Source of the DNA: an uncultured Flavobacteriaceae bacterium
Lineage (GTDB): Bacteria > Bacteroidota > Bacteroidia > Flavobacteriales > Flavobacteriaceae
Length of the DNA: 64,000 nt
Direction of reading: 5' to 3'
NCBI GenBank assembly: GCA_947497245.1
Contig: CANMFO010000001.1
Span: 558,001 to 622,000 of the forward strand
Shown here: piece after piece, positions 1-64,000 of the stretch
How positions within the stretch are numbered: position 1 is the stretch's first letter
Layout: each line of letters starts with the position of its first letter
Made by a program: the position numbers and the translations under genes
The notes under the pieces: generated by a model
The model's database searches: none
What the model was told of the DNA's origin: nothing
What the model saw: the letters and a program-made list of their open reading frames with translations, nothing else

Positions 1-452
1 CTGAAAACACCTTCCTCAATGGCGGCGGCGGGCTTTACCTTGGCAATATTCCGGCGCATATTGTAAATTTTCTGTTCCGATGCCGGAATGACATTGTTGG
101 CGAAGTAAAAAGTGACCCCGCCCAAAATGATCACAAAGATTATGACACTGAGCATTGCGCGCTGCAGGGAGATGCCCGAAGCCTTCATGGCGGCAAATTC
201 GTAGTTTTCGGCAAACGTGCCAAAGGTCAGGATGGACGAGAGCAGCACGGTAAGGGGCAGCACCTTTTCGGTAAGGTTGGGCATCAGGTAAAAAAGAAAC
301 TTACCGATGATGATGATATCAAGGCCCTTCCCGGCCAGGTCATCAATAAAAAGCCAGATCGTCTGGAAGATAAAGATGAACATCAATATCACAAACGAAC
401 TAAAAAAATTAAACAGGAACCTGGATAAAATATATCGGTCTAGAAGTCGCAA
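1..452 (-). CDS. lptG: LptF/LptG family permease, N-terminal part (runs off the window edge)
   Basis: Reverse-strand translation gives LRLLDRYILSRFLFNFFSSFVILMFIFIFQTIWLFIDDLAGKGLDIIIIGKFLFYLMPNLTEKVLPLTVLLSSILTFG, typical YjgP/LptG N-terminus; TTG start proposed; adjacent to lolA. Confidence 0.8.
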   Translation of the reverse strand, partial: MRLLDRYILSRFLFNFFSSFVILMFIFIFQTIWLFIDDLAGKGLDIIIIGKFLFYLMPNLTEKVLPLTVLLSSILTFGTFAENYEFAAMKASGISLQRAMLSVIIFVIILGGVTFYFANNVIPASEQKIYNMRRNIAKVKPAAAIEEGVF

Positions 453-456
453 CGGC

Positions 457-1128
457 TTAATTTCTTATGATGTAGTACCCTTCGTTCTTGTACTTGCTTT
501 CGTCAAAAGTAAATAAGGTTTCGGACAATGGCTGATCTGTTTTAAAAGAATTAACAGTAATCGTCGTGGTCGTACCGTTTTTTCCGGTCTGTATCAATTT
601 GTAGATGTGTTTGGTCTCCACATCGATTCCCAGCAGTATTGACGCTATTTCCGTGTTGGTGTCGATGGGCGTCAATTTTACGTACTGGATCTTTCTACCC
701 TGCCTGTTCTGGAGAATATCCCATTGGTAGGTATGTCCCGATCTGTAAAAAGTCAGCATTTTCGAAGGAGTGACCGAATTTTCATCCTCTAGTCTGTCCT
801 CTATGGTGACCTCCTCGTTCTCGGGCACTACGGTATACACCTTTTTACCATCGTACAATTGCTGCGAGCCCAAATAATTGAACAAGTATTTATCGCCCTT
901 GAGTGTGACATCGCCACGGGTTTCCGAATTTACCTTCGCCTCCGCATTGTTGAGCACATGCTTAAAATCAACGTAAATATTCTCGTAGCCGCTTACCTTG
1001 TGGTATACGTCATCCAGCAGGGCCTTGGCCTTGTCCGCATTTTGGGCCACGGAAAAAGTGGTGCCAAAAATGGCCAGCACTAAAAATATGGACTTCTTCA
1101 TGTTCGTTCTAAGTTTAGTTTTTTTCAT
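457..1128 (-). CDS. lolA: Outer-membrane lipoprotein carrier protein LolA-like
   Basis: 223 aa, signal peptide, LolA-like pattern (FKHVLNNAEAKVNSETRGDVTLKGDKYLFNYLGSQQLYDGKKVYTVVPENEEV); next to ftsK. An internal Met at about 1101 may be the true start. Confidence 0.85.
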   Translation of the reverse strand: MKKTKLRTNMKKSIFLVLAIFGTTFSVAQNADKAKALLDDVYHKVSGYENIYVDFKHVLNNAEAKVNSETRGDVTLKGDKYLFNYLGSQQLYDGKKVYTVVPENEEVTIEDRLEDENSVTPSKMLTFYRSGHTYQWDILQNRQGRKIQYVKLTPIDTNTEIASILLGIDVETKHIYKLIQTGKNGTTTTITVNSFKTDQPLSETLFTFDESKYKNEGYYIIRN

Positions 1129-3478
1129 TGTTCAACAACTGGTCCAGGGAACTTAGATCGCTGATCAAAACCTGTCTGGCCTTGCTGCCTTCAAAGGGTC
1201 CGACAATACCCGCAGCTTCCAATTGATCGATGATCCGTCCCGCGCGGTTATAGCCCAGTTTCAGTTTCCGTTGGATCAAAGAGGCCGATCCTTGCTGCGC
1301 CGTAATGATTACCTCGGCCGCTTCCCGGAACATCGCATCCCTGTCCGTTATGTCATAATCAATACCTGTGCCAGAATCTTCCCCCATATATTCCGGTAGT
1401 TCATAAGCTTCCGGATACGCCCTTTGGGAACCAATATATTCTGTGATCTTATCGACCTCCGGCGTATCGACAAAGGCGCACTGTATACGGGTAACATCGT
1501 TTCCTTGTGTAAACAACATATCGCCACGGCCGATCAACTGGTCGGCCCCCTGGGTATCCAAAATGGTCCTGGAATCGATCTTTGAAGTCACCCTAAAAGC
1601 GATTCTGGCCGGGAAATTGGCCTTGATGATCCCCGTGATCACGTTGACGGACGGCCTTTGGGTGGCAATGATCAAATGAATGCCTATGGCCCGGGCCAAC
1701 TGGGCCAAACGGGCAATGGGGGTCTCCACTTCCTTTCCGGCCGTCATGATCAAATCGGCAAACTCGTCAATGACCAGGATGATATAGGGCAAAAACTTAT
1801 GGCCGTCATGCGGATTCAGTTTACGCGACTTGAATTTTGTGTTGTATTCCTTGATGTTGCGCACCATGGCCATCTTCAGCAATTCGTAGCGATTGTCCAT
1901 TTCGATACAAAGCGAATTCAAGGTATTGATGACCTTGTTGTTATCGGTGATGATGGCGTCCTCCACGTCGGGGAGCTTCGCCAAAAAGTGCCGTTCTATC
2001 TTGTTGTACAGGGTAAGTTCCACTTTTTTTGGATCGACCAGTACAAATTTTACCTCTGCGGGGTGTTTTTTGTAAAGGAGGGAGGTCAGCACGGCGTTCA
2101 GTCCGACCGACTTCCCCTGACCCGTTGCCCCTGCCATGAGCAAGTGCGGCATTTTCGCCAGATCGACCACAAAGGTCTCATTGCTAATGGTCTTTCCAAA
2201 GGCGATGGGCAACTGCATCTCCGCTTTTTGGAATTTGCTGGAAGCGATTACTGACCGCATGGAGACAATGGTCGCGTTCTTGTTCGGAACTTCGATACCT
2301 ATCGTTCCCTTTCCAGGAATGGGTGCGATAATGCGGATGCCCAAGGCGGCCAATGAAAGCGCTATATCGTCTTCGAGGTTCTTTATCTTGGAAATGCGTA
2401 TGCCCGCATCGGGAACGATTTCATACAAGGTCACCGTAGGGCCGATGGTGGCCTTGATCTGGGCTATACCGATCTTGTAGTTGCGGAGGGTCTCCACGAT
2501 CTTGTTCTTGTTACTCTCGAGTTCTTCTTGGTTGATGGTAATCCCACCGGTGGCACCATGCTGGTCCAAAAGATCAATATGGGGAAACTTGTAGTGCCCA
2601 AGCTCCAAGGTTGGGTCGAATTCGCCAAAATCGTCCACGAGGCTATCGGCTATATTGCCTTTCTCTTCCTTTTCGACCACGATTTCCTTTACCTCCATGG
2701 CCAGTTCCTCTTTCAATTCCTCTTCCACCTCGGGGGTACGCACCTCAAAATTGTCCTGGGGGGCTTTCTCCAGGGGCGGGATATCTTTTTTGTGGGTATA
2801 GGTGTCCAGGACGACCGGGGTTTCGTCCTCGGGGTCCAGTACCAGTGTGGTGCCCGTGGTCGTGGCCGTTTTTTGGGACTTTGCTTCTGGATCCTTTTTT
2901 GTTGTAAGGTAGTCGAGCAAGTGGTCGGGCGAAAATTTGAAGAAGCGGACCAGAATGAATATCAATCCGAACAAGAGAATAAGGAAAACACCGATCTTGC
3001 CTGTATAGTCCTGTAGAAAGTCGTTCATCTCATGGCCCACCAGACCGCCCCACAAAGGTCTTTCCGCAGCAAAGAATCCCAGGGCGATCGATATCCAGAT
3101 CATGAACAAGAGCCCCCATATCCATTTTTTGATCAATCCCTGCTTGGTAAGGCTTAGGAACATGTTCAGACCGGTCAGGAAGAGCAGGGCGGTGATGATC
3201 AATGAAGCCAATCCGAAACCTTTGTACATAAAAAAGTGGCTTACCGCGGCCCCAAATTTATTGAGCAGGTTTTCGGCCTGCTCGTTTCGGTCCGGGAATT
3301 CGCTCAACAGGCTCTGATCGTCCTGCCAGGTAAAATAGAAGGAGACGAAGGAAAAGAACAGGGCGACACTGAAAAGCATTAGGAGGCTTCCCAGTATGAT
3401 CTTATTTTGTTTGGATATCTTGAAAGGCGCTTTTTTTTTGGTAGTTCTCCGTTTTGCCTTTGTTGCCTTCTTTGCCAT
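1115..3478 (-). CDS. ftsK: DNA translocase FtsK/SpoIIIE
   Basis: 787 aa, N-terminal TM segments, Walker A (GATGQGKSVGLNA), Walker B (LVIDEFADL), C-terminal gamma domain. Confidence 0.95.
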   Translation of the reverse strand: MAKKATKAKRRTTKKKAPFKISKQNKIILGSLLMLFSVALFFSFVSFYFTWQDDQSLLSEFPDRNEQAENLLNKFGAAVSHFFMYKGFGLASLIITALLFLTGLNMFLSLTKQGLIKKWIWGLLFMIWISIALGFFAAERPLWGGLVGHEMNDFLQDYTGKIGVFLILLFGLIFILVRFFKFSPDHLLDYLTTKKDPEAKSQKTATTTGTTLVLDPEDETPVVLDTYTHKKDIPPLEKAPQDNFEVRTPEVEEELKEELAMEVKEIVVEKEEKGNIADSLVDDFGEFDPTLELGHYKFPHIDLLDQHGATGGITINQEELESNKNKIVETLRNYKIGIAQIKATIGPTVTLYEIVPDAGIRISKIKNLEDDIALSLAALGIRIIAPIPGKGTIGIEVPNKNATIVSMRSVIASSKFQKAEMQLPIAFGKTISNETFVVDLAKMPHLLMAGATGQGKSVGLNAVLTSLLYKKHPAEVKFVLVDPKKVELTLYNKIERHFLAKLPDVEDAIITDNNKVINTLNSLCIEMDNRYELLKMAMVRNIKEYNTKFKSRKLNPHDGHKFLPYIILVIDEFADLIMTAGKEVETPIARLAQLARAIGIHLIIATQRPSVNVITGIIKANFPARIAFRVTSKIDSRTILDTQGADQLIGRGDMLFTQGNDVTRIQCAFVDTPEVDKITEYIGSQRAYPEAYELPEYMGEDSGTGIDYDITDRDAMFREAAEVIITAQQGSASLIQRKLKLGYNRAGRIIDQLEAAGIVGPFEGSKARQVLISDLSSLDQLLNNEKN

Positions 3479-3526
3479 TAAAATTCGGGTTCTGAGGTCA
3501 AAAGTACAAATTTAGCGGTGAAGGGG

Positions 3527-3892
3527 TCAAAAAAACTTGGGAAGATAGATGATCAGACCAATGATAGCGGAGGCTATGGACACCAGCATCACGGCACCCG
3601 CGGAAATGTCCTTGATAAAGCCGATTTTCGGATCGTGCTCGGGTTGTATGAAATCCGCGATTTTTTCCACGGCAGTATTCATGCCCTCAATACCCAGGAC
3701 AAGGGCAATGGCCAAGATTTGCAGGATCCATTCTGTCGCCGTAAGGTCAAAATAGAAGCCGACGGCCGTCATTACGATGGCGATAAAGACCTGTATTTTT
3801 ATGCTGGCCTCGGTGCGAATCAAAAGAATGGCCCCGCGAAATGCGAAGCCCACGCTTTTGACCCTGTTTTTTAAAAAGGATTCCTTAGGCAT
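3527..3892 (-). CDS. dgkA: Diacylglycerol kinase family protein
   Basis: 121 aa, E-x-x-N motif (GIEGMNTAVEKIADF) and multiple TM segments. Confidence 0.85.
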   Translation of the reverse strand: MPKESFLKNRVKSVGFAFRGAILLIRTEASIKIQVFIAIVMTAVGFYFDLTATEWILQILAIALVLGIEGMNTAVEKIADFIQPEHDPKIGFIKDISAGAVMLVSIASAIIGLIIYLPKFF

Positions 3893-4391
3893 TTTTCAGG
3901 GCTTCAAGGGCCGAATCATAATTGGGCTCATCCACGGTTTCAGGGACCTGTTCCGTATACACTACGTTTCTGCTTTCGTCGAGCACCACCACGGCCCGGG
4001 AGTGCAGTGGCGCCAAGGGGCCATCTGAAAACTGCAGTCCGTACGACTTACCGAAATTCCCGTCCCTAAAATCGGACAACATTTCCACATTCTTGATTCC
4101 CTCGGCCCCACAAAAACGGGCTTGGGCAAACGGAAGGTCCTTGGAGATACAGAGCACCACGGTGTTGTCCAGATCGGACGCTTCTTTGTTGAATTGTCGT
4201 ACCGATTGCGCACAAGTACCGGTATCGATACTTGGAAAGATGTTCAGGACCACCTTCTTTCCATCAAAATCACCAAGGGATGCGCTTGATAAATCTACTT
4301 TGGTGAGGTTGAAATCCGGGGCCGCACTGCCCTTGGAGGGCAATTCCCCGATAGTATGTATTGCATTTCCTTTCAGTGTTACTGTTGCCAT
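3885..4391 (-). CDS. tpx: Thiol peroxidase
   Basis: 168 aa; MATVTLKGNAIHTIGELP...FPSIDTGTCAQSVRQFN...FARFCGAEG, characteristic of Tpx. Confidence 0.93.
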   Translation of the reverse strand: MATVTLKGNAIHTIGELPSKGSAAPDFNLTKVDLSSASLGDFDGKKVVLNIFPSIDTGTCAQSVRQFNKEASDLDNTVVLCISKDLPFAQARFCGAEGIKNVEMLSDFRDGNFGKSYGLQFSDGPLAPLHSRAVVVLDESRNVVYTEQVPETVDEPNYDSALEALKNA

Positions 4392-4493
4392 AGCTATATT
4401 TTAATATTTTGCGTGAAATTAAAAAAAAGTAAGGGGATATGTAAGCGTTTTAAAAATAAAAGTCCGTTGCTGGAGGAGGGGACATCCATAGGT

Positions 4494-5996
4494 CTAAACC
4501 GGCTCCCCCGCGGTCGAAGCGGTGGTCAATTGCTTGATCTTGATCTGGAAGGCTGCGAATATGAGCGTCATAAACGGACTCAACCAGTTGAAGATGGCGT
4601 AGAAAAAATATTCCCCTACGCTCACACCGAGAACCCCGCTATGATAGGCACCACAGGTATTCCATGGAATCAATACGGAGGTCACGGTCCCGGAATCCTC
4701 CAAGGTCCTGCTCAGGTTTTCAGGGGCTAACCCCCGGTCCTTATAGGCTTTGGAAAACATTTTTCCCGGTACCACGATGGCGAGATATTGATCGGAAGCG
4801 GTGACGTTCAGGGCGAGACAACTGCCCACCGTGCTCGCAAACAGTCCAAAGGTGGTCTTGGCCATGCCCAAAAGGGCTTTCGTAATCCTGGAGAGTGCAC
4901 CGATGCCGTCCATTACGCCCCCGAAGACCATGGCGCAGATGATCAGCCAAATGGTGCCCAACATGCCCTCCATGCCCTTGGCGGAAAAAAGGTCGTCCAG
5001 GGCAGCGTTATCCGTTGCTATGGATGTCTTTACCGTGATTGCATTAAGGACCCCCTTGTAGGCCGAAATAAAATTAAGCTGTTCGGAACCGCCAATTGTC
5101 GCAACGATCGTAGGTTGGAAAATCAATGCAAAAACGCCGCCCAATAATGTCCCGATAAGTAGTGCCAATAGGGGCGGGGCCTTCTTTACAATCAAAAAAA
5201 CCACGACCAGGGGAACCAAGAACAACCAGCCGTTGATATTAAAGGAGGCATCGATGGAGTCCAAAATGGCCTGGGTGTCGGTGGTCCCAGAGGTACTTAT
5301 GGTAAAGCCGAGAATAATGAACACGGTCAAGGCCACCAGATAGGTAGGTACCGTGGTCATGCTCATGTATTTGATATGGCTGAACAGTTCCCCGCCGGCC
5401 ATGGCCGGGGCCAGGTTGGTGGTATCGCTCAAGGGGGAGAGCTTGTCCCCAAAATAGGCCCCCGACAGTACGGCACCGGCCGTCATTCCCAGCGAAATGC
5501 CCAGGGCGCTGCCGATGCCCACCAAAGCGATCCCTACGGTGGCCGAGGTGGTCCAGGAACTACCGGTCGCTATCGAAATGATGGAACAAATGATCACACA
5601 GGCCGCTAAAAAGATGGTGGGATTCAAAATCTGGAGCCCGTAATAGATCATGGAGGGAATAATACCGCTGATCAACCAGGTGCCTGAAAGTGCCCCGACC
5701 ATGAGGAGAATGAGCAGCGCACCCGAGGTGGATCGTACATTTTCGGCCACCTCGGTCATCATCTGTCGGTAAGATACCCCGTTGAAATGGCCCACTATGG
5801 CGGCGATCGCCCCGCCCAAGAGCAGAATGAACTGGTTGGAACCGCTCAACGCCTCATCCCCATATACAAAGACGTTATAGGCCAACATACCCACCAACAG
5901 AAATACCGGAAGCAAGGCTTCCCAAATATTCAATTCCCTGTTTTCAATGATCGTTTCGTCTTGGGGTGTTGTGGGCTCTATGTTCTGGCTCTCCAT
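4494..5996 (-). CDS. nhaC: Na+/H+ antiporter NhaC family
   Basis: 500 aa polytopic membrane protein with GSSWTTSATVGIALVGIG and GAYFGDKLSPLSDTTNLAPA, NhaC signatures. Confidence 0.9.
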   Translation of the reverse strand: MESQNIEPTTPQDETIIENRELNIWEALLPVFLLVGMLAYNVFVYGDEALSGSNQFILLLGGAIAAIVGHFNGVSYRQMMTEVAENVRSTSGALLILLMVGALSGTWLISGIIPSMIYYGLQILNPTIFLAACVIICSIISIATGSSWTTSATVGIALVGIGSALGISLGMTAGAVLSGAYFGDKLSPLSDTTNLAPAMAGGELFSHIKYMSMTTVPTYLVALTVFIILGFTISTSGTTDTQAILDSIDASFNINGWLFLVPLVVVFLIVKKAPPLLALLIGTLLGGVFALIFQPTIVATIGGSEQLNFISAYKGVLNAITVKTSIATDNAALDDLFSAKGMEGMLGTIWLIICAMVFGGVMDGIGALSRITKALLGMAKTTFGLFASTVGSCLALNVTASDQYLAIVVPGKMFSKAYKDRGLAPENLSRTLEDSGTVTSVLIPWNTCGAYHSGVLGVSVGEYFFYAIFNWLSPFMTLIFAAFQIKIKQLTTASTAGEPV

Positions 5997-6221
5997 AAAT
6001 TTTACCTTGGTTATGGAGTAATATTACGATTTTGATGCGGTACCTGCAAATGGGTCGGCCAAATGGTTTTTGGAGCTGTTCCGGCCACGCCGACCTTGGA
6101 ATTTTCTAGTGGGAAAAGCGTATGCGCAACCTGTCCCGAGTGTTGGAGGCAGTATGGAATACCGCCGGGCCAAAACGATCCTTGGATCGCACCGCCTGTT
6201 TTTTTAGCGTAGGTATACGCA

Positions 6222-6251
6222 TTGTCCAACGGCAAAACATTCGTATTTTTG
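6222..6251 (+). promoter_or_regulatory. Candidate Bacteroidota-type promoter upstream of lpdA
   Basis: TTG (6222-6224), 19-nt spacer, TATTTTTG (6244-6251), matching the TTG/TAnnTTTG consensus; start codon at 6311. Confidence 0.45.
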
Positions 6252-6310
6252 TGTCTTGGAATCCAGACGGATTCCGTTCAGAAAATACCCGATATTAACA
6301 AAATCATACT

Positions 6311-7717
6311 ATGACTCAATACGATGTAGCCGTAATCGGCTCGGGCCCTGGAGGCTATGTGGCGGCGATTCGTTGCGCCCAACTGGGAATGAAGACCGCA
6401 ATTATAGAAAAATACAGCACCTTGGGGGGGACTTGCCTGAACGTGGGCTGTATCCCTTCCAAGGCTTTGTTGGATTCTTCGCACCATTACGAGGATGCCA
6501 TAAAACACTTTGAGGAACATGGTATTCAGATTCCGGGACAGGTTAAAGTGAACCTGGAACAGATGATCGCCAGGAAGCAGGGAGTGGTCGACCTGACCAC
6601 AAAGGGCATTCAGTTTCTTATGGACAAAAACAAAATTGATGTTTACGAAGGATTGGGGAGTTTTAAAGACGCGACCCATATCAACATCAGGAAAAATGAT
6701 GGAAAGACCGATACCATCGAAGCTAGGCACACCATCATTGCCACCGGCTCCAAACCCTCCACTTTGCCATTCATCGAGATTGACAAGGAGCGGGTAATCA
6801 CCTCGACGGAAGCTTTGAAACTTACAGAGATCCCAAAACACATGATTGTGATAGGAGGTGGGGTCATAGGCCTTGAATTGGGGCAGGTGTATAAAAGATT
6901 GGGTGCCCAGGTAACGGTGGTAGAGTTCATGGACCGAATCATACCGGGCATGGACGCCGCATTGTCGAAGGAATTGATGAAGGTGATGAAGAAACAGAAG
7001 GTAAGCTTCAATCTTTCCCACAAAGTAAAATCCGTTGAACGAAAGGGAAAGGAAGTCATTGTTAAGGCTGATAATAAAAAAGGCGAAGAAGTGGTATTGA
7101 AGGGTGACTATTGCTTGGTCTCCGTGGGGCGTCGGCCCTATACCGATGGTTTGAACGCCGCAGCGGCAGGGGTGAAGCTGACGGACAGGGGCATGGTCGA
7201 AGTGAACGAACATCTACAGACGAACGTTGCCAATATCTACGCCATTGGCGATGTGGTCCGAGGTGCCATGTTGGCCCACAAAGCGGAAGAGGAGGGTACG
7301 ATGGTCGCGGAAATTTTGGCGGGACAAAAACCACATATCGATTATAATTTGATTCCCGGTGTAGTGTACACCTGGCCGGAGGTGGCGGCCGTCGGCAAGA
7401 CGGAAGAGGAGCTGAAAGAAGCGGGTGTCGAATACAAAGTGGGACAATTTCCCATGCGGGCCTTGGGCCGTTCCCGGGCCAGCATGGATACCGATGGGTT
7501 TGTAAAAATATTGGCCGATAAAAAAACGGACGAAGTCCTGGGTGTCCATATGATAGGTGCCCGTTGCGCCGATTTGATCACAGAAGCGGTCACGGCCATG
7601 GAATTCCGGGCTTCGGCCGAGGATATTGCCCGTATGAGCCATGCGCACCCTACCTATGCCGAAGCGGTGAAGGAGGCCGCCCTAGCTGCGACCGCCGACA
7701 GGGCGTTGCATATTTAA
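6311..7717 (+). CDS. lpdA: Dihydrolipoyl dehydrogenase
   Basis: 468 aa; GSGPGGYVAAIRCAQLG, GGTCLNVGCIPSKALL redox-active disulfide, HAHPTYAEAVKEAAL C-terminus. Confidence 0.96.
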   Translation: MTQYDVAVIGSGPGGYVAAIRCAQLGMKTAIIEKYSTLGGTCLNVGCIPSKALLDSSHHYEDAIKHFEEHGIQIPGQVKVNLEQMIARKQGVVDLTTKGIQFLMDKNKIDVYEGLGSFKDATHINIRKNDGKTDTIEARHTIIATGSKPSTLPFIEIDKERVITSTEALKLTEIPKHMIVIGGGVIGLELGQVYKRLGAQVTVVEFMDRIIPGMDAALSKELMKVMKKQKVSFNLSHKVKSVERKGKEVIVKADNKKGEEVVLKGDYCLVSVGRRPYTDGLNAAAAGVKLTDRGMVEVNEHLQTNVANIYAIGDVVRGAMLAHKAEEEGTMVAEILAGQKPHIDYNLIPGVVYTWPEVAAVGKTEEELKEAGVEYKVGQFPMRALGRSRASMDTDGFVKILADKKTDEVLGVHMIGARCADLITEAVTAMEFRASAEDIARMSHAHPTYAEAVKEAALAATADRALHI

Positions 7718-7740
7718 CAAGAATGTTCCATACGAAGTAA

Positions 7741-7767
7741 ACCCCATCACGCTATGGGGTTTTTTTA
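7741..7767 (+). terminator. Rho-independent terminator after lpdA
   Basis: ACCCCAT-cacgct-ATGGGGT followed by TTTTTT. Confidence 0.8.
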
Positions 7768-7995
7768 TAGGGCATTGTGCGACCCGTCGCAATAGGGCGG
7801 GTTTTGGGTCTGCTTGCAGGTGCAGAGCCAAGCTTCTTCGTTTTCGGCATTAAAACCCAGTGCACCGGGTTTGTTATGGACTCTGTGCGTGCCGTCGCAA
7901 AAGGGCTGGCCCTCGCTATGACTGCAGGTGCACCAAGCATAGCGTTTGTCTTTTTCCAAATCCACTCTGATCGGGGCGTATTTTTTCTTTTCCAT
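7765..7995 (-). CDS. CDGSH iron-sulfur domain protein with two CDGSH-type motifs
   Basis: 76 aa; CTCSHSEGQPFCDGTH and CTCKQTQNPPYCDGSH. Confidence 0.88.
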   Translation of the reverse strand: MEKKKYAPIRVDLEKDKRYAWCTCSHSEGQPFCDGTHRVHNKPGALGFNAENEEAWLCTCKQTQNPPYCDGSHNAL

Positions 7996-8046
7996 GTAAA
8001 AAGGATTTTGTTGTTACGAAGATAACAAAAGTGGTGCAGGTCCGGT

Positions 8047-9228
8047 CTATCCCTTGGCAAGCCCAAACAAGCGCAGTGCCTTGGAAAAAGCCGTCTTTAG
8101 AAGTTCCGCCGCATGGGGCATGAGCCGTTCCGATTTTGATCGGGCAAACCGCAAGGCAAGCGTAGTGTTCGATTTGATGGACGGCCCGTGTCGGTCATAT
8201 TGCAGTGCCAGATAGGAGCAGGCTACCATAAAGGCCAACGCTCCAACAATAGCGGTAATGGGGGAGACCGAGTGGTTAAAGAAGCGGTACAGTCCCATTC
8301 CCGTAAAACTTCCATATAGGATGATGAAATGGATGACGTAAATGGAAAGGGTATTTTGCCCAATCTTCAATAAAGTGGCGTTCTTCAGCATGCCCCTGAA
8401 CAACATGAACACGGCAAAGACCAAGAACACATCGCCAAGGCGAATGAACAAATAATTATTGAAGTAAATATCGGCAAACAACTGGACACCGGTCATTCTT
8501 GACAGTTCCAAAAACAAAATGGAGGAATAAAAGACCAATCCCATCCCGACAAGCGAAGCGATTCCAATGGCTACGGGGTAGAGGTACCTGAAATCTTTGA
8601 ACCTTGTGAACAAAATGGATAAAAACGCCCCAAAGGCGGCATATCCAAACCAAGGGAAAATGGTAAATACAGAGCCATTGCTATGGGTAAAATAATTGGC
8701 CAGGGCGTCCGGTAAAAAAACCAGGTTCCAATCGCTGTAGATCGGTTCAAAAAGAAAAAGTACCAGGGAGGCGCCCATCAAGAGGATGGGGAAGACCCAC
8801 TTTCTTCTTTGGGTCAGCAAATAAATGCCGATGATGCCCAGGATGGAAAGACCGATACAGTGCAATACGTCCACCAAAAGGAAGGAGTCGTAGATCTCTC
8901 CACTGAGGAGCCCAAAAAGGTTCATTCGAAGTAGATAGCCAATGATAAGAAGTTGCAGCCCCCTGCGGATGCCTTTGGCTACCCGGGGATTTTCCCAACC
9001 TGTCTTGTCGCCCCGAACCAAAAGATAGGTAAAGATAAAACCGGAGACGGTGAAGAACACAGGAGCGGTGATGCCCCTAAAATATTTCCAAACCGAAAAG
9101 AGCATATTGCCATTGTCCCGAAAGGCATTGTCCAAGAGGCCATCGACAAAATGACCCTGTAGCATCATCAAGATTGCCCAGGCGCGCATGGCGTCTATAA
9201 AAAATAATCTGGCCGTTTTCTTTTCCAC
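8047..9228 (-). CDS. Heparan-alpha-glucosaminide N-acetyltransferase-like / DUF1624-type membrane protein
   Basis: 393 aa polytopic; FFIDAMRAWAILMMLQGHFVDGLL...FRGITAPVFFTVSGFIFTYLL. Confidence 0.75.
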   Translation of the reverse strand: MEKKTARLFFIDAMRAWAILMMLQGHFVDGLLDNAFRDNGNMLFSVWKYFRGITAPVFFTVSGFIFTYLLVRGDKTGWENPRVAKGIRRGLQLLIIGYLLRMNLFGLLSGEIYDSFLLVDVLHCIGLSILGIIGIYLLTQRRKWVFPILLMGASLVLFLFEPIYSDWNLVFLPDALANYFTHSNGSVFTIFPWFGYAAFGAFLSILFTRFKDFRYLYPVAIGIASLVGMGLVFYSSILFLELSRMTGVQLFADIYFNNYLFIRLGDVFLVFAVFMLFRGMLKNATLLKIGQNTLSIYVIHFIILYGSFTGMGLYRFFNHSVSPITAIVGALAFMVACSYLALQYDRHGPSIKSNTTLALRFARSKSERLMPHAAELLKTAFSKALRLFGLAKG

Positions 9229-9564
9229 TGGTTTTGGTGCTGCGCACTTTTTTTTGTATCACCCTATATACTTGTACAACAGTGCTTTTGGATGTTTTGT
9301 GCGTCAAAATTAGACAAAATACGAACAACTCTATGGATTTTGCGGTAATTTCGGCTTCTAGATCTGTTAAACGCATTTATGGTGGCAATATTGGAGTTTT
9401 CCAAGGGAGATTTCCGAAACTTTTTCCGAATAGGGGATAAAATCCGGGCTTCCGGGATGGGGTGCCCGGCTTCCTTTCAAAATTTTCGTGGGAAAGGCAG
9501 CTCTTTGTCAATGCCCCATCAAAGGAATCTCGATCTGTGTACCAAAAAAGTTCGAACCAAATAA

Positions 9565-10869
9565 TTGCCCTTGAGAACAACGGTATCTTTTGAACTTGCC
9601 CATGTCGAAAAATTCAAGGACCGGCTTTTGGAATGGTCCGGGCAGTTTACCGAGGTGCTTTGGCTGGACAGTAACGCCCATATCGACGCCTACGGTTCTT
9701 TCGAAGCGATTTTGGCGGTAGATGCCCTTACCATGCTCCAAACGGACGCCCAGGACGCCTTTGATGATCTAAAGGCCTATCAAGCCAGCACCAGGGATTG
9801 GATTTTTGGGTATCTCTCCTACGACCTGAAGAATGATGTGGAAAAGCTGAAGTCCCAGAACCCGGATGGCCTCGGCTTTCCCGACCTGTATTTCTTTCAA
9901 CCTAAAAAAATGATGCGCATTCGTGGGGATCGGATTGATTTTTTGTACCTGAAGATGGTAGAAGACGAGATAGAATCCGACTTCAAGGCCATTTCGGAGC
10001 AGCCAATTCCAGAAAAGGGGCATGCCGCAACACGCAGTGATATCCGCATTAAAATGGGGATTTTTAAAGATGAATACTTCAGCCGAATCGCCAGGATGTT
10101 GGAGCATATCCACCGGGGCGACATCTATGAGGCCAATTTTTGCCAGGAGTTCTATGCGGAAGGAACAAGGATCAACGCCTTGAGGACCTATGAAAAACTG
10201 AACGCGATATCCAAGGCCCCTTTTGCCTGCTTTTTAAGGTCGGGTGATCGGTATATGCTATCTGCCTCTCCGGAGCGTTACTTAAAACGGATGGGGACAA
10301 AGGTCATTTCCCAGCCGATCAAGGGTACCGCAAGGCGTTCCAGAGACCCAAAAACGGACACCAGATTGGCAAATACCCTGAAGATGGACGAGAAGGAACG
10401 CGCTGAAAATATAATGATCGTCGACCTGGTAAGGAACGATCTGTCCAAAAGTGCCCTAAAGGGAAGCGTGAAAGTAGAGGAGCTATGCGCCGTATATTCC
10501 TTTGAACAGGTGCACCAGATGATTTCGACCGTCAGTGCGGAGGTGCCATCGGACCAATGTCCCGTGGAACTGCTCAGGGAAAGCTTTCCCATGGGCAGTA
10601 TGACCGGCGCGCCCAAAGTCTCTGCCATGAAGATAATCGAAGGGCTCGAATCTTTTAAACGTGGATTGTACAGCGGCGGTGTAGGCTACTTCTCGCCCCA
10701 AGGGGATTTCGATTTTAATGTGGTCATTCGCAGTATTCTGTACAATGCCGATGCAAAATATGTTTCGTTTTCGGTGGGAAGCGCGATAACGGCCAAGGCA
10801 TCCCCGGAAAAAGAGTACCAGGAGTGCCTGCTAAAGGCCAAGGCCATGCGTAAAGTGCTGGAGGGGTAA
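9565..10869 (+). CDS. pabB: Chorismate-binding enzyme, aminodeoxychorismate synthase component I
   Basis: 434 aa; IYEANFCQEFYAEG, SASPERYLKR, QPIKGTARRS, DEKERAENIMIVDLVRNDLS, GSMTGAPKVSAMKIIEGLE. Confidence 0.9.
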   Translation: MPLRTTVSFELAHVEKFKDRLLEWSGQFTEVLWLDSNAHIDAYGSFEAILAVDALTMLQTDAQDAFDDLKAYQASTRDWIFGYLSYDLKNDVEKLKSQNPDGLGFPDLYFFQPKKMMRIRGDRIDFLYLKMVEDEIESDFKAISEQPIPEKGHAATRSDIRIKMGIFKDEYFSRIARMLEHIHRGDIYEANFCQEFYAEGTRINALRTYEKLNAISKAPFACFLRSGDRYMLSASPERYLKRMGTKVISQPIKGTARRSRDPKTDTRLANTLKMDEKERAENIMIVDLVRNDLSKSALKGSVKVEELCAVYSFEQVHQMISTVSAEVPSDQCPVELLRESFPMGSMTGAPKVSAMKIIEGLESFKRGLYSGGVGYFSPQGDFDFNVVIRSILYNADAKYVSFSVGSAITAKASPEKEYQECLLKAKAMRKVLEG

Positions 10870-10900
10870 CGGACCAAAGCCAACTAAAGATCAATTGCCA

Positions 10901-11746
10901 ATGCAGTCACAGGAATTCCAATTCGAAGCTTTCAACGTCCACCTGTTCGGTTGTGGTGTTAGACCGGAACACGTAAAAGGAGTGGTCGTATTGGTGCACG
11001 GTTTTGGGGAGCACTCCGGCAGATATTCGAAAAAGGTGGTCCCTATGTTGCTGGATTGTGGATTGGCCGTAGTGATGTACGACAACATTGGTCATGGAAA
11101 ATCTGGAGGGAAACGCGGACATTGCCCGAGTTATGAAGCGCTTTTGGATATTTTGGGAACGGTAATCGATAAGGCCCAAGGTCTGTTTCCCAACATCCCC
11201 CTGTTTTTGTACGGACATAGTATGGGCGGAAATTTGGTACTCAACTTCGCCTTGAGGCGAAATAGGCCCCTGGGAGGGATAATCGCTACCAGTCCGTACC
11301 TTCGACTGTCCTTTCAGCCTCCCAGATGGAAGATGGTCCTGGGAAAATTGCTGTTGCACCTTCTGCCGTCTTTGACCTTGCCAAGCGGATTGGACCCGAA
11401 AGGCATTTCACGGATTCCAGAGGAGGTCAGGGCGTATCAAACGGACCCCTTGGTGCACGACCGAGTAAGTCCGATGTTTTCCTTTCCGGTAATGAAGGCA
11501 GGGGAGTGGGCCATTGTGAATGCCCCGCAATTGAACGTGGATACCCTGTTGCTTCACGGGACCGGAGATCCCATTATTGATTTTCAGGGTACCCAGGAAT
11601 TCTATGACCGCTCAAAAAACACCCACTTGGAACTGTTCGAGGGCGCATATCACGAACTGCATCACGACCTGTGCCGAGATGAGGTGTTGTCCTTGATCGC
11701 CTCTTGGCTGGACCGTAAAGCCCAAGGGCAAATTGCAGGACCTTGA
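10901..11746 (+). CDS. Alpha/beta hydrolase (monoacylglycerol lipase-like)
   Basis: VVLVHGFGEHSGRY, GHSMGG nucleophile elbow, late LLHGTGDPIIDF and AYHELHHD. Confidence 0.88.
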   Translation: MQSQEFQFEAFNVHLFGCGVRPEHVKGVVVLVHGFGEHSGRYSKKVVPMLLDCGLAVVMYDNIGHGKSGGKRGHCPSYEALLDILGTVIDKAQGLFPNIPLFLYGHSMGGNLVLNFALRRNRPLGGIIATSPYLRLSFQPPRWKMVLGKLLLHLLPSLTLPSGLDPKGISRIPEEVRAYQTDPLVHDRVSPMFSFPVMKAGEWAIVNAPQLNVDTLLLHGTGDPIIDFQGTQEFYDRSKNTHLELFEGAYHELHHDLCRDEVLSLIASWLDRKAQGQIAGP

Positions 11747-11891
11747 CCCAGGAATACCGGTCGGTACCAAAACCCAAAGGATGTGGTTTGCCACTTTCCA
11801 TGGCATGGTCCGCAGACGGGGTTCCCCATTTCCGTATTTGACCCCGGTGCTTTGTCGTTCATACCTCATATATCTTCCTTAACTTTGTGGG

Positions 11892-13199
11892 GTGCTCGAG
11901 CAATTTCAAAACCATATCGCAAACGAGTTTCCGCGCCTGCTAAAGGAACCCTTTTTATTGGCGTGCAGTGGAGGGGTGGACAGTGTGGCCCTAGTGCATC
12001 TTTGTGCCGGTTGCCACATGGATTTTGCCATCGCCCATTGTAACTTTCAATTGCGGGGCGAGGCCAGCGACGCGGACGAGCGCTTTGTTACGGACTTAGC
12101 AAGCCGATTCAATAAAAAATTATACATAAATAATTTTGATACAATTAATTGTGTTGACAAAAGTAAAGGATCACTTCAGATGGTTGCGAGGGCACTTCGC
12201 TACGATTGGTTCTCCAAGATAATGGAGGAGGAAAAGATTGGTACGTTGGTTACCGCCCACCATGCCGATGATGCCTTGGAGACCTTTATGATCAACCTGT
12301 CAAGGGGTACCGGTGCTGACGGACTTTCAGGAATCCCCTCAAAAACCAATAGGATTTCAAGACCGTTGCTGATCTTTTCACGGGAGCAGATCACGCAGTA
12401 TGCCAAAGCTGGGAAAATTTCATGGCGGGACGATGAAAGCAATTCAGATACCAAATACCTCCGGAACAAGATCAGGCACCAAATGGTGCCCTTGTTAAAA
12501 GAGCTACATCCAACTTTTTTGGAAAATTTCAAATTGACACAGCGCCATCTTTCCGATACTGTGGCCATTGTGGAAAATCATACTATACAACTCAAGGCCA
12601 GTCTTTTTGAACCTTGGGACGGCCTAATTCGGATCAATGTCCGTGATTTGATGCAATTACAGCCACAAAGGGCCTATTTGTACGCTCTTTTCAAAGGGTA
12701 CGGCTTTACCGCTTGGAGCGATGTTGTGTCGCTGTTAACAGCCCCTAGCGGTAAAGAGGTGCGGTCCAAGACCCATCGCTTGGTAAAGGATAGGGACCAT
12801 CTTTTGCTGGACGAACACCATCCTCCCAATCTTGGGGCCTATACTATTCGGGAAGACCAAAGGGGAATTGATCTCCCCGTCCATTTGACCATCGAAGCGG
12901 TGGACGGTATGGGCAAAACCTCGAATAATGTACTATATGTCGATAAAAAAACGTTAAAGTACCCACTGACGGTCAGGAAATGGAAAAAAGGCGACTATTT
13001 TCATCCCCTGGGAATGGGGGGCAAGAAAAAATTGTCGAAATATTTTAAGGATGAAAAAATCGATGTCATTTCCAAGGAAAGGCAGTGGTTGCTCTGTTCT
13101 GGGGACAAGATTGTTTGGGTAATTGGAAAGCGGGCCGATAGGCGGTTCAAAGTGTCGGACGAGACCGAACATGTATTGAAATTTACATTAAATAAATGA
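11892..13199 (+). CDS. tilS: tRNA(Ile)-lysidine synthase
   Basis: 435 aa; SGGVDSVAL PP-loop motif, HHADDALETFMINLSRGTG, C-terminal KYFKDEKIDVISKERQWLLCSGDKIVWVIGKRADRRFKV. Confidence 0.95.
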   Translation: MLEQFQNHIANEFPRLLKEPFLLACSGGVDSVALVHLCAGCHMDFAIAHCNFQLRGEASDADERFVTDLASRFNKKLYINNFDTINCVDKSKGSLQMVARALRYDWFSKIMEEEKIGTLVTAHHADDALETFMINLSRGTGADGLSGIPSKTNRISRPLLIFSREQITQYAKAGKISWRDDESNSDTKYLRNKIRHQMVPLLKELHPTFLENFKLTQRHLSDTVAIVENHTIQLKASLFEPWDGLIRINVRDLMQLQPQRAYLYALFKGYGFTAWSDVVSLLTAPSGKEVRSKTHRLVKDRDHLLLDEHHPPNLGAYTIREDQRGIDLPVHLTIEAVDGMGKTSNNVLYVDKKTLKYPLTVRKWKKGDYFHPLGMGGKKKLSKYFKDEKIDVISKERQWLLCSGDKIVWVIGKRADRRFKVSDETEHVLKFTLNK

Positions 13200-15193
13200 A
13201 ACAGATATCGCTATACATACTGCTGTTTTTTAATATGTTATCATTATTTTCTCAGGATGATGAGAACCCGGTTCTCTGGTCCCATGAGATCGATAGGATT
13301 TCCGAAACGGAATACAAGCTGGTCTTTAAGGGAACGATCTATGAGGGATGGCACGTATATTCCCAGTTCACGGCCGATGGAGGTTCCCTGCCCAGTGAAT
13401 TCACGTTCGATAAGGCGGGACAGGATTACGAGTTGATCGGAGGAACCGAAGAAAGTGAGACCATAACGGAATACAGTGATATCTTTGAAGTGGACGAGAC
13501 CTTCTTCAAAGGGCAAGCGGTCTTTACCCAGCACATCCGAATAGTAAACCCAAACTTAAGACAAATAGACGTAAATCTCTGGTATCAAGTATGTAAGGAG
13601 GTATGTATACCCGCTAGCATGGATTTCAACTTCGTCCTGGATGGGGGAGCGGTAGTACTGGAGGAAAGGACACTGGACGAGCGCAGTCTGGCTCTGGGTA
13701 GGGCACTTCGTCTGGAACTGAAGAACAAGGAATTGCTCCAAAAGGGGGACAATGGCACCCTGAACGACAGTTCGAGCGGTGTCTGGACTATTTTTGGTCT
13801 TGGTTTTCTGGGGGGGCTGATCGCTCTGTTGACCCCCTGTGTTTTCCCCATGATTCCCCTTACCGTATCCTTCTTTACGAAACAGTCCGAGAATAAACCA
13901 AAAGGTATGTTCAATGCGCTGTTGTACGGATTTTTTATCGTATTGATCTACTTTTTACTGAGTCTGCCATTTCATTTGTTCGATTCGGTGGATTCACAGA
14001 TTTTGAACACCATTGCCACGAATACCTGGCTGAACATTGCCTTCTTTGCGATCTTTGTATTTTTTGCGTTTTCCTTTTTTGGATATTACGAGCTCACCCT
14101 ACCCAGTTCGTGGGCCAACAAAATGGACAAGGCCTCGACACGGGCCGGTGGATTCATAGGAATCTTTTTTATGGCGGTGACCCTTGCCATAGTGTCCTTT
14201 TCCTGCACAGGTCCCATTTTGGGTGGATTGTTGGGCGGTACGGCTTTGGCGGAAGGGGATGTGGCCACCAACCTTTCGGCGGGCATGACCGGTTTTGGCG
14301 CGGCCCTTGCTCTGCCCTTTGCCCTGTTCGCCCTTTTTCCTGCCTGGTTGAATTCCCTTCCGAAATCCGGGGGGTGGATGACCACGGTTAAGGTGGTTCT
14401 TGGCTTTTTGGAGCTGGCTTTCGCTTTGAAGTTCCTTTCAAATGCGGATCTGGTAGGCCATTGGGGAATTCTGAAACGAGAGGTCTTTATAGCGCTATGG
14501 ATCGTACTGTTTGTTCTTTTGACGCTGTACCTGTTCGGTGTTTTCCGGTTTCCGCATGATGGGCCCAAACAAAAATTGTCCACTGTCCGAAAAGGGGTCG
14601 GACTGGCCAGCTTGGCCTTCGCGGTTTATCTGAGCCTTGGGATGGCGAAGGTAACCGATTTAAAGCTGTTGAGCGGACTTCCGCCGCCGGATTTCTACAG
14701 TGTTTTTGAGCAAGAAAGCGATTGCCCCCTGGGTATTGATTGTTATAAGGACTTTCAGGAGGGGGTCGCCCATGCCAGGGCGGTCAACAAACCCATTTTG
14801 CTGGATTTTACCGGTTGGGCCTGTGCCAATTGCCGGAAAATGGAGGAAAACGTGTGGAGCGATCCCGACATCTATCCGTTGATCAAAGAAGACTATGTGC
14901 TCATTTCCCTGTACGTGGACGATAGTGCCAAACTGCCCGAAGGCGAGCAATTTGATTATAAATTCGATACGGGGCGCGTAAAGACCATAGAAACCATAGG
15001 GCAGAAATGGGGAACGTTCCAGACCTTGAATTTTGGTGCAGCCTCGCAACCGTATTATGTGCTGTTGTCGCCCGATTTGGAACTTTTGAACACCGCGATC
15101 CAGAATTCGGATGCAGAGGCCTATGGGGTCTGGTTGCGGAAAGGCCTTAGCACGTACCGGCAATTGGTCCAGAACGACACTTCACTGCCCTAA
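13196..15193 (+). CDS. dsbD: Thiol:disulfide interchange protein DsbD-like
   Basis: 665 aa; LLTPCVFPMIPLTVSFF, SFSCTGPILGG, C-terminal thioredoxin fold DFTGWACANCRKMEENVW. ATGA overlap with tilS. Confidence 0.92.
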   Translation: MKQISLYILLFFNMLSLFSQDDENPVLWSHEIDRISETEYKLVFKGTIYEGWHVYSQFTADGGSLPSEFTFDKAGQDYELIGGTEESETITEYSDIFEVDETFFKGQAVFTQHIRIVNPNLRQIDVNLWYQVCKEVCIPASMDFNFVLDGGAVVLEERTLDERSLALGRALRLELKNKELLQKGDNGTLNDSSSGVWTIFGLGFLGGLIALLTPCVFPMIPLTVSFFTKQSENKPKGMFNALLYGFFIVLIYFLLSLPFHLFDSVDSQILNTIATNTWLNIAFFAIFVFFAFSFFGYYELTLPSSWANKMDKASTRAGGFIGIFFMAVTLAIVSFSCTGPILGGLLGGTALAEGDVATNLSAGMTGFGAALALPFALFALFPAWLNSLPKSGGWMTTVKVVLGFLELAFALKFLSNADLVGHWGILKREVFIALWIVLFVLLTLYLFGVFRFPHDGPKQKLSTVRKGVGLASLAFAVYLSLGMAKVTDLKLLSGLPPPDFYSVFEQESDCPLGIDCYKDFQEGVAHARAVNKPILLDFTGWACANCRKMEENVWSDPDIYPLIKEDYVLISLYVDDSAKLPEGEQFDYKFDTGRVKTIETIGQKWGTFQTLNFGAASQPYYVLLSPDLELLNTAIQNSDAEAYGVWLRKGLSTYRQLVQNDTSLP

Positions 15194-15269
15194 TTTTTTT
15201 GCTTTTTTGCGCTCTTATTTGGTTTCGCAATAGCTTTAAAAAACTTATCTTTCGTGGTAAACGAAAAGA

Positions 15270-17666
15270 ATGAAGCGTTTGAAGAGATTGGGGTGGGCCC
15301 TACTTGCCATAATTGGGGTATTGGCATTGGGTGTCGGTATATTCATATATGCCCATAGACCCGACTATGACGGGGAAAGGCAATTGGAGAAGCTGTCCGA
15401 TACGGTGAGCGTTTACTTCGACACCTATGGTATTCCACACATCTACGCGCAAAATGAACTGGATGCTTTTCGGAGTCTAGGCTATGTACATGCCCAGGAC
15501 CGGTTGTGGCAAATGGAACTTTTGCGTCGTATAGGCAAAGGGGGACTGTCGGAAGTCTTTGGAAAGGATTTGCTCCGTACGGATCGGTTCTTTCTCGCCC
15601 TAGGTATAGATGACGCTTCCATGCAGACGGTTTCCCATGTCGATGGAAACGATCCGGCCATACAGCTTTCCCAAGCCTATTTGGACGGGATCAATCAATT
15701 TATCGCAACCGGCCCGACACCCGTGGAGTTTTTACTCACCGGTCTGGAAAAGCAGGCTTTTGAGCTGAAGGACATCTACAATATTTTGGGATACATGGCC
15801 TTTAGTTTTGCACAGGCCCACAAGACCGATCCCCTGCTCACCGATATCAAGAACCGTTGGGGCGTGGACTATTTACAGGATTTGGAAATTGATGTGGACC
15901 CCAAAACCACGTGGATCCAGAACCATGATCCCAAAGCATCGGATTCGTTGCAAAATGGGGTAGCCCAGGTAATGAAATCCCTTCAGGATCTATCCATTCC
16001 CTTGTTTGAAGGCAGTAACAGTTGGGTCATTGCTCCGGAAAAGACGAAGAACGGAAAGGTAATCTTTGCCAACGATCCCCATATAGGCTTTTCCCAACCT
16101 TCGGTTTGGTACGAAGCCCATGTGATCACCCCGACTTACGAGAAATACGGATATCATTTGGCGGGTGTGCCCTTCCCGATATTGGGGCACGACCGGGAAT
16201 TGGCCTATGGTATGACGATGTTCGAAAACGATGATGTCGATTTTTACTACGAAGAACCCCATCCTACCGACAGCACCAAGTACCGCGCGGGCGATGGTTG
16301 GGCGTCCTATAAGACGGTTACAAAGACGATTAAGGTAAAAGATGCCCCTGAAGTGGATTTTGTTTACCGAAAGACGGACCGGGGCCCTATTTTGACCGGG
16401 ATTGCCGATCAGATCACCGAAGACAGGCCCATCTCCATGTGGTGGATCTACACCCAAAGGGAGAACAAGATCGTGGATGCGCTTTATGGGATGTCGCATG
16501 CAAGGGATATGAATGCGTTTCAAGGCGAACTGCGGAAAATCCATGCCCCCGGATTGAACATCATGTACGGCGATGCCGAGGGGAATGTGGCATGGTGGGC
16601 CACTGCCGGCTTGTACCGTATTCCGGACAGTGTACACACTAAGTTCGTGCAGGAGCGCGGATCGGGGATTTCCCCGGATAAGGAGTATCTCGATTTCTCG
16701 GAGAACCCACGGGCCATCAACCCTCCCTGGCACTACGTTTATTCGGCGAACAACCAGCCCGATTCCATTGCGGGAATGCTCTACCCCGGGTACTATTTAC
16801 CCGAAAACAGGGCCAGGCGAATTGTGGAGCTGCTCGAACCCAAGAATGATTGGGACCTGGAAGGGGTCGGACAAATGATAACGGATGCCACCTCGGCCAC
16901 AAATCCCGCGGTCATAAAGGACTGGTTGAAGATATTGGACCTCCGAAGGCTATCCCAAAAAGAACTGGGCGTTCTGGACGGCCTGAACGATTGGAAGGGG
17001 GATTATCCATTAGAGAGTGTGGATGCCACCATTTTTGCCCGTTGGCTGTACTTTTTTCTGGAACACACCTTTAAGGATGAACTTGGCGAGGATGCCTTTG
17101 AACAATTTTTGACGACCCATTTGCACAAGCGCGTAATCGCACCTATCTCAAAAAAACCGAATTCGGTATGGTGGGACGATGTCGCGACCAAGGACACCGT
17201 AGAATCCCAACAACAAATTGTCCAAAAGGCGTTGGGCAGTGCTTTGGCCTCTTTGGAGAAGGACCTTGGAACGGACAGTAGTGGATGGACCTGGGGCAGG
17301 GTACATCGCTTGGAGCACCAGCACCCCATGGGACAGGTGGAATTCTTACGCCCTTTCTTCAATGTGGGGCCCTTTCCCGTATCCGGTACCCGGGAGGTCA
17401 TCAACAATATGTTCTTTGGATATGATGGCGATGGCCTTTACGATGTGGGCTCCGGCCCTTCGACCAGACGGATCATCGACTTTTCGGATGTGGAAAACAG
17501 CATGGGCATTCTTCCCACGGGACAGTCGGGGAACTTGTTCAGTCCACATTATGACGACCAAGCGGAAATGTTCGTAAACGGAGCGTTTCGGAAGATGATG
17601 ATGAACAAGGAAGAGATCCAAAGTACATCAAGAAATGTGCTGGACCTGGTTCCAGGGAACGATTGA
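15270..17666 (+). CDS. Penicillin acylase family protein (Ntn hydrolase)
   Basis: 798 aa; GIPHIYAQNELDAFRSLGYVHAQDRLWQMEL, EGSNSWVIAPEKTKNGKVIFANDPHIG. Confidence 0.92.
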   Translation: MKRLKRLGWALLAIIGVLALGVGIFIYAHRPDYDGERQLEKLSDTVSVYFDTYGIPHIYAQNELDAFRSLGYVHAQDRLWQMELLRRIGKGGLSEVFGKDLLRTDRFFLALGIDDASMQTVSHVDGNDPAIQLSQAYLDGINQFIATGPTPVEFLLTGLEKQAFELKDIYNILGYMAFSFAQAHKTDPLLTDIKNRWGVDYLQDLEIDVDPKTTWIQNHDPKASDSLQNGVAQVMKSLQDLSIPLFEGSNSWVIAPEKTKNGKVIFANDPHIGFSQPSVWYEAHVITPTYEKYGYHLAGVPFPILGHDRELAYGMTMFENDDVDFYYEEPHPTDSTKYRAGDGWASYKTVTKTIKVKDAPEVDFVYRKTDRGPILTGIADQITEDRPISMWWIYTQRENKIVDALYGMSHARDMNAFQGELRKIHAPGLNIMYGDAEGNVAWWATAGLYRIPDSVHTKFVQERGSGISPDKEYLDFSENPRAINPPWHYVYSANNQPDSIAGMLYPGYYLPENRARRIVELLEPKNDWDLEGVGQMITDATSATNPAVIKDWLKILDLRRLSQKELGVLDGLNDWKGDYPLESVDATIFARWLYFFLEHTFKDELGEDAFEQFLTTHLHKRVIAPISKKPNSVWWDDVATKDTVESQQQIVQKALGSALASLEKDLGTDSSGWTWGRVHRLEHQHPMGQVEFLRPFFNVGPFPVSGTREVINNMFFGYDGDGLYDVGSGPSTRRIIDFSDVENSMGILPTGQSGNLFSPHYDDQAEMFVNGAFRKMMMNKEEIQSTSRNVLDLVPGND

Positions 17667-17840
17667 ACCACTCCCTTGTCCTTTTGACCCAGTGCACCCT
17701 CCGCCCGAAGCGAATGACTTTGCACCACAAAACCCTTCCGGTGTATTAAATCCCGTACTGCAAGCTTTATGCGGCGAACACCACTATCTTGACTTCCCTG
17801 ACTTTCAGGTATTAGCGATATTTCTTCGAAGCACGGAACT

Positions 17841-18740
17841 ATGCTGACAAAGGTTTTCGGAAGTGCTGTTTTTGGAGTGGAGGCCACTACGATCACGGTT
17901 GAGGTTAATGTGGATATTGGTGTCGGGTACCATTTAGTGGGTCTGCCCGATAATGCCATAAAGGAGAGCAATTACCGTATCGCGGCGGCGCTCTTGAACA
18001 ATGGGTACCGGATTCCGGGCAAAAAGATCACCCTGAACCTGGCCCCTGCGGACCTTCGGAAAGAAGGATCGGCCTATGACCTTACCCTGGCCGTGGGAAT
18101 CCTGACCGCTTCGGGACAGATACAATCCCAAAATTTGGAAAACTATGTCATTATGGGCGAACTTTCCCTTGATGGTGGCCTTCAACCGATCAAAGGCGCC
18201 CTGCCCATTGCCATCAAAGCCCAGGAAGAGGGGTTTAAGGGGTTCATACTTCCCAAGCAGAATGCAAAGGAAGCTGCAATCGTGGCCGGACTTGAGGTAT
18301 ACGGGGTGGAGAACATTGCCGAGGTCATTGCCTTTTTTGATAAGGACGAACCCATGCCCCGGACCGTAGTGGATATCCAAGAGGAGTTTTACAAAAACCT
18401 GGATTTACCCGAGTTCGACTTTTCAGACGTCAGGGGGCAGGAAGGCATCAAAAGGTGCATGGAAATCGCTGCGGCCGGAGGGCACAATATCATCCTAATC
18501 GGCCCCCCGGGATCGGGGAAGACGATGTTGGCCAAGCGACTGCCTTCCATCCTGCCCCCAATGACCTTGAACGAGGCCCTGGAGACCACCAAGATCCACA
18601 GCGTGGTGGGCAAGATCAAGAACACGGGCCTCATGAACCAAAGGCCGTTTAGAAGTCCGCACCACACCATCAGTGATGTGGCCCTGGTCGGCGGGGGCAC
18701 CTACCCGCAACCCGGGGAGATTTCAATAAGTATAATTTAG
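17841..18740 (+). pseudogene. comM: comM/yifB 5' portion (Mg chelatase-like AAA+), truncated by element insertion
   Basis: MLTKVFGSAVFGVEATTITVEVNVDIGVGYHLVGLPDNAIKES and Walker A GPPGSGKTMLAKRLPS; homology stops at GEIS then five element-encoded codons and a stop. Remainder of the gene is at 29984-30637. Confidence 0.93.
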
Positions 18741-18744
18741 GGTA
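18723..18744 (+). other. attL: TCA crossover bases plus element arm ATTTAGGGTA (18735-18744)
   Basis: gagatt|TCA|ataagtataATTTAGGGTA; the arm is the reverse complement of TACCCTAAAT at the right end. Confidence 0.75.
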
Positions 18745-18786
18745 AGTCTTTGTTTTCTGCCTATATTTGTTCGTAAACACTTAATT

Positions 18787-20595
18787 ATGAGCAAGCGATG
18801 TGCAATTTATCTGCGAGTTTCAACCGATATTCAAGACTATAAACGCCAAAAAAATGAATTGAAAACATTCGCAAAAGCATACGGCTACACTTTAAATGAT
18901 TCTGATATCTATAAAGATAAATTAAGTGGTTTTAAAAAGATAGATGAAAGGGAAGGTTTATCCGAATTGATGGGAAAGGTATGGAACAATGAATTCGATG
19001 TCGTGCTAACATGGGAGATATCTAGGTTATCACGCGACCAGATTGAAATTTTACAATTAGCAAAAGAATTCCAGAAGCATAAAGTAAATCTATATTTCAA
19101 GCAAAATAGTTTATGGTTGTTGAATAAAAATCTTGAAGTATCCAGTAGTGTCAGATTGATAATGTCTGTACTAAGTTTCACGGCAGAAGATGAAGCGGAA
19201 AGAATCAAGGAAAGACTGCTTTCAGGGAAACGTCAGTATGTACGAGAAGGTAAATACAACGGTGGTAAAATCACGTTTGGCTATACCATTAAGAAGTTTG
19301 GAAAAACTGATGAACCATCAGATAAGAAATTTATTATCGATACCAAGAAAATAGATGGGTTAGATGTATCCAAATCTGATATTGTACGGGAGGTATTCGA
19401 TTTGTACGAAAGTGGATTGACGGCATCAAAGGTAGCCTTGCATTGTAAATCCAAAGGATATCCAAAACACGTAACATCACAACATACCATAGCTAGATTA
19501 CTTCGAAATACAAGTTACATCGGATACAAGGAAACTAAACTAGGTACAAGGCCAGTACCATCGATAATAGAAGAAGCACAATTTGTAACGGTTGGCAAGT
19601 TATTGGATACCAACAAGACGAAAGCAGATAAGGGAAGGAAACACACCTATTTGCTCCGTAAAGTGCTTAAATGTACTTACTGCGATAAATTGTACATAGG
19701 TAAACAAACTGATGATACATACCAATGTTCCTTGAACCATCAAACCAACAAGTTCCTTCACGGCACAAAATGTAAAGGAAGTAACATATCAGTAAGTAAT
19801 GTAGATGGTGTAATATGGGAACGTGTAAAAGATGTATGGGTACACAAGAAAATGCATGGCTTCGATAATATCTTCGCAGTTTCAAATGTTGAAAAGGAAG
19901 AAGCTGAAAAGGAAATCAAACGATATGAAAATCTTTTAGTCCCATTAGATGACCAACGAAAAAGAATCAATAGGATTTTTGAAACTGGCGGTTATAAGGA
20001 ATCCGAATATGATGATAAGTTGGGCAAGGTTAAAAGGGATGAACATAATATCAAATCAAAGATTAAAGAACTACAAGTAAAGATACGTTCCAATGAAAAG
20101 GCTAGGAAAAGAGCTAATTCAGTATTCAGTAGGCAACAGGATATCGAATCAATCACTAACAGAAAAGAAATGAAATCAAGGATTTCAAGTCTAATCAAGC
20201 ATATCACATTTAGTAAAGTAGGATTATTCAAAACAATATTGTTTGTACGATATCAGGATGGGAAAACTGAAACTATACTTTATAATTCTGTATCAAAAAA
20301 GGGAAACAAATTCAAATTGATTGATTCAAAATTCGTATCCTATTATGATGAAGAAAAATGTTTCTATTTCTTGAAAGAAGAACATCATAAAGTGGCAAGT
20401 GCCAAGAACTTGATTGAATTCGCCAAAGAGAAATTAGCCACCAATCGTTTCGAATTACCCAATGCTTCCAATTCCATCAAATATGATTTCGATGAACTTC
20501 TAAAATTGGATGATATACCTAATATTTTGAGTACACACGAATACTCAAAGATTACCTATTTCAAGGATTTGAACAGAAAACGCTTCTCTAGATAA
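18787..20595 (+). CDS. Large serine recombinase (site-specific integrase)
   Basis: 602 aa; N-terminal resolvase domain (CAIYLRVSTDIQDYKRQKNELK, LTWEISRLSRDQ), recombinase domain, Cys-containing zinc-ribbon-like region (CTYCDKLYIGKQTDDTYQC), coiled coil. Confidence 0.95.
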   Translation: MSKRCAIYLRVSTDIQDYKRQKNELKTFAKAYGYTLNDSDIYKDKLSGFKKIDEREGLSELMGKVWNNEFDVVLTWEISRLSRDQIEILQLAKEFQKHKVNLYFKQNSLWLLNKNLEVSSSVRLIMSVLSFTAEDEAERIKERLLSGKRQYVREGKYNGGKITFGYTIKKFGKTDEPSDKKFIIDTKKIDGLDVSKSDIVREVFDLYESGLTASKVALHCKSKGYPKHVTSQHTIARLLRNTSYIGYKETKLGTRPVPSIIEEAQFVTVGKLLDTNKTKADKGRKHTYLLRKVLKCTYCDKLYIGKQTDDTYQCSLNHQTNKFLHGTKCKGSNISVSNVDGVIWERVKDVWVHKKMHGFDNIFAVSNVEKEEAEKEIKRYENLLVPLDDQRKRINRIFETGGYKESEYDDKLGKVKRDEHNIKSKIKELQVKIRSNEKARKRANSVFSRQQDIESITNRKEMKSRISSLIKHITFSKVGLFKTILFVRYQDGKTETILYNSVSKKGNKFKLIDSKFVSYYDEEKCFYFLKEEHHKVASAKNLIEFAKEKLATNRFELPNASNSIKYDFDELLKLDDIPNILSTHEYSKITYFKDLNRKRFSR

Positions 20596-20771
20596 AGAAG
20601 TTCATAGATTTAATTAACCAACCCCAACATTTTCACCGCAGACTAACAAACAAAAACCTCCATATTTCAGTATATGAAGGTATTTAACGGTGGTTAACTA
20701 CGGTATTAGTGTATCAAAATAAGGCAAAAACACCTATAAAGGCGTTCATTTGTCACTGCTGGAAATATTTT

Positions 20772-21089
20772 TCAGTACTGGTAGAAATCAGTAATCATTT
20801 TAATTAAATCTTCTTTAGTCACTATTACAGCATTGCCAAACATGTCCATTTGGGTAAATATTCCATCATTTCTCAAAATGCCCAAAAAGTCCTCGGTGAA
20901 AGTGGCATGCACATCATATTCATCAGTACCCTCAAAGGATACATGGGGTTTCGATTTGGTGTATCTCAATCGTTCCTTTTCTGTTACTGATATTTTACCA
21001 TTTTCCAATGGCGTATACTCAAATCCATATGGGTGGATTTCTAATTGTTTTACTTTTTCCCCACCTTTTCTTTTTACTATTTTTTTCAT
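20772..21089 (-). CDS. Hypothetical protein of the element
   Basis: 105-aa ORF, no overlapping competitor of similar quality; no family recognised. Confidence 0.55.
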   Translation of the reverse strand: MKKIVKRKGGEKVKQLEIHPYGFEYTPLENGKISVTEKERLRYTKSKPHVSFEGTDEYDVHATFTEDFLGILRNDGIFTQMDMFGNAVIVTKEDLIKMITDFYQY

Positions 21090-21108
21090 AATTTTTAAAT
21101 TTTAGTTA

Positions 21109-21366
21109 TTAATCTCTATATTTTTCATAAGGTGTTTCCTTGTAAAGAGTGTTGAGTATTTCATCTAGTCTGTATACCAAGGGTGAAAGTCTATAGTATT
21201 CATCATGTAAGTCTTTACAAAGAAAATTCTGTATTTCTTCATCTACGTTTTCAGATTCGTTCTTTCTCATGTATTTGAGTTCTTCATAAATTAAATCAGG
21301 TAATATTTTCATCAATTGATTATCGATTTTCTGTGCAATTTCAATTTTTGTCATTTTATGTTTCAT
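21109..21366 (-). CDS. Hypothetical protein of the element
   Basis: 85-aa ORF directly upstream of and co-directional with the 105-aa ORF. Confidence 0.55.
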   Translation of the reverse strand: MKHKMTKIEIAQKIDNQLMKILPDLIYEELKYMRKNESENVDEEIQNFLCKDLHDEYYRLSPLVYRLDEILNTLYKETPYEKYRD

Positions 21367-21570
21367 TTAAAGTTTATAATAAGCACGCATCAGACGCACA
21401 GAAGTACCGGACTATCCAGTACTTCATCTATACATATCGTCATATGATCCAAACGCATAAAAAAATCAGCTGAAACATGAAATTCATCATATTTTAGCTG
21501 ATTAAATAGTCATTGAGTACCGTATTTACGGGGCTTTAAATGAATATGTTAAAATTATGTTAATAATATA

Positions 21571-21711
21571 TTATACTTCCTTTCCCTTTTTCAAATCAAC
21601 ATACTCTGTTAATGAAACAAACGGTTCTTTCTTGATTCCCTCTATGAACTCCTCACCCCTTTTCAGCTCATAGATTTCTCTGAGCTCCTTCTTTCTTTTT
21701 TTGGTTAACAT
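21571..21711 (-). CDS. 46-aa basic hypothetical protein coupled to the resolvase gene
   Basis: Translated by hand: MLTKKRKKELREIYELKRGEEFIEGIKKEPFVSLTEYVDLKKGKEV; overlaps the resolvase 3' end by 7 nt (ATGTTAA). Not in the supplied ORF track. Confidence 0.45.
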   Translation of the reverse strand: MLTKKRKKELREIYELKRGEEFIEGIKKEPFVSLTEYVDLKKGKEV

Positions 21712-22331
21712 GCAACTTGATTTAATTGTTTGTTGAGGTTGATTACCTTGTATATTGTGGAGAAACTACAATCTCTCATTTGGGATATTTCCCTAGCACT
21801 ATATCCATTATTTAAATCCTTTAAAATTGCCTTTGATTTGGGTTTATTGAGAAACTTCTCAGGTGTATCCTTAGTGCCAATCTTTCTTCCACTATATTTC
21901 CATGGTTCATTTATTTTCGTTCTTTCAATCCCCTCTGACCTCCTCATATCTATCATAGATTTCTCAAAGGATGACATGGAGGACAGGAGTTCCAAAAGCA
22001 ACTGGCTGAATGGGTCGGTTTTTCCATTCTCATCCATATTCTGAATGTTTGGATTTCTACAAATTACCCTTACACCTAAATCAGTTAACTCTTTCCATAC
22101 AGATAACACCATTAGAGTATTACGTCCTAATCTGTCAATCGAGTGTACATGTAATTCTTTCAACTGATTTTTATTAATGAGTTCTTTTATCTGTTTTCCT
22201 CTCGGTCTTTCCCATAAATCTACAGCACCCGATATTTTATCTGATAAAACGTAGTCAAAATCTTTTGTGTTTACTCTTTGTCTCTGGTCGGATTGTTCTT
22301 GGGTAGATACCCTTGTATAGAATATTTTCAT
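21705..22331 (-). CDS. Small serine recombinase (resolvase/invertase family)
   Basis: 208 aa; MKIFYTRVSTQEQSDQRQ, LHVHSIDRLGRNTLMVLSVW, C-terminal HTH (GYSAREISQMRDCSFSTIYKVI). Confidence 0.92.
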   Translation of the reverse strand: MKIFYTRVSTQEQSDQRQRVNTKDFDYVLSDKISGAVDLWERPRGKQIKELINKNQLKELHVHSIDRLGRNTLMVLSVWKELTDLGVRVICRNPNIQNMDENGKTDPFSQLLLELLSSMSSFEKSMIDMRRSEGIERTKINEPWKYSGRKIGTKDTPEKFLNKPKSKAILKDLNNGYSAREISQMRDCSFSTIYKVINLNKQLNQVAC

Positions 22332-22448
22332 TGTTACTATTTTAGGTTATCTTTATTAATACCCTAATATAGTAACTTTTATTGAGACGCACAAGCGTTT
22401 ATAGTAGCACTTTTACTACTATTTGCGGTGTTCCCTAAAATAGTAACA
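22332..22448. promoter_or_regulatory. Candidate res site/operator of the small serine recombinase
   Basis: TGTTACTATTTTAGG (22332-22346) and its perfect reverse complement CCTAAAATAGTAACA (22434-22448); imperfect copy CCTAATATAGTAAC (22363-22376); ATAGTAG...CTACTAT (22401-22422). Confidence 0.6.
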
Positions 22449-22776
22449 TTATCCTGTCAATAATGTTTTAATGAATTCCCAACTAGGGACATGTTACTCG
22501 TAACTAACCAATTAATTTTCGATTCTGACCTTGTAATATCTGTTTTAATAGGGACACTGGTTTTTTTATCGCTAGAACTTTTCAATCTGACATGTTGTTT
22601 ATGATTAATCCCATGGATAATATTTTTTCGAAAATTGAAATGAAACACACTAACTGTACAGCAAATAATTACTCTTAACCATTATCTTAAAAGTAGGATT
22701 TTTCGTAATTTAACATCTTTAAGAAAAATAGTTCCTGTAACTATAATTAATTGTTTACCAACACTGTGAAGAACCT

Positions 22777-24012
22777 ATGCCAGACTATAAACCTCTAGAA
22801 GAAAATATAACAACGGATAATGCTATCAAAACCGTCTTTCACTATTGTGATGAAAGTGGTAGGTTAGTTCATAAAGCAAAAGAATATTTCAAAAAAGAGG
22901 ATACTTATATTTTTTACCCATATTCGGTTGCTACTGCGGATGGAAGTGTGACTCCAAAAAAGATTAAAACCATTGAATTAAAAGGCTGGAAAAAAGTTTC
23001 AGATATACCAAAGGATTTCAAAACTATCGGTAAATATGGTTTAAAATCACTGCGAATCAGACAATTTTTTCAATATCTATATCCAAAATTTAAGGAGTTA
23101 GAGAAAATAACAGTAGGAATAAATATCCAGAATAGATTCTCGACTAAATCAATAACTATAAATTGGTCACATTTAGCACCAATCTTGAAAAAAATCGCAG
23201 ATGAAAAAAGATGGTATGACAGAACTAGGAAGTTAATGATTCATAATCAAGTCTCTAATATCACAACTAAACTTGCTAAAGAGAAAACTTACTTAAATTC
23301 TGGACAACTAGATGCATTTTTAAAGAAATTTGACTCTTTCGAAAAAGTCACAAAAGCTGATATTGATTCTTTATCAAATGTTCTTGAAACTGCACCACCT
23401 AGTAAAATTTCAGTTACATCAAACTTCATTAAAACCCGTGATAAAATAAATAAGGTTTTTATAGAAGACATAATTAAGAATTTTGAAAGGTTAATGTCAT
23501 CCAAAACGGATAACGAAAAGAATTGGCAAAAGTTCTTTGGTCAAAATACGTGGATTCTAAATCACCTATTTCCTTTCGAGGTAATCTTACGAGAACAAGA
23601 AGCGTATGTTGGAGGAAAGACTTTAGGAAACAAAGATGGGCGAGTTGTGGATTTTCTATTTCAAAACGGTTTTCAGGATAATTTTGCACTTCTAGAAATA
23701 AAAACACATAAAAAAGATTTACTTAAAAGAACTCCATATCGCAAACCTGATGCCTTTGCATATTCCGATGATTTGTCTGGAGGAATTAGTCAATGTTTAG
23801 ACCAAAAAGATGTTTTCTTGAGAGATTTTGGAGGTAAAAAGCGTATCATTAATCCAAAAACTATATTAGTAATTGGATTAAAAACGAATCTCGATGAACA
23901 TCAGAATAAATGCTTTGAATTATTGCGGTCGAATCAGAAAAGTGTTGATATTATCACATTCGATGAACTTCTTGCTAAACTAAAAGGATTATTAGAAGTT
24001 GTAGCGGAATAA
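22777..24012 (+). CDS. Shedu-like (DUF4263) nuclease-domain protein
   Basis: 411 aa; C-terminal NWQKFFGQNTWILNHLFPFEVILREQEAYVGGKTLGNKDGRVVDFLFQNGFQDNFALLEIKTH...GGISQCLDQKDVFLR, a D...ExK...Q PD-(D/E)XK pattern typical of SduA. Confidence 0.8.
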   Translation: MPDYKPLEENITTDNAIKTVFHYCDESGRLVHKAKEYFKKEDTYIFYPYSVATADGSVTPKKIKTIELKGWKKVSDIPKDFKTIGKYGLKSLRIRQFFQYLYPKFKELEKITVGINIQNRFSTKSITINWSHLAPILKKIADEKRWYDRTRKLMIHNQVSNITTKLAKEKTYLNSGQLDAFLKKFDSFEKVTKADIDSLSNVLETAPPSKISVTSNFIKTRDKINKVFIEDIIKNFERLMSSKTDNEKNWQKFFGQNTWILNHLFPFEVILREQEAYVGGKTLGNKDGRVVDFLFQNGFQDNFALLEIKTHKKDLLKRTPYRKPDAFAYSDDLSGGISQCLDQKDVFLRDFGGKKRIINPKTILVIGLKTNLDEHQNKCFELLRSNQKSVDIITFDELLAKLKGLLEVVAE

Positions 24013-24063
24013 TACGGGTCACATCTTAAGTATTGCGTATAATTGAAAATTATCAATTAAGAA

Positions 24064-25104
24064 ATGAATATCGATTTGTTAAATACAATAATTAGTGCAG
24101 GGGTTGGTGCAGGAGTTGCATTATTGACTTTATATATCGATGGTGTTAGAAAAAGAAATGATCGCAAGCGAGAGGAATATAATATATATAAAACTTATTC
24201 CAAACCAATTATTGCTGCGGCAGAATCATTGGCATGGAGATTACGTGAAGTATTAATGTTTAATGGAGCATATCTCCTTCCTGATGCACCAATAAATGGA
24301 TTCTTCAAATATAAGTTTGACAGTACAGTTTATAGATTGTGTAATCTGATTGGTTGGATAAGAGCGGTTCAAAAAGAGTATTCATACATTGAAGGAATTA
24401 AAGATTCACAAAATCCAAAAATTAGAAAATCAATTAATTTGTTTCAAAAAGTATTAGCAGACGGATCTCATGTCGAGGTATCAATTTTAGAAGAACTATG
24501 TAAACTCTATGGTCTTGAAGAAAAACAGATATCTGATAACATAAGACAAAAACTCGGAGTAGAGATTGAAAGAATTGTTTTTGGTTTCATACCAGATCAG
24601 GTCAAAAAAAATGTATCATATCTGACCTCAGGACAAAAAACTAAAATGATTACCTCAATTATGGATTTAATTTCAGAGCATACGGAACAACAGAAAATAG
24701 ATGCAACCGAAATTGAAGCTAAAGTAGATATCGCTGTTGACGAAATTGCTAGAGAGTTCTGTTGGATTTATAGAGATTGGCAAAATGCAATCGGTGATGA
24801 AATGATTCTAAAGTTAGAAGATGGAAAGCGTTATTATGACGTTATAGGATTCTCTGAATTTATGAAAACGAGAAACAATAACGAATGGATTCAGAAGGTC
24901 GATAATTTATTCGCAAACTTAGATGTTTCAATAGACAATAGATTTGATACTAGAGTAAGTCAGGTCAAAAGAATATATGTATCGTTAATAGATTTAATCA
25001 CAGTACTTAATGAAACTATTGAAGACGAAGAAGGAATCGCTAAATCAGGTTTGGTGAAATTGAATGAGTTACAAACAACTTTGAATACCGAAATGAAACA
25101 ATGA
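24064..25104 (+). CDS. Membrane-anchored hypothetical protein
   Basis: 346 aa, single N-terminal TM (LLNTIISAGVGAGVALLTLYIDGVRKR), long helical cytosolic part; 51 nt after the Shedu-like gene. Confidence 0.75.
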   Translation: MNIDLLNTIISAGVGAGVALLTLYIDGVRKRNDRKREEYNIYKTYSKPIIAAAESLAWRLREVLMFNGAYLLPDAPINGFFKYKFDSTVYRLCNLIGWIRAVQKEYSYIEGIKDSQNPKIRKSINLFQKVLADGSHVEVSILEELCKLYGLEEKQISDNIRQKLGVEIERIVFGFIPDQVKKNVSYLTSGQKTKMITSIMDLISEHTEQQKIDATEIEAKVDIAVDEIAREFCWIYRDWQNAIGDEMILKLEDGKRYYDVIGFSEFMKTRNNNEWIQKVDNLFANLDVSIDNRFDTRVSQVKRIYVSLIDLITVLNETIEDEEGIAKSGLVKLNELQTTLNTEMKQ

Positions 25105-25150
25105 CAAATCTATGAATAGCGGTAAACAATACGAACAAAACTAAATTATA

Positions 25151-27064
25151 ATGAGTAAAAAAGAATATATACAAGGCTCTTTATTTGAGGAAGATTACTT
25201 AATTAGAACTTTAGGCAATCTTGGAAATTCTCCAGAAGTTGCATTAACTGAACTTGTTGCGAATGCTTGGGACGCTGGGGCAACAACTGTGGAAATATTT
25301 ATTCCAGAAGAAAAAGGGCAAGACCTTATCATTGTTGACAATGGAACTGGACTTACAAAAAAGGAGTTCTATTCAAGGTGGATGAAATTAGGTTACAATA
25401 GATTAAAGCATCAAGGTAAAAAAGTAACTTTTCCAAAAGGGGTTGATTTACAAAGACATGCTTATGGTCGAAATGGAATCGGCAGACATGGAATGTTATG
25501 TTTTAATAACGAATATTTAGTTGTCACAAATAGTGGAGGAAAAAAATCAACATTCAGTATTACTACAAAAAGTGAAAAAGAACCGTTCATAATAAAAGAA
25601 CAAAGTTTTGATGACTCAAATATTACAGGAACACAGCTTGTAGTAAAAGTTCAAAAGAATTTACCCAAACCAGAGCACATTTTAGAAGTTATTTCAGCTC
25701 GTTTTTTGCACGACCCGAAATTCAAAGTTTCAATTAATAGGAATACCATTCAACTAGAAGAACATAAAGGTCTCGTTTTTTCGGAAACTGTTGATGTCCA
25801 TGGAATAGAATTAAAAATCCACTTAATTGACTCTAAAAAGGCAAGAAAATCGACAGTTTATCAAGGAATAGCTTTTTGGCAAAGTGGCAGGTTGGTTGGA
25901 GAACCCTCTTGGATTGTTGGTCATAATATGGTTTTAGATGGTAGAACCAAGCAGGCAAAAAGATATTCAGTAGTTGTCCAAACTAATGATTTAGCAGAAT
26001 ATATTAGAGAAGATTGGTCAGGTTTTAAAAATATAAAAGATTTAAACCCTGTTTTTGATAAGGTTGATGAAGTAGTCCAAAATATGTTTTCAGAAATTGC
26101 GAAAGAAAATGTAGAAGAATCTACAAAACAAATAAAACAAGAATTTAAGAGAGAATACAATAATTTAAGTCCTCTGGGGAAATATGAGTTTGATGAAGCA
26201 ATTGAGAACATTGCCATTAATAATCCAACCGCTAGACAGGATGCTGTTAATTTAGCAGTGGAAACTGTAATCAATCTAGAAAAAACAAGAAGTGGTAGTG
26301 AGTTACTTCAAAAATTATCTCTCTTTACGGAAGAAGATATTGATGGCTTAAATAGCCTTTTGGACAAGTGGACAATAAAGGATGCTTTAACTGTTCTTGA
26401 TGAAATAGACAAGCGGATTTCCGTTATAGAAGCAATACGGAAATTATCCAATGATGATTCGGTTGATGAATTACATGTTTTACATCCGTTAATCGCAAGT
26501 GCAAGATGGATTTTTGGTCCTGAATTCGATTCTCCGGAATATGCCTCAAATAATCAACTTCAAACAACAGTTGAAAAAGTATTCAAGAAAACAATCGACA
26601 AATCATTATTCAATAATCATAGGAAAAGACCAGATATTGTAGTTGGAGCAAATTCAACATTTTCTATTACTGGAACTGCCGACTATGATACTGAAAATGG
26701 ATTAACTAATATTAATAAAGTACTAATTATAGAGTTAAAAAGAGGTGGCTTTAAACTTGGCCGTGAGGAAAGAAATCAAGCTGTAGGCTATGTAGAAGAT
26801 TTTATGAATTGTGGAACTGTAATAGGTTCACCATATATTAGTGCATTTGTTGTTGGGGAATCTTTCAGTGAAAAAATACAACCAATTTCCACTATTGAAA
26901 ATGAACATAAAGTTGAGAAAGGAAAAATTCAAATTTGTTTGTTTTCTCAAATAGTCGATTCGTCTGAAAGAAGATTGTTTAATTTGAGAAAAAGGTTGAA
27001 TAATAGATACGAAAACTTCACTGGAAAAGAACTCTTTCAAAAGCAGAATAAACTAGCAATCTAA
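25151..27064 (+). CDS. GHKL (Bergerat-fold) ATPase with C-terminal PD-(D/E)XK-like domain
   Basis: 637 aa; ELVANAWDAGATTVEIFI, IVDNGTGLTKKEF, GRNGIGRHGMLCF; C-terminus KRPDIVVG...VLIIELKRGGFKLGREERNQAVGYVEDF. 46 nt after the preceding gene. Confidence 0.82.
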   Translation: MSKKEYIQGSLFEEDYLIRTLGNLGNSPEVALTELVANAWDAGATTVEIFIPEEKGQDLIIVDNGTGLTKKEFYSRWMKLGYNRLKHQGKKVTFPKGVDLQRHAYGRNGIGRHGMLCFNNEYLVVTNSGGKKSTFSITTKSEKEPFIIKEQSFDDSNITGTQLVVKVQKNLPKPEHILEVISARFLHDPKFKVSINRNTIQLEEHKGLVFSETVDVHGIELKIHLIDSKKARKSTVYQGIAFWQSGRLVGEPSWIVGHNMVLDGRTKQAKRYSVVVQTNDLAEYIREDWSGFKNIKDLNPVFDKVDEVVQNMFSEIAKENVEESTKQIKQEFKREYNNLSPLGKYEFDEAIENIAINNPTARQDAVNLAVETVINLEKTRSGSELLQKLSLFTEEDIDGLNSLLDKWTIKDALTVLDEIDKRISVIEAIRKLSNDDSVDELHVLHPLIASARWIFGPEFDSPEYASNNQLQTTVEKVFKKTIDKSLFNNHRKRPDIVVGANSTFSITGTADYDTENGLTNINKVLIIELKRGGFKLGREERNQAVGYVEDFMNCGTVIGSPYISAFVVGESFSEKIQPISTIENEHKVEKGKIQICLFSQIVDSSERRLFNLRKRLNNRYENFTGKELFQKQNKLAI

Positions 27065-27590
27065 AAATCTAGCTACACAATAGCGTATACTATAATCAAT
27101 GGGACATAATTGTGATACCTGCTATTGTCTCCTGTTTGTTTATGGGTTCATGTAGGGTGACAATCAATATTTATCATCGTATTTCTAATTTTTTTTAATC
27201 TTTTACATTTTTTCTTTCCGTTTTTCAAAATCCATATATGTATTATAGTAGTGAGGTTCAACCCTAGTTGGTGGATTGGATTGTTTGAACTACATGAGGG
27301 GTATCGGTGAGTTTGAAGTTTGTAACCATACCAGTAATAAAATTTACAGAAATGTAAGAACCAAAGAACCGTAGGAGCTTTTAGTTGAGATACTATAGAA
27401 CTGGAACGATTATCCGAACCAAGGGGAGCGGATAGGTGGGAATATGTTGAATAACCACCCTAGATATACCCTCATTGGAGAGTGTTCATAGATTGTTTAA
27501 GGGGTGGGAATTTATCATTTCTTCCCTTAAACTCTCTATTCAACCCCTTTTGGAAAATATAATAGCTATAGCAAAAAAGTAGAGAAGAAA

Positions 27591-27725
27591 ATGAAAATTA
27601 AAGTAGGTAAAAAAACATTGAAACAGCTAGAAGGCTCAACCGTAGATGATATCAGGTTTTTAGATATCCATTCTAGCAAAGAATATGATTTTGATGGATA
27701 CATGAACCTAATCAAAGAAGAATAA
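27591..27725 (+). CDS. 44-aa hypothetical protein
   Basis: MKIKVGKKTLKQLEGSTVDDIRFLDIHSSKEYDFDGYMNLIKEE; ends 1 nt before the next start codon. Below the ORF-track cut-off. Confidence 0.45.
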   Translation: MKIKVGKKTLKQLEGSTVDDIRFLDIHSSKEYDFDGYMNLIKEE

Positions 27726-27726
27726 A

Positions 27727-28257
27727 ATGAAAGAAATATTTGAATCATTCAACTATCAGGCATTGCTTGAAGTTATTGAAGAACAACAAGGAAAGACCTT
27801 CATGATGGAGAACGCTGACTTATTGTACCTATGGTACTGCGTACAGAGAAAGCAAGTAAAGGAAAACAGGGAACTGATGATAAAGTATCTAAGGGAGAAT
27901 CGAATCCTAGAGAACCCAGCTGATATAGTGAGAACAGTTAATCGATACTTTAAATTTAGAAATCTATTACCCGATTTAAATTACGTTCAGCAACAAAGGC
28001 TGAACAGGAGCAATCAATACCTGAACCCAGTAGTTCCCTTTCAGCCAATTGGAAACAAGATGTTGGGTATCATAGAACAAAACAAAGAATCCTATTCGGT
28101 TGTTGATATTTCAGAAGGCAAGGAAAATATCGTAGCGGTGCTATTCAAAAAAGGCGGTATCAGTTGGAGGAATAACAACCTTCACCCATTCGAAATGAAG
28201 TGGGTACTCGAAAAAAACAAAAAGGATTTAAAGAAAAAGATAGGAGTGTTAGAATGA
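27727..28257 (+). CDS. Hypothetical protein of the element
   Basis: 176 aa; co-directional compact cluster. Confidence 0.65.
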   Translation: MKEIFESFNYQALLEVIEEQQGKTFMMENADLLYLWYCVQRKQVKENRELMIKYLRENRILENPADIVRTVNRYFKFRNLLPDLNYVQQQRLNRSNQYLNPVVPFQPIGNKMLGIIEQNKESYSVVDISEGKENIVAVLFKKGGISWRNNNLHPFEMKWVLEKNKKDLKKKIGVLE

Positions 28258-28613
28258 GATTACCATCAAAGAAGCTATTCTGTGAAAATACCTCTCCATT
28301 GATTAAAGCACTTATCCTTAAAAAGAGAGCAGGAATAACATTGTCCGAACGTGAGGAAAAGCAACTTGAAAAGGAAGCATTAAAGGAAACAGTTTCAATG
28401 ACTATGCCGTCAAACTATCACAATAGACTTGCATCGCTACCTCAACCCATACAAGAGCCGTATTCGGATGATTTGGATGAAACCGACACATTGAGTAAAG
28501 AGGAACTGGAAAACCTCGTAAAAAGGATGGTATTGGATATGCTAGACAATGAAGAAGAATATGAGGATGAAGATTGGAACGAGATATTGGAAAACCTAAC
28601 CAAGAATCCCTAA
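28254..28613 (+). CDS. Hypothetical protein of the element
   Basis: Starts at ATGA overlap with preceding gene; MRLPSKKLFCENTSPLIKALILKKRAGITLSEREEKQLEKEAL. Confidence 0.65.
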   Translation: MRLPSKKLFCENTSPLIKALILKKRAGITLSEREEKQLEKEALKETVSMTMPSNYHNRLASLPQPIQEPYSDDLDETDTLSKEELENLVKRMVLDMLDNEEEYEDEDWNEILENLTKNP

Positions 28614-28647
28614 AACATACAGCACTAACCTATAAAAGCAAACATAA

Positions 28648-28908
28648 ATGAAAGAATTACAACTAGAAAAAACGTTGGAATTGGAAGCGATGGGAATCGA
28701 GACATCATTGCTCAATTCGAAATTAATTTTTACCAGAGATGAGGTGATCAAGATTCTAGCCTGTGCTAATTCAACATTGAACAATTTTGAAAAAAGAGGA
28801 TGGATTAAGTCCAGCAGATTCAAAAACAAGAAATTCTACAGTAGAGCTTGTATATTGAAATGCATCAATATACAGTCTCCTTTGAAAGCGAAGACCAATT
28901 CAGATTGA
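28648..28908 (+). CDS. Small HTH (MerR/excisionase-like) protein
   Basis: 86 aa; FTRDEVIKILACANSTLNNFEKRGWIKSSRFKNKKFYSRACILKCI resembles HTH_17/MerR-type winged helix. Confidence 0.55.
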   Translation: MKELQLEKTLELEAMGIETSLLNSKLIFTRDEVIKILACANSTLNNFEKRGWIKSSRFKNKKFYSRACILKCINIQSPLKAKTNSD

Positions 28909-29060
28909 AGAATAGGGAACAATATATAGTAACCGTTAAAAAATGATACTGTATCAAATTATGAAAACATTTAATTCTGATATATATTATTACCAACAAA
29001 TATCTCAACTACTGTGTTATCGATTAAAATAACACCCTCGTGTTTACAAACGATTAAAAA

Positions 29061-29089
29061 AGCCACAGATACATTCTGTGGTTTTTTTA
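29061..29089 (+). terminator. Rho-independent terminator in the element
   Basis: AG-CCACAG-atacatt-CTGTGG-TTTTTTT. Confidence 0.75.
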
Positions 29090-29324
29090 TACCTTGAACT
29101 GAAATGTTTCTTACTGGATATCAATTCAAGTTTCTAATATGATTCTAAAGAGTATATTCAAGTATAATAATGATTACTTCAATGGGATGCTCTTTGACAG
29201 GACAACCCTTTCAGACACCTAGGAGTGTGTAAAATTCTTTTTAATCGTAACTTTATAAAGTTTCGTAATAAGGTGAAACATAGATATTCAATCTGTAAAA
29301 AAGGCTAATTAAACAAAGAAACAT

Positions 29325-29909
29325 ATGGCAAAAATAGAAGGTGAGGAAAAAGAGCCGGAAAAATTTCATGAAATCTATCGAAATAAGAAAAATAACATTG
29401 AAGATTATAATTTAGAGGAAATTGTTGGAGCTGTAGTTGATAGACAGAATCAGATGGAGGAAAAAATCAGCACTTATATTGCGAATTATATAAATCCATC
29501 GGATAGAGCATTTTTCACAAGTATCATAATGAATAGTTCTATTACGAGCTTTGGGGCCAAGGTTAAAATACTTTCAAATATGGGTGTTGATAAGAAACTG
29601 ATTGAAAAATTGAGAATGTTCTTATCCATCAGAAACGGATTTGGCCATTCAGTACTGGGTAACCAAATGAAAATGACAATGACTACTAAAAAGGGAAAGG
29701 CTACATCAGTGAACACTGAAATTCAAGGGTCTAAAATAATGGTCATGAACTCTAGTGGGAAATTGGTATCAAAAAATACAATTGAATATTTTAAAAAATA
29801 TATTGAACTTCATAATGAGATAAACAACGAACTAAAAAAGGAAATTGGAAGGATTAAGAATGAGAATATTGTTGAAACCCTTACTAGGAAGAAACCTAAA
29901 ATAGAATAA
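29325..29909 (+). CDS. Hypothetical protein with RX4H (HEPN-like) motif
   Basis: 194 aa helical; KLRMFLSIRNGFGHSVLG contains R-N-x-x-x-H; stop 48 nt from the attR arm. Confidence 0.6.
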   Translation: MAKIEGEEKEPEKFHEIYRNKKNNIEDYNLEEIVGAVVDRQNQMEEKISTYIANYINPSDRAFFTSIIMNSSITSFGAKVKILSNMGVDKKLIEKLRMFLSIRNGFGHSVLGNQMKMTMTTKKGKATSVNTEIQGSKIMVMNSSGKLVSKNTIEYFKKYIELHNEINNELKKEIGRIKNENIVETLTRKKPKIE

Positions 29910-29957
29910 CCGAGTTCATGAACTCACGGACATTTAGTGAATACTAAATGTAGTACC

Positions 29958-29986
29958 TACCCTAAATATGAATTAATGTAATATCA
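29958..29986 (+). other. attR: element arm TACCCTAAAT (29958-29967) plus TCA (29984-29986)
   Basis: TACCCTAAATatgaattaatgtaataTCA|ctttcccacaac; comM reading frame resumes at TCA CTT TCC CAC AAC GGG GTG CTG. Confidence 0.75.
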
Positions 29987-30637
29987 CTTTCCCACAACGG
30001 GGTGCTGTTCTTGGATGAACTGCCCGAGTTTAAAAGGGGAGTGCTCGAAGTGATGCGCCAGCCGCTGGAAGATCGTGAAGTGACCATATCCAGGGCCCGT
30101 TTCACCGTTACCTACCCCAGTAGTTTTATGCTGGTCGCCAGTATGAACCCAAGCCCGAGCGGATATTTCAACGACCCCGACGCGCCCGTAATGTCCTCCC
30201 CAATGGAAATGCAACGCTATCTGGGAAAGATCTCCGGCCCTTTACTGGACCGCATCGACCTCCATATCGAAGTGACCCCGGTACCCTTTGAAAAGCTATC
30301 GGAGGACCGAAAGGGAGAGCCCAGTGCTGCCATTCGTAAAAGGGTCATGGCAGCACGTGAAGTACAGACCCAAAGGTTTGCGCGATTGGTGAATGTCCAC
30401 TACAACGCCCAAATGAACACCAAACAGATCCGGGAACACTGCCAACTGGACACGGATTCCCTGGCCCTTTTAAAAAACGCCATGGAACGCCTCAACCTTT
30501 CGGCCCGCGCCTATGACCGTATCTTGAAAGTGGCCCGGACCATTGCCGATCTGGGAAATGCCCCGGCCGTTAAGGGCGATCATATTGCAGAGGCGATACA
30601 GTACCGGAGTTTGGACAGGGAGGGCTGGTTGGGGTAA
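29984..30637 (+). pseudogene. comM: comM/yifB 3' portion, separated from its 5' part by the element
   Basis: [65 protein letters not shown]...ARTIADLGNAPAVKGDHIAEAIQYRSLDREGWLG; contains Walker B. Confidence 0.93.
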
Positions 30638-30659
30638 GTTTCAATAAAAAATTATCAAT

Positions 30660-30701
30660 AAACAGTAAACAGTGAACGGTAACCGGTAAACAACGAACAG
30701 T
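30660..30701. repeat. Six degenerate tandem heptamers
   Basis: AAACAGT AAACAGT GAACGGT AACCGGT AAACAAC GAACAGT, immediately after the comM stop. Confidence 0.7.
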
Positions 30702-30766
30702 TCTTCTTGTTGTGATACAATTAATTAGGGCTCTTTTACCTTTTTTAACTTATTAAATTACCATCA

Positions 30767-33022
30767 CTAAAAGCGATAGGTGTAAACCAACTTAAGCGCC
30801 CCTCCTTGTTGTATCGTAAAAAATCTGTTATTCAAGGCAGGGTTATTTCGCCAATTGTGATTGTAAACAAAAAAAATGTCGGTACCTGGCGTAATTATCC
30901 ATCGAAAACGGGTATTGGTACCCAAAACTTCGCTTACATCATCGAATTGAATGTTTGAAGACAAGGAAATATCCGGCGTAAAATCAAGGCCTAAGTCTAA
31001 GCGGAATAAATTGGTTTTAAACCCACTATTTTCGGCAGTTACTTTGGTGTACGTATATTCGCTACCTACATTGATGCCAGGGAGAGGTCGAATAGTCAAC
31101 CCCAACTCCAAGCTCGAGATGTTCCCAGTCCAGAAACCGCCGGCTTCATAGCCAATTGATCCCGATACTTTTCGGAAAGATGCGGAAGACGCCTCCAATT
31201 CATAACCCCAATTGGCATATGCTCCGGGAACCACAACTATAGAACCATCCCTGAGGATATCAAAATCTTCATCTAAAAACTCAAAGTTCCTGCCCACCTT
31301 AAATTCCAATTCTTCTCCTGATTCTAACGTAACTCCTCCTAATGTAAATGTAAGTTCCTCAGTAAGTAATTTATTTTCTAATGAGGTGAGGTATTCATAG
31401 CGTATACCCCACTCAATTTCTCTTATAAGAGCACTTTTTTCGAACAGCGGGGAATAGCTAATTCCTGGTTGAAATCTTTTAAATCCGTTACGTCTGTTAA
31501 ACCCAACCGCAGGGTTGTAGGCATCCCCAAATACCCTATAAGATGCATACGCAGACCACGGTTGATTGGGAAAATTAAAACGCACTCCACGTACAGATCT
31601 ATCAAGAAATGAAGTAGTTTGGTCTAAAGGAGATGCTGCATTGTGTCCTATAAAAAAGGCAGAAAACTGCAATACATTATTTCCCATAAATTCGGAAGTA
31701 CTCAAAGTGAGGTCGGTACCCAATGTATTTCTATCTTGTACCGGATCCCCCAACAGGACATCCTCTTTTGTGCTTCTTAGGGTATACAAAACACCGATAG
31801 AACTTTCCTTCCAAAAATCACGCCTATATCTAGCCACTGTAAAACTTTCAGGATTCAGTTCCCCTTCTTCCCCGGTGCGTACATGTATAAGGGCAATATT
31901 GTTCTTCCCCATATTACCTACTAACCTGCCACCATACTGAATAGGAATGGGAACCCCGTTTACCAAACCGATCCTGCGACTAAAATAAGGGTCGACCCCA
32001 CTTCGTGGGGCAAATTGTAGAATTGAGGAACCCTCAAGGAAAAAATCTCTTTTTTCAGGAAATCGCAAAGGAAATCGTGTAAGGTTTATTTGTCTATCGT
32101 CTACCTCTGTCTGCGCAAAATCTGTATTGTATGTGAAAGAGACTTTCAATTGGGAGGTAATATTGTAATTGATATCAAACCCAAGGTCGGCCGAAGTGGT
32201 GTTGTCTGTTTCATCGGTCTCTTGATCATATTCTTTGTTAGCCTGGGTAATGACATATGGGACAACTTCTAAGCCTATTCCCTGTGATGGATTAACAAGG
32301 CCGGTAAGTATCCCAGCGTTCTGGGGCCGCAGCAATCCCTGATTTCGTCTATGACCGGTCCATAGCAATTCTTCGTTTTTACGTCGTATGGTCCTTTGAA
32401 AATTAATCCCCCAGACATCACTTTTAGGATCAAAGTTTATGCTCCGAAAGGGGATCCTGATTTCGGCCGACCAACCAAAATCACCAATATAGGTCCATGC
32501 TTTCCAGATACCGTCCCAGTCTTTATTCAAAGTTTGGCCCTGTCCTGATGAAATGAGACCATCTCCCCGTAATCCCAAGGGATTGATTTCAAAAAAATAG
32601 GCCCTTCGCTTGTCCATAAACGTATCCAAAACCCATCTAAAACGATCGTCCGTCTCCAAGGATGCGTCCCGCCTCTTTTGAAAAGCCTTTATATCTGACG
32701 GATCGCTATCATAGCAAACCACAGCGATATAGAGATTTTGGCTATCGAAGGCGACTCTTACCTCTGTTCGCTCAGTAGGTTCGCCCCCTTCTTTCGGTTC
32801 TTGCATCAGGAAATTGCCATTGCCCGGAATATTTAACCAAAACGCTTCATCCACAAGTCCATCCATATGAAGTTCGATGCCATTGATCGGATACCCAATT
32901 ATTTCCTTTGGACCATTTTGATTATTACTTTCCTGGCCAAATCCTAAAAAGGGAAGAATGTATATGGGTATATGACAAACGGCATTTGTCAGAATTCTTG
33001 TAAAGCGATTCGTGAAACTCAT
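30767..33022 (-). CDS. DUF5916 domain-containing protein (CBM9-like N-terminus, beta-barrel-like C-terminus)
   Basis: 751 aa; IELHMDGLVDEAFWLNIPGNGNFLMQEPKEGGEPTERTEVRVAFDSQNLYIAVVCYDSDPSDI, RFPEKRDFFLEGSSILQF. Confidence 0.88.
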   Translation of the reverse strand: MSFTNRFTRILTNAVCHIPIYILPFLGFGQESNNQNGPKEIIGYPINGIELHMDGLVDEAFWLNIPGNGNFLMQEPKEGGEPTERTEVRVAFDSQNLYIAVVCYDSDPSDIKAFQKRRDASLETDDRFRWVLDTFMDKRRAYFFEINPLGLRGDGLISSGQGQTLNKDWDGIWKAWTYIGDFGWSAEIRIPFRSINFDPKSDVWGINFQRTIRRKNEELLWTGHRRNQGLLRPQNAGILTGLVNPSQGIGLEVVPYVITQANKEYDQETDETDNTTSADLGFDINYNITSQLKVSFTYNTDFAQTEVDDRQINLTRFPLRFPEKRDFFLEGSSILQFAPRSGVDPYFSRRIGLVNGVPIPIQYGGRLVGNMGKNNIALIHVRTGEEGELNPESFTVARYRRDFWKESSIGVLYTLRSTKEDVLLGDPVQDRNTLGTDLTLSTSEFMGNNVLQFSAFFIGHNAASPLDQTTSFLDRSVRGVRFNFPNQPWSAYASYRVFGDAYNPAVGFNRRNGFKRFQPGISYSPLFEKSALIREIEWGIRYEYLTSLENKLLTEELTFTLGGVTLESGEELEFKVGRNFEFLDEDFDILRDGSIVVVPGAYANWGYELEASSASFRKVSGSIGYEAGGFWTGNISSLELGLTIRPLPGINVGSEYTYTKVTAENSGFKTNLFRLDLGLDFTPDISLSSNIQFDDVSEVLGTNTRFRWIITPGTDIFFVYNHNWRNNPALNNRFFTIQQGGALKLVYTYRF

Positions 33023-33054
33023 AGTGCACTCCTTTAGACGGCCCCATTGTTATT

Positions 33055-33176
33055 TGTAGGGTAATCAAAATACCAACAACCACAAGTAAAATTTCTCCAA
33101 TGGCATACCTCAAGTCTTACAGCGTCTTGTTATCGTCAACAAGTTTTCTGCGGGTCTTTCTAAAGAAGTTGATCAT
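33055..33176 (-). pseudogene. DUF6090 family protein, N-terminal remnant with in-frame stop
   Basis: Reverse-strand reading MINFFRKTRRKLVDDNKTL*DLRYAIGEILLVVVGILITLQI; TAA at 33119-33117; no downstream remainder. Confidence 0.7.
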
Positions 33177-33285
33177 GTGAAGCAGTTGATGGGTGGTCGC
33201 TTTGCCAAGTTAGTGAATTATTGAATAGATAATTGAATTGCGCGAAAACCACGTTTTAAAAACCACCGCATTGGAAAGAGCAGCA

Positions 33286-33656
33286 GATGTGGCCCTGGTC
33301 GGTGGAGGCACCTACCCACAAGCTGGGGAAATATCCCTTTTGCACAACGGCGTTTTGTTCTTGGATGAACTCCCGGAATTCAAAAGAGGGGTACTCGAAG
33401 TGATGCGTCAACCTTTGGAAGATCGTGAAGTGACCATATCCAGAGCCCGATTTACGGTGACCTATCCGAGTAGTTTTATGTTGGTGACCAGCATGAACCC
33501 AAGCCAGAGTGGCTATTTCAACGACCCGGTGCGCCCGTAACCTTGTCCCCAACGGAAATGCAGCGCTATCTGGGAAACGCACCGGCCGTTAGGGGCGACT
33601 ATATCGCGGAGGCGATTCAGTACCGGAGTTTGGATAAAGAGGTGTGGTTGGGATAG
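33286..33656 (+). pseudogene. Second, decayed copy of the comM 3' region
   Basis: [81 protein letters not shown], then frameshift, then jump to APAVRGDYIAEAIQYRSLDKEVWLG-stop. Confidence 0.92.
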
Positions 33657-33831
33657 CCGAAAATTCTTGCTCGTACGCCCACCAGTTGCAAACCTGTCTA
33701 CCGACAGCAGCAGGGGACTTTTCATAAGAGGCGTTGTTATGTGCCTTTTTAATAATCAGAAGGAGCCATCAACCCGTAAAGGCTTCTTCACCGATGTGAA
33801 AAAGCCTATGACAATACAGGTAGTGGAAAGC

Positions 33832-34377
33832 TTAACAACCCGTTGATCCAAATGAAACCACCAGTTCCTGGTCCTCTTTTTCGCCTTTGGAATTTTCAGC
33901 CGGTTTCCATTTCCCCGGCGCTTTGGTAATGAGTTCGATCATTGTGTTATCTATTGCAAGGTAGCCCGAAGTTCCGTCCAGTTTAACATTTTCAATGGTC
34001 CCTTTTTTGGTCACCGTAAAAATTAGCTTGAAAGGTTGTAGTTTGTCCATTTGTATGCTGGCCCTGGCTTCTTTACTGTTTTCCTTGAGATATTCCATAA
34101 GCCCATCCTTACCGCCTTCATACTCCGCTTGCTTTTCGGGGACGATGACAAGGTATGGGTTAGGACGATTTTTTTCAAATTGGCTTGGGCCTACATCGTA
34201 GGTAAGATCGGAAAAGATTCTCTTATCAATTTTCCCAGTTACCGGCGTAATGCTAGCAAGACCCCCGTTGACCGATGTTTCTACCGGATCGGTCTTGGAA
34301 TCGTTCCAATCCATAAAACCAAAGGCCCCAAAGCTAAAAGCTGCAAGTGCCACGCACAAAATTATTTTCTTTTTCAT
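33832..34377 (-). CDS. Secreted protein with TonB C-terminal-like domain
   Basis: 181 aa; signal peptide; LKLIFTVTKKGTIENVKLDGTSGYLAIDNTMIELITKAPGKWKPAENSKGEKEDQELVVSF. Confidence 0.65.
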   Translation of the reverse strand: MKKKIILCVALAAFSFGAFGFMDWNDSKTDPVETSVNGGLASITPVTGKIDKRIFSDLTYDVGPSQFEKNRPNPYLVIVPEKQAEYEGGKDGLMEYLKENSKEARASIQMDKLQPFKLIFTVTKKGTIENVKLDGTSGYLAIDNTMIELITKAPGKWKPAENSKGEKEDQELVVSFGSTGC

Positions 34378-34512
34378 ATCTGAATTGATTTAGTGATTAA
34401 TTTCTATCAAATCTAACATGGATAGCCGCTTCAATAGGTATATCAAGTGTAAAATGATGTAAATTTTGTGTAAAACATCTTAAACTTTGACAGATATGAA
34501 CAGTTTAGTAGC

Positions 34513-34842
34513 ATGGACCCAAGACAGTTTAAAATAGCTTTGTTCACTTTTGTATGCCTATTGCTGTTTATTTCAAAGAGCAATGCTCAATTTATGCTAG
34601 ACGAAAGACATATAAAAGTATCATTGCGAATGATCGGACATCATGTCCTGCTCGGTTCAGATGAGATAGTATCTTTTGAATATTACCGATCAAAAAGGAA
34701 GATGATCGATATAGAATCCAATTCGAATCTGAATTTGAACTCTACCCGGGAGAACAGGTTAATACAATTAATCAAGTTGTCAAGGAAACAAGTAGAACAG
34801 GAAACTGTAAATATATTTGACGGTATTTGTCCATATTTTTAA
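34513..34842 (+). CDS. Hypothetical secreted protein
   Basis: 109 aa with N-terminal signal peptide (IALFTFVCLLLFISKSNAQ). Confidence 0.5.
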   Translation: MDPRQFKIALFTFVCLLLFISKSNAQFMLDERHIKVSLRMIGHHVLLGSDEIVSFEYYRSKRKMIDIESNSNLNLNSTRENRLIQLIKLSRKQVEQETVNIFDGICPYF

Positions 34843-34998
34843 CGATTGCAAGTGCTGTCCAACGAATTTTTTGTCATTAACGTATTGATTATAAGTTCAT
34901 TGCAAATTTGGCATGGATATCGTGCCGATAATGTTTTGCAAAACATTAATGGTATACGCAGCGAGCCTCTATCGTATAGCATACAAAACGGATATACC

Positions 34999-37374
34999 AT
35001 GTTACGGAATTATTTTAAGATTGCCTGGAGGAACATTCAAAGGAACAAGGTCTTTTCTTTCTTGAACATAACGGGCATGGCCACTGGTCTCCTGTGTAGT
35101 CTGCTGATCTTCCTTTGGGTATCGGACGAATTGGCAATGGATCGATATCATAAAAATTCCGAAAAACTGTACGCAATTTATGAAAGGGTTTTTTTTGATG
35201 GCAAGATAGATGGCTATCATTATACCCCTGCCCATTTGTATCGCGAGCTAAAATTGAGGTTTCCGGAAGTTGAAAAAGCGAGCCCGACCCTATTCCCCTT
35301 GGTGAAAAATTTTGCCAACGGCTCCAAGGTATTCAAGCAAACGGGAAACTATGTAAGCCCGGACTATTTCCAGATGTTTTCCTATACGTTCATTGAAGGA
35401 AGTGCAGAAACGGCCATGACCGGCCCAAATGACATTGCCATTTCCAGGGAGATGGCAGAATTGTTCTTTGGCAACGCGAAAAGCGCCATCGGAAAGGCAC
35501 TCTCTTACGAAAACACTGATAAATTCCAGGTGTCCGCCGTGTTCGAGGAAGCCGGACCCAGTACCATGAAAAAAAATGATTTCTATCTGCACTGGGACGT
35601 ATATTGTAAAGAAAATACTTGGACGGCGGATTGGACCAACAATGGCCCAAATACGTATATACAGCTAACCGACCTCGCGGATGCCGGTAGTTTGGAACCC
35701 AAGATCAAGAATTTTCTAAGGGATTACAATTCAAATATCGGGGAGAACTTCGATATTGAACTGTACATGCAGCCCTATGGGGATAAATATCTGCACTCCT
35801 ACTTTGAAAATGGCCGGATTACTGGAGGAAAGATTGAAAATGTCCGGATTTTTGGGTTCATTGCATTCTTTATTCTTTTGATAGCGTGCATCAATTTCAT
35901 GAACCTTGCCTCGGCGGGCTCCTTAAAACGCGCCAAGGAAATTGGAATGCGAAAAGTGTTGGGCGCCAAAAAGAGCGGTCTGGTATATCAGTTCCTAGGG
36001 GAGTCCGTCTTGCTCTCCTTGATAAGCACGGTCTTTGCACTCCTATTGTTGGCTTTGGTACTCCCGGTATTCAACCAACTGGCCGAAAAGGAGCTGAGCC
36101 TATTTAATTTGGGCGTGTTCGCTTGGGTGGGAATTGGAGGTATTGCCCTCATTACCGGACTTATATCGGGAAGCTATCCTGCATTTATGCTCTCCTCCTT
36201 TAGTATTATCGGTATATTCAGAAAGAAGACTCAGACCGATCGGAGGTCCCAGTGGGTACGTAAAAGTCTGGTGGTGTTTCAATTTTCCCTTTCGATTATT
36301 TTCATCTGTGGAATGATCATCACTTCGAAACAGATCGATTACATCCAGAACAAAAACCTGGGTTTTGATAGACAAAATCTTTTGGCATTTCCCTTGGAAG
36401 GGGACCTAGTGCCCCGTTACCAAACCTTTAAAAGTCGCGCCCTACAAATTCCCGGGGTAAAGGCCTTGACAGCTGCTTCCGGCACACCCATTGAAATAGG
36501 GGGCCAGACCTTTGAAGTAATATGGCAGGGCAAGGAAAAAGACGACATGACGGCGTTTTGCACCTTTCCGGTTTCCGGGGACTTCCTACGGACGTGGGGG
36601 TGTGAAATTATTGCAGGTCGGGATTTCAGGGACAGGGATTCCGAGAATATTGAGTTTATCCTCAACGAGACGGCGGTCAAGGCCATGGGACTGGAAGACC
36701 CTATAGGCAAACCGTTGAGCCAATGGGGGATGGATGGCCCCATTGTGGGTGTGGTAAAGGACTTCCATTTTAAATCCATGAGGCAATCCATCGAACCTTT
36801 GGTAATTCGAAACGCAGGAAATGCAGGAACCCCTTGGCTTGGGACAGTTCTGGTCAAGATAGATCCAAACAATGTGAAACAGACCACTGCGTCCTTGGAA
36901 TCCCTGCATGGAGAACTGAACCCCGCCTTCCCTTTCCAATACGGTTTTACCGACCAACAGTATGACGAGCTCTACAAAAGTGAGAACATGTTCTTTAAGC
37001 TTTCCCAATATTTCTCCGTCCTGGCCATATTTATTTCCTGTTTGGGCCTGTTTGGCCTTGTCATGTTCACTGCACAACAAAAAGTGAAGGAAATCGGCAT
37101 TCGTAAAGTTCTGGGGGCCTCGGTCCTGGGCATTACCGCTTTGCTGGCGCGGGACTTCCTAAAATTGGTTTTGTTGTCCATAGCCATTGGGAGCCCCATA
37201 GTCTGGTATCTAATGGACCGATGGCTGGCGAATTATGAATATCGGATCGCCATGCCCTGGTGGGCATTTGGAGCGGCCGGAGTATTGGCCGTTGGTATTG
37301 CCCTGTTCACATTAAGTTTTGAATCGGTAAAGGCCGCAAATGCCAATCCCGTTAAAAGTTTACGGACCGAATAG
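34999..37374 (+). CDS. FtsX/MacB-type ABC transporter permease
   Basis: MLRNYFKIAWRNIQRNKVFSFLNITGMATGLLCSLLIFLWVSDELAMDRYH; two FtsX-like modules (LKRAKEIGMRKVLGAKKSGLVYQFLGESVLLS; VKEIGIRKVLGASVLGI). Start chosen at internal ATG 34999. Confidence 0.92.
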   Translation: MLRNYFKIAWRNIQRNKVFSFLNITGMATGLLCSLLIFLWVSDELAMDRYHKNSEKLYAIYERVFFDGKIDGYHYTPAHLYRELKLRFPEVEKASPTLFPLVKNFANGSKVFKQTGNYVSPDYFQMFSYTFIEGSAETAMTGPNDIAISREMAELFFGNAKSAIGKALSYENTDKFQVSAVFEEAGPSTMKKNDFYLHWDVYCKENTWTADWTNNGPNTYIQLTDLADAGSLEPKIKNFLRDYNSNIGENFDIELYMQPYGDKYLHSYFENGRITGGKIENVRIFGFIAFFILLIACINFMNLASAGSLKRAKEIGMRKVLGAKKSGLVYQFLGESVLLSLISTVFALLLLALVLPVFNQLAEKELSLFNLGVFAWVGIGGIALITGLISGSYPAFMLSSFSIIGIFRKKTQTDRRSQWVRKSLVVFQFSLSIIFICGMIITSKQIDYIQNKNLGFDRQNLLAFPLEGDLVPRYQTFKSRALQIPGVKALTAASGTPIEIGGQTFEVIWQGKEKDDMTAFCTFPVSGDFLRTWGCEIIAGRDFRDRDSENIEFILNETAVKAMGLEDPIGKPLSQWGMDGPIVGVVKDFHFKSMRQSIEPLVIRNAGNAGTPWLGTVLVKIDPNNVKQTTASLESLHGELNPAFPFQYGFTDQQYDELYKSENMFFKLSQYFSVLAIFISCLGLFGLVMFTAQQKVKEIGIRKVLGASVLGITALLARDFLKLVLLSIAIGSPIVWYLMDRWLANYEYRIAMPWWAFGAAGVLAVGIALFTLSFESVKAANANPVKSLRTE

Positions 37375-37554
37375 TCCTTTAAAACGCTCGTTTAGGGAAC
37401 GGCGTACTGCAACATTTGGCCTAGCACCGATGTCCCCGTTTTTTGGCTCTTTTGTTTGTCCCGGTAGATTTCAGTTTTAAGGGGTCGGGATTTATCGGTA
37501 AATGTTCAAAATCCAACCTTCCTAAACATTTACCGATACCCTTAAGTTTGTAAA

Positions 37555-37746
37555 TTAATTGATACACACTCCATTTACACAACTGGGAGGACTATATGGA
37601 TGATTGCATACAGAGACCCACCAGGGATGGCAACAGTTGCCCGATACAAATAGTTGTGCGCATTTTACCGCTGAGCCACCAAGAATATGTTTCTGTTCCT
37701 TTTTGTTAAGGAGTTTCGCTCCTTTTAGATTTTTAAGCTTTTTCAT
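37555..37746 (-). CDS. Double-glycine-leader precursor peptide with six core cysteines
   Basis: 63 aa; leader MKKLKNLKGAKLLNKKEQKHILGG; core SAVKCAQLFVSGNCCHPWWVSVCNHPYSPPSCVNGVCIN. Confidence 0.75.
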   Translation of the reverse strand: MKKLKNLKGAKLLNKKEQKHILGGSAVKCAQLFVSGNCCHPWWVSVCNHPYSPPSCVNGVCIN

Positions 37747-38061
37747 TTTAAATACACTTTAATTAATATTCCTTGAACACTTAAGGACACTCAAGGCGTA
37801 TGTCCCTAATAAGATCTGAGTTGGTTTATTTTGTTCCATTTGGTCAGCTGGGGTATGGAAAAAATCGATAGGGGCCCGACGAAAATATGGAATACCCTAT
37901 TTGGTGTTCTCTAGGGAATTCCCCGCGGTTTATATAAAGTCGTGGTAAAACAGGTACCATGCCCTAAATTAGGCCATTGAATAGGAAGGTACTAGGCAAA
38001 TCTGATAAGCGGCCGTATAAAAAGTAGGAATAGGACTACTTTTTGTATAAGCGGAATGTAT

Positions 38062-38727
38062 TTAGGACAAATGGTCAATAAGTCTTTTTAAATTGTCCTT
38101 GTTTCTACGTGAAACCATTATTTTTTCATTGTTGGTCAACACAATGGTCTCTTTTTTGTATATAGCTGTTATGTGACCGACGTTCACTAAAACGGACCTA
38201 TTGATTCTAAAAAAACCGTGGTCCTGAAATAGTGAGTCATAGTATTTAATGGGGTTCGTGACCAGGTATTTTTTGTCCTTTAAGTAAAACAAGGTATAGT
38301 TGCCCTCAGCAACACATTTAATAATGTCATCCGTTTTTACAGCGATGTGCACTCCACCGGTGGGAAGCAGTATTTTTGGGTTAAGGCCGGTCGGGGAACT
38401 GGATCTTGTTTTTTTATTGTTGCCCGGTGCTGACAAAGAGGATAGGGCCAAATGCTCGGATGATGGATGCAGGGGTTCACCTAAACCCACCGTGAAGAAA
38501 ATTCGAAAACGGAGATGGGAAACTTTTTTCAAAGCGGTACAGGCATCACCATCTTTTAGTGAAAAGCAGGTAAATACAATATCTGGCTGCACTTCTTTTA
38601 TTAGTTCAATACCTCTTTTTATAGTGTTTGCGTGTCTTAAAGCATGAATGCGACGGAAGGATTCCTGTAGAAGTTTTGTTAATCTGTCCAAGCAATGAAT
38701 GTCCTTCTCAAGGATCACAATTTTCAT
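38062..38727 (-). CDS. LytTR-domain regulator with degenerate receiver domain
   Basis: 221 aa; C-terminal HIAVKTDDIIKCVAEGNYTLFYLKDKKYLV...FRINRSVLVNVGHITAIYKKETIVLTNNEKIMVSRRNKDNLKRLI. Confidence 0.85.
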   Translation of the reverse strand: MKIVILEKDIHCLDRLTKLLQESFRRIHALRHANTIKRGIELIKEVQPDIVFTCFSLKDGDACTALKKVSHLRFRIFFTVGLGEPLHPSSEHLALSSLSAPGNNKKTRSSSPTGLNPKILLPTGGVHIAVKTDDIIKCVAEGNYTLFYLKDKKYLVTNPIKYYDSLFQDHGFFRINRSVLVNVGHITAIYKKETIVLTNNEKIMVSRRNKDNLKRLIDHLS

Positions 38728-39057
38728 ATAAGTAGGATAAAGATTACTTAAATTGAACTAAAAATACTAAGTTATTTTTAGTTTGCTGTGGTTTCATGAC
38801 AGGATTATATTTTAAGTGCTATCAACTCAATCTTAAACAGGGGCACCCCATTGCTGTTTTTATTTCACGATATTTTGGATGAACCGTTTGACCACGCCCA
38901 TAAAAATGCATGGCGACTCCGCTTTGGGGTAGCGGATTAAGCCATTGTGGTTGGTGTCAATGTTATTTTGTGATGGATTGGCTTACCTCCAATCTGTACG
39001 TATCGGACAACATCACAGCAGTCTAGGCCGCCGTGCAGTATTTCTCCTAACGCGCCC

Positions 39058-39972
39058 TTATTTTTTCCGTAACCACAGATTGCCCCCCGTGTTCTTATAG
39101 GTCAAAGGCATTTCGGCAAAGGCGGAGGTATGGCAGGTATGCATAAAGTCCGAAAATACTAGAACCTCAAAATCTTGATTGTAGCTCAAAAAAGCCCGGA
39201 GTAGATAGATCTCGTTCCAGTTGCGGCCTTCATATGCCCACTCCTTTGGATATTCAAAAGGGAAAAAAATATCGTGGACATGGATGATGGCCCCCGAGAC
39301 GAGATGGGGCAACACGGTAAAAAGCTCATAATTTACGTCGCTTCCGGTTTTCGATACATGGCTGCTATCGATAAACAATATATCATTGGCTTCCAATTTT
39401 TCAAATTCCTTCAAAGGTACCGCCTGTACTCCGGTGTCCAATACCGTGCAGTTTTGCCGGTCATTTGCCTTAAAAAGGCTGAACAGGAGTTTTGGATAGG
39501 GTTCAATAAACGTCAGTTCCATATCGGGCGCGAACTTTTCCCGGGTATCCAGCATCACGGCCGAGGAATAGCCCGATCCTATCTCAATGATCCGCTTGGG
39601 ACAGAAGTGCCGGATCATGGAGTAGAGCACTATGGAATCCGTATAGGAATAGGTGCCGTTGTTGTAGCAATATCTGTTCTCCTGGGATTTCTCGACAGTG
39701 AAGGGCAGTTCGGCGTAATATCCTGAAAGTGTTTTGAGCAGGGCCCGCTGCTGCTCCGGTTGTAGAACGATTCCCGCTATGTTGTCCGGGCCATTTTTTG
39801 GCCAGAGGTCATTCCCAAATCTATCCAGATCGATTTTGGAAACTATGGGGGAGTAGAAGTGGCCATGGCGAAACTTGCTAAGGGGCCTTAGCGCATTGAA
39901 TTTAAGCAAAGTCCTGATTCCGTTAAGGAGAAATTTTATGAACAACCCCTTTTTCAGGCCCATGCGATTCAT
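39058..39972 (-). CDS. Class I SAM-dependent methyltransferase-like protein
   Basis: 304 aa; KRIIEIGSGYSSAVMLDTRE, LTFIEPYPKLLFSLFK, DILFIDSSHVSKTGSDVNYELFTVLPHL. Confidence 0.8.
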   Translation of the reverse strand: MNRMGLKKGLFIKFLLNGIRTLLKFNALRPLSKFRHGHFYSPIVSKIDLDRFGNDLWPKNGPDNIAGIVLQPEQQRALLKTLSGYYAELPFTVEKSQENRYCYNNGTYSYTDSIVLYSMIRHFCPKRIIEIGSGYSSAVMLDTREKFAPDMELTFIEPYPKLLFSLFKANDRQNCTVLDTGVQAVPLKEFEKLEANDILFIDSSHVSKTGSDVNYELFTVLPHLVSGAIIHVHDIFFPFEYPKEWAYEGRNWNEIYLLRAFLSYNQDFEVLVFSDFMHTCHTSAFAEMPLTYKNTGGNLWLRKK

Positions 39973-40200
39973 TTGCTCAGCGCATAATGGCCGAATTGGT
40001 TAAGAATTTTCAAAGCCCCAAATGTAAGGCTTTTTGTACAAATCCGATATGGGGACACTATTCGGACGATTTAATTTTGGAGTCTTGAGCGCTACAATGG
40101 CCGGACCTTATCAAATAAAGATTTTTCTTGTCCCAACACCGCAAAAGAGCCATCTATCGGCCAGGGGGTAAGGCCCTGGCCATTGCGATCGGGACACACC

Positions 40201-41508
40201 TCAGTGTTTTGGAAGATATCCTTCAAATCCGATCCATTTGCTATCGTCCTGCCGGTAGGTTATGGGTTTGGGGTGTAACCAATCGACCAAGGTGTCCTTA
40301 AGGGCATAGGCGAAAAAGTGGTTTCCCGCAGGCGTGTAGTGGCCATTGAAATAACGGCCCATATAGTCATCCAGCGTCAGCTTGAAATTTTTAAAGTCTT
40401 CCAGGTGCACCGTGTTCATATCAAAAAACCGGTATCCGTTGGATTGGATGAAATCAACGACTTCCTGATCATAACGGGGCTCTCCCCGTACCATCGATTT
40501 AAATACCCCATAAGGGTCAAAATGGATCAGGAGGAGTTCCTTGCCCTGTTCCTTGCAAAATGCATCGGTATGCCTTAGAATATACTTTGTGGCCTCAAAA
40601 GCGTACTTGTTCTTCAATGCTGTTGCCGTGGCCATCATTTTCCCGGGGGTGGAAAAATCCATTTCGGGCCGTTCCAATATATGGGCCAGCTTTTTTAACC
40701 CCTTGACATCGACATCCGAATTTACCATGTCGTGACTCAGCAAGTGCAACTGCACCATCAGGTCATCTTTTAGGTTCTCGTACATAAAATCCGGATCCGC
40801 CATTTTGTACAGATCTTCCTTGACCGCAATTCTGTTTTCCTTTTCGACCAGTTCTCCAGTCTGTAGGTCCATCTCAATATTGGACCAGAAGTTGCCGTGG
40901 AACATATACCCGCCGTAATCGTTCCAATGTTTGTAATACGTGGCATACCGGCACCTGAAAACACTTCTCATATAGTCGTCCCCCCACATGTACAGAATTA
41001 CATATTTGGAATCCTTATCCACTTTTTCCCGCCTTTTTAGCCTTCTGTATGCTTGGTACACACCAAATCCGCCCATACCAAAATTGTGTATGGGTTCTCC
41101 CAAATGGCCTGCCAAATATTCCTGCCAGGTCTCCGCGTCGCTAACTTGGTGACAATGTGTAAAACTATCCCCGTACGTATTGATCCGGCACGGCTTGTCC
41201 CTATAAACGGCATTGGTGCGTTTGCCATCGTTCATGACGGTGGACAAGGTAAAGCTCTTGTCTATGCCATCGTGCGGCATATAGTTTCCCAAAATATAGC
41301 CGACCTCCGGATCGAACTGGGCCCAGGAATTTTCATGGAGAAAAATATCGAGCTCTTCTTTGGGGACCGCACTTTTTCTAAGGTATTCCTCATAGGATTT
41401 CGCCTTGTCCTTTTTGCCGCCACCATGAAGAAGGTCCGGAAATAAAGGGGTACTGCCCAAGGTGATGGCTCCAAGAGCATTTGATTTAATAAATTTTCGT
41501 CTTTCCAT
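40201..41508 (-). CDS. SGNH/GDSL hydrolase-like exported protein
   Basis: Start taken at MERRKFIKSNALGAITLG (Tat-like); INTYGDSFTHCHQVSDAETWQEYLAGHLGEPIHNFGMGGFGVYQAYRRL. Confidence 0.65.
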   Translation of the reverse strand: MERRKFIKSNALGAITLGSTPLFPDLLHGGGKKDKAKSYEEYLRKSAVPKEELDIFLHENSWAQFDPEVGYILGNYMPHDGIDKSFTLSTVMNDGKRTNAVYRDKPCRINTYGDSFTHCHQVSDAETWQEYLAGHLGEPIHNFGMGGFGVYQAYRRLKRREKVDKDSKYVILYMWGDDYMRSVFRCRYATYYKHWNDYGGYMFHGNFWSNIEMDLQTGELVEKENRIAVKEDLYKMADPDFMYENLKDDLMVQLHLLSHDMVNSDVDVKGLKKLAHILERPEMDFSTPGKMMATATALKNKYAFEATKYILRHTDAFCKEQGKELLLIHFDPYGVFKSMVRGEPRYDQEVVDFIQSNGYRFFDMNTVHLEDFKNFKLTLDDYMGRYFNGHYTPAGNHFFAYALKDTLVDWLHPKPITYRQDDSKWIGFEGYLPKH

Positions 41509-42001
41509 AGGTTTCAAATTGAACGGAAAATAATCTTGCCTGAAATTGGACCAGGCCCCTAACCGCACTTAAATATAGCAAGAACTTAGCATACGGCCTT
41601 ACCGCACCGGGAACCTTCGGGTCCGTGTTTCTTGGCCCGTATCTTTTTGGGGACGTACCGATTGCTGCGGAAGTGCACTGTCAGGATCGGCACGACAACC
41701 CTTCCATTTTGTCCGGCCAAATAAGGGGCATTGATCAAAAAAGATCAAAAAACGAAATGGGGAAGCGGCCGCGTGCACCAGATGTTCAATGCCCCCCAAA
41801 GGGCTTGCACCAGTTCCTTTTCCGGCGTTAAATCGATCGGGGAAATCATGCAAGATATGGAATGGGCGGTCCTATGGCCTAGGATAATAGCCATAATATC
41901 ACTATATTCAAAATCGGCCGTAGCAGGCAACGGTTCCCCAATTTTACCCGTTCCGACGATTTGGATTGAAATAGATGGCCAACCACTTCAATAATAAAGA
42001 C

Positions 42002-43147
42002 ATGGTTCAAGGACCTTGCAAGAAACTGGTCAAAGCATTTCTTTTGCTTTTGACAGGACTTTTTATGGGCTGCAGCACGGACAGTTCGCCGGATGGTGGG
42101 GAGTCTAACTTCCCAGGAGGGGATGGCGGCCCGTCAGGCTCCGAATCCAATCTGCCAGAAGGCAAAGTTTCCTTTGATATCCATCCGGTCGACTTGTCCG
42201 GAATACTAATGTTCGAGCCAATGGGGTCTATGGGTACCTTTCCCAAGGATCATGGCGGCTTTCACCACAACCAGGTCGGCGATTCCGAGCCCAGCATAAG
42301 GATATATGCCTTGGCGGACGGTTATATTACATCTTTGGGCAGATCCGTGGAGGATTATTGGGTCCAAGTACGGTACAGTACAACGATAAGCGTAAAACTC
42401 GGACATGTGGGCCGATTTGAAAAGGCCGTTTTGGACGCAGTGGGGCCATTGGCGGAGGGGCAGGTCAAGAATATGAGTATAGCGGTCAAAAAAGGGCAGG
42501 TTATTGGATATATGTCCTCCCTTGGCGCCCTTGACATGGGCCTGCACGACCTAGAGCGCAAGAATGTGTTTTGTTATCCGGAATTGTTTGGGTTTGAAGT
42601 ACAATATGCGTCTGATATATTCGACTACTTTGATGAACCCGTAAGATCCGAATTGTTGGAAAAGGCAATCAGGGTGCAAGCTCCCCGCGGGGGGAAGGTG
42701 GACTTTGATGTAAAAGGGACCTTGGCCGGAAACTGGTTTCAGCCCGGGGGTACCATGGAAGCGTTTGAGACCCATTTTGCGATTGGTTACGATTACCTGC
42801 ACCCACATCGCGTAATACTGTACAACGGCTATGCGGAATTTGCGGAAAACAACACTTCATACAATCAGGTCTGGGTCAGGAACAACGTGCCTTTGCCCGA
42901 GACCGTGGATTTTGGGGACGGTATGGTCAAATATGAGATGATTCCAAAGCTTGGGTGGCGAAGGGACGATGGCATAAACTTTACGTTGGATAACTTGGAA
43001 AACGTCGACAATGCCACTTCGATCGGTGTCGTCCTTTTTGAAATGTTGGACAATGAAACCATGCAGGTGGAATATTTCCCTGGCCAATTGGCGGATGCGG
43101 TCAACGAATTCAGTGGAAACCAGCGTATCTATGTGCGTAAACCCTAA
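42002..43147 (+). CDS. Hypothetical lipoprotein
   Basis: Lipobox LLLLTGLFMGCSTDSS, Gly/Ser/Pro-rich linker; peptidase-M23-like segment only suggestive. Confidence 0.7.
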   Translation: MVQGPCKKLVKAFLLLLTGLFMGCSTDSSPDGGESNFPGGDGGPSGSESNLPEGKVSFDIHPVDLSGILMFEPMGSMGTFPKDHGGFHHNQVGDSEPSIRIYALADGYITSLGRSVEDYWVQVRYSTTISVKLGHVGRFEKAVLDAVGPLAEGQVKNMSIAVKKGQVIGYMSSLGALDMGLHDLERKNVFCYPELFGFEVQYASDIFDYFDEPVRSELLEKAIRVQAPRGGKVDFDVKGTLAGNWFQPGGTMEAFETHFAIGYDYLHPHRVILYNGYAEFAENNTSYNQVWVRNNVPLPETVDFGDGMVKYEMIPKLGWRRDDGINFTLDNLENVDNATSIGVVLFEMLDNETMQVEYFPGQLADAVNEFSGNQRIYVRKP

Positions 43148-43344
43148 GGTAAAAGAGTAGGTCCGAAGTGCCCCTTTCTTTTAGGCGATTTGATCGGTTC
43201 AAGTTCACAGGAAAAAATAATTGAATAGTATTTGGAATTGCCTATATTTAGGAACACAAACAGTTCGTCGGTAACCCATGGGCCATGACCGACCGATCAT
43301 CAATCAATTAATTGAGGTACTGCACAAAGACCGGTACAAACTCC

Positions 43345-44115
43345 ATGATGTCATTTAACGTGTTTTCGGGATATGCATTGAAAACAAATTATTGGAACTA
43401 CCTCATTGTTCTTTTGGTTTTCTGCGGCCCGTCGGTGCTTTTGGGCCAAAACCAGGAAGACGAAAGTGAGGGCTACCGTTGGTTCGATCAACTGATTGGA
43501 GCTGAAAACTCCGGCCTATATGACGGGGTGGTCTATATTGAGAAATACAGGATGCGGAATGAAAAGCAAAAATTTTTCCGCTCCCCGGACTTTCTCCAAG
43601 GATCGATCAGCTATAATGGACAGCCTTATTTTGATGTGGAGATGAAGTACGATCTATACGAAGATGAGATTTTGGTAAGATCCAGCGCTATCCTGCACCT
43701 GGATAAAAAGGGAATCGATAGTTTCCGGATCGAGGAAAAAAAGTTTGTTAAAATTGACAATGGGGACTACCATGCCATGGGCGTTCATGGCTTTTTTGAA
43801 ATCCTTTTGGAAACTCCCGGCTTCACTTTTTTTAAAAAACACAGGAAGAAAAAGACCGATCGCTTGGGCGAGCGGTTGATCTACCACGAATTCACGGATG
43901 AAAATGCATACTATCTGTTGCATGGGCGCGCCTACCATATCATAGGCACCAAGGAAGATATCATAAAGGTATTCCCAAAGTTCAAAAAGGAGATCAAGGC
44001 ACGGTCAAAAGCCAACAGACCGCTACGAAAACGCGATAAAGGGGCATATTTGTCTTCCTTACTGGATCAGGTCCACGAATTGACATCGCAAGAAAATAAA
44101 ACCCGGGCCGAATGA
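43345..44115 (+). CDS. Hypothetical secreted protein upstream of TonB-dependent receptor
   Basis: Signal-like N-terminus; ATGA overlap with the next CDS. Confidence 0.7.
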   Translation: MMSFNVFSGYALKTNYWNYLIVLLVFCGPSVLLGQNQEDESEGYRWFDQLIGAENSGLYDGVVYIEKYRMRNEKQKFFRSPDFLQGSISYNGQPYFDVEMKYDLYEDEILVRSSAILHLDKKGIDSFRIEEKKFVKIDNGDYHAMGVHGFFEILLETPGFTFFKKHRKKKTDRLGERLIYHEFTDENAYYLLHGRAYHIIGTKEDIIKVFPKFKKEIKARSKANRPLRKRDKGAYLSSLLDQVHELTSQENKTRAE

Positions 44116-46862
44116 GGTGGATACTGTGCTTGGGATGGATATTGGGTCTTCAATGGGCTTTGGCACAGGAAAAGGTTTCTACAATTTCGATTGCATTCGA
44201 AAACTCCAGTTTAAAAGAAGTTATAGGCACCATCGAAGAAGTTTCGGACTATCATTTTTTTTATGTGGAAGAGTGGTTGGGCGACCACAGGGTCTCGGGC
44301 AGCTATGCCGATACTTCCTTGGACCTCGTACTACACGATATTTTTGAGCGGACGATCATAAACTTCCATATACTGCCGGGGCATAAAATTGTATTGACCC
44401 GAAACAACATAATCCGGAGTGACCTTCCCCAGGTTTTTTATGGAAAAACCGAAGAACCTGCCTTGGGAGAGGAGGTAGAGACCAATCCCGTTTTCTATAC
44501 GGAAGAGTACAATTCGGAAAAAATGGAAACGGTACGGATTGGAAAGGAAAGTCCGAATACCAGGCAAGGGCGGTTTACCCTTACCGGTCGGGTCAGGAAC
44601 ATTGGAACCGGTGAGTTTGTTTCCGCCTTGGCAATCGTCGTCAAAGATAAAAATATCGGCACCGCTACGGACGACAATGGATTTTATAAAATAGAGCTGC
44701 CCGCCGGGCCCAATCTTGTTGAGACCAGTGCCATTGGCATCCAAACTTCTGTGAGAAGGGTAATTATCTATAATGACGGCGTATTGGATCTGGAGGTAAG
44801 GGAGAGCGTTGAAATTTTAGATGAGGTGGTCGTACAGGCGGATGCGACCAAGAATGTGGCGGAACCGATTACGGGAGTTGCTCAAATTGAAGTGGAGAAG
44901 ATAAAAACGATTCCATTGGTTCTGGGCGAAAGGGACATGCTGAAAGTCGCCACTACCTTGCCTGGAATTACTACTGCAGGCGAGGGGGCCGCGGGCTACA
45001 ACGTACGAGGGGGAAGGATAGACCAGAACCTCATTTTGTTGGATAATGCGGTGGTTTACAATCCATCCCATTTTTTTGGGATTTTCTCCGCCCTGAACCC
45101 CTTTACGACCGGAACGGTAAATATTTACAAGGGTAGTATTCCGGTGGAATATGGAGGTAGGCTATCTTCCGTTTTTGATATCCGTACCAAAGAGGGAAAT
45201 GTCGAAGAGTTCGCAGGGGAAGCTTCCTTGGGCCCCGTGACGAGCAACCTTAGCCTGGAAGTTCCGATTGTCAAAGGCAAATCGTCGTTATTGATGGGGG
45301 GGAGGGCTACCTATTCCCAATGGATATTAAGGTCCCTAAAGGAGGAATCGCTAAAAAATAGCAAGGCCTCATTTTATGATGTTGTCGCTCGATACGACCA
45401 TAAAATTAACGACAACAATGCCATTGGGGTCACCGGCTACTTCAGCAACGATGCGTTCAACATCACTTCAGATTCTTTGTATAGCTATAGCAATAGGTTG
45501 TTTTCGTTAAGATGGAACCATAAATTCAGCGATAAGAACACGGCAAGCTTGCTGTTGTCCAACAGCCAATACCGCTTTAACATTGAGTTTGATGGGAATT
45601 CCCAGAATGATTTTGATCTTGGTTACAAAATAGATGAAACCGAATTCAAGCTAAAAATGAGGTACCTGGGGGGAAAGGGCCATAGTTTTGATTATGGCCT
45701 CTCCACCAAATTGTACAACGTAAATCCGGGCAGTATTGAGCCCCTTGGCCCCGAATCCATCCTTGAGACCAGGCGGATACCTAAGGAGAAGGGGCTCGAG
45801 GCGGCCCTATTTGTTTCCGATGATTTCGATCTAAGCGAAAAACTGTCCCTGAGCGCGGGCCTGCGCTATTCCATGTTTGCGGCCCTTGGCCCATCGGTGC
45901 AACGAATTTATGAAAACGATGTCCCCAAGACCCAGGAAACACTGCTCGATACACGGACATACGATAAAAACAAAGTAATAAAAACCTATGGAGGACCGGA
46001 GGCCAGATTGTCCGCAAGATATTATTTAAGGCCGGACCTCTCGGTAAAGGCCAGTTTCGGCAATACCTTTCAGTACATACATACCCTGTCGAACAATACG
46101 ACCGCCTCTCCGACCGATACATGGAAACTTTCGGATTCGAACATAAAACCACAGCGCGCCAATCAATTTTCCGTGGGACTCTACAAAAACTTTGACGACA
46201 ATATCTACGAGTTGAGCCTGGAAAGTTACTTTAAGAAATTCACCGATATCATAGATTACAAGGTAGGTGCGGACCTCTTGTTGAACGAGGACATAGAGAC
46301 CGAAGTGTTCCAAGGCGAGGGCAAAGCATATGGAATTGAGCTCCTACTAAGGAAGAACCGGGGCAAACTCAATGGCTGGCTGGGATATACCTATTCGCGA
46401 TCTCTTATCAAGTTTGATAGTGGGTTCGATGAGGAAAGGATCAACAACGGGGAGTACTTCCCTTCCAATTTTGACAAGCCCCATGATATAAGTTTGGTGG
46501 CCAATTACAAACTGACCAAACGGTACAGTCTTTCCACTAATTTTGTGTACCAGACCGGAAGACCGGTGACCTTTCCCGTCGGTCGTTATATTTATCAGGG
46601 CCAAAATCATGTGTTCTACAGTGAGCGCAATGAATTTAGGATTCCAGACTACTATCGTTTGGATATCAGCATCAATATAGAGGGCAACCATAAGATCAAG
46701 AAGTTTGCCCATAGTTTTTGGAATATTTCTGTGTACAATGTTTTGGGCAGAAATAACCCGTATTCAGTATTTTTTGTATCGGAGAATGGAAGCATAAAGG
46801 CCTACAAAAGCTCTATTTTTTCCATTCCGGTACCCACAATAACCTATAATTTCAAGTTTTGA
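44112..46862 (+). CDS. TonB-dependent receptor with N-terminal STN and carboxypeptidase-like domains
   Basis: 916 aa; STN-like ISIAFENSSLKEVIGTIEEVSDYHFFYVEE, plug AGEGAAGYNVRGGRIDQNLILLDNAVVYNPSHFFGIFSALNP, beta-barrel C-terminus. Confidence 0.92.
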   Translation: MRWILCLGWILGLQWALAQEKVSTISIAFENSSLKEVIGTIEEVSDYHFFYVEEWLGDHRVSGSYADTSLDLVLHDIFERTIINFHILPGHKIVLTRNNIIRSDLPQVFYGKTEEPALGEEVETNPVFYTEEYNSEKMETVRIGKESPNTRQGRFTLTGRVRNIGTGEFVSALAIVVKDKNIGTATDDNGFYKIELPAGPNLVETSAIGIQTSVRRVIIYNDGVLDLEVRESVEILDEVVVQADATKNVAEPITGVAQIEVEKIKTIPLVLGERDMLKVATTLPGITTAGEGAAGYNVRGGRIDQNLILLDNAVVYNPSHFFGIFSALNPFTTGTVNIYKGSIPVEYGGRLSSVFDIRTKEGNVEEFAGEASLGPVTSNLSLEVPIVKGKSSLLMGGRATYSQWILRSLKEESLKNSKASFYDVVARYDHKINDNNAIGVTGYFSNDAFNITSDSLYSYSNRLFSLRWNHKFSDKNTASLLLSNSQYRFNIEFDGNSQNDFDLGYKIDETEFKLKMRYLGGKGHSFDYGLSTKLYNVNPGSIEPLGPESILETRRIPKEKGLEAALFVSDDFDLSEKLSLSAGLRYSMFAALGPSVQRIYENDVPKTQETLLDTRTYDKNKVIKTYGGPEARLSARYYLRPDLSVKASFGNTFQYIHTLSNNTTASPTDTWKLSDSNIKPQRANQFSVGLYKNFDDNIYELSLESYFKKFTDIIDYKVGADLLLNEDIETEVFQGEGKAYGIELLLRKNRGKLNGWLGYTYSRSLIKFDSGFDEERINNGEYFPSNFDKPHDISLVANYKLTKRYSLSTNFVYQTGRPVTFPVGRYIYQGQNHVFYSERNEFRIPDYYRLDISINIEGNHKIKKFAHSFWNISVYNVLGRNNPYSVFFVSENGSIKAYKSSIFSIPVPTITYNFKF

Positions 46863-48055
46863 TACATCAGTTTAACGGCAATGTTTGGCGCAGCAGGATT
46901 TTTCGGACCGTCCTTTTGGTAATGTTTGGAGGTGCGCTCAACGGCTGTGTGGAATCTTTTGATGTCAAAACCGAAACCTTTGAGGAGGCCCTGGTCGTGG
47001 ATGCCACCATAACCAATGAGCTCAAAGAGCAGGAAATTGTACTGGGGCGTAGTTTTTTGTTGGAAGAATTTGATTTTGTGGCCGAGGAAAATGCGCAGGT
47101 CAGGATTATCGATGATGCCCAAAACGCGTTTGTTTTTCAGGAAACGACTCCTGGGAGATACCTTTCGACCAGCCCGTTCAGTGCCCAAACAGGTACGAAC
47201 TATCAACTGCTGATCACCACGCAAAACGGTAGGGAATACGCTTCCGAATTAACGAGCTTACCTCCTCCCGATCCCATGCAAAACCTGTATGCTTCCAGAA
47301 CGAATGGTGACAACGGCGAAGAAGGCATCGCGATATTCGTAGATTTTAACGCTCCTGAAAGCGAGCGGTACTACCGCTATGAATATGAAGAGACCTACAA
47401 GATCATCGCACCGAGATGGACTGGCTCACAGGTAGTATTCATAACTCCCGCCCAACCCGAAATTCTCCCGGCATATGCCAACGAACATATATGTTACAAC
47501 AGCAATGCCTCGGAAGGCATCATCATTGCCAGTACCAACGGTCCTGCTGGAGGCACTTTGACCCGGTTTCGGACGAGATTCATAGATAGGGAAGATTATA
47601 TCTTGTCCCATCGCTATAGTATTCTTGTCCGGCAGCACGTCATTTCAAAAGCGGCCTATTCCCATTTTGAACTGCTTGAAAAGTTTTCTGGGCAGGACAA
47701 TGTACTTTCGCAGTCCCAGCCCGGGTTCTTTAGGGGAAATATGTATTCAATTGCCAATTCTGATGAAAAGGTTTTGGGATATTTTGATGTTTCCTCCCTA
47801 TCGGAGAAGAGAATATTCTTTGATTACGCCGATTTTTTTCCTGGTGAGCCACTTCCTCCTTATGCGGCGACCGAATGTGATCCTTTTGTGGCAGGTTTCG
47901 CAACTTTCCCCACGATAGCCGATCTATTGAAAGATAATTTGGTGCGATATTATTCAACCGATCCCCTTACCGAGGATATTTCGGTTGTTCTCAGGGGATG
48001 CGCCGATTGCACGGTATTCGGTGACCCGGAGGTACCTGAATTTTGGATCGATTAA
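46859..48055 (+). CDS. DUF4249 domain-containing protein
   Basis: 398 aa; CVESFDVKTETFEEALVVDATITNELKEQEIVLGRSF; ATGA-like overlap with receptor gene. Confidence 0.85.
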   Translation: MIHQFNGNVWRSRIFRTVLLVMFGGALNGCVESFDVKTETFEEALVVDATITNELKEQEIVLGRSFLLEEFDFVAEENAQVRIIDDAQNAFVFQETTPGRYLSTSPFSAQTGTNYQLLITTQNGREYASELTSLPPPDPMQNLYASRTNGDNGEEGIAIFVDFNAPESERYYRYEYEETYKIIAPRWTGSQVVFITPAQPEILPAYANEHICYNSNASEGIIIASTNGPAGGTLTRFRTRFIDREDYILSHRYSILVRQHVISKAAYSHFELLEKFSGQDNVLSQSQPGFFRGNMYSIANSDEKVLGYFDVSSLSEKRIFFDYADFFPGEPLPPYAATECDPFVAGFATFPTIADLLKDNLVRYYSTDPLTEDISVVLRGCADCTVFGDPEVPEFWID

Positions 48056-48059
48056 AAGA

Positions 48060-49847
48060 ATGGGCAGTATGAAAAAAATAAAAATCACCTTGACATTGTG
48101 GTTAACTATTGGTTTTTCATTGGTTTACGGGCAGACCATCCTGAAAAACGGACGGGAACTAAAGGGGTACAATGATCTGCACAAAGAAACCATTTTCATA
48201 CATCAGAATGCGTCCCTACTGCTTGCCGGGGAGCAGTTGTACTATAAGATGTACTGTATCGATCCGGAAACGGGCGGGTTCAGCTCCCTGAGTAAAATGG
48301 GCTATGTTGAATTAGTGGGCGCGAATGGACAGGCCGTGTTTAAGCATAAAATTACATTGTCCGCTGGGGTTGGACAAGGAGATTTTTTTGTTCCGACCAC
48401 GGTGCCATCAGGAAACTACAAACTCCTCGGGTTTACAAAATGGATGAAGAATAGTGGGGAAAATTGCTTTTTTCAAAGTGATATCGATATCATAAATCCA
48501 TACCACGAGAATCAAAAATCGATATTGATCGAAGCCGAAACCGATTCGATGACCGGGTCTGTACCAGGATTTGAACAAAAGGCGCGGTACATTCAAAATA
48601 AAACGGGGCAAAATTTTACAATGGCAACAAACAAACAAATGTTTGGCCCCCGTGAAAGGGTTGAACTGACGCTGCGTCATGTGAAACGGTCGGCCTTGAA
48701 CGGGAACTATTCCATTTCGGTAAGAAAAAAAGATGCCATTAGTAGATCACCTAGGGCTACTTCCGAAACTTTTCTGGCATTTTTTGAAGATATGGACAGG
48801 ACCATATCGGTTGGAGACAGTGTTTTTATGCCAGAGCTTCGGGGAGAATTGGTTTCTGGAAAAGTACGGTCCAAGACCACGGAACTGCCAGTGGCGGGTG
48901 AAAGAGTGGCCCTTTCCATACCGGGTAGGGATTTTGAAATTAAAATTGTCCAAACCGATAAGGACGGCAGCTTTCATTTCAATCTTAATGGCACCTATGC
49001 CAACACGGACGCTCTAATTCAAATAGTGGGCAAGAAAGGGGAGGAAAACAAAATTGTGATGGAGCAACCATTTTCCATGGATTATGGGGGTCTGGTCCAT
49101 AAAGAGTTGGTCGTTGGCCCCGGGATGACGGATCTAATATTGGAACGAAGTGTGTACAACCAGATTGAAAACGCATACCTTGGGGTAAAGGAGGATACCA
49201 TCCAATCCCCAAAACCCCTTTCCCCTTTTTATCGGGATTTTGCCCTTATGTACAACTTGGACGATTATACGCGGTTTGCTACGATCGAGGAAACTTTGGT
49301 AGAGATCATAGAACACGTTTGGGTAGAAAAGAACGGGGAAGGGGAGTTGGTGTTTCACGTACGCGGATATGATTATTTGCCGCAATCGGGTATTCCGCCC
49401 CTGGTCCTCGTCGATGGGGTAATGGTGCGGAGGCACGAAGACATCATGGACATCAGCGCTCGAAAGCTTAAAAGAATCGGGATAATTAGGGATGAATGTA
49501 GTCTAGGACCACAGGCCTTTCAGGGAATCGTTGCCCTTGAGACATTCGATGGTAATTTTCAAAATACGTTTTACCATGAGGATCTGGCAAAAATAGAACT
49601 GGTCAGACCGTTGCCCCACAAAAAATATTTTCAAGCCCGCTATGGTGATGGGAAGGGGAAGATAACGGACCGTATTCCCGATTTTAGGCACCAATTGCTT
49701 TGGATGCCGAACGTGGAACCGAAAGGGGAAGAAATGACCCTGGATTTTTTCACATCCGATGTCCCAGGTGATTATGAAATTTGCTTGGAAGGATTCACTT
49801 TGGAGGGCGAACCGGTCTCATTGAGGACTGCAATATCCGTGGAATAA
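48060..49847 (+). CDS. Large secreted protein with MG2/carboxypeptidase-regulatory-like domains
   Basis: ETIFIHQNASLLLAGEQLYYKMYCIDPETGGFSSLSKMGYVELVGANGQAVFKHKITLSAGVGQGDFFVPTTVPSGNYKLLGFTKWM. Confidence 0.75.
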   Translation: MGSMKKIKITLTLWLTIGFSLVYGQTILKNGRELKGYNDLHKETIFIHQNASLLLAGEQLYYKMYCIDPETGGFSSLSKMGYVELVGANGQAVFKHKITLSAGVGQGDFFVPTTVPSGNYKLLGFTKWMKNSGENCFFQSDIDIINPYHENQKSILIEAETDSMTGSVPGFEQKARYIQNKTGQNFTMATNKQMFGPRERVELTLRHVKRSALNGNYSISVRKKDAISRSPRATSETFLAFFEDMDRTISVGDSVFMPELRGELVSGKVRSKTTELPVAGERVALSIPGRDFEIKIVQTDKDGSFHFNLNGTYANTDALIQIVGKKGEENKIVMEQPFSMDYGGLVHKELVVGPGMTDLILERSVYNQIENAYLGVKEDTIQSPKPLSPFYRDFALMYNLDDYTRFATIEETLVEIIEHVWVEKNGEGELVFHVRGYDYLPQSGIPPLVLVDGVMVRRHEDIMDISARKLKRIGIIRDECSLGPQAFQGIVALETFDGNFQNTFYHEDLAKIELVRPLPHKKYFQARYGDGKGKITDRIPDFRHQLLWMPNVEPKGEEMTLDFFTSDVPGDYEICLEGFTLEGEPVSLRTAISVE

Positions 49848-50037
49848 ATTTAGCGCGGATTACTTCCATATTTGTAAAATTGGGTACATAGCTTTAGATT
49901 TATACAAAGGAACAGCAATACCTACAAAAAGGGTGTCGTGGCACGCGCGCATGGATTTGGCCCGACCGCCGGTTGCCACTGTGGGTTTTAATAGGATAGC
50001 TGAAAAACATTTTCGACCTAACATTTGAACTTGGATT

Positions 50038-51006
50038 ATGATATACAAATCAGCCCCCTATATATTCTCTATCGCATTCTGTGCCCTTGGTTTGTTCTAT
50101 TACCAGACCTTTTGGCCTTTGGATAACCTGGAGCGGCTTCCCGGACATAAAAGCCATGACCTCCGACCAGTGACCAAGCCCGATTACACTCCATGCGATC
50201 AGTTTGAAATCCCCAATTATGAGGCATACCGGACTTCAACGGCCCCGACCATTGATGGCCGACCCGATGAACTTGAATGGCAGCTCGCCCCTCGATCGTC
50301 CAGTTTCAAAGATTTGATTTCAGGGGCCGAGACCATTCATGATACGCGGGCCGCGGTACTCTGGGATGATGAGTACCTATATGTGGCGTACTGGGTGGAA
50401 GAGCCGAATCTACAGGCCAGTATCACTGAGCAGGACGGATTGATCTATCAAAACAATGATGTAGAGTTGTTCATTGCCGGACAGGATGGGTATTATGAGT
50501 TTGAAATCAACACCTATGGTACCATTTACGAAGTGTTCTTTATTTGGGAAGAGGCTTATGAAAAAGGGGGGTACGATACCATACCGGGATTTGGAAGGAC
50601 TGAGCCGGGGAGAAGGGAATTTAATGGAGTGGGCTATAAATCGCACCCCAGGGGCCCACGAATTGGTTTTTGGAACTGGGACCTGCAGGGATTAAAGCGT
50701 GCCGTTTTTGCGGACGGAACCATTAATGATGACCAAGATCGAGATCGCGGATGGACCGTGGAACTGGCCTTGCCCTGGTCGAGCATTTCAATATTGGCCA
50801 AGGGGGACGACCGAAGCGTTCCGCCCCTTCCCGAGGATGTTTGGAGAATGGATTTCTCAAGATTTAACCAGTACAAAGAGGCCAAGCCCGCAAAGGATTC
50901 AGGAGGTTGGGCCTGGAGCCCCCATGGGGTATGGGATTCGCACGTTCCGGAATGCTTTACCTTTGTTAATTTTTCCAGTAAAGACGTGGGTACCCTAAGA
51001 AAATAG
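50038..51006 (+). CDS. Carbohydrate-binding family 9-like protein
   Basis: 322 aa; TIDGRPDELEWQLAPRSSSFKDL...VLWDDEYLYVAYWVEEPNLQASITEQDGLIYQNNDVELFI. Confidence 0.88.
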   Translation: MIYKSAPYIFSIAFCALGLFYYQTFWPLDNLERLPGHKSHDLRPVTKPDYTPCDQFEIPNYEAYRTSTAPTIDGRPDELEWQLAPRSSSFKDLISGAETIHDTRAAVLWDDEYLYVAYWVEEPNLQASITEQDGLIYQNNDVELFIAGQDGYYEFEINTYGTIYEVFFIWEEAYEKGGYDTIPGFGRTEPGRREFNGVGYKSHPRGPRIGFWNWDLQGLKRAVFADGTINDDQDRDRGWTVELALPWSSISILAKGDDRSVPPLPEDVWRMDFSRFNQYKEAKPAKDSGGWAWSPHGVWDSHVPECFTFVNFSSKDVGTLRK

Positions 51007-51077
51007 GCGAAGGGTCATGGCGTTCCACTTCCCATACCGGTGGATTGGAAAACCGAAATTAAACCAGTTTGGATAAA

Positions 51078-51941
51078 ATGAAAACACACAACACCTTCCT
51101 TTCCAGTCTTTTTTTATTTCTTTTTTGGTCCATTTGTTATCCATTGAAGGGCCAGGAACTCATGATACCCCGATCTAGCCCCAAAGCAAGTGTAAGTCAG
51201 GTTATAGGGGTTTGTACGGTTAGTGTTGCGTACGGAAGGCCAAGTGTCCGTGGACGAAAAATATTTGGGGAACTGGTCCCTTTTGGTGAGGTATGGCGGG
51301 CTGGGGCCAACGAGGCCACCACGATAACGTTCCGGCAGGGGGTCCGTATTGACGGAAAAAAAGTCGCAGCGGGCAAATACGGTCTGTTCATGATTCCCCA
51401 AAAAAAGAAATGGACCATCATTCTGAACAAGGATTCCGAACAATGGGGCGCCTACAATTACAACCCGGGCGATGATGTTCTTCGGACCGAGGTAAAACCT
51501 CGAACGGTTGGGTTTACCGAGCTATGTACCTACACTTTCACCGATGTGGGCAAAACCAGGGGAGTATTGCGGTTGACCTGGGAAAATCATGCCATCGACC
51601 TGGAAATTGAGACCGATACCCATATCCAGACACTGGAAGAGATCGAACGGGTGACGACCCTCCCCAAAGCGGGATGGTATAGCTTTTCCGCAGCTGCCCA
51701 GTATCACTTTTACGAGCGACAAGAACCGGAGAAAGCACTGGGATACATCGACAGGGCCATAGCACTGGAAGCACCCAATCCGGCACCGTGGATGCTGAAA
51801 TCCCAAATTCTGGCTTCACAGAAAAAGTACAGGGAAGCCATACACCTTGCCCAACAGGCTATTAAAGTGTCAAAAAAATACAATTTCCTGTTTGAAGTGG
51901 AGGAAAATGAAGAGAACATCCATAAATGGGAAACGCAGTGA
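51078..51941 (+). CDS. DUF2911 domain-containing protein
   Basis: PRSSPKASVSQVIGVCTVSVAYGRPSVRGRKIFGELVPFGEVWRAGANEATTITF. Confidence 0.92.
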   Translation: MKTHNTFLSSLFLFLFWSICYPLKGQELMIPRSSPKASVSQVIGVCTVSVAYGRPSVRGRKIFGELVPFGEVWRAGANEATTITFRQGVRIDGKKVAAGKYGLFMIPQKKKWTIILNKDSEQWGAYNYNPGDDVLRTEVKPRTVGFTELCTYTFTDVGKTRGVLRLTWENHAIDLEIETDTHIQTLEEIERVTTLPKAGWYSFSAAAQYHFYERQEPEKALGYIDRAIALEAPNPAPWMLKSQILASQKKYREAIHLAQQAIKVSKKYNFLFEVEENEENIHKWETQ

Positions 51942-51961
51942 CCTGCAGTGATCACAGGATA

Positions 51962-52735
51962 TCAGTACCCCGTTGTGAACAGGTTTCTTGCGCCCTTTAA
52001 CCCGCATTTTTGATATTTGTGATACGCTTGGGCGGCCCTTTCCTCGATTTGCAAATCGGTTTCATTTAAAAGCCAACCATCCAATGCCGCCTTTAAGGTA
52101 TATGCCTCGGGGGCCATCAAATGAGTGGTCCATAGCAATGGCTTTGCCTGTGCCTTTTTTAGTTCGTTCTTAAAGAAAGCCTTGCTGTAGCATGCCAAAA
52201 TTATGGCATCTTTGTTTCTGTTCTCAGGGATGTGATATTCAATATTTACCGAAAAGTCCATTAATCCATCGTGTCCTATATAGCTGATCAAATCCGACTT
52301 TCCACCAAAAGTTAAAAGGGAATCGTTGAGCGTGATGGTTTGGGCGCGCTGTCCGTTGGATGCCTTTAGAAAATCGGTAATACAGGTTTTTATTTTTGCC
52401 CCATCATAGGCGTCCGCCAAAATATAAACATCTTGGACCGCGTGCTTGAACAGGATTCGTTCCAATATGTTTGGATCGTTCGACGGAATGGATTTTACAA
52501 AAGTCCAATCTTTCGTTTTGTAACGAAAATAGGATTTAAGTCCAAAGGCAGCGCCCCAGTATAAATTCGACCTGGGCTCCTGCCCGTTTCCAAGCGATTT
52601 TGGAACTGGAACGATACCTTGGTTTATATTATCGCAAAGCGCTACGAACACATGGATCGTTTTTGACTGGCCGAAGGAAGCGTACAGACAGGATACAAAA
52701 AAAAGTAGGGCAAGAATTTTTTTTATTTTTTCCAT
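51962..52735 (-). CDS. Secreted protein with caspase-fold-like H/C motifs
   Basis: 257 aa; signal peptide; DLISYIGHDGLMDF and KDAIILACYSKAFF resemble the His and Cys dyad regions of caspase-like peptidases. Confidence 0.55.
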   Translation of the reverse strand: MEKIKKILALLFFVSCLYASFGQSKTIHVFVALCDNINQGIVPVPKSLGNGQEPRSNLYWGAAFGLKSYFRYKTKDWTFVKSIPSNDPNILERILFKHAVQDVYILADAYDGAKIKTCITDFLKASNGQRAQTITLNDSLLTFGGKSDLISYIGHDGLMDFSVNIEYHIPENRNKDAIILACYSKAFFKNELKKAQAKPLLWTTHLMAPEAYTLKAALDGWLLNETDLQIEERAAQAYHKYQKCGLKGARNLFTTGY

Positions 52736-52980
52736 GGAGATGGTTTTAGATAGCGGGGTATTGTTGGTTCAGCAAAATCTTTGCCAAACTATTGATTTTG
52801 AATGATATATAATGTGTTTTTGCATTTGGTAAGAATATTCCTCGTTTAAGCATATACCTTTACCAACGTTTTTGGAAGCGAATTGCACAAAGTGGCAGGC
52901 CGACATATTTAATTTACTTTCCCGACCGTCCAATTAGCATAAAATCACTATATTAAAGGATTGCGTTAAACCACCAAACC

Positions 52981-53535
52981 ATGAAAAAAACAATACCTGA
53001 GGGCGATTCGTCTTTTAATGAGAAGACGGAAAATCAAAAACATACTCGAGTCGAGGGAAGTGCTTCCCAACCACTAAAATCATCGGATAGGATCATTGCG
53101 GGATTTTTGGTTTCCTTTAGTGTTGATCCTACAGGGGAATATTGGGTGCTCTATGAGGGTAGAAATAGAATAGGGAGCGACCGATCCAATGATGTTGTCA
53201 TCAATGATGCCAACGTATCTTCAAACCACGCCATTCTGAACATAAGGCACAGCATCAACGATGGAAGAATGCTCGTGGCCATTTCCGATCAGAACTCGTC
53301 CAATGGCACAATTGTCAATAAAAAGGACATTGAGTTCAATTCCTTTGAACTTAAGAACGAAGATGTCGTTCAAATCGGAAATCACGAATTGGGACTACTT
53401 TTCTTGGACAGGAACGCCAAGGAATTAAAGCCTATGGAAGGGGTGAAAAAATCGGCGCGCAGTAGCGGGCAGTATACTTCTCCCTATGATGTTTCCGTAA
53501 AATCCGATACCAGCAAACGAACCAAACCAGAATAG
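52981..53535 (+). CDS. FHA domain protein
   Basis: 184 aa; RNRIGSDRSNDVVINDANVSSNHAILNIRH...DQNSSNGTIVNKKDI. Confidence 0.88.
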   Translation: MKKTIPEGDSSFNEKTENQKHTRVEGSASQPLKSSDRIIAGFLVSFSVDPTGEYWVLYEGRNRIGSDRSNDVVINDANVSSNHAILNIRHSINDGRMLVAISDQNSSNGTIVNKKDIEFNSFELKNEDVVQIGNHELGLLFLDRNAKELKPMEGVKKSARSSGQYTSPYDVSVKSDTSKRTKPE

Positions 53536-53536
53536 T

Positions 53537-54280
53537 ATGAAAAAGATTTTTATAATAGGACGGGAACCCAGCCCCAGCTATTTGACGAACAATGAAATAC
53601 CCTTGATCATCAATGAAACAGAGCTTACCGAACATGTAAGCAGAACCCATGCCAGGCTTACTTTGGATGAACAAGGGATCTTGTTCATTGAGGATCTGAA
53701 TTCCACGAGTGGTACCTATGTAAACGGTTTGAGGATAAACCATATTACACAGGTAAACCCGGATAGCAACATCACCTTGGGAAAATCATTTCAGTTCGGC
53801 CTTTCGCACCCTACAATACAGAGTGTTAGGGCCTCCATGCACCAACAGCCGGCACCAGCCCAACCCGCAACTGCTGAACATGAGTATGCCAGTTGGGGTG
53901 CACGTTTCGGAGCCTTTATCCTGGATGGTATATTCATCAATATTGTATGGTACTTATTTCTGAACCTGATCAACTTCGCCTTGGGGCCTTCCAATACCAC
54001 GGCGATCGTTACCCTTCTTGCTTCGTTTATTATCTGGCATTTCTATTATGCCATTCCCCTGAGTTCGGGAGGCAGTACGTTTGGAAAAAGAATTGCGGGT
54101 GTAAAAGTACTGTCAGTAGCTTCTGGTACATATCCATCTACTGGACAGGCATGGGGCAGGACCATTTCCTATTTTCTTTCCGCCATTATATTGTACATTG
54201 GTTTCCTTATGCCCTTGTGGACAGAAAAAAAGCAGGCACTGCACGACATGGTTGCCGGTACTATTGTGGTAAAAGCTTAA
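53537..54280 (+). CDS. FHA-RDD fusion membrane protein
   Basis: 247 aa; LTEHVSRTHARLTLDEQGILFIEDLNSTSGTYVNG then RDD segment YASWGARFGAFILDGIFINIVWYLF...GGSTFGKRIAGVKVL. Confidence 0.9.
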   Translation: MKKIFIIGREPSPSYLTNNEIPLIINETELTEHVSRTHARLTLDEQGILFIEDLNSTSGTYVNGLRINHITQVNPDSNITLGKSFQFGLSHPTIQSVRASMHQQPAPAQPATAEHEYASWGARFGAFILDGIFINIVWYLFLNLINFALGPSNTTAIVTLLASFIIWHFYYAIPLSSGGSTFGKRIAGVKVLSVASGTYPSTGQAWGRTISYFLSAIILYIGFLMPLWTEKKQALHDMVAGTIVVKA

Positions 54281-54293
54281 AAGTATGCCGGTA

Positions 54294-55769
54294 AACCTAC
54301 AAGGTAAAAAGGGAACGTATGTATTCGATCCCTTCTCCGACACCTCTAAACTGGGTGAAGGGGGTATGGGATTGGTGTACCTAGGTGAAGAAACCAATAC
54401 CGCTAGAAAGGTGGCCATAAAAGTGCTCTACAAAGAAGTTTCCTCTAATCCGGTAAATATAGAAAGGGGCCTAAAAGAGTCCAATATAAATTTCGATCAT
54501 AAGAACATTATAAAAATGATCGAATTTGTCGAGAAAGACAACATTTACCACATCGTTAGCGAGTACCTGGAAGGGGAAAGTCTGGACAAGTATATCGAAA
54601 GGGACCAGTTGGTTCCGAGGGAAAAGGCCATCCAAATTGCCTGTGAAGTGCTACGGGGGCTTGGTGCCCTTCATGCGGCCAAACCTTCCATCATTCACCG
54701 TGACATTAAACCAAGCAATATTTTCCTATGTGCCAATGGTGATATCAAAATAATGGATTTTGGCGTGGCCAGAAGTCTTGAGAATGGAAACAAACGGCTT
54801 ACAAAGACCGGTTCCGTAGTTGGAACACCATATTATGCCGCTCCAGAACAAATACGGAGTCAAACAGAACTAATAAATGCCACCACCGATATCTACTCTG
54901 TTGGTGTAACGCTCTATGAACTACTTACCGGAAAGGTTCCCTTTGAGGGAAAAAGCGAATATGATACCCTAAAGATGCAGGTAGAGGCCCCATTGCCGCC
55001 TCATTCTAAAATTCCCCCGGCCTTGTTTAAAGTAATAGCCAAGGCCACAGCCAAAAACCAAACCGAAAGATATCGGAGCGGTCAGGAATTCTTAAGGGCG
55101 TTGCAACCTTTTAGCGCCTCTGGGCAAAGGGCCAACCCATCTCCCAAAAAGAAGACCCCTAAGAGATCCGTTTCCGGGGCCAGCGTACTTAATTGGATAC
55201 TGATCCCCCTGCTATTGGGCCTGGGAACAGCCTATTTCAGTACGCTGGGAAAACTTGATGCTGAACGCTACGATGCGCAATATCATCGTAATAAATGGGT
55301 ACTGGACAATGTTGGCCTGTCCGAAAAAAACACCGATTTAAAAGATAGCTTGAGCCTTGTTACAGACCATTATCCGATAATCATAGATAAGGTCCCTGTT
55401 CGTTTTTTGGATAGGGAAGGGAAGAATATCCTCAGTGATTTTAAGGATAAACTGATCGGGGAAGGAGTAATAAAGACCATTCAACCAATGGTGGTATATA
55501 GGAGCTTTGTTACCGAAACAAAGGACTTACAGTTCTATTATAGGTTATACACGCCGGAAGGCAAACTACTGCATAGTCCACAGGTGGACAAAAATTTAAT
55601 TAGCCCTCCCGATTTGTTCACAAATCATGCAGTTGTCCCAATAGCCCAAAAACAGGATGGCCAGTTTTTACTTGGAGGTTTCTGGACCAAATATAATGCG
55701 GGAAATTACAGATTGGAGGTATGGCACAGAGACAAATGCCTCTTCTATAGATATTTTAGGATTTACTAG
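54294..55769 (+). CDS. Serine/threonine protein kinase, membrane-spanning
   Basis: LGEGGMGLVYLG, VAIKVLY, HRDIKPSNIFL, DFGVARS, GTPYYAAPEQ; one TM (LNWILIPLLLGLGTAYF) and a C-terminal extracytoplasmic domain. Confidence 0.95.
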   Translation, partial: NLQGKKGTYVFDPFSDTSKLGEGGMGLVYLGEETNTARKVAIKVLYKEVSSNPVNIERGLKESNINFDHKNIIKMIEFVEKDNIYHIVSEYLEGESLDKYIERDQLVPREKAIQIACEVLRGLGALHAAKPSIIHRDIKPSNIFLCANGDIKIMDFGVARSLENGNKRLTKTGSVVGTPYYAAPEQIRSQTELINATTDIYSVGVTLYELLTGKVPFEGKSEYDTLKMQVEAPLPPHSKIPPALFKVIAKATAKNQTERYRSGQEFLRALQPFSASGQRANPSPKKKTPKRSVSGASVLNWILIPLLLGLGTAYFSTLGKLDAERYDAQYHRNKWVLDNVGLSEKNTDLKDSLSLVTDHYPIIIDKVPVRFLDREGKNILSDFKDKLIGEGVIKTIQPMVVYRSFVTETKDLQFYYRLYTPEGKLLHSPQVDKNLISPPDLFTNHAVVPIAQKQDGQFLLGGFWTKYNAGNYRLEVWHRDKCLFYRYFRIY

Positions 55770-56870
55770 ATGGATACGATTTCTAAACATCATGCCGATT
55801 CCAATATCGGTGGAAGATCGGAAAATCAGGATGCGGTGGCATGCGGCGACACCAAATTTGGTTTTTTAGGTATTGTATGTGATGGTATGGGCGGGGGCAA
55901 GGGTGGAAAACTGGCGGCACAAATAGCCTTGGACGTTATCCAGGAAGACCTCAGGGGATCGGCATCCGAAGATTCGGTAAATGCTGTTTACAATGCGATA
56001 CAAAAGGCCAACTTCGAAGTATTTAGAACGGGCCTCAATGATAAGGATTTAAAGGGAATGGGCACCACGGTCGCTTTGGTACTTATTTCTGAAAATGGTG
56101 CCCATGTGGCCCATGTTGGGGATAGCAGGGTATATCAGATCAGAAATGGTAAAACAATCCAAAGGACACAGGACCACTCTGTGGTCTTCCGAATGTTAAA
56201 AGAAGGCATCTTAACGAATGAGGAACAGGCCCGCAAGCACCCCAAATCCAATCAGATCACAAGGGCCCTTGGTTTGAAACCTGTCGTGGATATTGAGCTC
56301 AACAGCTTTTCCTATGAAAAGGGCGATTATTTTTTCCTGTGTTCAGATGGTGTTAATGGAGAACTGGACGATAGTGAAATAGAGCAGCTGCATGAAACGC
56401 TTCAGGAACCACGGCATATCGTAAATGAAAGTATCAAGCGTGTTAATGCGAAGGGCATGGCCCGGGGTGGGGGACATGACAATGCCAGTGCGGTGAGCAT
56501 TTTTTGCATAGGAGCATCCAAATTATCGGGAAGTGGGAAAGAGGTTCCCCCCAAACGCAGTTCAAAATACAATACTTCCGTTCTATTGCCAGTGTTGTTG
56601 GGGGTTGCGCTTTGCGTTTCCCTGTTTACATTGGTACGGCTTAAATCCGGGAATGGTGATTATGAACAACAACTAAAAACGGCCCGATCGATAAATGAAA
56701 AACTGGAGAAGACCGTAGATTCCCTGAGGAACAAGGTTGAGAGGGAAAATCCAGAAACCGGTATGGGAAACCTCGGCGGTATCGGCAACGATTCTGTCGA
56801 GCGTGGGATATCTCTTTCGGATACTCTGGTACGCCCTGCCGTTGTTGGGGATACCGTGGCCGTCGAATAA
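55770..56870 (+). CDS. PP2C-family serine/threonine phosphatase with C-terminal TM
   Basis: 366 aa; GGRSENQDAVACGD, GIVCDGMGGGKGG, AHVGDSRVYQIRNG, FLCSDGVNGELDD; TM VLLPVLLGVALCVSLFTLV. Confidence 0.95.
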   Translation: MDTISKHHADSNIGGRSENQDAVACGDTKFGFLGIVCDGMGGGKGGKLAAQIALDVIQEDLRGSASEDSVNAVYNAIQKANFEVFRTGLNDKDLKGMGTTVALVLISENGAHVAHVGDSRVYQIRNGKTIQRTQDHSVVFRMLKEGILTNEEQARKHPKSNQITRALGLKPVVDIELNSFSYEKGDYFFLCSDGVNGELDDSEIEQLHETLQEPRHIVNESIKRVNAKGMARGGGHDNASAVSIFCIGASKLSGSGKEVPPKRSSKYNTSVLLPVLLGVALCVSLFTLVRLKSGNGDYEQQLKTARSINEKLEKTVDSLRNKVERENPETGMGNLGGIGNDSVERGISLSDTLVRPAVVGDTVAVE

Positions 56871-56874
56871 TCAT

Positions 56875-57870
56875 ATGAATCAAAACACTATGGGAAACAG
56901 AACAATTCTTATTTGCCTAGTCCTGTTATGGTCAGTTTTTACGATCAGTGCACAAAAAGTCACCCGTGAGTGCGACCAAGTGGACGGCTGGTCCTTGGAA
57001 AAAGCGAATTCCGCCATTGGCATTGCGGAAGCAATTTTGATGGGTGTCGGAGATTGTGGCTCGGCATTGGACGGCGAAAATTGCCAGGATGTAATGGATC
57101 TTTTAGTGCAGGCCGAGGAACATATCATTTACGTCTTACAGATAAATGAAAAAAACGGGTGTATGACATGCTTCCTTTCGAATGCCCTGGAGAGTGCCCG
57201 GTATCTGGATTCCATCGCGAAAAGCCTGTACGCCATGGGCTATCCCGGGGCCAACAGAATTGAGGGGCGGGCAAGTTTCCGGGTCAGCGATATGATGGAC
57301 AACTACTGCCCCGATCTCAATGGCCGATGGTATCCGGACAATGATCTGAATGTGTCCATTTTAATCGATTACAAGCCTGGGTACGATTTGTTCGAAGCAC
57401 AGCTCAGCGATGGTACGACGACAGAAGTTTCGTATGTACAGATTATAAAATACGACCGGGTAAGGCTCCATCAACAGGAAATATATGGCACCATCTATAA
57501 CCAGGGCAATACCATTGACTGGGGAAACCACAGATGGATAAGGGACAACAACACGATAGATGGCAGATGGTCCATGGACGGTAGCGGAGACACCTTTCAA
57601 ATTGTCCAGGTGGCGAACGGACAATACCGGATGATAGTGGAATCGGTGCCAACCGCGTCAACCTTTGGAATCACTTATGTCCAAGGGGATTTATTTGGCG
57701 AGTTCTGGACCCAGGACTTTATACACTTTGAAGGATATATCAATACAAAAATCCCTAATTCACCCCAACAGAAAATTTACCTAAAAATGGAAAACGGGCT
57801 ATTTTATATCAATGACACCATGGATGTTTACAATGATAAACAGGGGGCTACCATTATGTCAAAAAGATAA
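56875..57870 (+). CDS. Hypothetical secreted protein, last gene of the FHA/kinase/phosphatase operon
   Basis: MNQNTMGNRTILICLVLLWSVFTISAQ signal peptide; starts 4 nt after the PP2C stop. Confidence 0.75.
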   Translation: MNQNTMGNRTILICLVLLWSVFTISAQKVTRECDQVDGWSLEKANSAIGIAEAILMGVGDCGSALDGENCQDVMDLLVQAEEHIIYVLQINEKNGCMTCFLSNALESARYLDSIAKSLYAMGYPGANRIEGRASFRVSDMMDNYCPDLNGRWYPDNDLNVSILIDYKPGYDLFEAQLSDGTTTEVSYVQIIKYDRVRLHQQEIYGTIYNQGNTIDWGNHRWIRDNNTIDGRWSMDGSGDTFQIVQVANGQYRMIVESVPTASTFGITYVQGDLFGEFWTQDFIHFEGYINTKIPNSPQQKIYLKMENGLFYINDTMDVYNDKQGATIMSKR

Positions 57871-57986
57871 TTGCGGTCTGCCTGATAGGGCAATAACGGT
57901 CATGGGTTTCCTTCGGCCCATGCAATATTTGGATATGCCAACCTACTGGATAAACACGGGCAAAGGCAACTGCTGAAACGATTCTA

Positions 57987-58613
57987 CTAGTATTCCAGTT
58001 CCTGTAATTTGACCAAGGCTTCCGATTTTGAATTCACATCCAGCTTTAGGTAGATGTTCTGGATGTGAAAATTGATAGCGCTCGCGGTAACGAACAGTTT
58101 TTCGGCAATGGTCTTGTAAGTTGCTCCCTGACAGAGATAATCGATGACCTGGTTTTCCCTTTCGGAAAAGAAGTCGCGCGATTTTCGTTGAAACATCGAG
58201 ATAACCTTTTTGGCAATATCGTTGCTAATAATGGCGCCCTCACTTTTAATGGAATCCAAGGCGTTGTAAAGGCTTCTGTCGCTGACAGGTTTGGTGAGAT
58301 AGCCATTGGCCGTATTCTTAAACGCCTTCTTTACGATTTCAAAATCATTCTGGGCACTTAGCATGATAATTTTCACATTCGGATCTTTGGCCCTGAAGAG
58401 CTTAATTCCCTCTATGCCGCACATGTCGGGCAGGGATACCTCTGAAAAGATAATGTCGGGCGATACAAGGTCGTAGTCGGACAGGGCATCCTGTACTGAA
58501 ATATAGATGCCTTGCAGCGAGTAGTCTAAATACGATTCGAAATAGTTTTGGTACGCTTCATGAAGTAATTGGTCATTGTCTACCACAATGATCTTTAGAA
58601 TATTTGGGTGCAT
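57987..58613 (-). CDS. NarL/FixJ-type response regulator (receiver + LuxR HTH)
   Basis: 208 aa; receiver with IIVVDNDQ, FSEVSLPDMCG, MLSAQ, YLTKPV; HTH FSERENQVIDYLCQGATYKTIAEKLFVTASAINFHIQNIYLKLDV. Confidence 0.9.
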   Translation of the reverse strand: MHPNILKIIVVDNDQLLHEAYQNYFESYLDYSLQGIYISVQDALSDYDLVSPDIIFSEVSLPDMCGIEGIKLFRAKDPNVKIIMLSAQNDFEIVKKAFKNTANGYLTKPVSDRSLYNALDSIKSEGAIISNDIAKKVISMFQRKSRDFFSERENQVIDYLCQGATYKTIAEKLFVTASAINFHIQNIYLKLDVNSKSEALVKLQELEY

Positions 58614-59276
58614 GGTAAGTGGGGGTTAGTCCGGGCACCTTGGCACGCTTTGGCGCATGTCCAGGTACCCAGTGGTGGGATTTGGGAATTCTTGAGAGTT
58701 AGATTGCCAAGGGCAATATCGTTGCATCAGAGCGCAGGGCACATTGCACGATAGGATACCTATCTTGCCATACTATTTTTTCAAAGCTTGGAGCTAAAAC
58801 ATCGGGTCAAGCACGCAAAGGCGCCCTTGTCCGGGTTTCGGAAACAAAAGAGAATAAATAGTTGCCCTTAATACACTTAAAGGGTCGATTCGGTCAATGA
58901 AAAATCAAGCTAGGTCGCGCTCGAATAAAATCCGTAAGGGGTACACCTTAGTGCTGGACCGCCCTTAAGAAAGAAGATGGGGGGAAGTCCTGATTTTGAG
59001 TTACTGCAAGCGCTACTTTTTGGGATACTGCTGGGGTAAAGTTTAGATTCCATGTAGTGGGGGCATTTGAGAGTTATACATTAGTTTCTGAAGTAAATGT
59101 ATTAATTTTTTATTAACGCCTACACAAATCAGATGTATTTTCGTTCAAATGCATTCCAACTGTCAAGCTTTCGCAACAATATGCCAACCCAATTCTCCAT
59201 CCAAACAACTAACTAACTCTCAAATTAATCCCACGTCTAGACGCTCAAATTGGGCTGGGACATTGATGCAAACCTC

Positions 59277-61583
59277 TCAATCCACATACATATTATCAAC
59301 AATGGCAGAAGCGTGGTCTACCTGCATGATCCACTTCTCGTCCTTGTATTTTCCATCAAGATTTGAAACATAGGCAGTTTTTGCCTCTTCCTTAAAATTA
59401 AAATCAGCCAAATAAACATAGTAAAGTCCATTTTCCTTGTTGTAAAACTGTCGCGCGTCCAGTCCCTGTTCCTTTAAGGTGCTCATAAAGGCCTTCAGGT
59501 ATTTTTTGCTACTGTACACATTGGCGATCACATAATAACCCGATTTTACACCCACAAAGTCGGCCTGGTCCAAAACTTTTATGGGAAGGTCAAAATAATC
59601 TTTGTGTTCAAGGGTGCTCAAGCCTTTGGCAATTTCAGGCTTGGTTTCCAATGTAACGGCTACCTTGTCCAGTTCTTTCATGGTTTCACGGGGCGTTTCC
59701 GCGCCGGTCATTGCCATATCTTCCTTCCCGTCGGGATCCACTAGGGCCAGTTCAACATACTCCTTGTTCAAAACGTCCTCGGTTTCCGTTTCCGTTTGGA
59801 TCTCTACCACAAATCCATCTTGTTCGGCGCTGAAACTTTCGATGGGCAGCGGATTATAGGCGGGGCGTACGAACGTATTGGAACTGGCTATCGCACCGGT
59901 TTTGGCCTGGGCAGGTTTCGAGGCCGTGTTTTGTGCCAGTTCAGAGTCCGCGATTGGCGATTCGATCGGTTCCTTAAATTTCGCAGAATGGGCACTTTTG
60001 GTCGACTTGGGCACCGTTTTGGTGACTGCCAGGGCCTTATCTGCGCTTTTTGGTGCTTCGGACGCCCTTGGGTTCGAGGGTAAAGCCGCATCTGCATTGG
60101 TAGGCGTATCCGACCTGGTTTCGGTCAAGGCCAAATCCGTATACTGGCCGCTACTGGTATCCTGCAGATAGGCTTTAAGGTTGTATTTGATATCATTTCG
60201 CAAAACCCGAACGATGGTTTCAAACCTTTTCTCGGACGCTGCGGTACGTGCGGCCTCGATGGAATCTTGTCGTAAGATCAGTTCATCCAAAATAAGCCGG
60301 TTTTGGTATGCGAGCGAACTGATGTCCTCTTCATGGACCGTTTGCTTTTTGGACTTTCTTTTGGTCCGGTTTTTACGGGCCGCCCTACTTTTTCTTTCGA
60401 TTCGTTCCTCCACAACGGGAACCACTGCCTTCTCGTAGGCCACGGCAGGGGTTTCTTGGCTTTCATTGAATTTGGACTTGGCCGCGTTCTTTGTTTTCCC
60501 GTCTCCCTCGTTTTTGCCCAAGGCAGCATTTTTCTCGGCGATCAATCGCAAGATCTGCTCTTCGTAATTTTTAACGATATTATCGATCTGGGCATCCTTG
60601 GAACTGTCAACGTAGCCTCCGGCGCCATCATTCTGGTTTTTAAAGGTATAGGCCAGTGATACTTCGTGGTTCCAGCCCAGGTCTGCCTTGTCCTGGAGGA
60701 CGTCTTTCTCCAAAAGATATCCCAATGACATGGTTTTACTTAGATTGAACCCCAGACCCATTGACAATCCATAGTTGTCGTCCAATGTGGTTTGCAACCA
60801 ACCGTATTTTGGAAGGTCCAACAACAGGGAACCCAAATAGGCCAAGCTTCCGTCCAAGTTCTTGCCCACTTGTACAAGGGGCATAAACCGGGCATTGGCA
60901 AACAGGCCTCTATTGGCCATAAAAGAATGTGTGTACTGTAGCGAGGCCTTGATACTTTTATCGTTAAGACTTGTCAAAAAGGTATTCGTGGTCTGGTTGT
61001 ACTTGAACAGGTCCGTTGCGTAAAGCCCGAAATCAAATTTCCCTATGGAAAGTGCAACCCCCGGTTGAATGGCAAGCTTACTTTCTTTCCCGGCCTCCGA
61101 AATCCTGGTGTCCTCCTCCGTGGCGACAACACGATTTTTGTCGAGTCCCTCATTGAAATAGGTGACGTTGGTACCAAAGGTCAACTTGCTTTTTGCGCCC
61201 AACCTTACCGAAGTGGCGTAATTGGCATTGAAACCAAACTCCTGTACGACACCCGACCATTGGCTGTATACGCTGATTCCCAGTGCGGTATGGTCGTTTA
61301 GTTTATTGCTGAAGCCAAGAAAATAATTTTGGCTGTTATCTTCAAAAGTGGCATACTGATTTCTATGGAGGATGTTCACATAGGATTTGTTCTCCCGCAC
61401 CAACGAAAATGTCGGATTGATCAGAAATCGATTGAAAAATACCTGGTTGTGATAGGTGCTGTTCGAACTGACGCTGGGACTGGCTTCCTGGCCGTATATC
61501 ATTTGGCTGCCAAGGACCATATAGAGCAGTACTATTAGCAACAGGCCTATTTTATTTGTTATCGTATTATTGGCGCTCATCAT
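59277..61583 (-). CDS. PorP/SprF family (type IX secretion/gliding-associated) protein fused to C-terminal SPOR-like domain
   Basis: 768 aa; QVFFNRFLINPTFSLVRENKSYVNILHRNQYATFEDN..., long low-complexity linker, C-terminal SGYYVIANVYSSKKYLKAFMSTLKEQGLDARQFYNKENGLYYVYLADF. Confidence 0.82.
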   Translation of the reverse strand: MMSANNTITNKIGLLLIVLLYMVLGSQMIYGQEASPSVSSNSTYHNQVFFNRFLINPTFSLVRENKSYVNILHRNQYATFEDNSQNYFLGFSNKLNDHTALGISVYSQWSGVVQEFGFNANYATSVRLGAKSKLTFGTNVTYFNEGLDKNRVVATEEDTRISEAGKESKLAIQPGVALSIGKFDFGLYATDLFKYNQTTNTFLTSLNDKSIKASLQYTHSFMANRGLFANARFMPLVQVGKNLDGSLAYLGSLLLDLPKYGWLQTTLDDNYGLSMGLGFNLSKTMSLGYLLEKDVLQDKADLGWNHEVSLAYTFKNQNDGAGGYVDSSKDAQIDNIVKNYEEQILRLIAEKNAALGKNEGDGKTKNAAKSKFNESQETPAVAYEKAVVPVVEERIERKSRAARKNRTKRKSKKQTVHEEDISSLAYQNRLILDELILRQDSIEAARTAASEKRFETIVRVLRNDIKYNLKAYLQDTSSGQYTDLALTETRSDTPTNADAALPSNPRASEAPKSADKALAVTKTVPKSTKSAHSAKFKEPIESPIADSELAQNTASKPAQAKTGAIASSNTFVRPAYNPLPIESFSAEQDGFVVEIQTETETEDVLNKEYVELALVDPDGKEDMAMTGAETPRETMKELDKVAVTLETKPEIAKGLSTLEHKDYFDLPIKVLDQADFVGVKSGYYVIANVYSSKKYLKAFMSTLKEQGLDARQFYNKENGLYYVYLADFNFKEEAKTAYVSNLDGKYKDEKWIMQVDHASAIVDNMYVD

Positions 61584-61736
61584 CGTGAAAATTAATGTTA
61601 TCGGGGTGCGTATCGTTCACACGCATATCTCATGGGGTTGCGAACCGTGGTGGGTAAAGCTATTTTCTAAGAATTTCCGCTTACCGACCAATGGGGATCG
61701 TTCAACCATGTTGCCATCCAGGGCTGTGGCCATCAA

Positions 61737-63086
61737 TTATTCATCTTCAAAAACAGAAGAGGTGTAATCGATTTTAAGATTATTGTTAAAGGCCTCTAGG
61801 ATATTGAAGTCCCTTTTTCCCTTGGATAGGTTTTTCTTCCGGTCGGTGTATGAGAAAGCCACCCGGCGAACGGATTCCCCGCCCTTTCCTCGATTGGACA
61901 TGACGTAACCCGTTCCCTGATCGGTCATCAGCGAAATTGAAAAATCATCTTTCGCGCTGTTGATGGGGCTGCCCAAGTTCATGGCCAGGCCTACTTTTCT
62001 TTGGCCCACTTCTGCCATGTAGATATCCAGGCCACCATACCCTTTTCGCCCTTCAGAGGCAAAAAATAGGGTGTTGCCGTCAACGATGTTCGGGTAGAGG
62101 TCATTTTTCTTGGTATTTACCTTTTTTCCAAGATTTTTGGCAACGCCCAATGAACCATCGCTTCGTATTGCGGAAACATAAATATCGTACTCGCCAAAGG
62201 TTCCCGGCATATCCGAGGCAAAAAACAAACGCTTGCCATCCGGAGAGACCGCAGGGTGCTTGGAAGAATAGTTTTTGGGACAAAGGGCCACCTCTTTGAT
62301 GTTCTTCCATTGCCCTTTCACTTTGTCCGCTCTGTATATCTTATGGACCAATTCTTTCTTGGAAAAAATACCGTACAGAGGCTTTACATAGGTAGCCTTG
62401 CTAAAATAGGCCGTGTTCCCGTCGGCGGTTAGCGCTATGGGGGACCTGTACCCATTTTGGGCGTCCATCTTTTCAAACTTGGCCTGCCCCAGCGATCTGC
62501 TGTCCATAAACGGGTCGCTCTCCTGAAGAAAGTCGAGCGGTTTATACTTACTGGTCCTGGGATCCGATTGGGCATATTCGTTGTCAGAAGATTTGCCGTC
62601 CATCTGATAATCCTTTTTTACCATGGCGATCCAGTCGCTTTTGGCCGAACCTTTTGGGGCCGGTACCGCTCCTGTCTTCTCCAGTGCGTATTGGTACCGC
62701 TTTTGATAGCTGGTGTTCAGCTCCCCTTTTTCGCTGTTGGCCTTAAGCTTGTCGTACCAAAATAAGGCGGTTTCGTACTTTTCGCTAAGAAAGTTGGCGT
62801 TTCCAAGGTCCTCAAAAATTTCGCTGTCCCCATAGCCTAAATTTTTAAGTTCTTGATAGTGGCCGAGTCTTTTGTTGGCCTTGTCAATATCCGAATTGCC
62901 AGCACGGGAGGTCCTGTTGTGCTGTGCGGTCAAGGAATAGCAAAAAAGAGTTAGCATGCATCCAATGGCCGCTTTGTAGGTTAAAGCATTTTTCATGGGA
63001 TTAATTTTTGAATTAATACTGAAACCAAAGTTCACCAAATGTTTCGAACATGGACTTAGTAAAAATTCATAGGTTTTGACATGCAA
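61737..63086 (-). CDS. PD40/WD40-like beta-propeller protein of the PorP/SprF-associated type
   Basis: 449 aa; SSKHPAVSPDGKRLFFASDMPGTFGEYDIYVSAIRSDGSLGVAKNLGKKVNTKKNDLYPNIVDGNTLFFASEGRKGYGGLDIYMAEV. Confidence 0.88.
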   Translation of the reverse strand: MHVKTYEFLLSPCSKHLVNFGFSINSKINPMKNALTYKAAIGCMLTLFCYSLTAQHNRTSRAGNSDIDKANKRLGHYQELKNLGYGDSEIFEDLGNANFLSEKYETALFWYDKLKANSEKGELNTSYQKRYQYALEKTGAVPAPKGSAKSDWIAMVKKDYQMDGKSSDNEYAQSDPRTSKYKPLDFLQESDPFMDSRSLGQAKFEKMDAQNGYRSPIALTADGNTAYFSKATYVKPLYGIFSKKELVHKIYRADKVKGQWKNIKEVALCPKNYSSKHPAVSPDGKRLFFASDMPGTFGEYDIYVSAIRSDGSLGVAKNLGKKVNTKKNDLYPNIVDGNTLFFASEGRKGYGGLDIYMAEVGQRKVGLAMNLGSPINSAKDDFSISLMTDQGTGYVMSNRGKGGESVRRVAFSYTDRKKNLSKGKRDFNILEAFNNNLKIDYTSSVFEDE

Positions 63087-63276
63087 ATCCCAGCTTTTGT
63101 TAAAATTTTGTGTAATTCACCGACTATTTTATACCGTTAAACGTGAAGAACGCCGGAAGGGCGGGGGAAAATGCACTTTGAAGTCCGTTTCGGTTCCAAA
63201 GGCTCCGAGCATCGGTCCCGATATCCCAAATGGAGAGGTGGACCTTAGGGCGTTTTCCGCATACGACCGCCCGTGC

Positions 63277-64000
63277 CTACTCCTCTACATTGATAAGGAC
63301 CGCTTCGCAGCTTTTCAAGTCGGAGTTCAATACGATGTTTTCCGAACTTCTGCCGTCCAGGATCTCTATGGAGACGGTGTTGGGAGGGTATTTTCCTAGA
63401 TTGTGTGCGTAAAGGAACAGATCGTTGGGTTTCGATGGGTCCAATTTCAGGTCGAACTGTTTTTTATGATAGGTCAGATAGTATTTGGACACGATGGCCT
63501 CTCCGTTGAGATAAATGGAAACGACGTCATCGTCCTTTCTGCCGTGATCCCATAGATTAATACGGATTACCTCGCCTTGGACCACCAGTTCCTTAACATA
63601 GGATATCGATCTGCCGTCAAAGGTGTTCCGGACCACTGGTTTTTCCACCACCGGATTTTCTTGGACCTTTTTGACACGTGGCATACCGACGATGGTAAAA
63701 AACGGTGTGGCGAACTTGGCTATACTGTTTTTGTTCTCCGGAAAGAGCTCAATACCCATTACCCTGTAATTATTGCCCGTTTTAAGACCTCTGTTCAATA
63801 CAATTCCATTGGCAAAGCTGTTGTTTTCGAATATTCCCAGTTCTTGCACTACCATATCGTCTTTTACGAGATAGAACTTTATGGTTTTATCCGCAGGAAT
63901 GTTCTTGGTACTCCAGATGATCTCAGCGCGATCCGGAAGGGTCCAGACCGTATTCGTGTTCGGGACCGTAATTTTGATGGAAGTAAGCCCGGCCCATGGC
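63277..64000 (-). CDS. C-terminal part of a large hypothetical protein (5' end beyond the window)
   Basis: Open frame continues from 63855 to the window edge (GLTSIKITVPNTNTVWTLPDRAEIIWSTKNIPADKTIKFYLVKDDM...). Confidence 0.7.
   Translation of the reverse strand, partial: PWAGLTSIKITVPNTNTVWTLPDRAEIIWSTKNIPADKTIKFYLVKDDMVVQELGIFENNSFANGIVLNRGLKTGNNYRVMGIELFPENKNSIAKFATPFFTIVGMPRVKKVQENPVVEKPVVRNTFDGRSISYVKELVVQGEVIRINLWDHGRKDDDVVSIYLNGEAIVSKYYLTYHKKQFDLKLDPSKPNDLFLYAHNLGKYPPNTVSIEILDGRSSENIVLNSDLKSCEAVLINVEE

What the first reader, a model, noticed from the sequence alone, without database searches (positions are those of the whole stretch)
22777..27064. Candidate defence system: Shedu-like nuclease + membrane protein + GHKL-ATPase/nuclease
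Three co-directional genes with 51- and 46-nt gaps sit alone as cargo between the resolvase and the accessory ORFs. The first and third each end in a PD-(D/E)XK-like motif set (VVDFLF...LLEIKTH...ISQCLDQ; RPDIVVG...LIIELKRGG...RNQAVGY). The middle protein carries an N-terminal TM. Shedu is described as a single-gene system; a fixed trio with a Bergerat-fold ATPase and a membrane protein could be a new multi-gene variant or an independent system.
Basis: partly seen in the sequence, partly recalled or inferred. Interest (0 to 1): 0.8.

Follow-up and report, generated by a model that had tools for sequence, protein, structure and literature searches.

The report
Two single-gene Shedu-family nucleases, one island
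A small mobile island inserted in a bacterial gene carries two phage-defence nucleases that elsewhere stand alone, with an orphan membrane protein between them; the three look like separate cargo genes rather than one new three-part machine, so this is an interesting but fairly ordinary defence island.

Summary
In detail: three co-directional genes (SduA 22777-24012, membrane-anchored helical protein 24064-25104, GHKL ATPase/nuclease 25151-27064; gaps 51 and 46 nt) inside an 11,261-bp low-GC element that splits comM. The first gene is a bona fide Shedu protein (Pfam SduA_C above cut-off). The third matches the paraMORC3 architecture described in 2008. A paraMORC3-type protein, VcSduA of V. cholerae, was shown in 2025 to defend alone as a Shedu type I-D system. 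Nuclease residues are invariant in 88 relatives and the ATPase motifs nearly so. The trio is not conserved. Among 79 genome loci of the closest paraMORC3 relatives (up to 84% identity), none has the middle gene, and one has an adjacent SduA (a second case is on Rhizobium plasmids; order reversed in both). The closest SduA relative (71%) lies in an unrelated defence context. The middle gene has one distant homologue, on a Cupriavidus plasmid without either partner. The best reading is two independent single-gene Shedu-family nucleases plus an orphan gene, co-carried on a serine-recombinase island. Cooperation between the two nucleases is not excluded but has little support.

The parts
18724..29984 (.). 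Mobile element, 11,261 bp, about 32% GC, inserted in comM/yifB; boundaries defined by restoring the comM frame (a 1-3 nt core ambiguity remains)
   Evidence: Joining the two flanks gives one 511-aa ComM reading frame; GC profile; end sequences ATTTAGGGTA / TACCCTAAAT inverted near the two ends
18787..20595 (+). Large serine recombinase (602 aa), probable integrase of the element
   Evidence: Pfam Resolvase 3.6e-26, Recombinase 3.5e-07; PHROG integrase 1.7e-75
21705..22331 (-). Small serine resolvase/invertase (208 aa)
   Evidence: Pfam Resolvase 5.9e-21
22333..22450 (.). Inverted/direct repeats just upstream of the resolvase gene, a probable res site (inference)
   Evidence: 18-nt inverted pair 22333-22350/22359-22376; 18-nt direct repeat 22362/22433
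22777..24012 (+). SduA, Shedu immune nuclease (411 aa); C-terminal PD-(D/E)XK domain at residues about 245-400, own N-terminal domain
24064..25104 (+). Orphan protein (346 aa), N-terminal transmembrane helix and helical cytoplasmic part; block W-x-YRDWQ-x-AIGD-x-MI shared with one Cupriavidus plasmid protein
   Evidence: AlphaFold model uninformative (pLDDT 36.6)
25151..27064 (+). paraMORC3/VcSduA-like GHKL ATPase-nuclease (637 aa): GHKL + S5-like (1-280), helical middle (295-430), Shedu-like PD-(D/E)XK (440-605)
27727..29909 (+). Accessory ORFs of the element (176, 137, 86 and 194 aa), no convincing family

Best explanation
The three genes are cargo of an 11.3-kb serine-recombinase island integrated in comM. 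Two of them are independent single-gene members of the Shedu nuclease superfamily. SduA (22777-24012) is a PD-(D/E)XK nuclease gated by its own N-terminal sensor domain. The paraMORC3/VcSduA-like protein (25151-27064) is expected to dimerise through its GHKL-S5 ATPase, clamp DNA or a phage-made structure on ATP binding, and then license its C-terminal Shedu-type nuclease to cut invading DNA. The middle membrane-anchored helical protein is an unrelated orphan, perhaps a separate abortive-infection-type gene. Shown here: family membership, intact active sites, lack of co-conservation, the mobile context. Inferred: anti-phage activity, the ATP-gated clamp, the independent action of the genes, and any role for the middle protein.
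For: SduA_C above the Pfam cut-off and PADLOC SduA, with solved Shedu proteins 8ti8 and 8ps4 as sequence relatives. GHKL + C-terminal E-D-ExK is the paraMORC3 architecture, reported as often standalone 'without any conserved neighborhood associations' (PMC2292703). VcSduA of the same architecture defends alone and needs both ATPase E27 and nuclease K557 (PMC12137116). Full-length relatives of the window's GHKL protein have their own C-terminus matching SduA_C over the cut-off; profile-profile alignment of its residues 425-605 with SduA 232-402 gives E 9.7e-5; PADLOC SduA matches 11 of 41 family members. No fixed partner: 0 of 79 loci with the middle gene, 1 of 79 with SduA adjacent; neighbours are varied (HsdS, RhuM, AAA, MTase and others). 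The SduA relatives' neighbours are also varied: type I RM, AAA_15/OLD-TOPRIM plus helicase, or none.
Against: In this island the three are close-packed on one strand (gaps 51 and 46 nt) with no terminator-like site found between them, so they could be co-transcribed. paraMORC3 next to SduA recurs in two other diverged lineages, Rhizobium plasmids (11-nt gap) and Pseudomonas sp. LS-2 (50-nt gap), which is more than nothing. The direct Pfam scan of the window's GHKL protein does not reach SduA_C.
Confidence: 0.8

Rival explanations
1. A true multi-gene Shedu variant: SduA and the GHKL-nuclease act together, with the membrane protein as anchor or effector, for example the ATPase loads or licenses SduA on phage DNA at the membrane.
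For: Tight co-directional packing; paraMORC3-SduA adjacency in two other lineages.
Against: Middle gene absent from every other paraMORC3 or SduA neighbourhood examined and from 50 of 50 genomes with close paraMORC3 relatives. The 71-84% identical relatives of each nuclease occur without the other next door. In both other adjacent cases the gene order is reversed. Each nuclease carries a complete sensor/ATPase plus catalytic domain.
Confidence: 0.08
2. A two-gene partnership of SduA and paraMORC3 without the middle gene: an occasional functional pair of two Shedu-fold nucleases giving layered or heteromeric immunity.
For: Three independent adjacencies (window, Rhizobium sp. B21/90, Pseudomonas sp. 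LS-2), with diverged sequences (GHKL 30%, SduA 28% identical between the latter two).
Against: Only 1 of 79 genome loci and one Rhizobium plasmid lineage, against a background in which SduA occurs in 5 of 50 of these genomes and both genes cluster with other defence genes. Other SduAs examined have no paraMORC3 beside them: seven plasmid loci and two genome loci.
Confidence: 0.1
3. The GHKL protein is a restriction enzyme of the BbrUII/HgiDII type that lost its methyltransferase.
For: NCBIfam BbrUII/HgiDII model matches at 1.1e-32, 113.5 bits, mainly the ATPase part; one relative, L004, has a C5 methyltransferase ending 3 nt before it.
Against: Far below that model's cut-off of 550 bits; none of the element genes scanned matched a DNA methyltransferase, so unprotected host sites would be cut by an unregulated enzyme; most close relatives also lack an adjacent C5 methyltransferase.
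Confidence: 0.07

Closest known systems
Shedu SduA (DUF4263/PF14082; solved entries 8ti8, 8ps4)
   Same: SduA_C domain above cut-off; E-WQ, D, ExK and Q catalytic set; separate N-terminal domain
   Different: Sequence match to the solved proteins is confined to the C-terminal domain (230-408); the N-terminal region has no named family
VcSduA / Shedu type I-D (PMC12137116) and paraMORC3 (PMC2292703)
   Same: N-terminal GHKL ATPase, S5-like region, helical middle, C-terminal PD-(D/E)XK; single gene; both active sites intact
   Different: C-terminal domain too diverged for a direct Pfam SduA_C hit; linked to it by relatives and by profile comparison. The VcSduA sequence itself was not fetched, so identity to it was not measured
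BbrUII/HgiDII-family restriction enzymes
   Same: Shared GHKL ATPase module
   Different: Score far under the family cut-off; no methyltransferase found in the element

Membership tests
Shedu (SduA), gene 22777-24012 | C-terminal DUF4263/SduA_C domain | tested here: met
   PF14082 79.9 bits, cut-off 27; PADLOC SduA 2.8e-56
Shedu (SduA), gene 22777-24012 | Intact PD-(D/E)XK catalytic residues | tested here: met
   E247, E307, K309 and Q339 identical in 12 of 12, D292 in 9 of 12
Shedu (SduA), gene 22777-24012 | Anti-phage activity as a single gene | not testable with these tools
   needs an experiment; single-protein nature is published for the family (PMC12409362)
paraMORC3, gene 25151-27064 | N-terminal GHKL ATPase with all nucleotide-binding motifs | tested here: met
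   PF13589 1.8e-17; motif residues invariant or nearly so in 88 relatives
paraMORC3, gene 25151-27064 | S5-like domain after the GHKL domain | tested here: met
   AlphaFold model pLDDT 79; Foldseek hits to Hsp90/TRAP1, MORC3 and MORC2 ATPase modules, low TM-scores because only part is shared
paraMORC3, gene 25151-27064 | C-terminal restriction-endonuclease fold with E-D-ExK | tested here: met
   E440, D495, E528, K530 and Q543 conserved in the 41-sequence alignment; 88-sequence counts
Shedu type I-D (VcSduA-like), gene 25151-27064 | C-terminal domain is DUF4263 | tested here: inconclusive
   No direct Pfam hit; relatives' C-termini do hit over the cut-off; hhalign to SduA E 9.7e-5, probability 58%; PADLOC SduA in 11 of 41 members
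New multi-gene Shedu variant (trio) | Co-conservation of the three genes in other genomes | tested here: not met
   0 of 79 loci with gene 2, 1 of 79 with gene 1 adjacent; 0 of 50 genomes with gene 2; SduA relatives without partners
BbrUII/HgiDII restriction enzyme | Reaches the family cut-off | tested here: not met
   113.5 bits against 550
BbrUII/HgiDII restriction enzyme | Cognate DNA methyltransferase next to it | tested here: not met
   no methyltransferase family among the element ORFs scanned

The most novel reading that the evidence does not exclude
SduA and a GHKL-Shedu (paraMORC3) nuclease form a cooperating pair of two Shedu-fold nucleases, here extended by a membrane-anchored third protein, so that ATP-gated DNA clamping by one licenses the other at the membrane.
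Probability: 0.1. Interest if true: 0.65.

Novelty: new member of a known kind. Interest (0 to 1): 0.27.

Why it matters
It puts a classic SduA and a GHKL-type (paraMORC3/VcSduA-like) Shedu nuclease side by side on one precisely bounded mobile island, a natural test of whether the two Shedu types are additive or redundant. It also documents comM as a landing site for a serine-recombinase defence island in this lineage and flags one truly orphan membrane protein (24064-25104) as a candidate for a separate defence gene. If the genes prove independent, the finding adds two ordinary members to known families.

Tried and rejected
Trio as a conserved system: rejected by neighbourhood analysis. SduA-paraMORC3 as a general pair: tested with the SduA type found next to paraMORC3 in Rhizobium; seven plasmid loci and two genome loci of that type lack paraMORC3. 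Restriction-modification membership of the GHKL protein: rejected on score and absence of a methyltransferase. Structured RNA or retron-like element in the 27064-27727 non-coding gap: no Rfam match, folding z-score -1.1. Structure of the middle protein: single-sequence AlphaFold useless (pLDDT 36.6). Viral-contig scans for the middle protein failed four times for machine reasons, so its rarity in viruses is untested. Element-wide relatives: the large recombinase has no close copy in 243 other genomes of the order.

Full report
WHAT IS THERE. GC at third positions is 21-24% against 61-66% in the flanking host genes, so the block is foreign.

THE ELEMENT. The comM/yifB gene is split: its 5' part ends at about 18725 and its 3' part resumes at about 29985. 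Joining the flanks gives one uninterrupted 511-aa ComM frame, which sets the element at 11,261 bp with a 1-3 nt core ambiguity. Just inside the ends lie inverted ATTTAGGGTA / TACCCTAAAT motifs. The element carries a 602-aa large serine recombinase, a 208-aa small resolvase preceded by an inverted-repeat cluster that looks like a res site (inference), the three genes, and four small ORFs without convincing family. No close copy of the recombinase was found in 243 other genomes of the order.

GENE 1 is a Shedu protein: SduA_C at 79.9 bits against a cut-off of 27, PADLOC SduA at 2.8e-56, phmmer matches to solved Shedu proteins confined to the C-terminal nuclease domain. E247, W250, Q251, E307, K309 and Q339 are identical in all twelve SduA proteins aligned, and D292 in nine.

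GENE 3 has a GHKL ATPase (PF13589, 1.8e-17), a beta-rich S5-like region and a helical middle (AlphaFold model with 41 sequences, mean pLDDT 79; Foldseek top hits Hsp90/TRAP1 and MORC ATPases), and a C-terminal PD-(D/E)XK domain whose R493, D495, E528, K530, Q543 and Y547 are identical in 88 of 88 relatives. This is the paraMORC3 architecture of Iyer et al. 2008 (PMC2292703), who noted that a subset of paraMORC3 genes, mainly in proteobacteria and Bacteroidetes, stand alone without conserved neighbours. In 2025 VcSduA, of the same architecture, was shown to protect alone and to need both the ATPase and the nuclease; the authors file it as Shedu type I-D (PMC12137116). The window protein itself does not reach Pfam SduA_C directly. 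Three full-length relatives carry C-termini that do, a profile-profile comparison with SduA gives E 9.7e-5 at probability 58% over the nuclease domain, including the conserved glutamate and tryptophan helix at its start, and PADLOC SduA matches 11 of 41 family members. I therefore call the nuclease Shedu-like with moderate confidence. The ATPase part also resembles BbrUII/HgiDII restriction enzymes, but at 113.5 bits against a cut-off of 550 and with no methyltransferase found in the element.

GENE 2 has one N-terminal hydrophobic segment (about 5-27) and is otherwise predicted helical. No Pfam, NCBIfam, PADLOC, PHROG or PDB relative passes. The only relative found is a hypothetical protein on a Cupriavidus malaysiensis plasmid (27% identity over 90%, E 4e-32), sharing a W-x-YRDWQ-x-AIGD-x-MI block; its neighbours are neither SduA nor paraMORC3. 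It was not found in 395 other genomes of the phylum, 243 others of the order or 50 genomes with close paraMORC3 relatives.

IS THE TRIO A UNIT? A scan of 85,462 species genomes with the paraMORC3 alignment gave 383 relatives; the best 80 became 79 loci, up to 84% identical. Some loci end close to the gene, so an upstream or downstream neighbour could be missed there. None encodes a gene 2 relative, and only Pseudomonas sp. LS-2 has SduA next door; a Rhizobium plasmid lineage is a second case, both in the order GHKL then SduA, opposite to the window. SduA occurs in 5 of 50 of these genomes. The neighbours of paraMORC3 are varied, with type I RM specificity subunits the commonest at 4 of 61. The closest SduA relative (71%, Flavobacterium MAG, L118) sits beside a DUF6577 gene and an MmeI-type RM enzyme; a 44% one (L105) and the plasmid relatives have type I RM, AAA_15/OLD-TOPRIM plus helicase, or nothing defence-like beside them. 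Each nuclease thus travels alone or as a guest in other defence loci.

CONCLUSION. The most economical reading is a mobile defence island carrying two independent single-gene Shedu-family nucleases and an orphan membrane protein. Mechanism, inferred from the families: SduA cuts phage DNA when its own N-terminal domain senses it; the GHKL protein closes as an ATP-bound dimer clamp and licenses its own nuclease. Cooperation, suggested by adjacency in three diverged lineages, is kept open at about 10%.

Noticed in passing
window 33238-33655: A decayed second copy of part of comM, with an internal deletion, including the sequence that corresponds to the element's insertion point, lies about 2.6 kb downstream of the end of the 3' half of comM; a 751-aa gene on the minus strand lies between.
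   Followed up: partly
window 18724-29984: comM/yifB as integration site of a large serine recombinase element; the host comM is disrupted, which may affect natural transformation if this host is competent.
   Followed up: partly
L126:3471-4922, L130:3462-4859, L127:3501-4880: SduA proteins sit as an extra gene inside type I restriction-modification operons, after hsdS (before hsdR in two of the three).
   Followed up: no
L085, L090, L092, L098, genes directly upstream of the paraMORC3 relative: paraMORC3 genes follow an HsdS-like gene in four loci, a similar slot to that used by SduA elsewhere; both may be interchangeable guests of type I RM operons.
   Followed up: partly
L004:352-3153: A paraMORC3 relative follows a C5 DNA methyltransferase by 3 nt and its reading frame is interrupted by a TGA; possible link between paraMORC3 and HgiDII-type restriction systems.
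   Followed up: no
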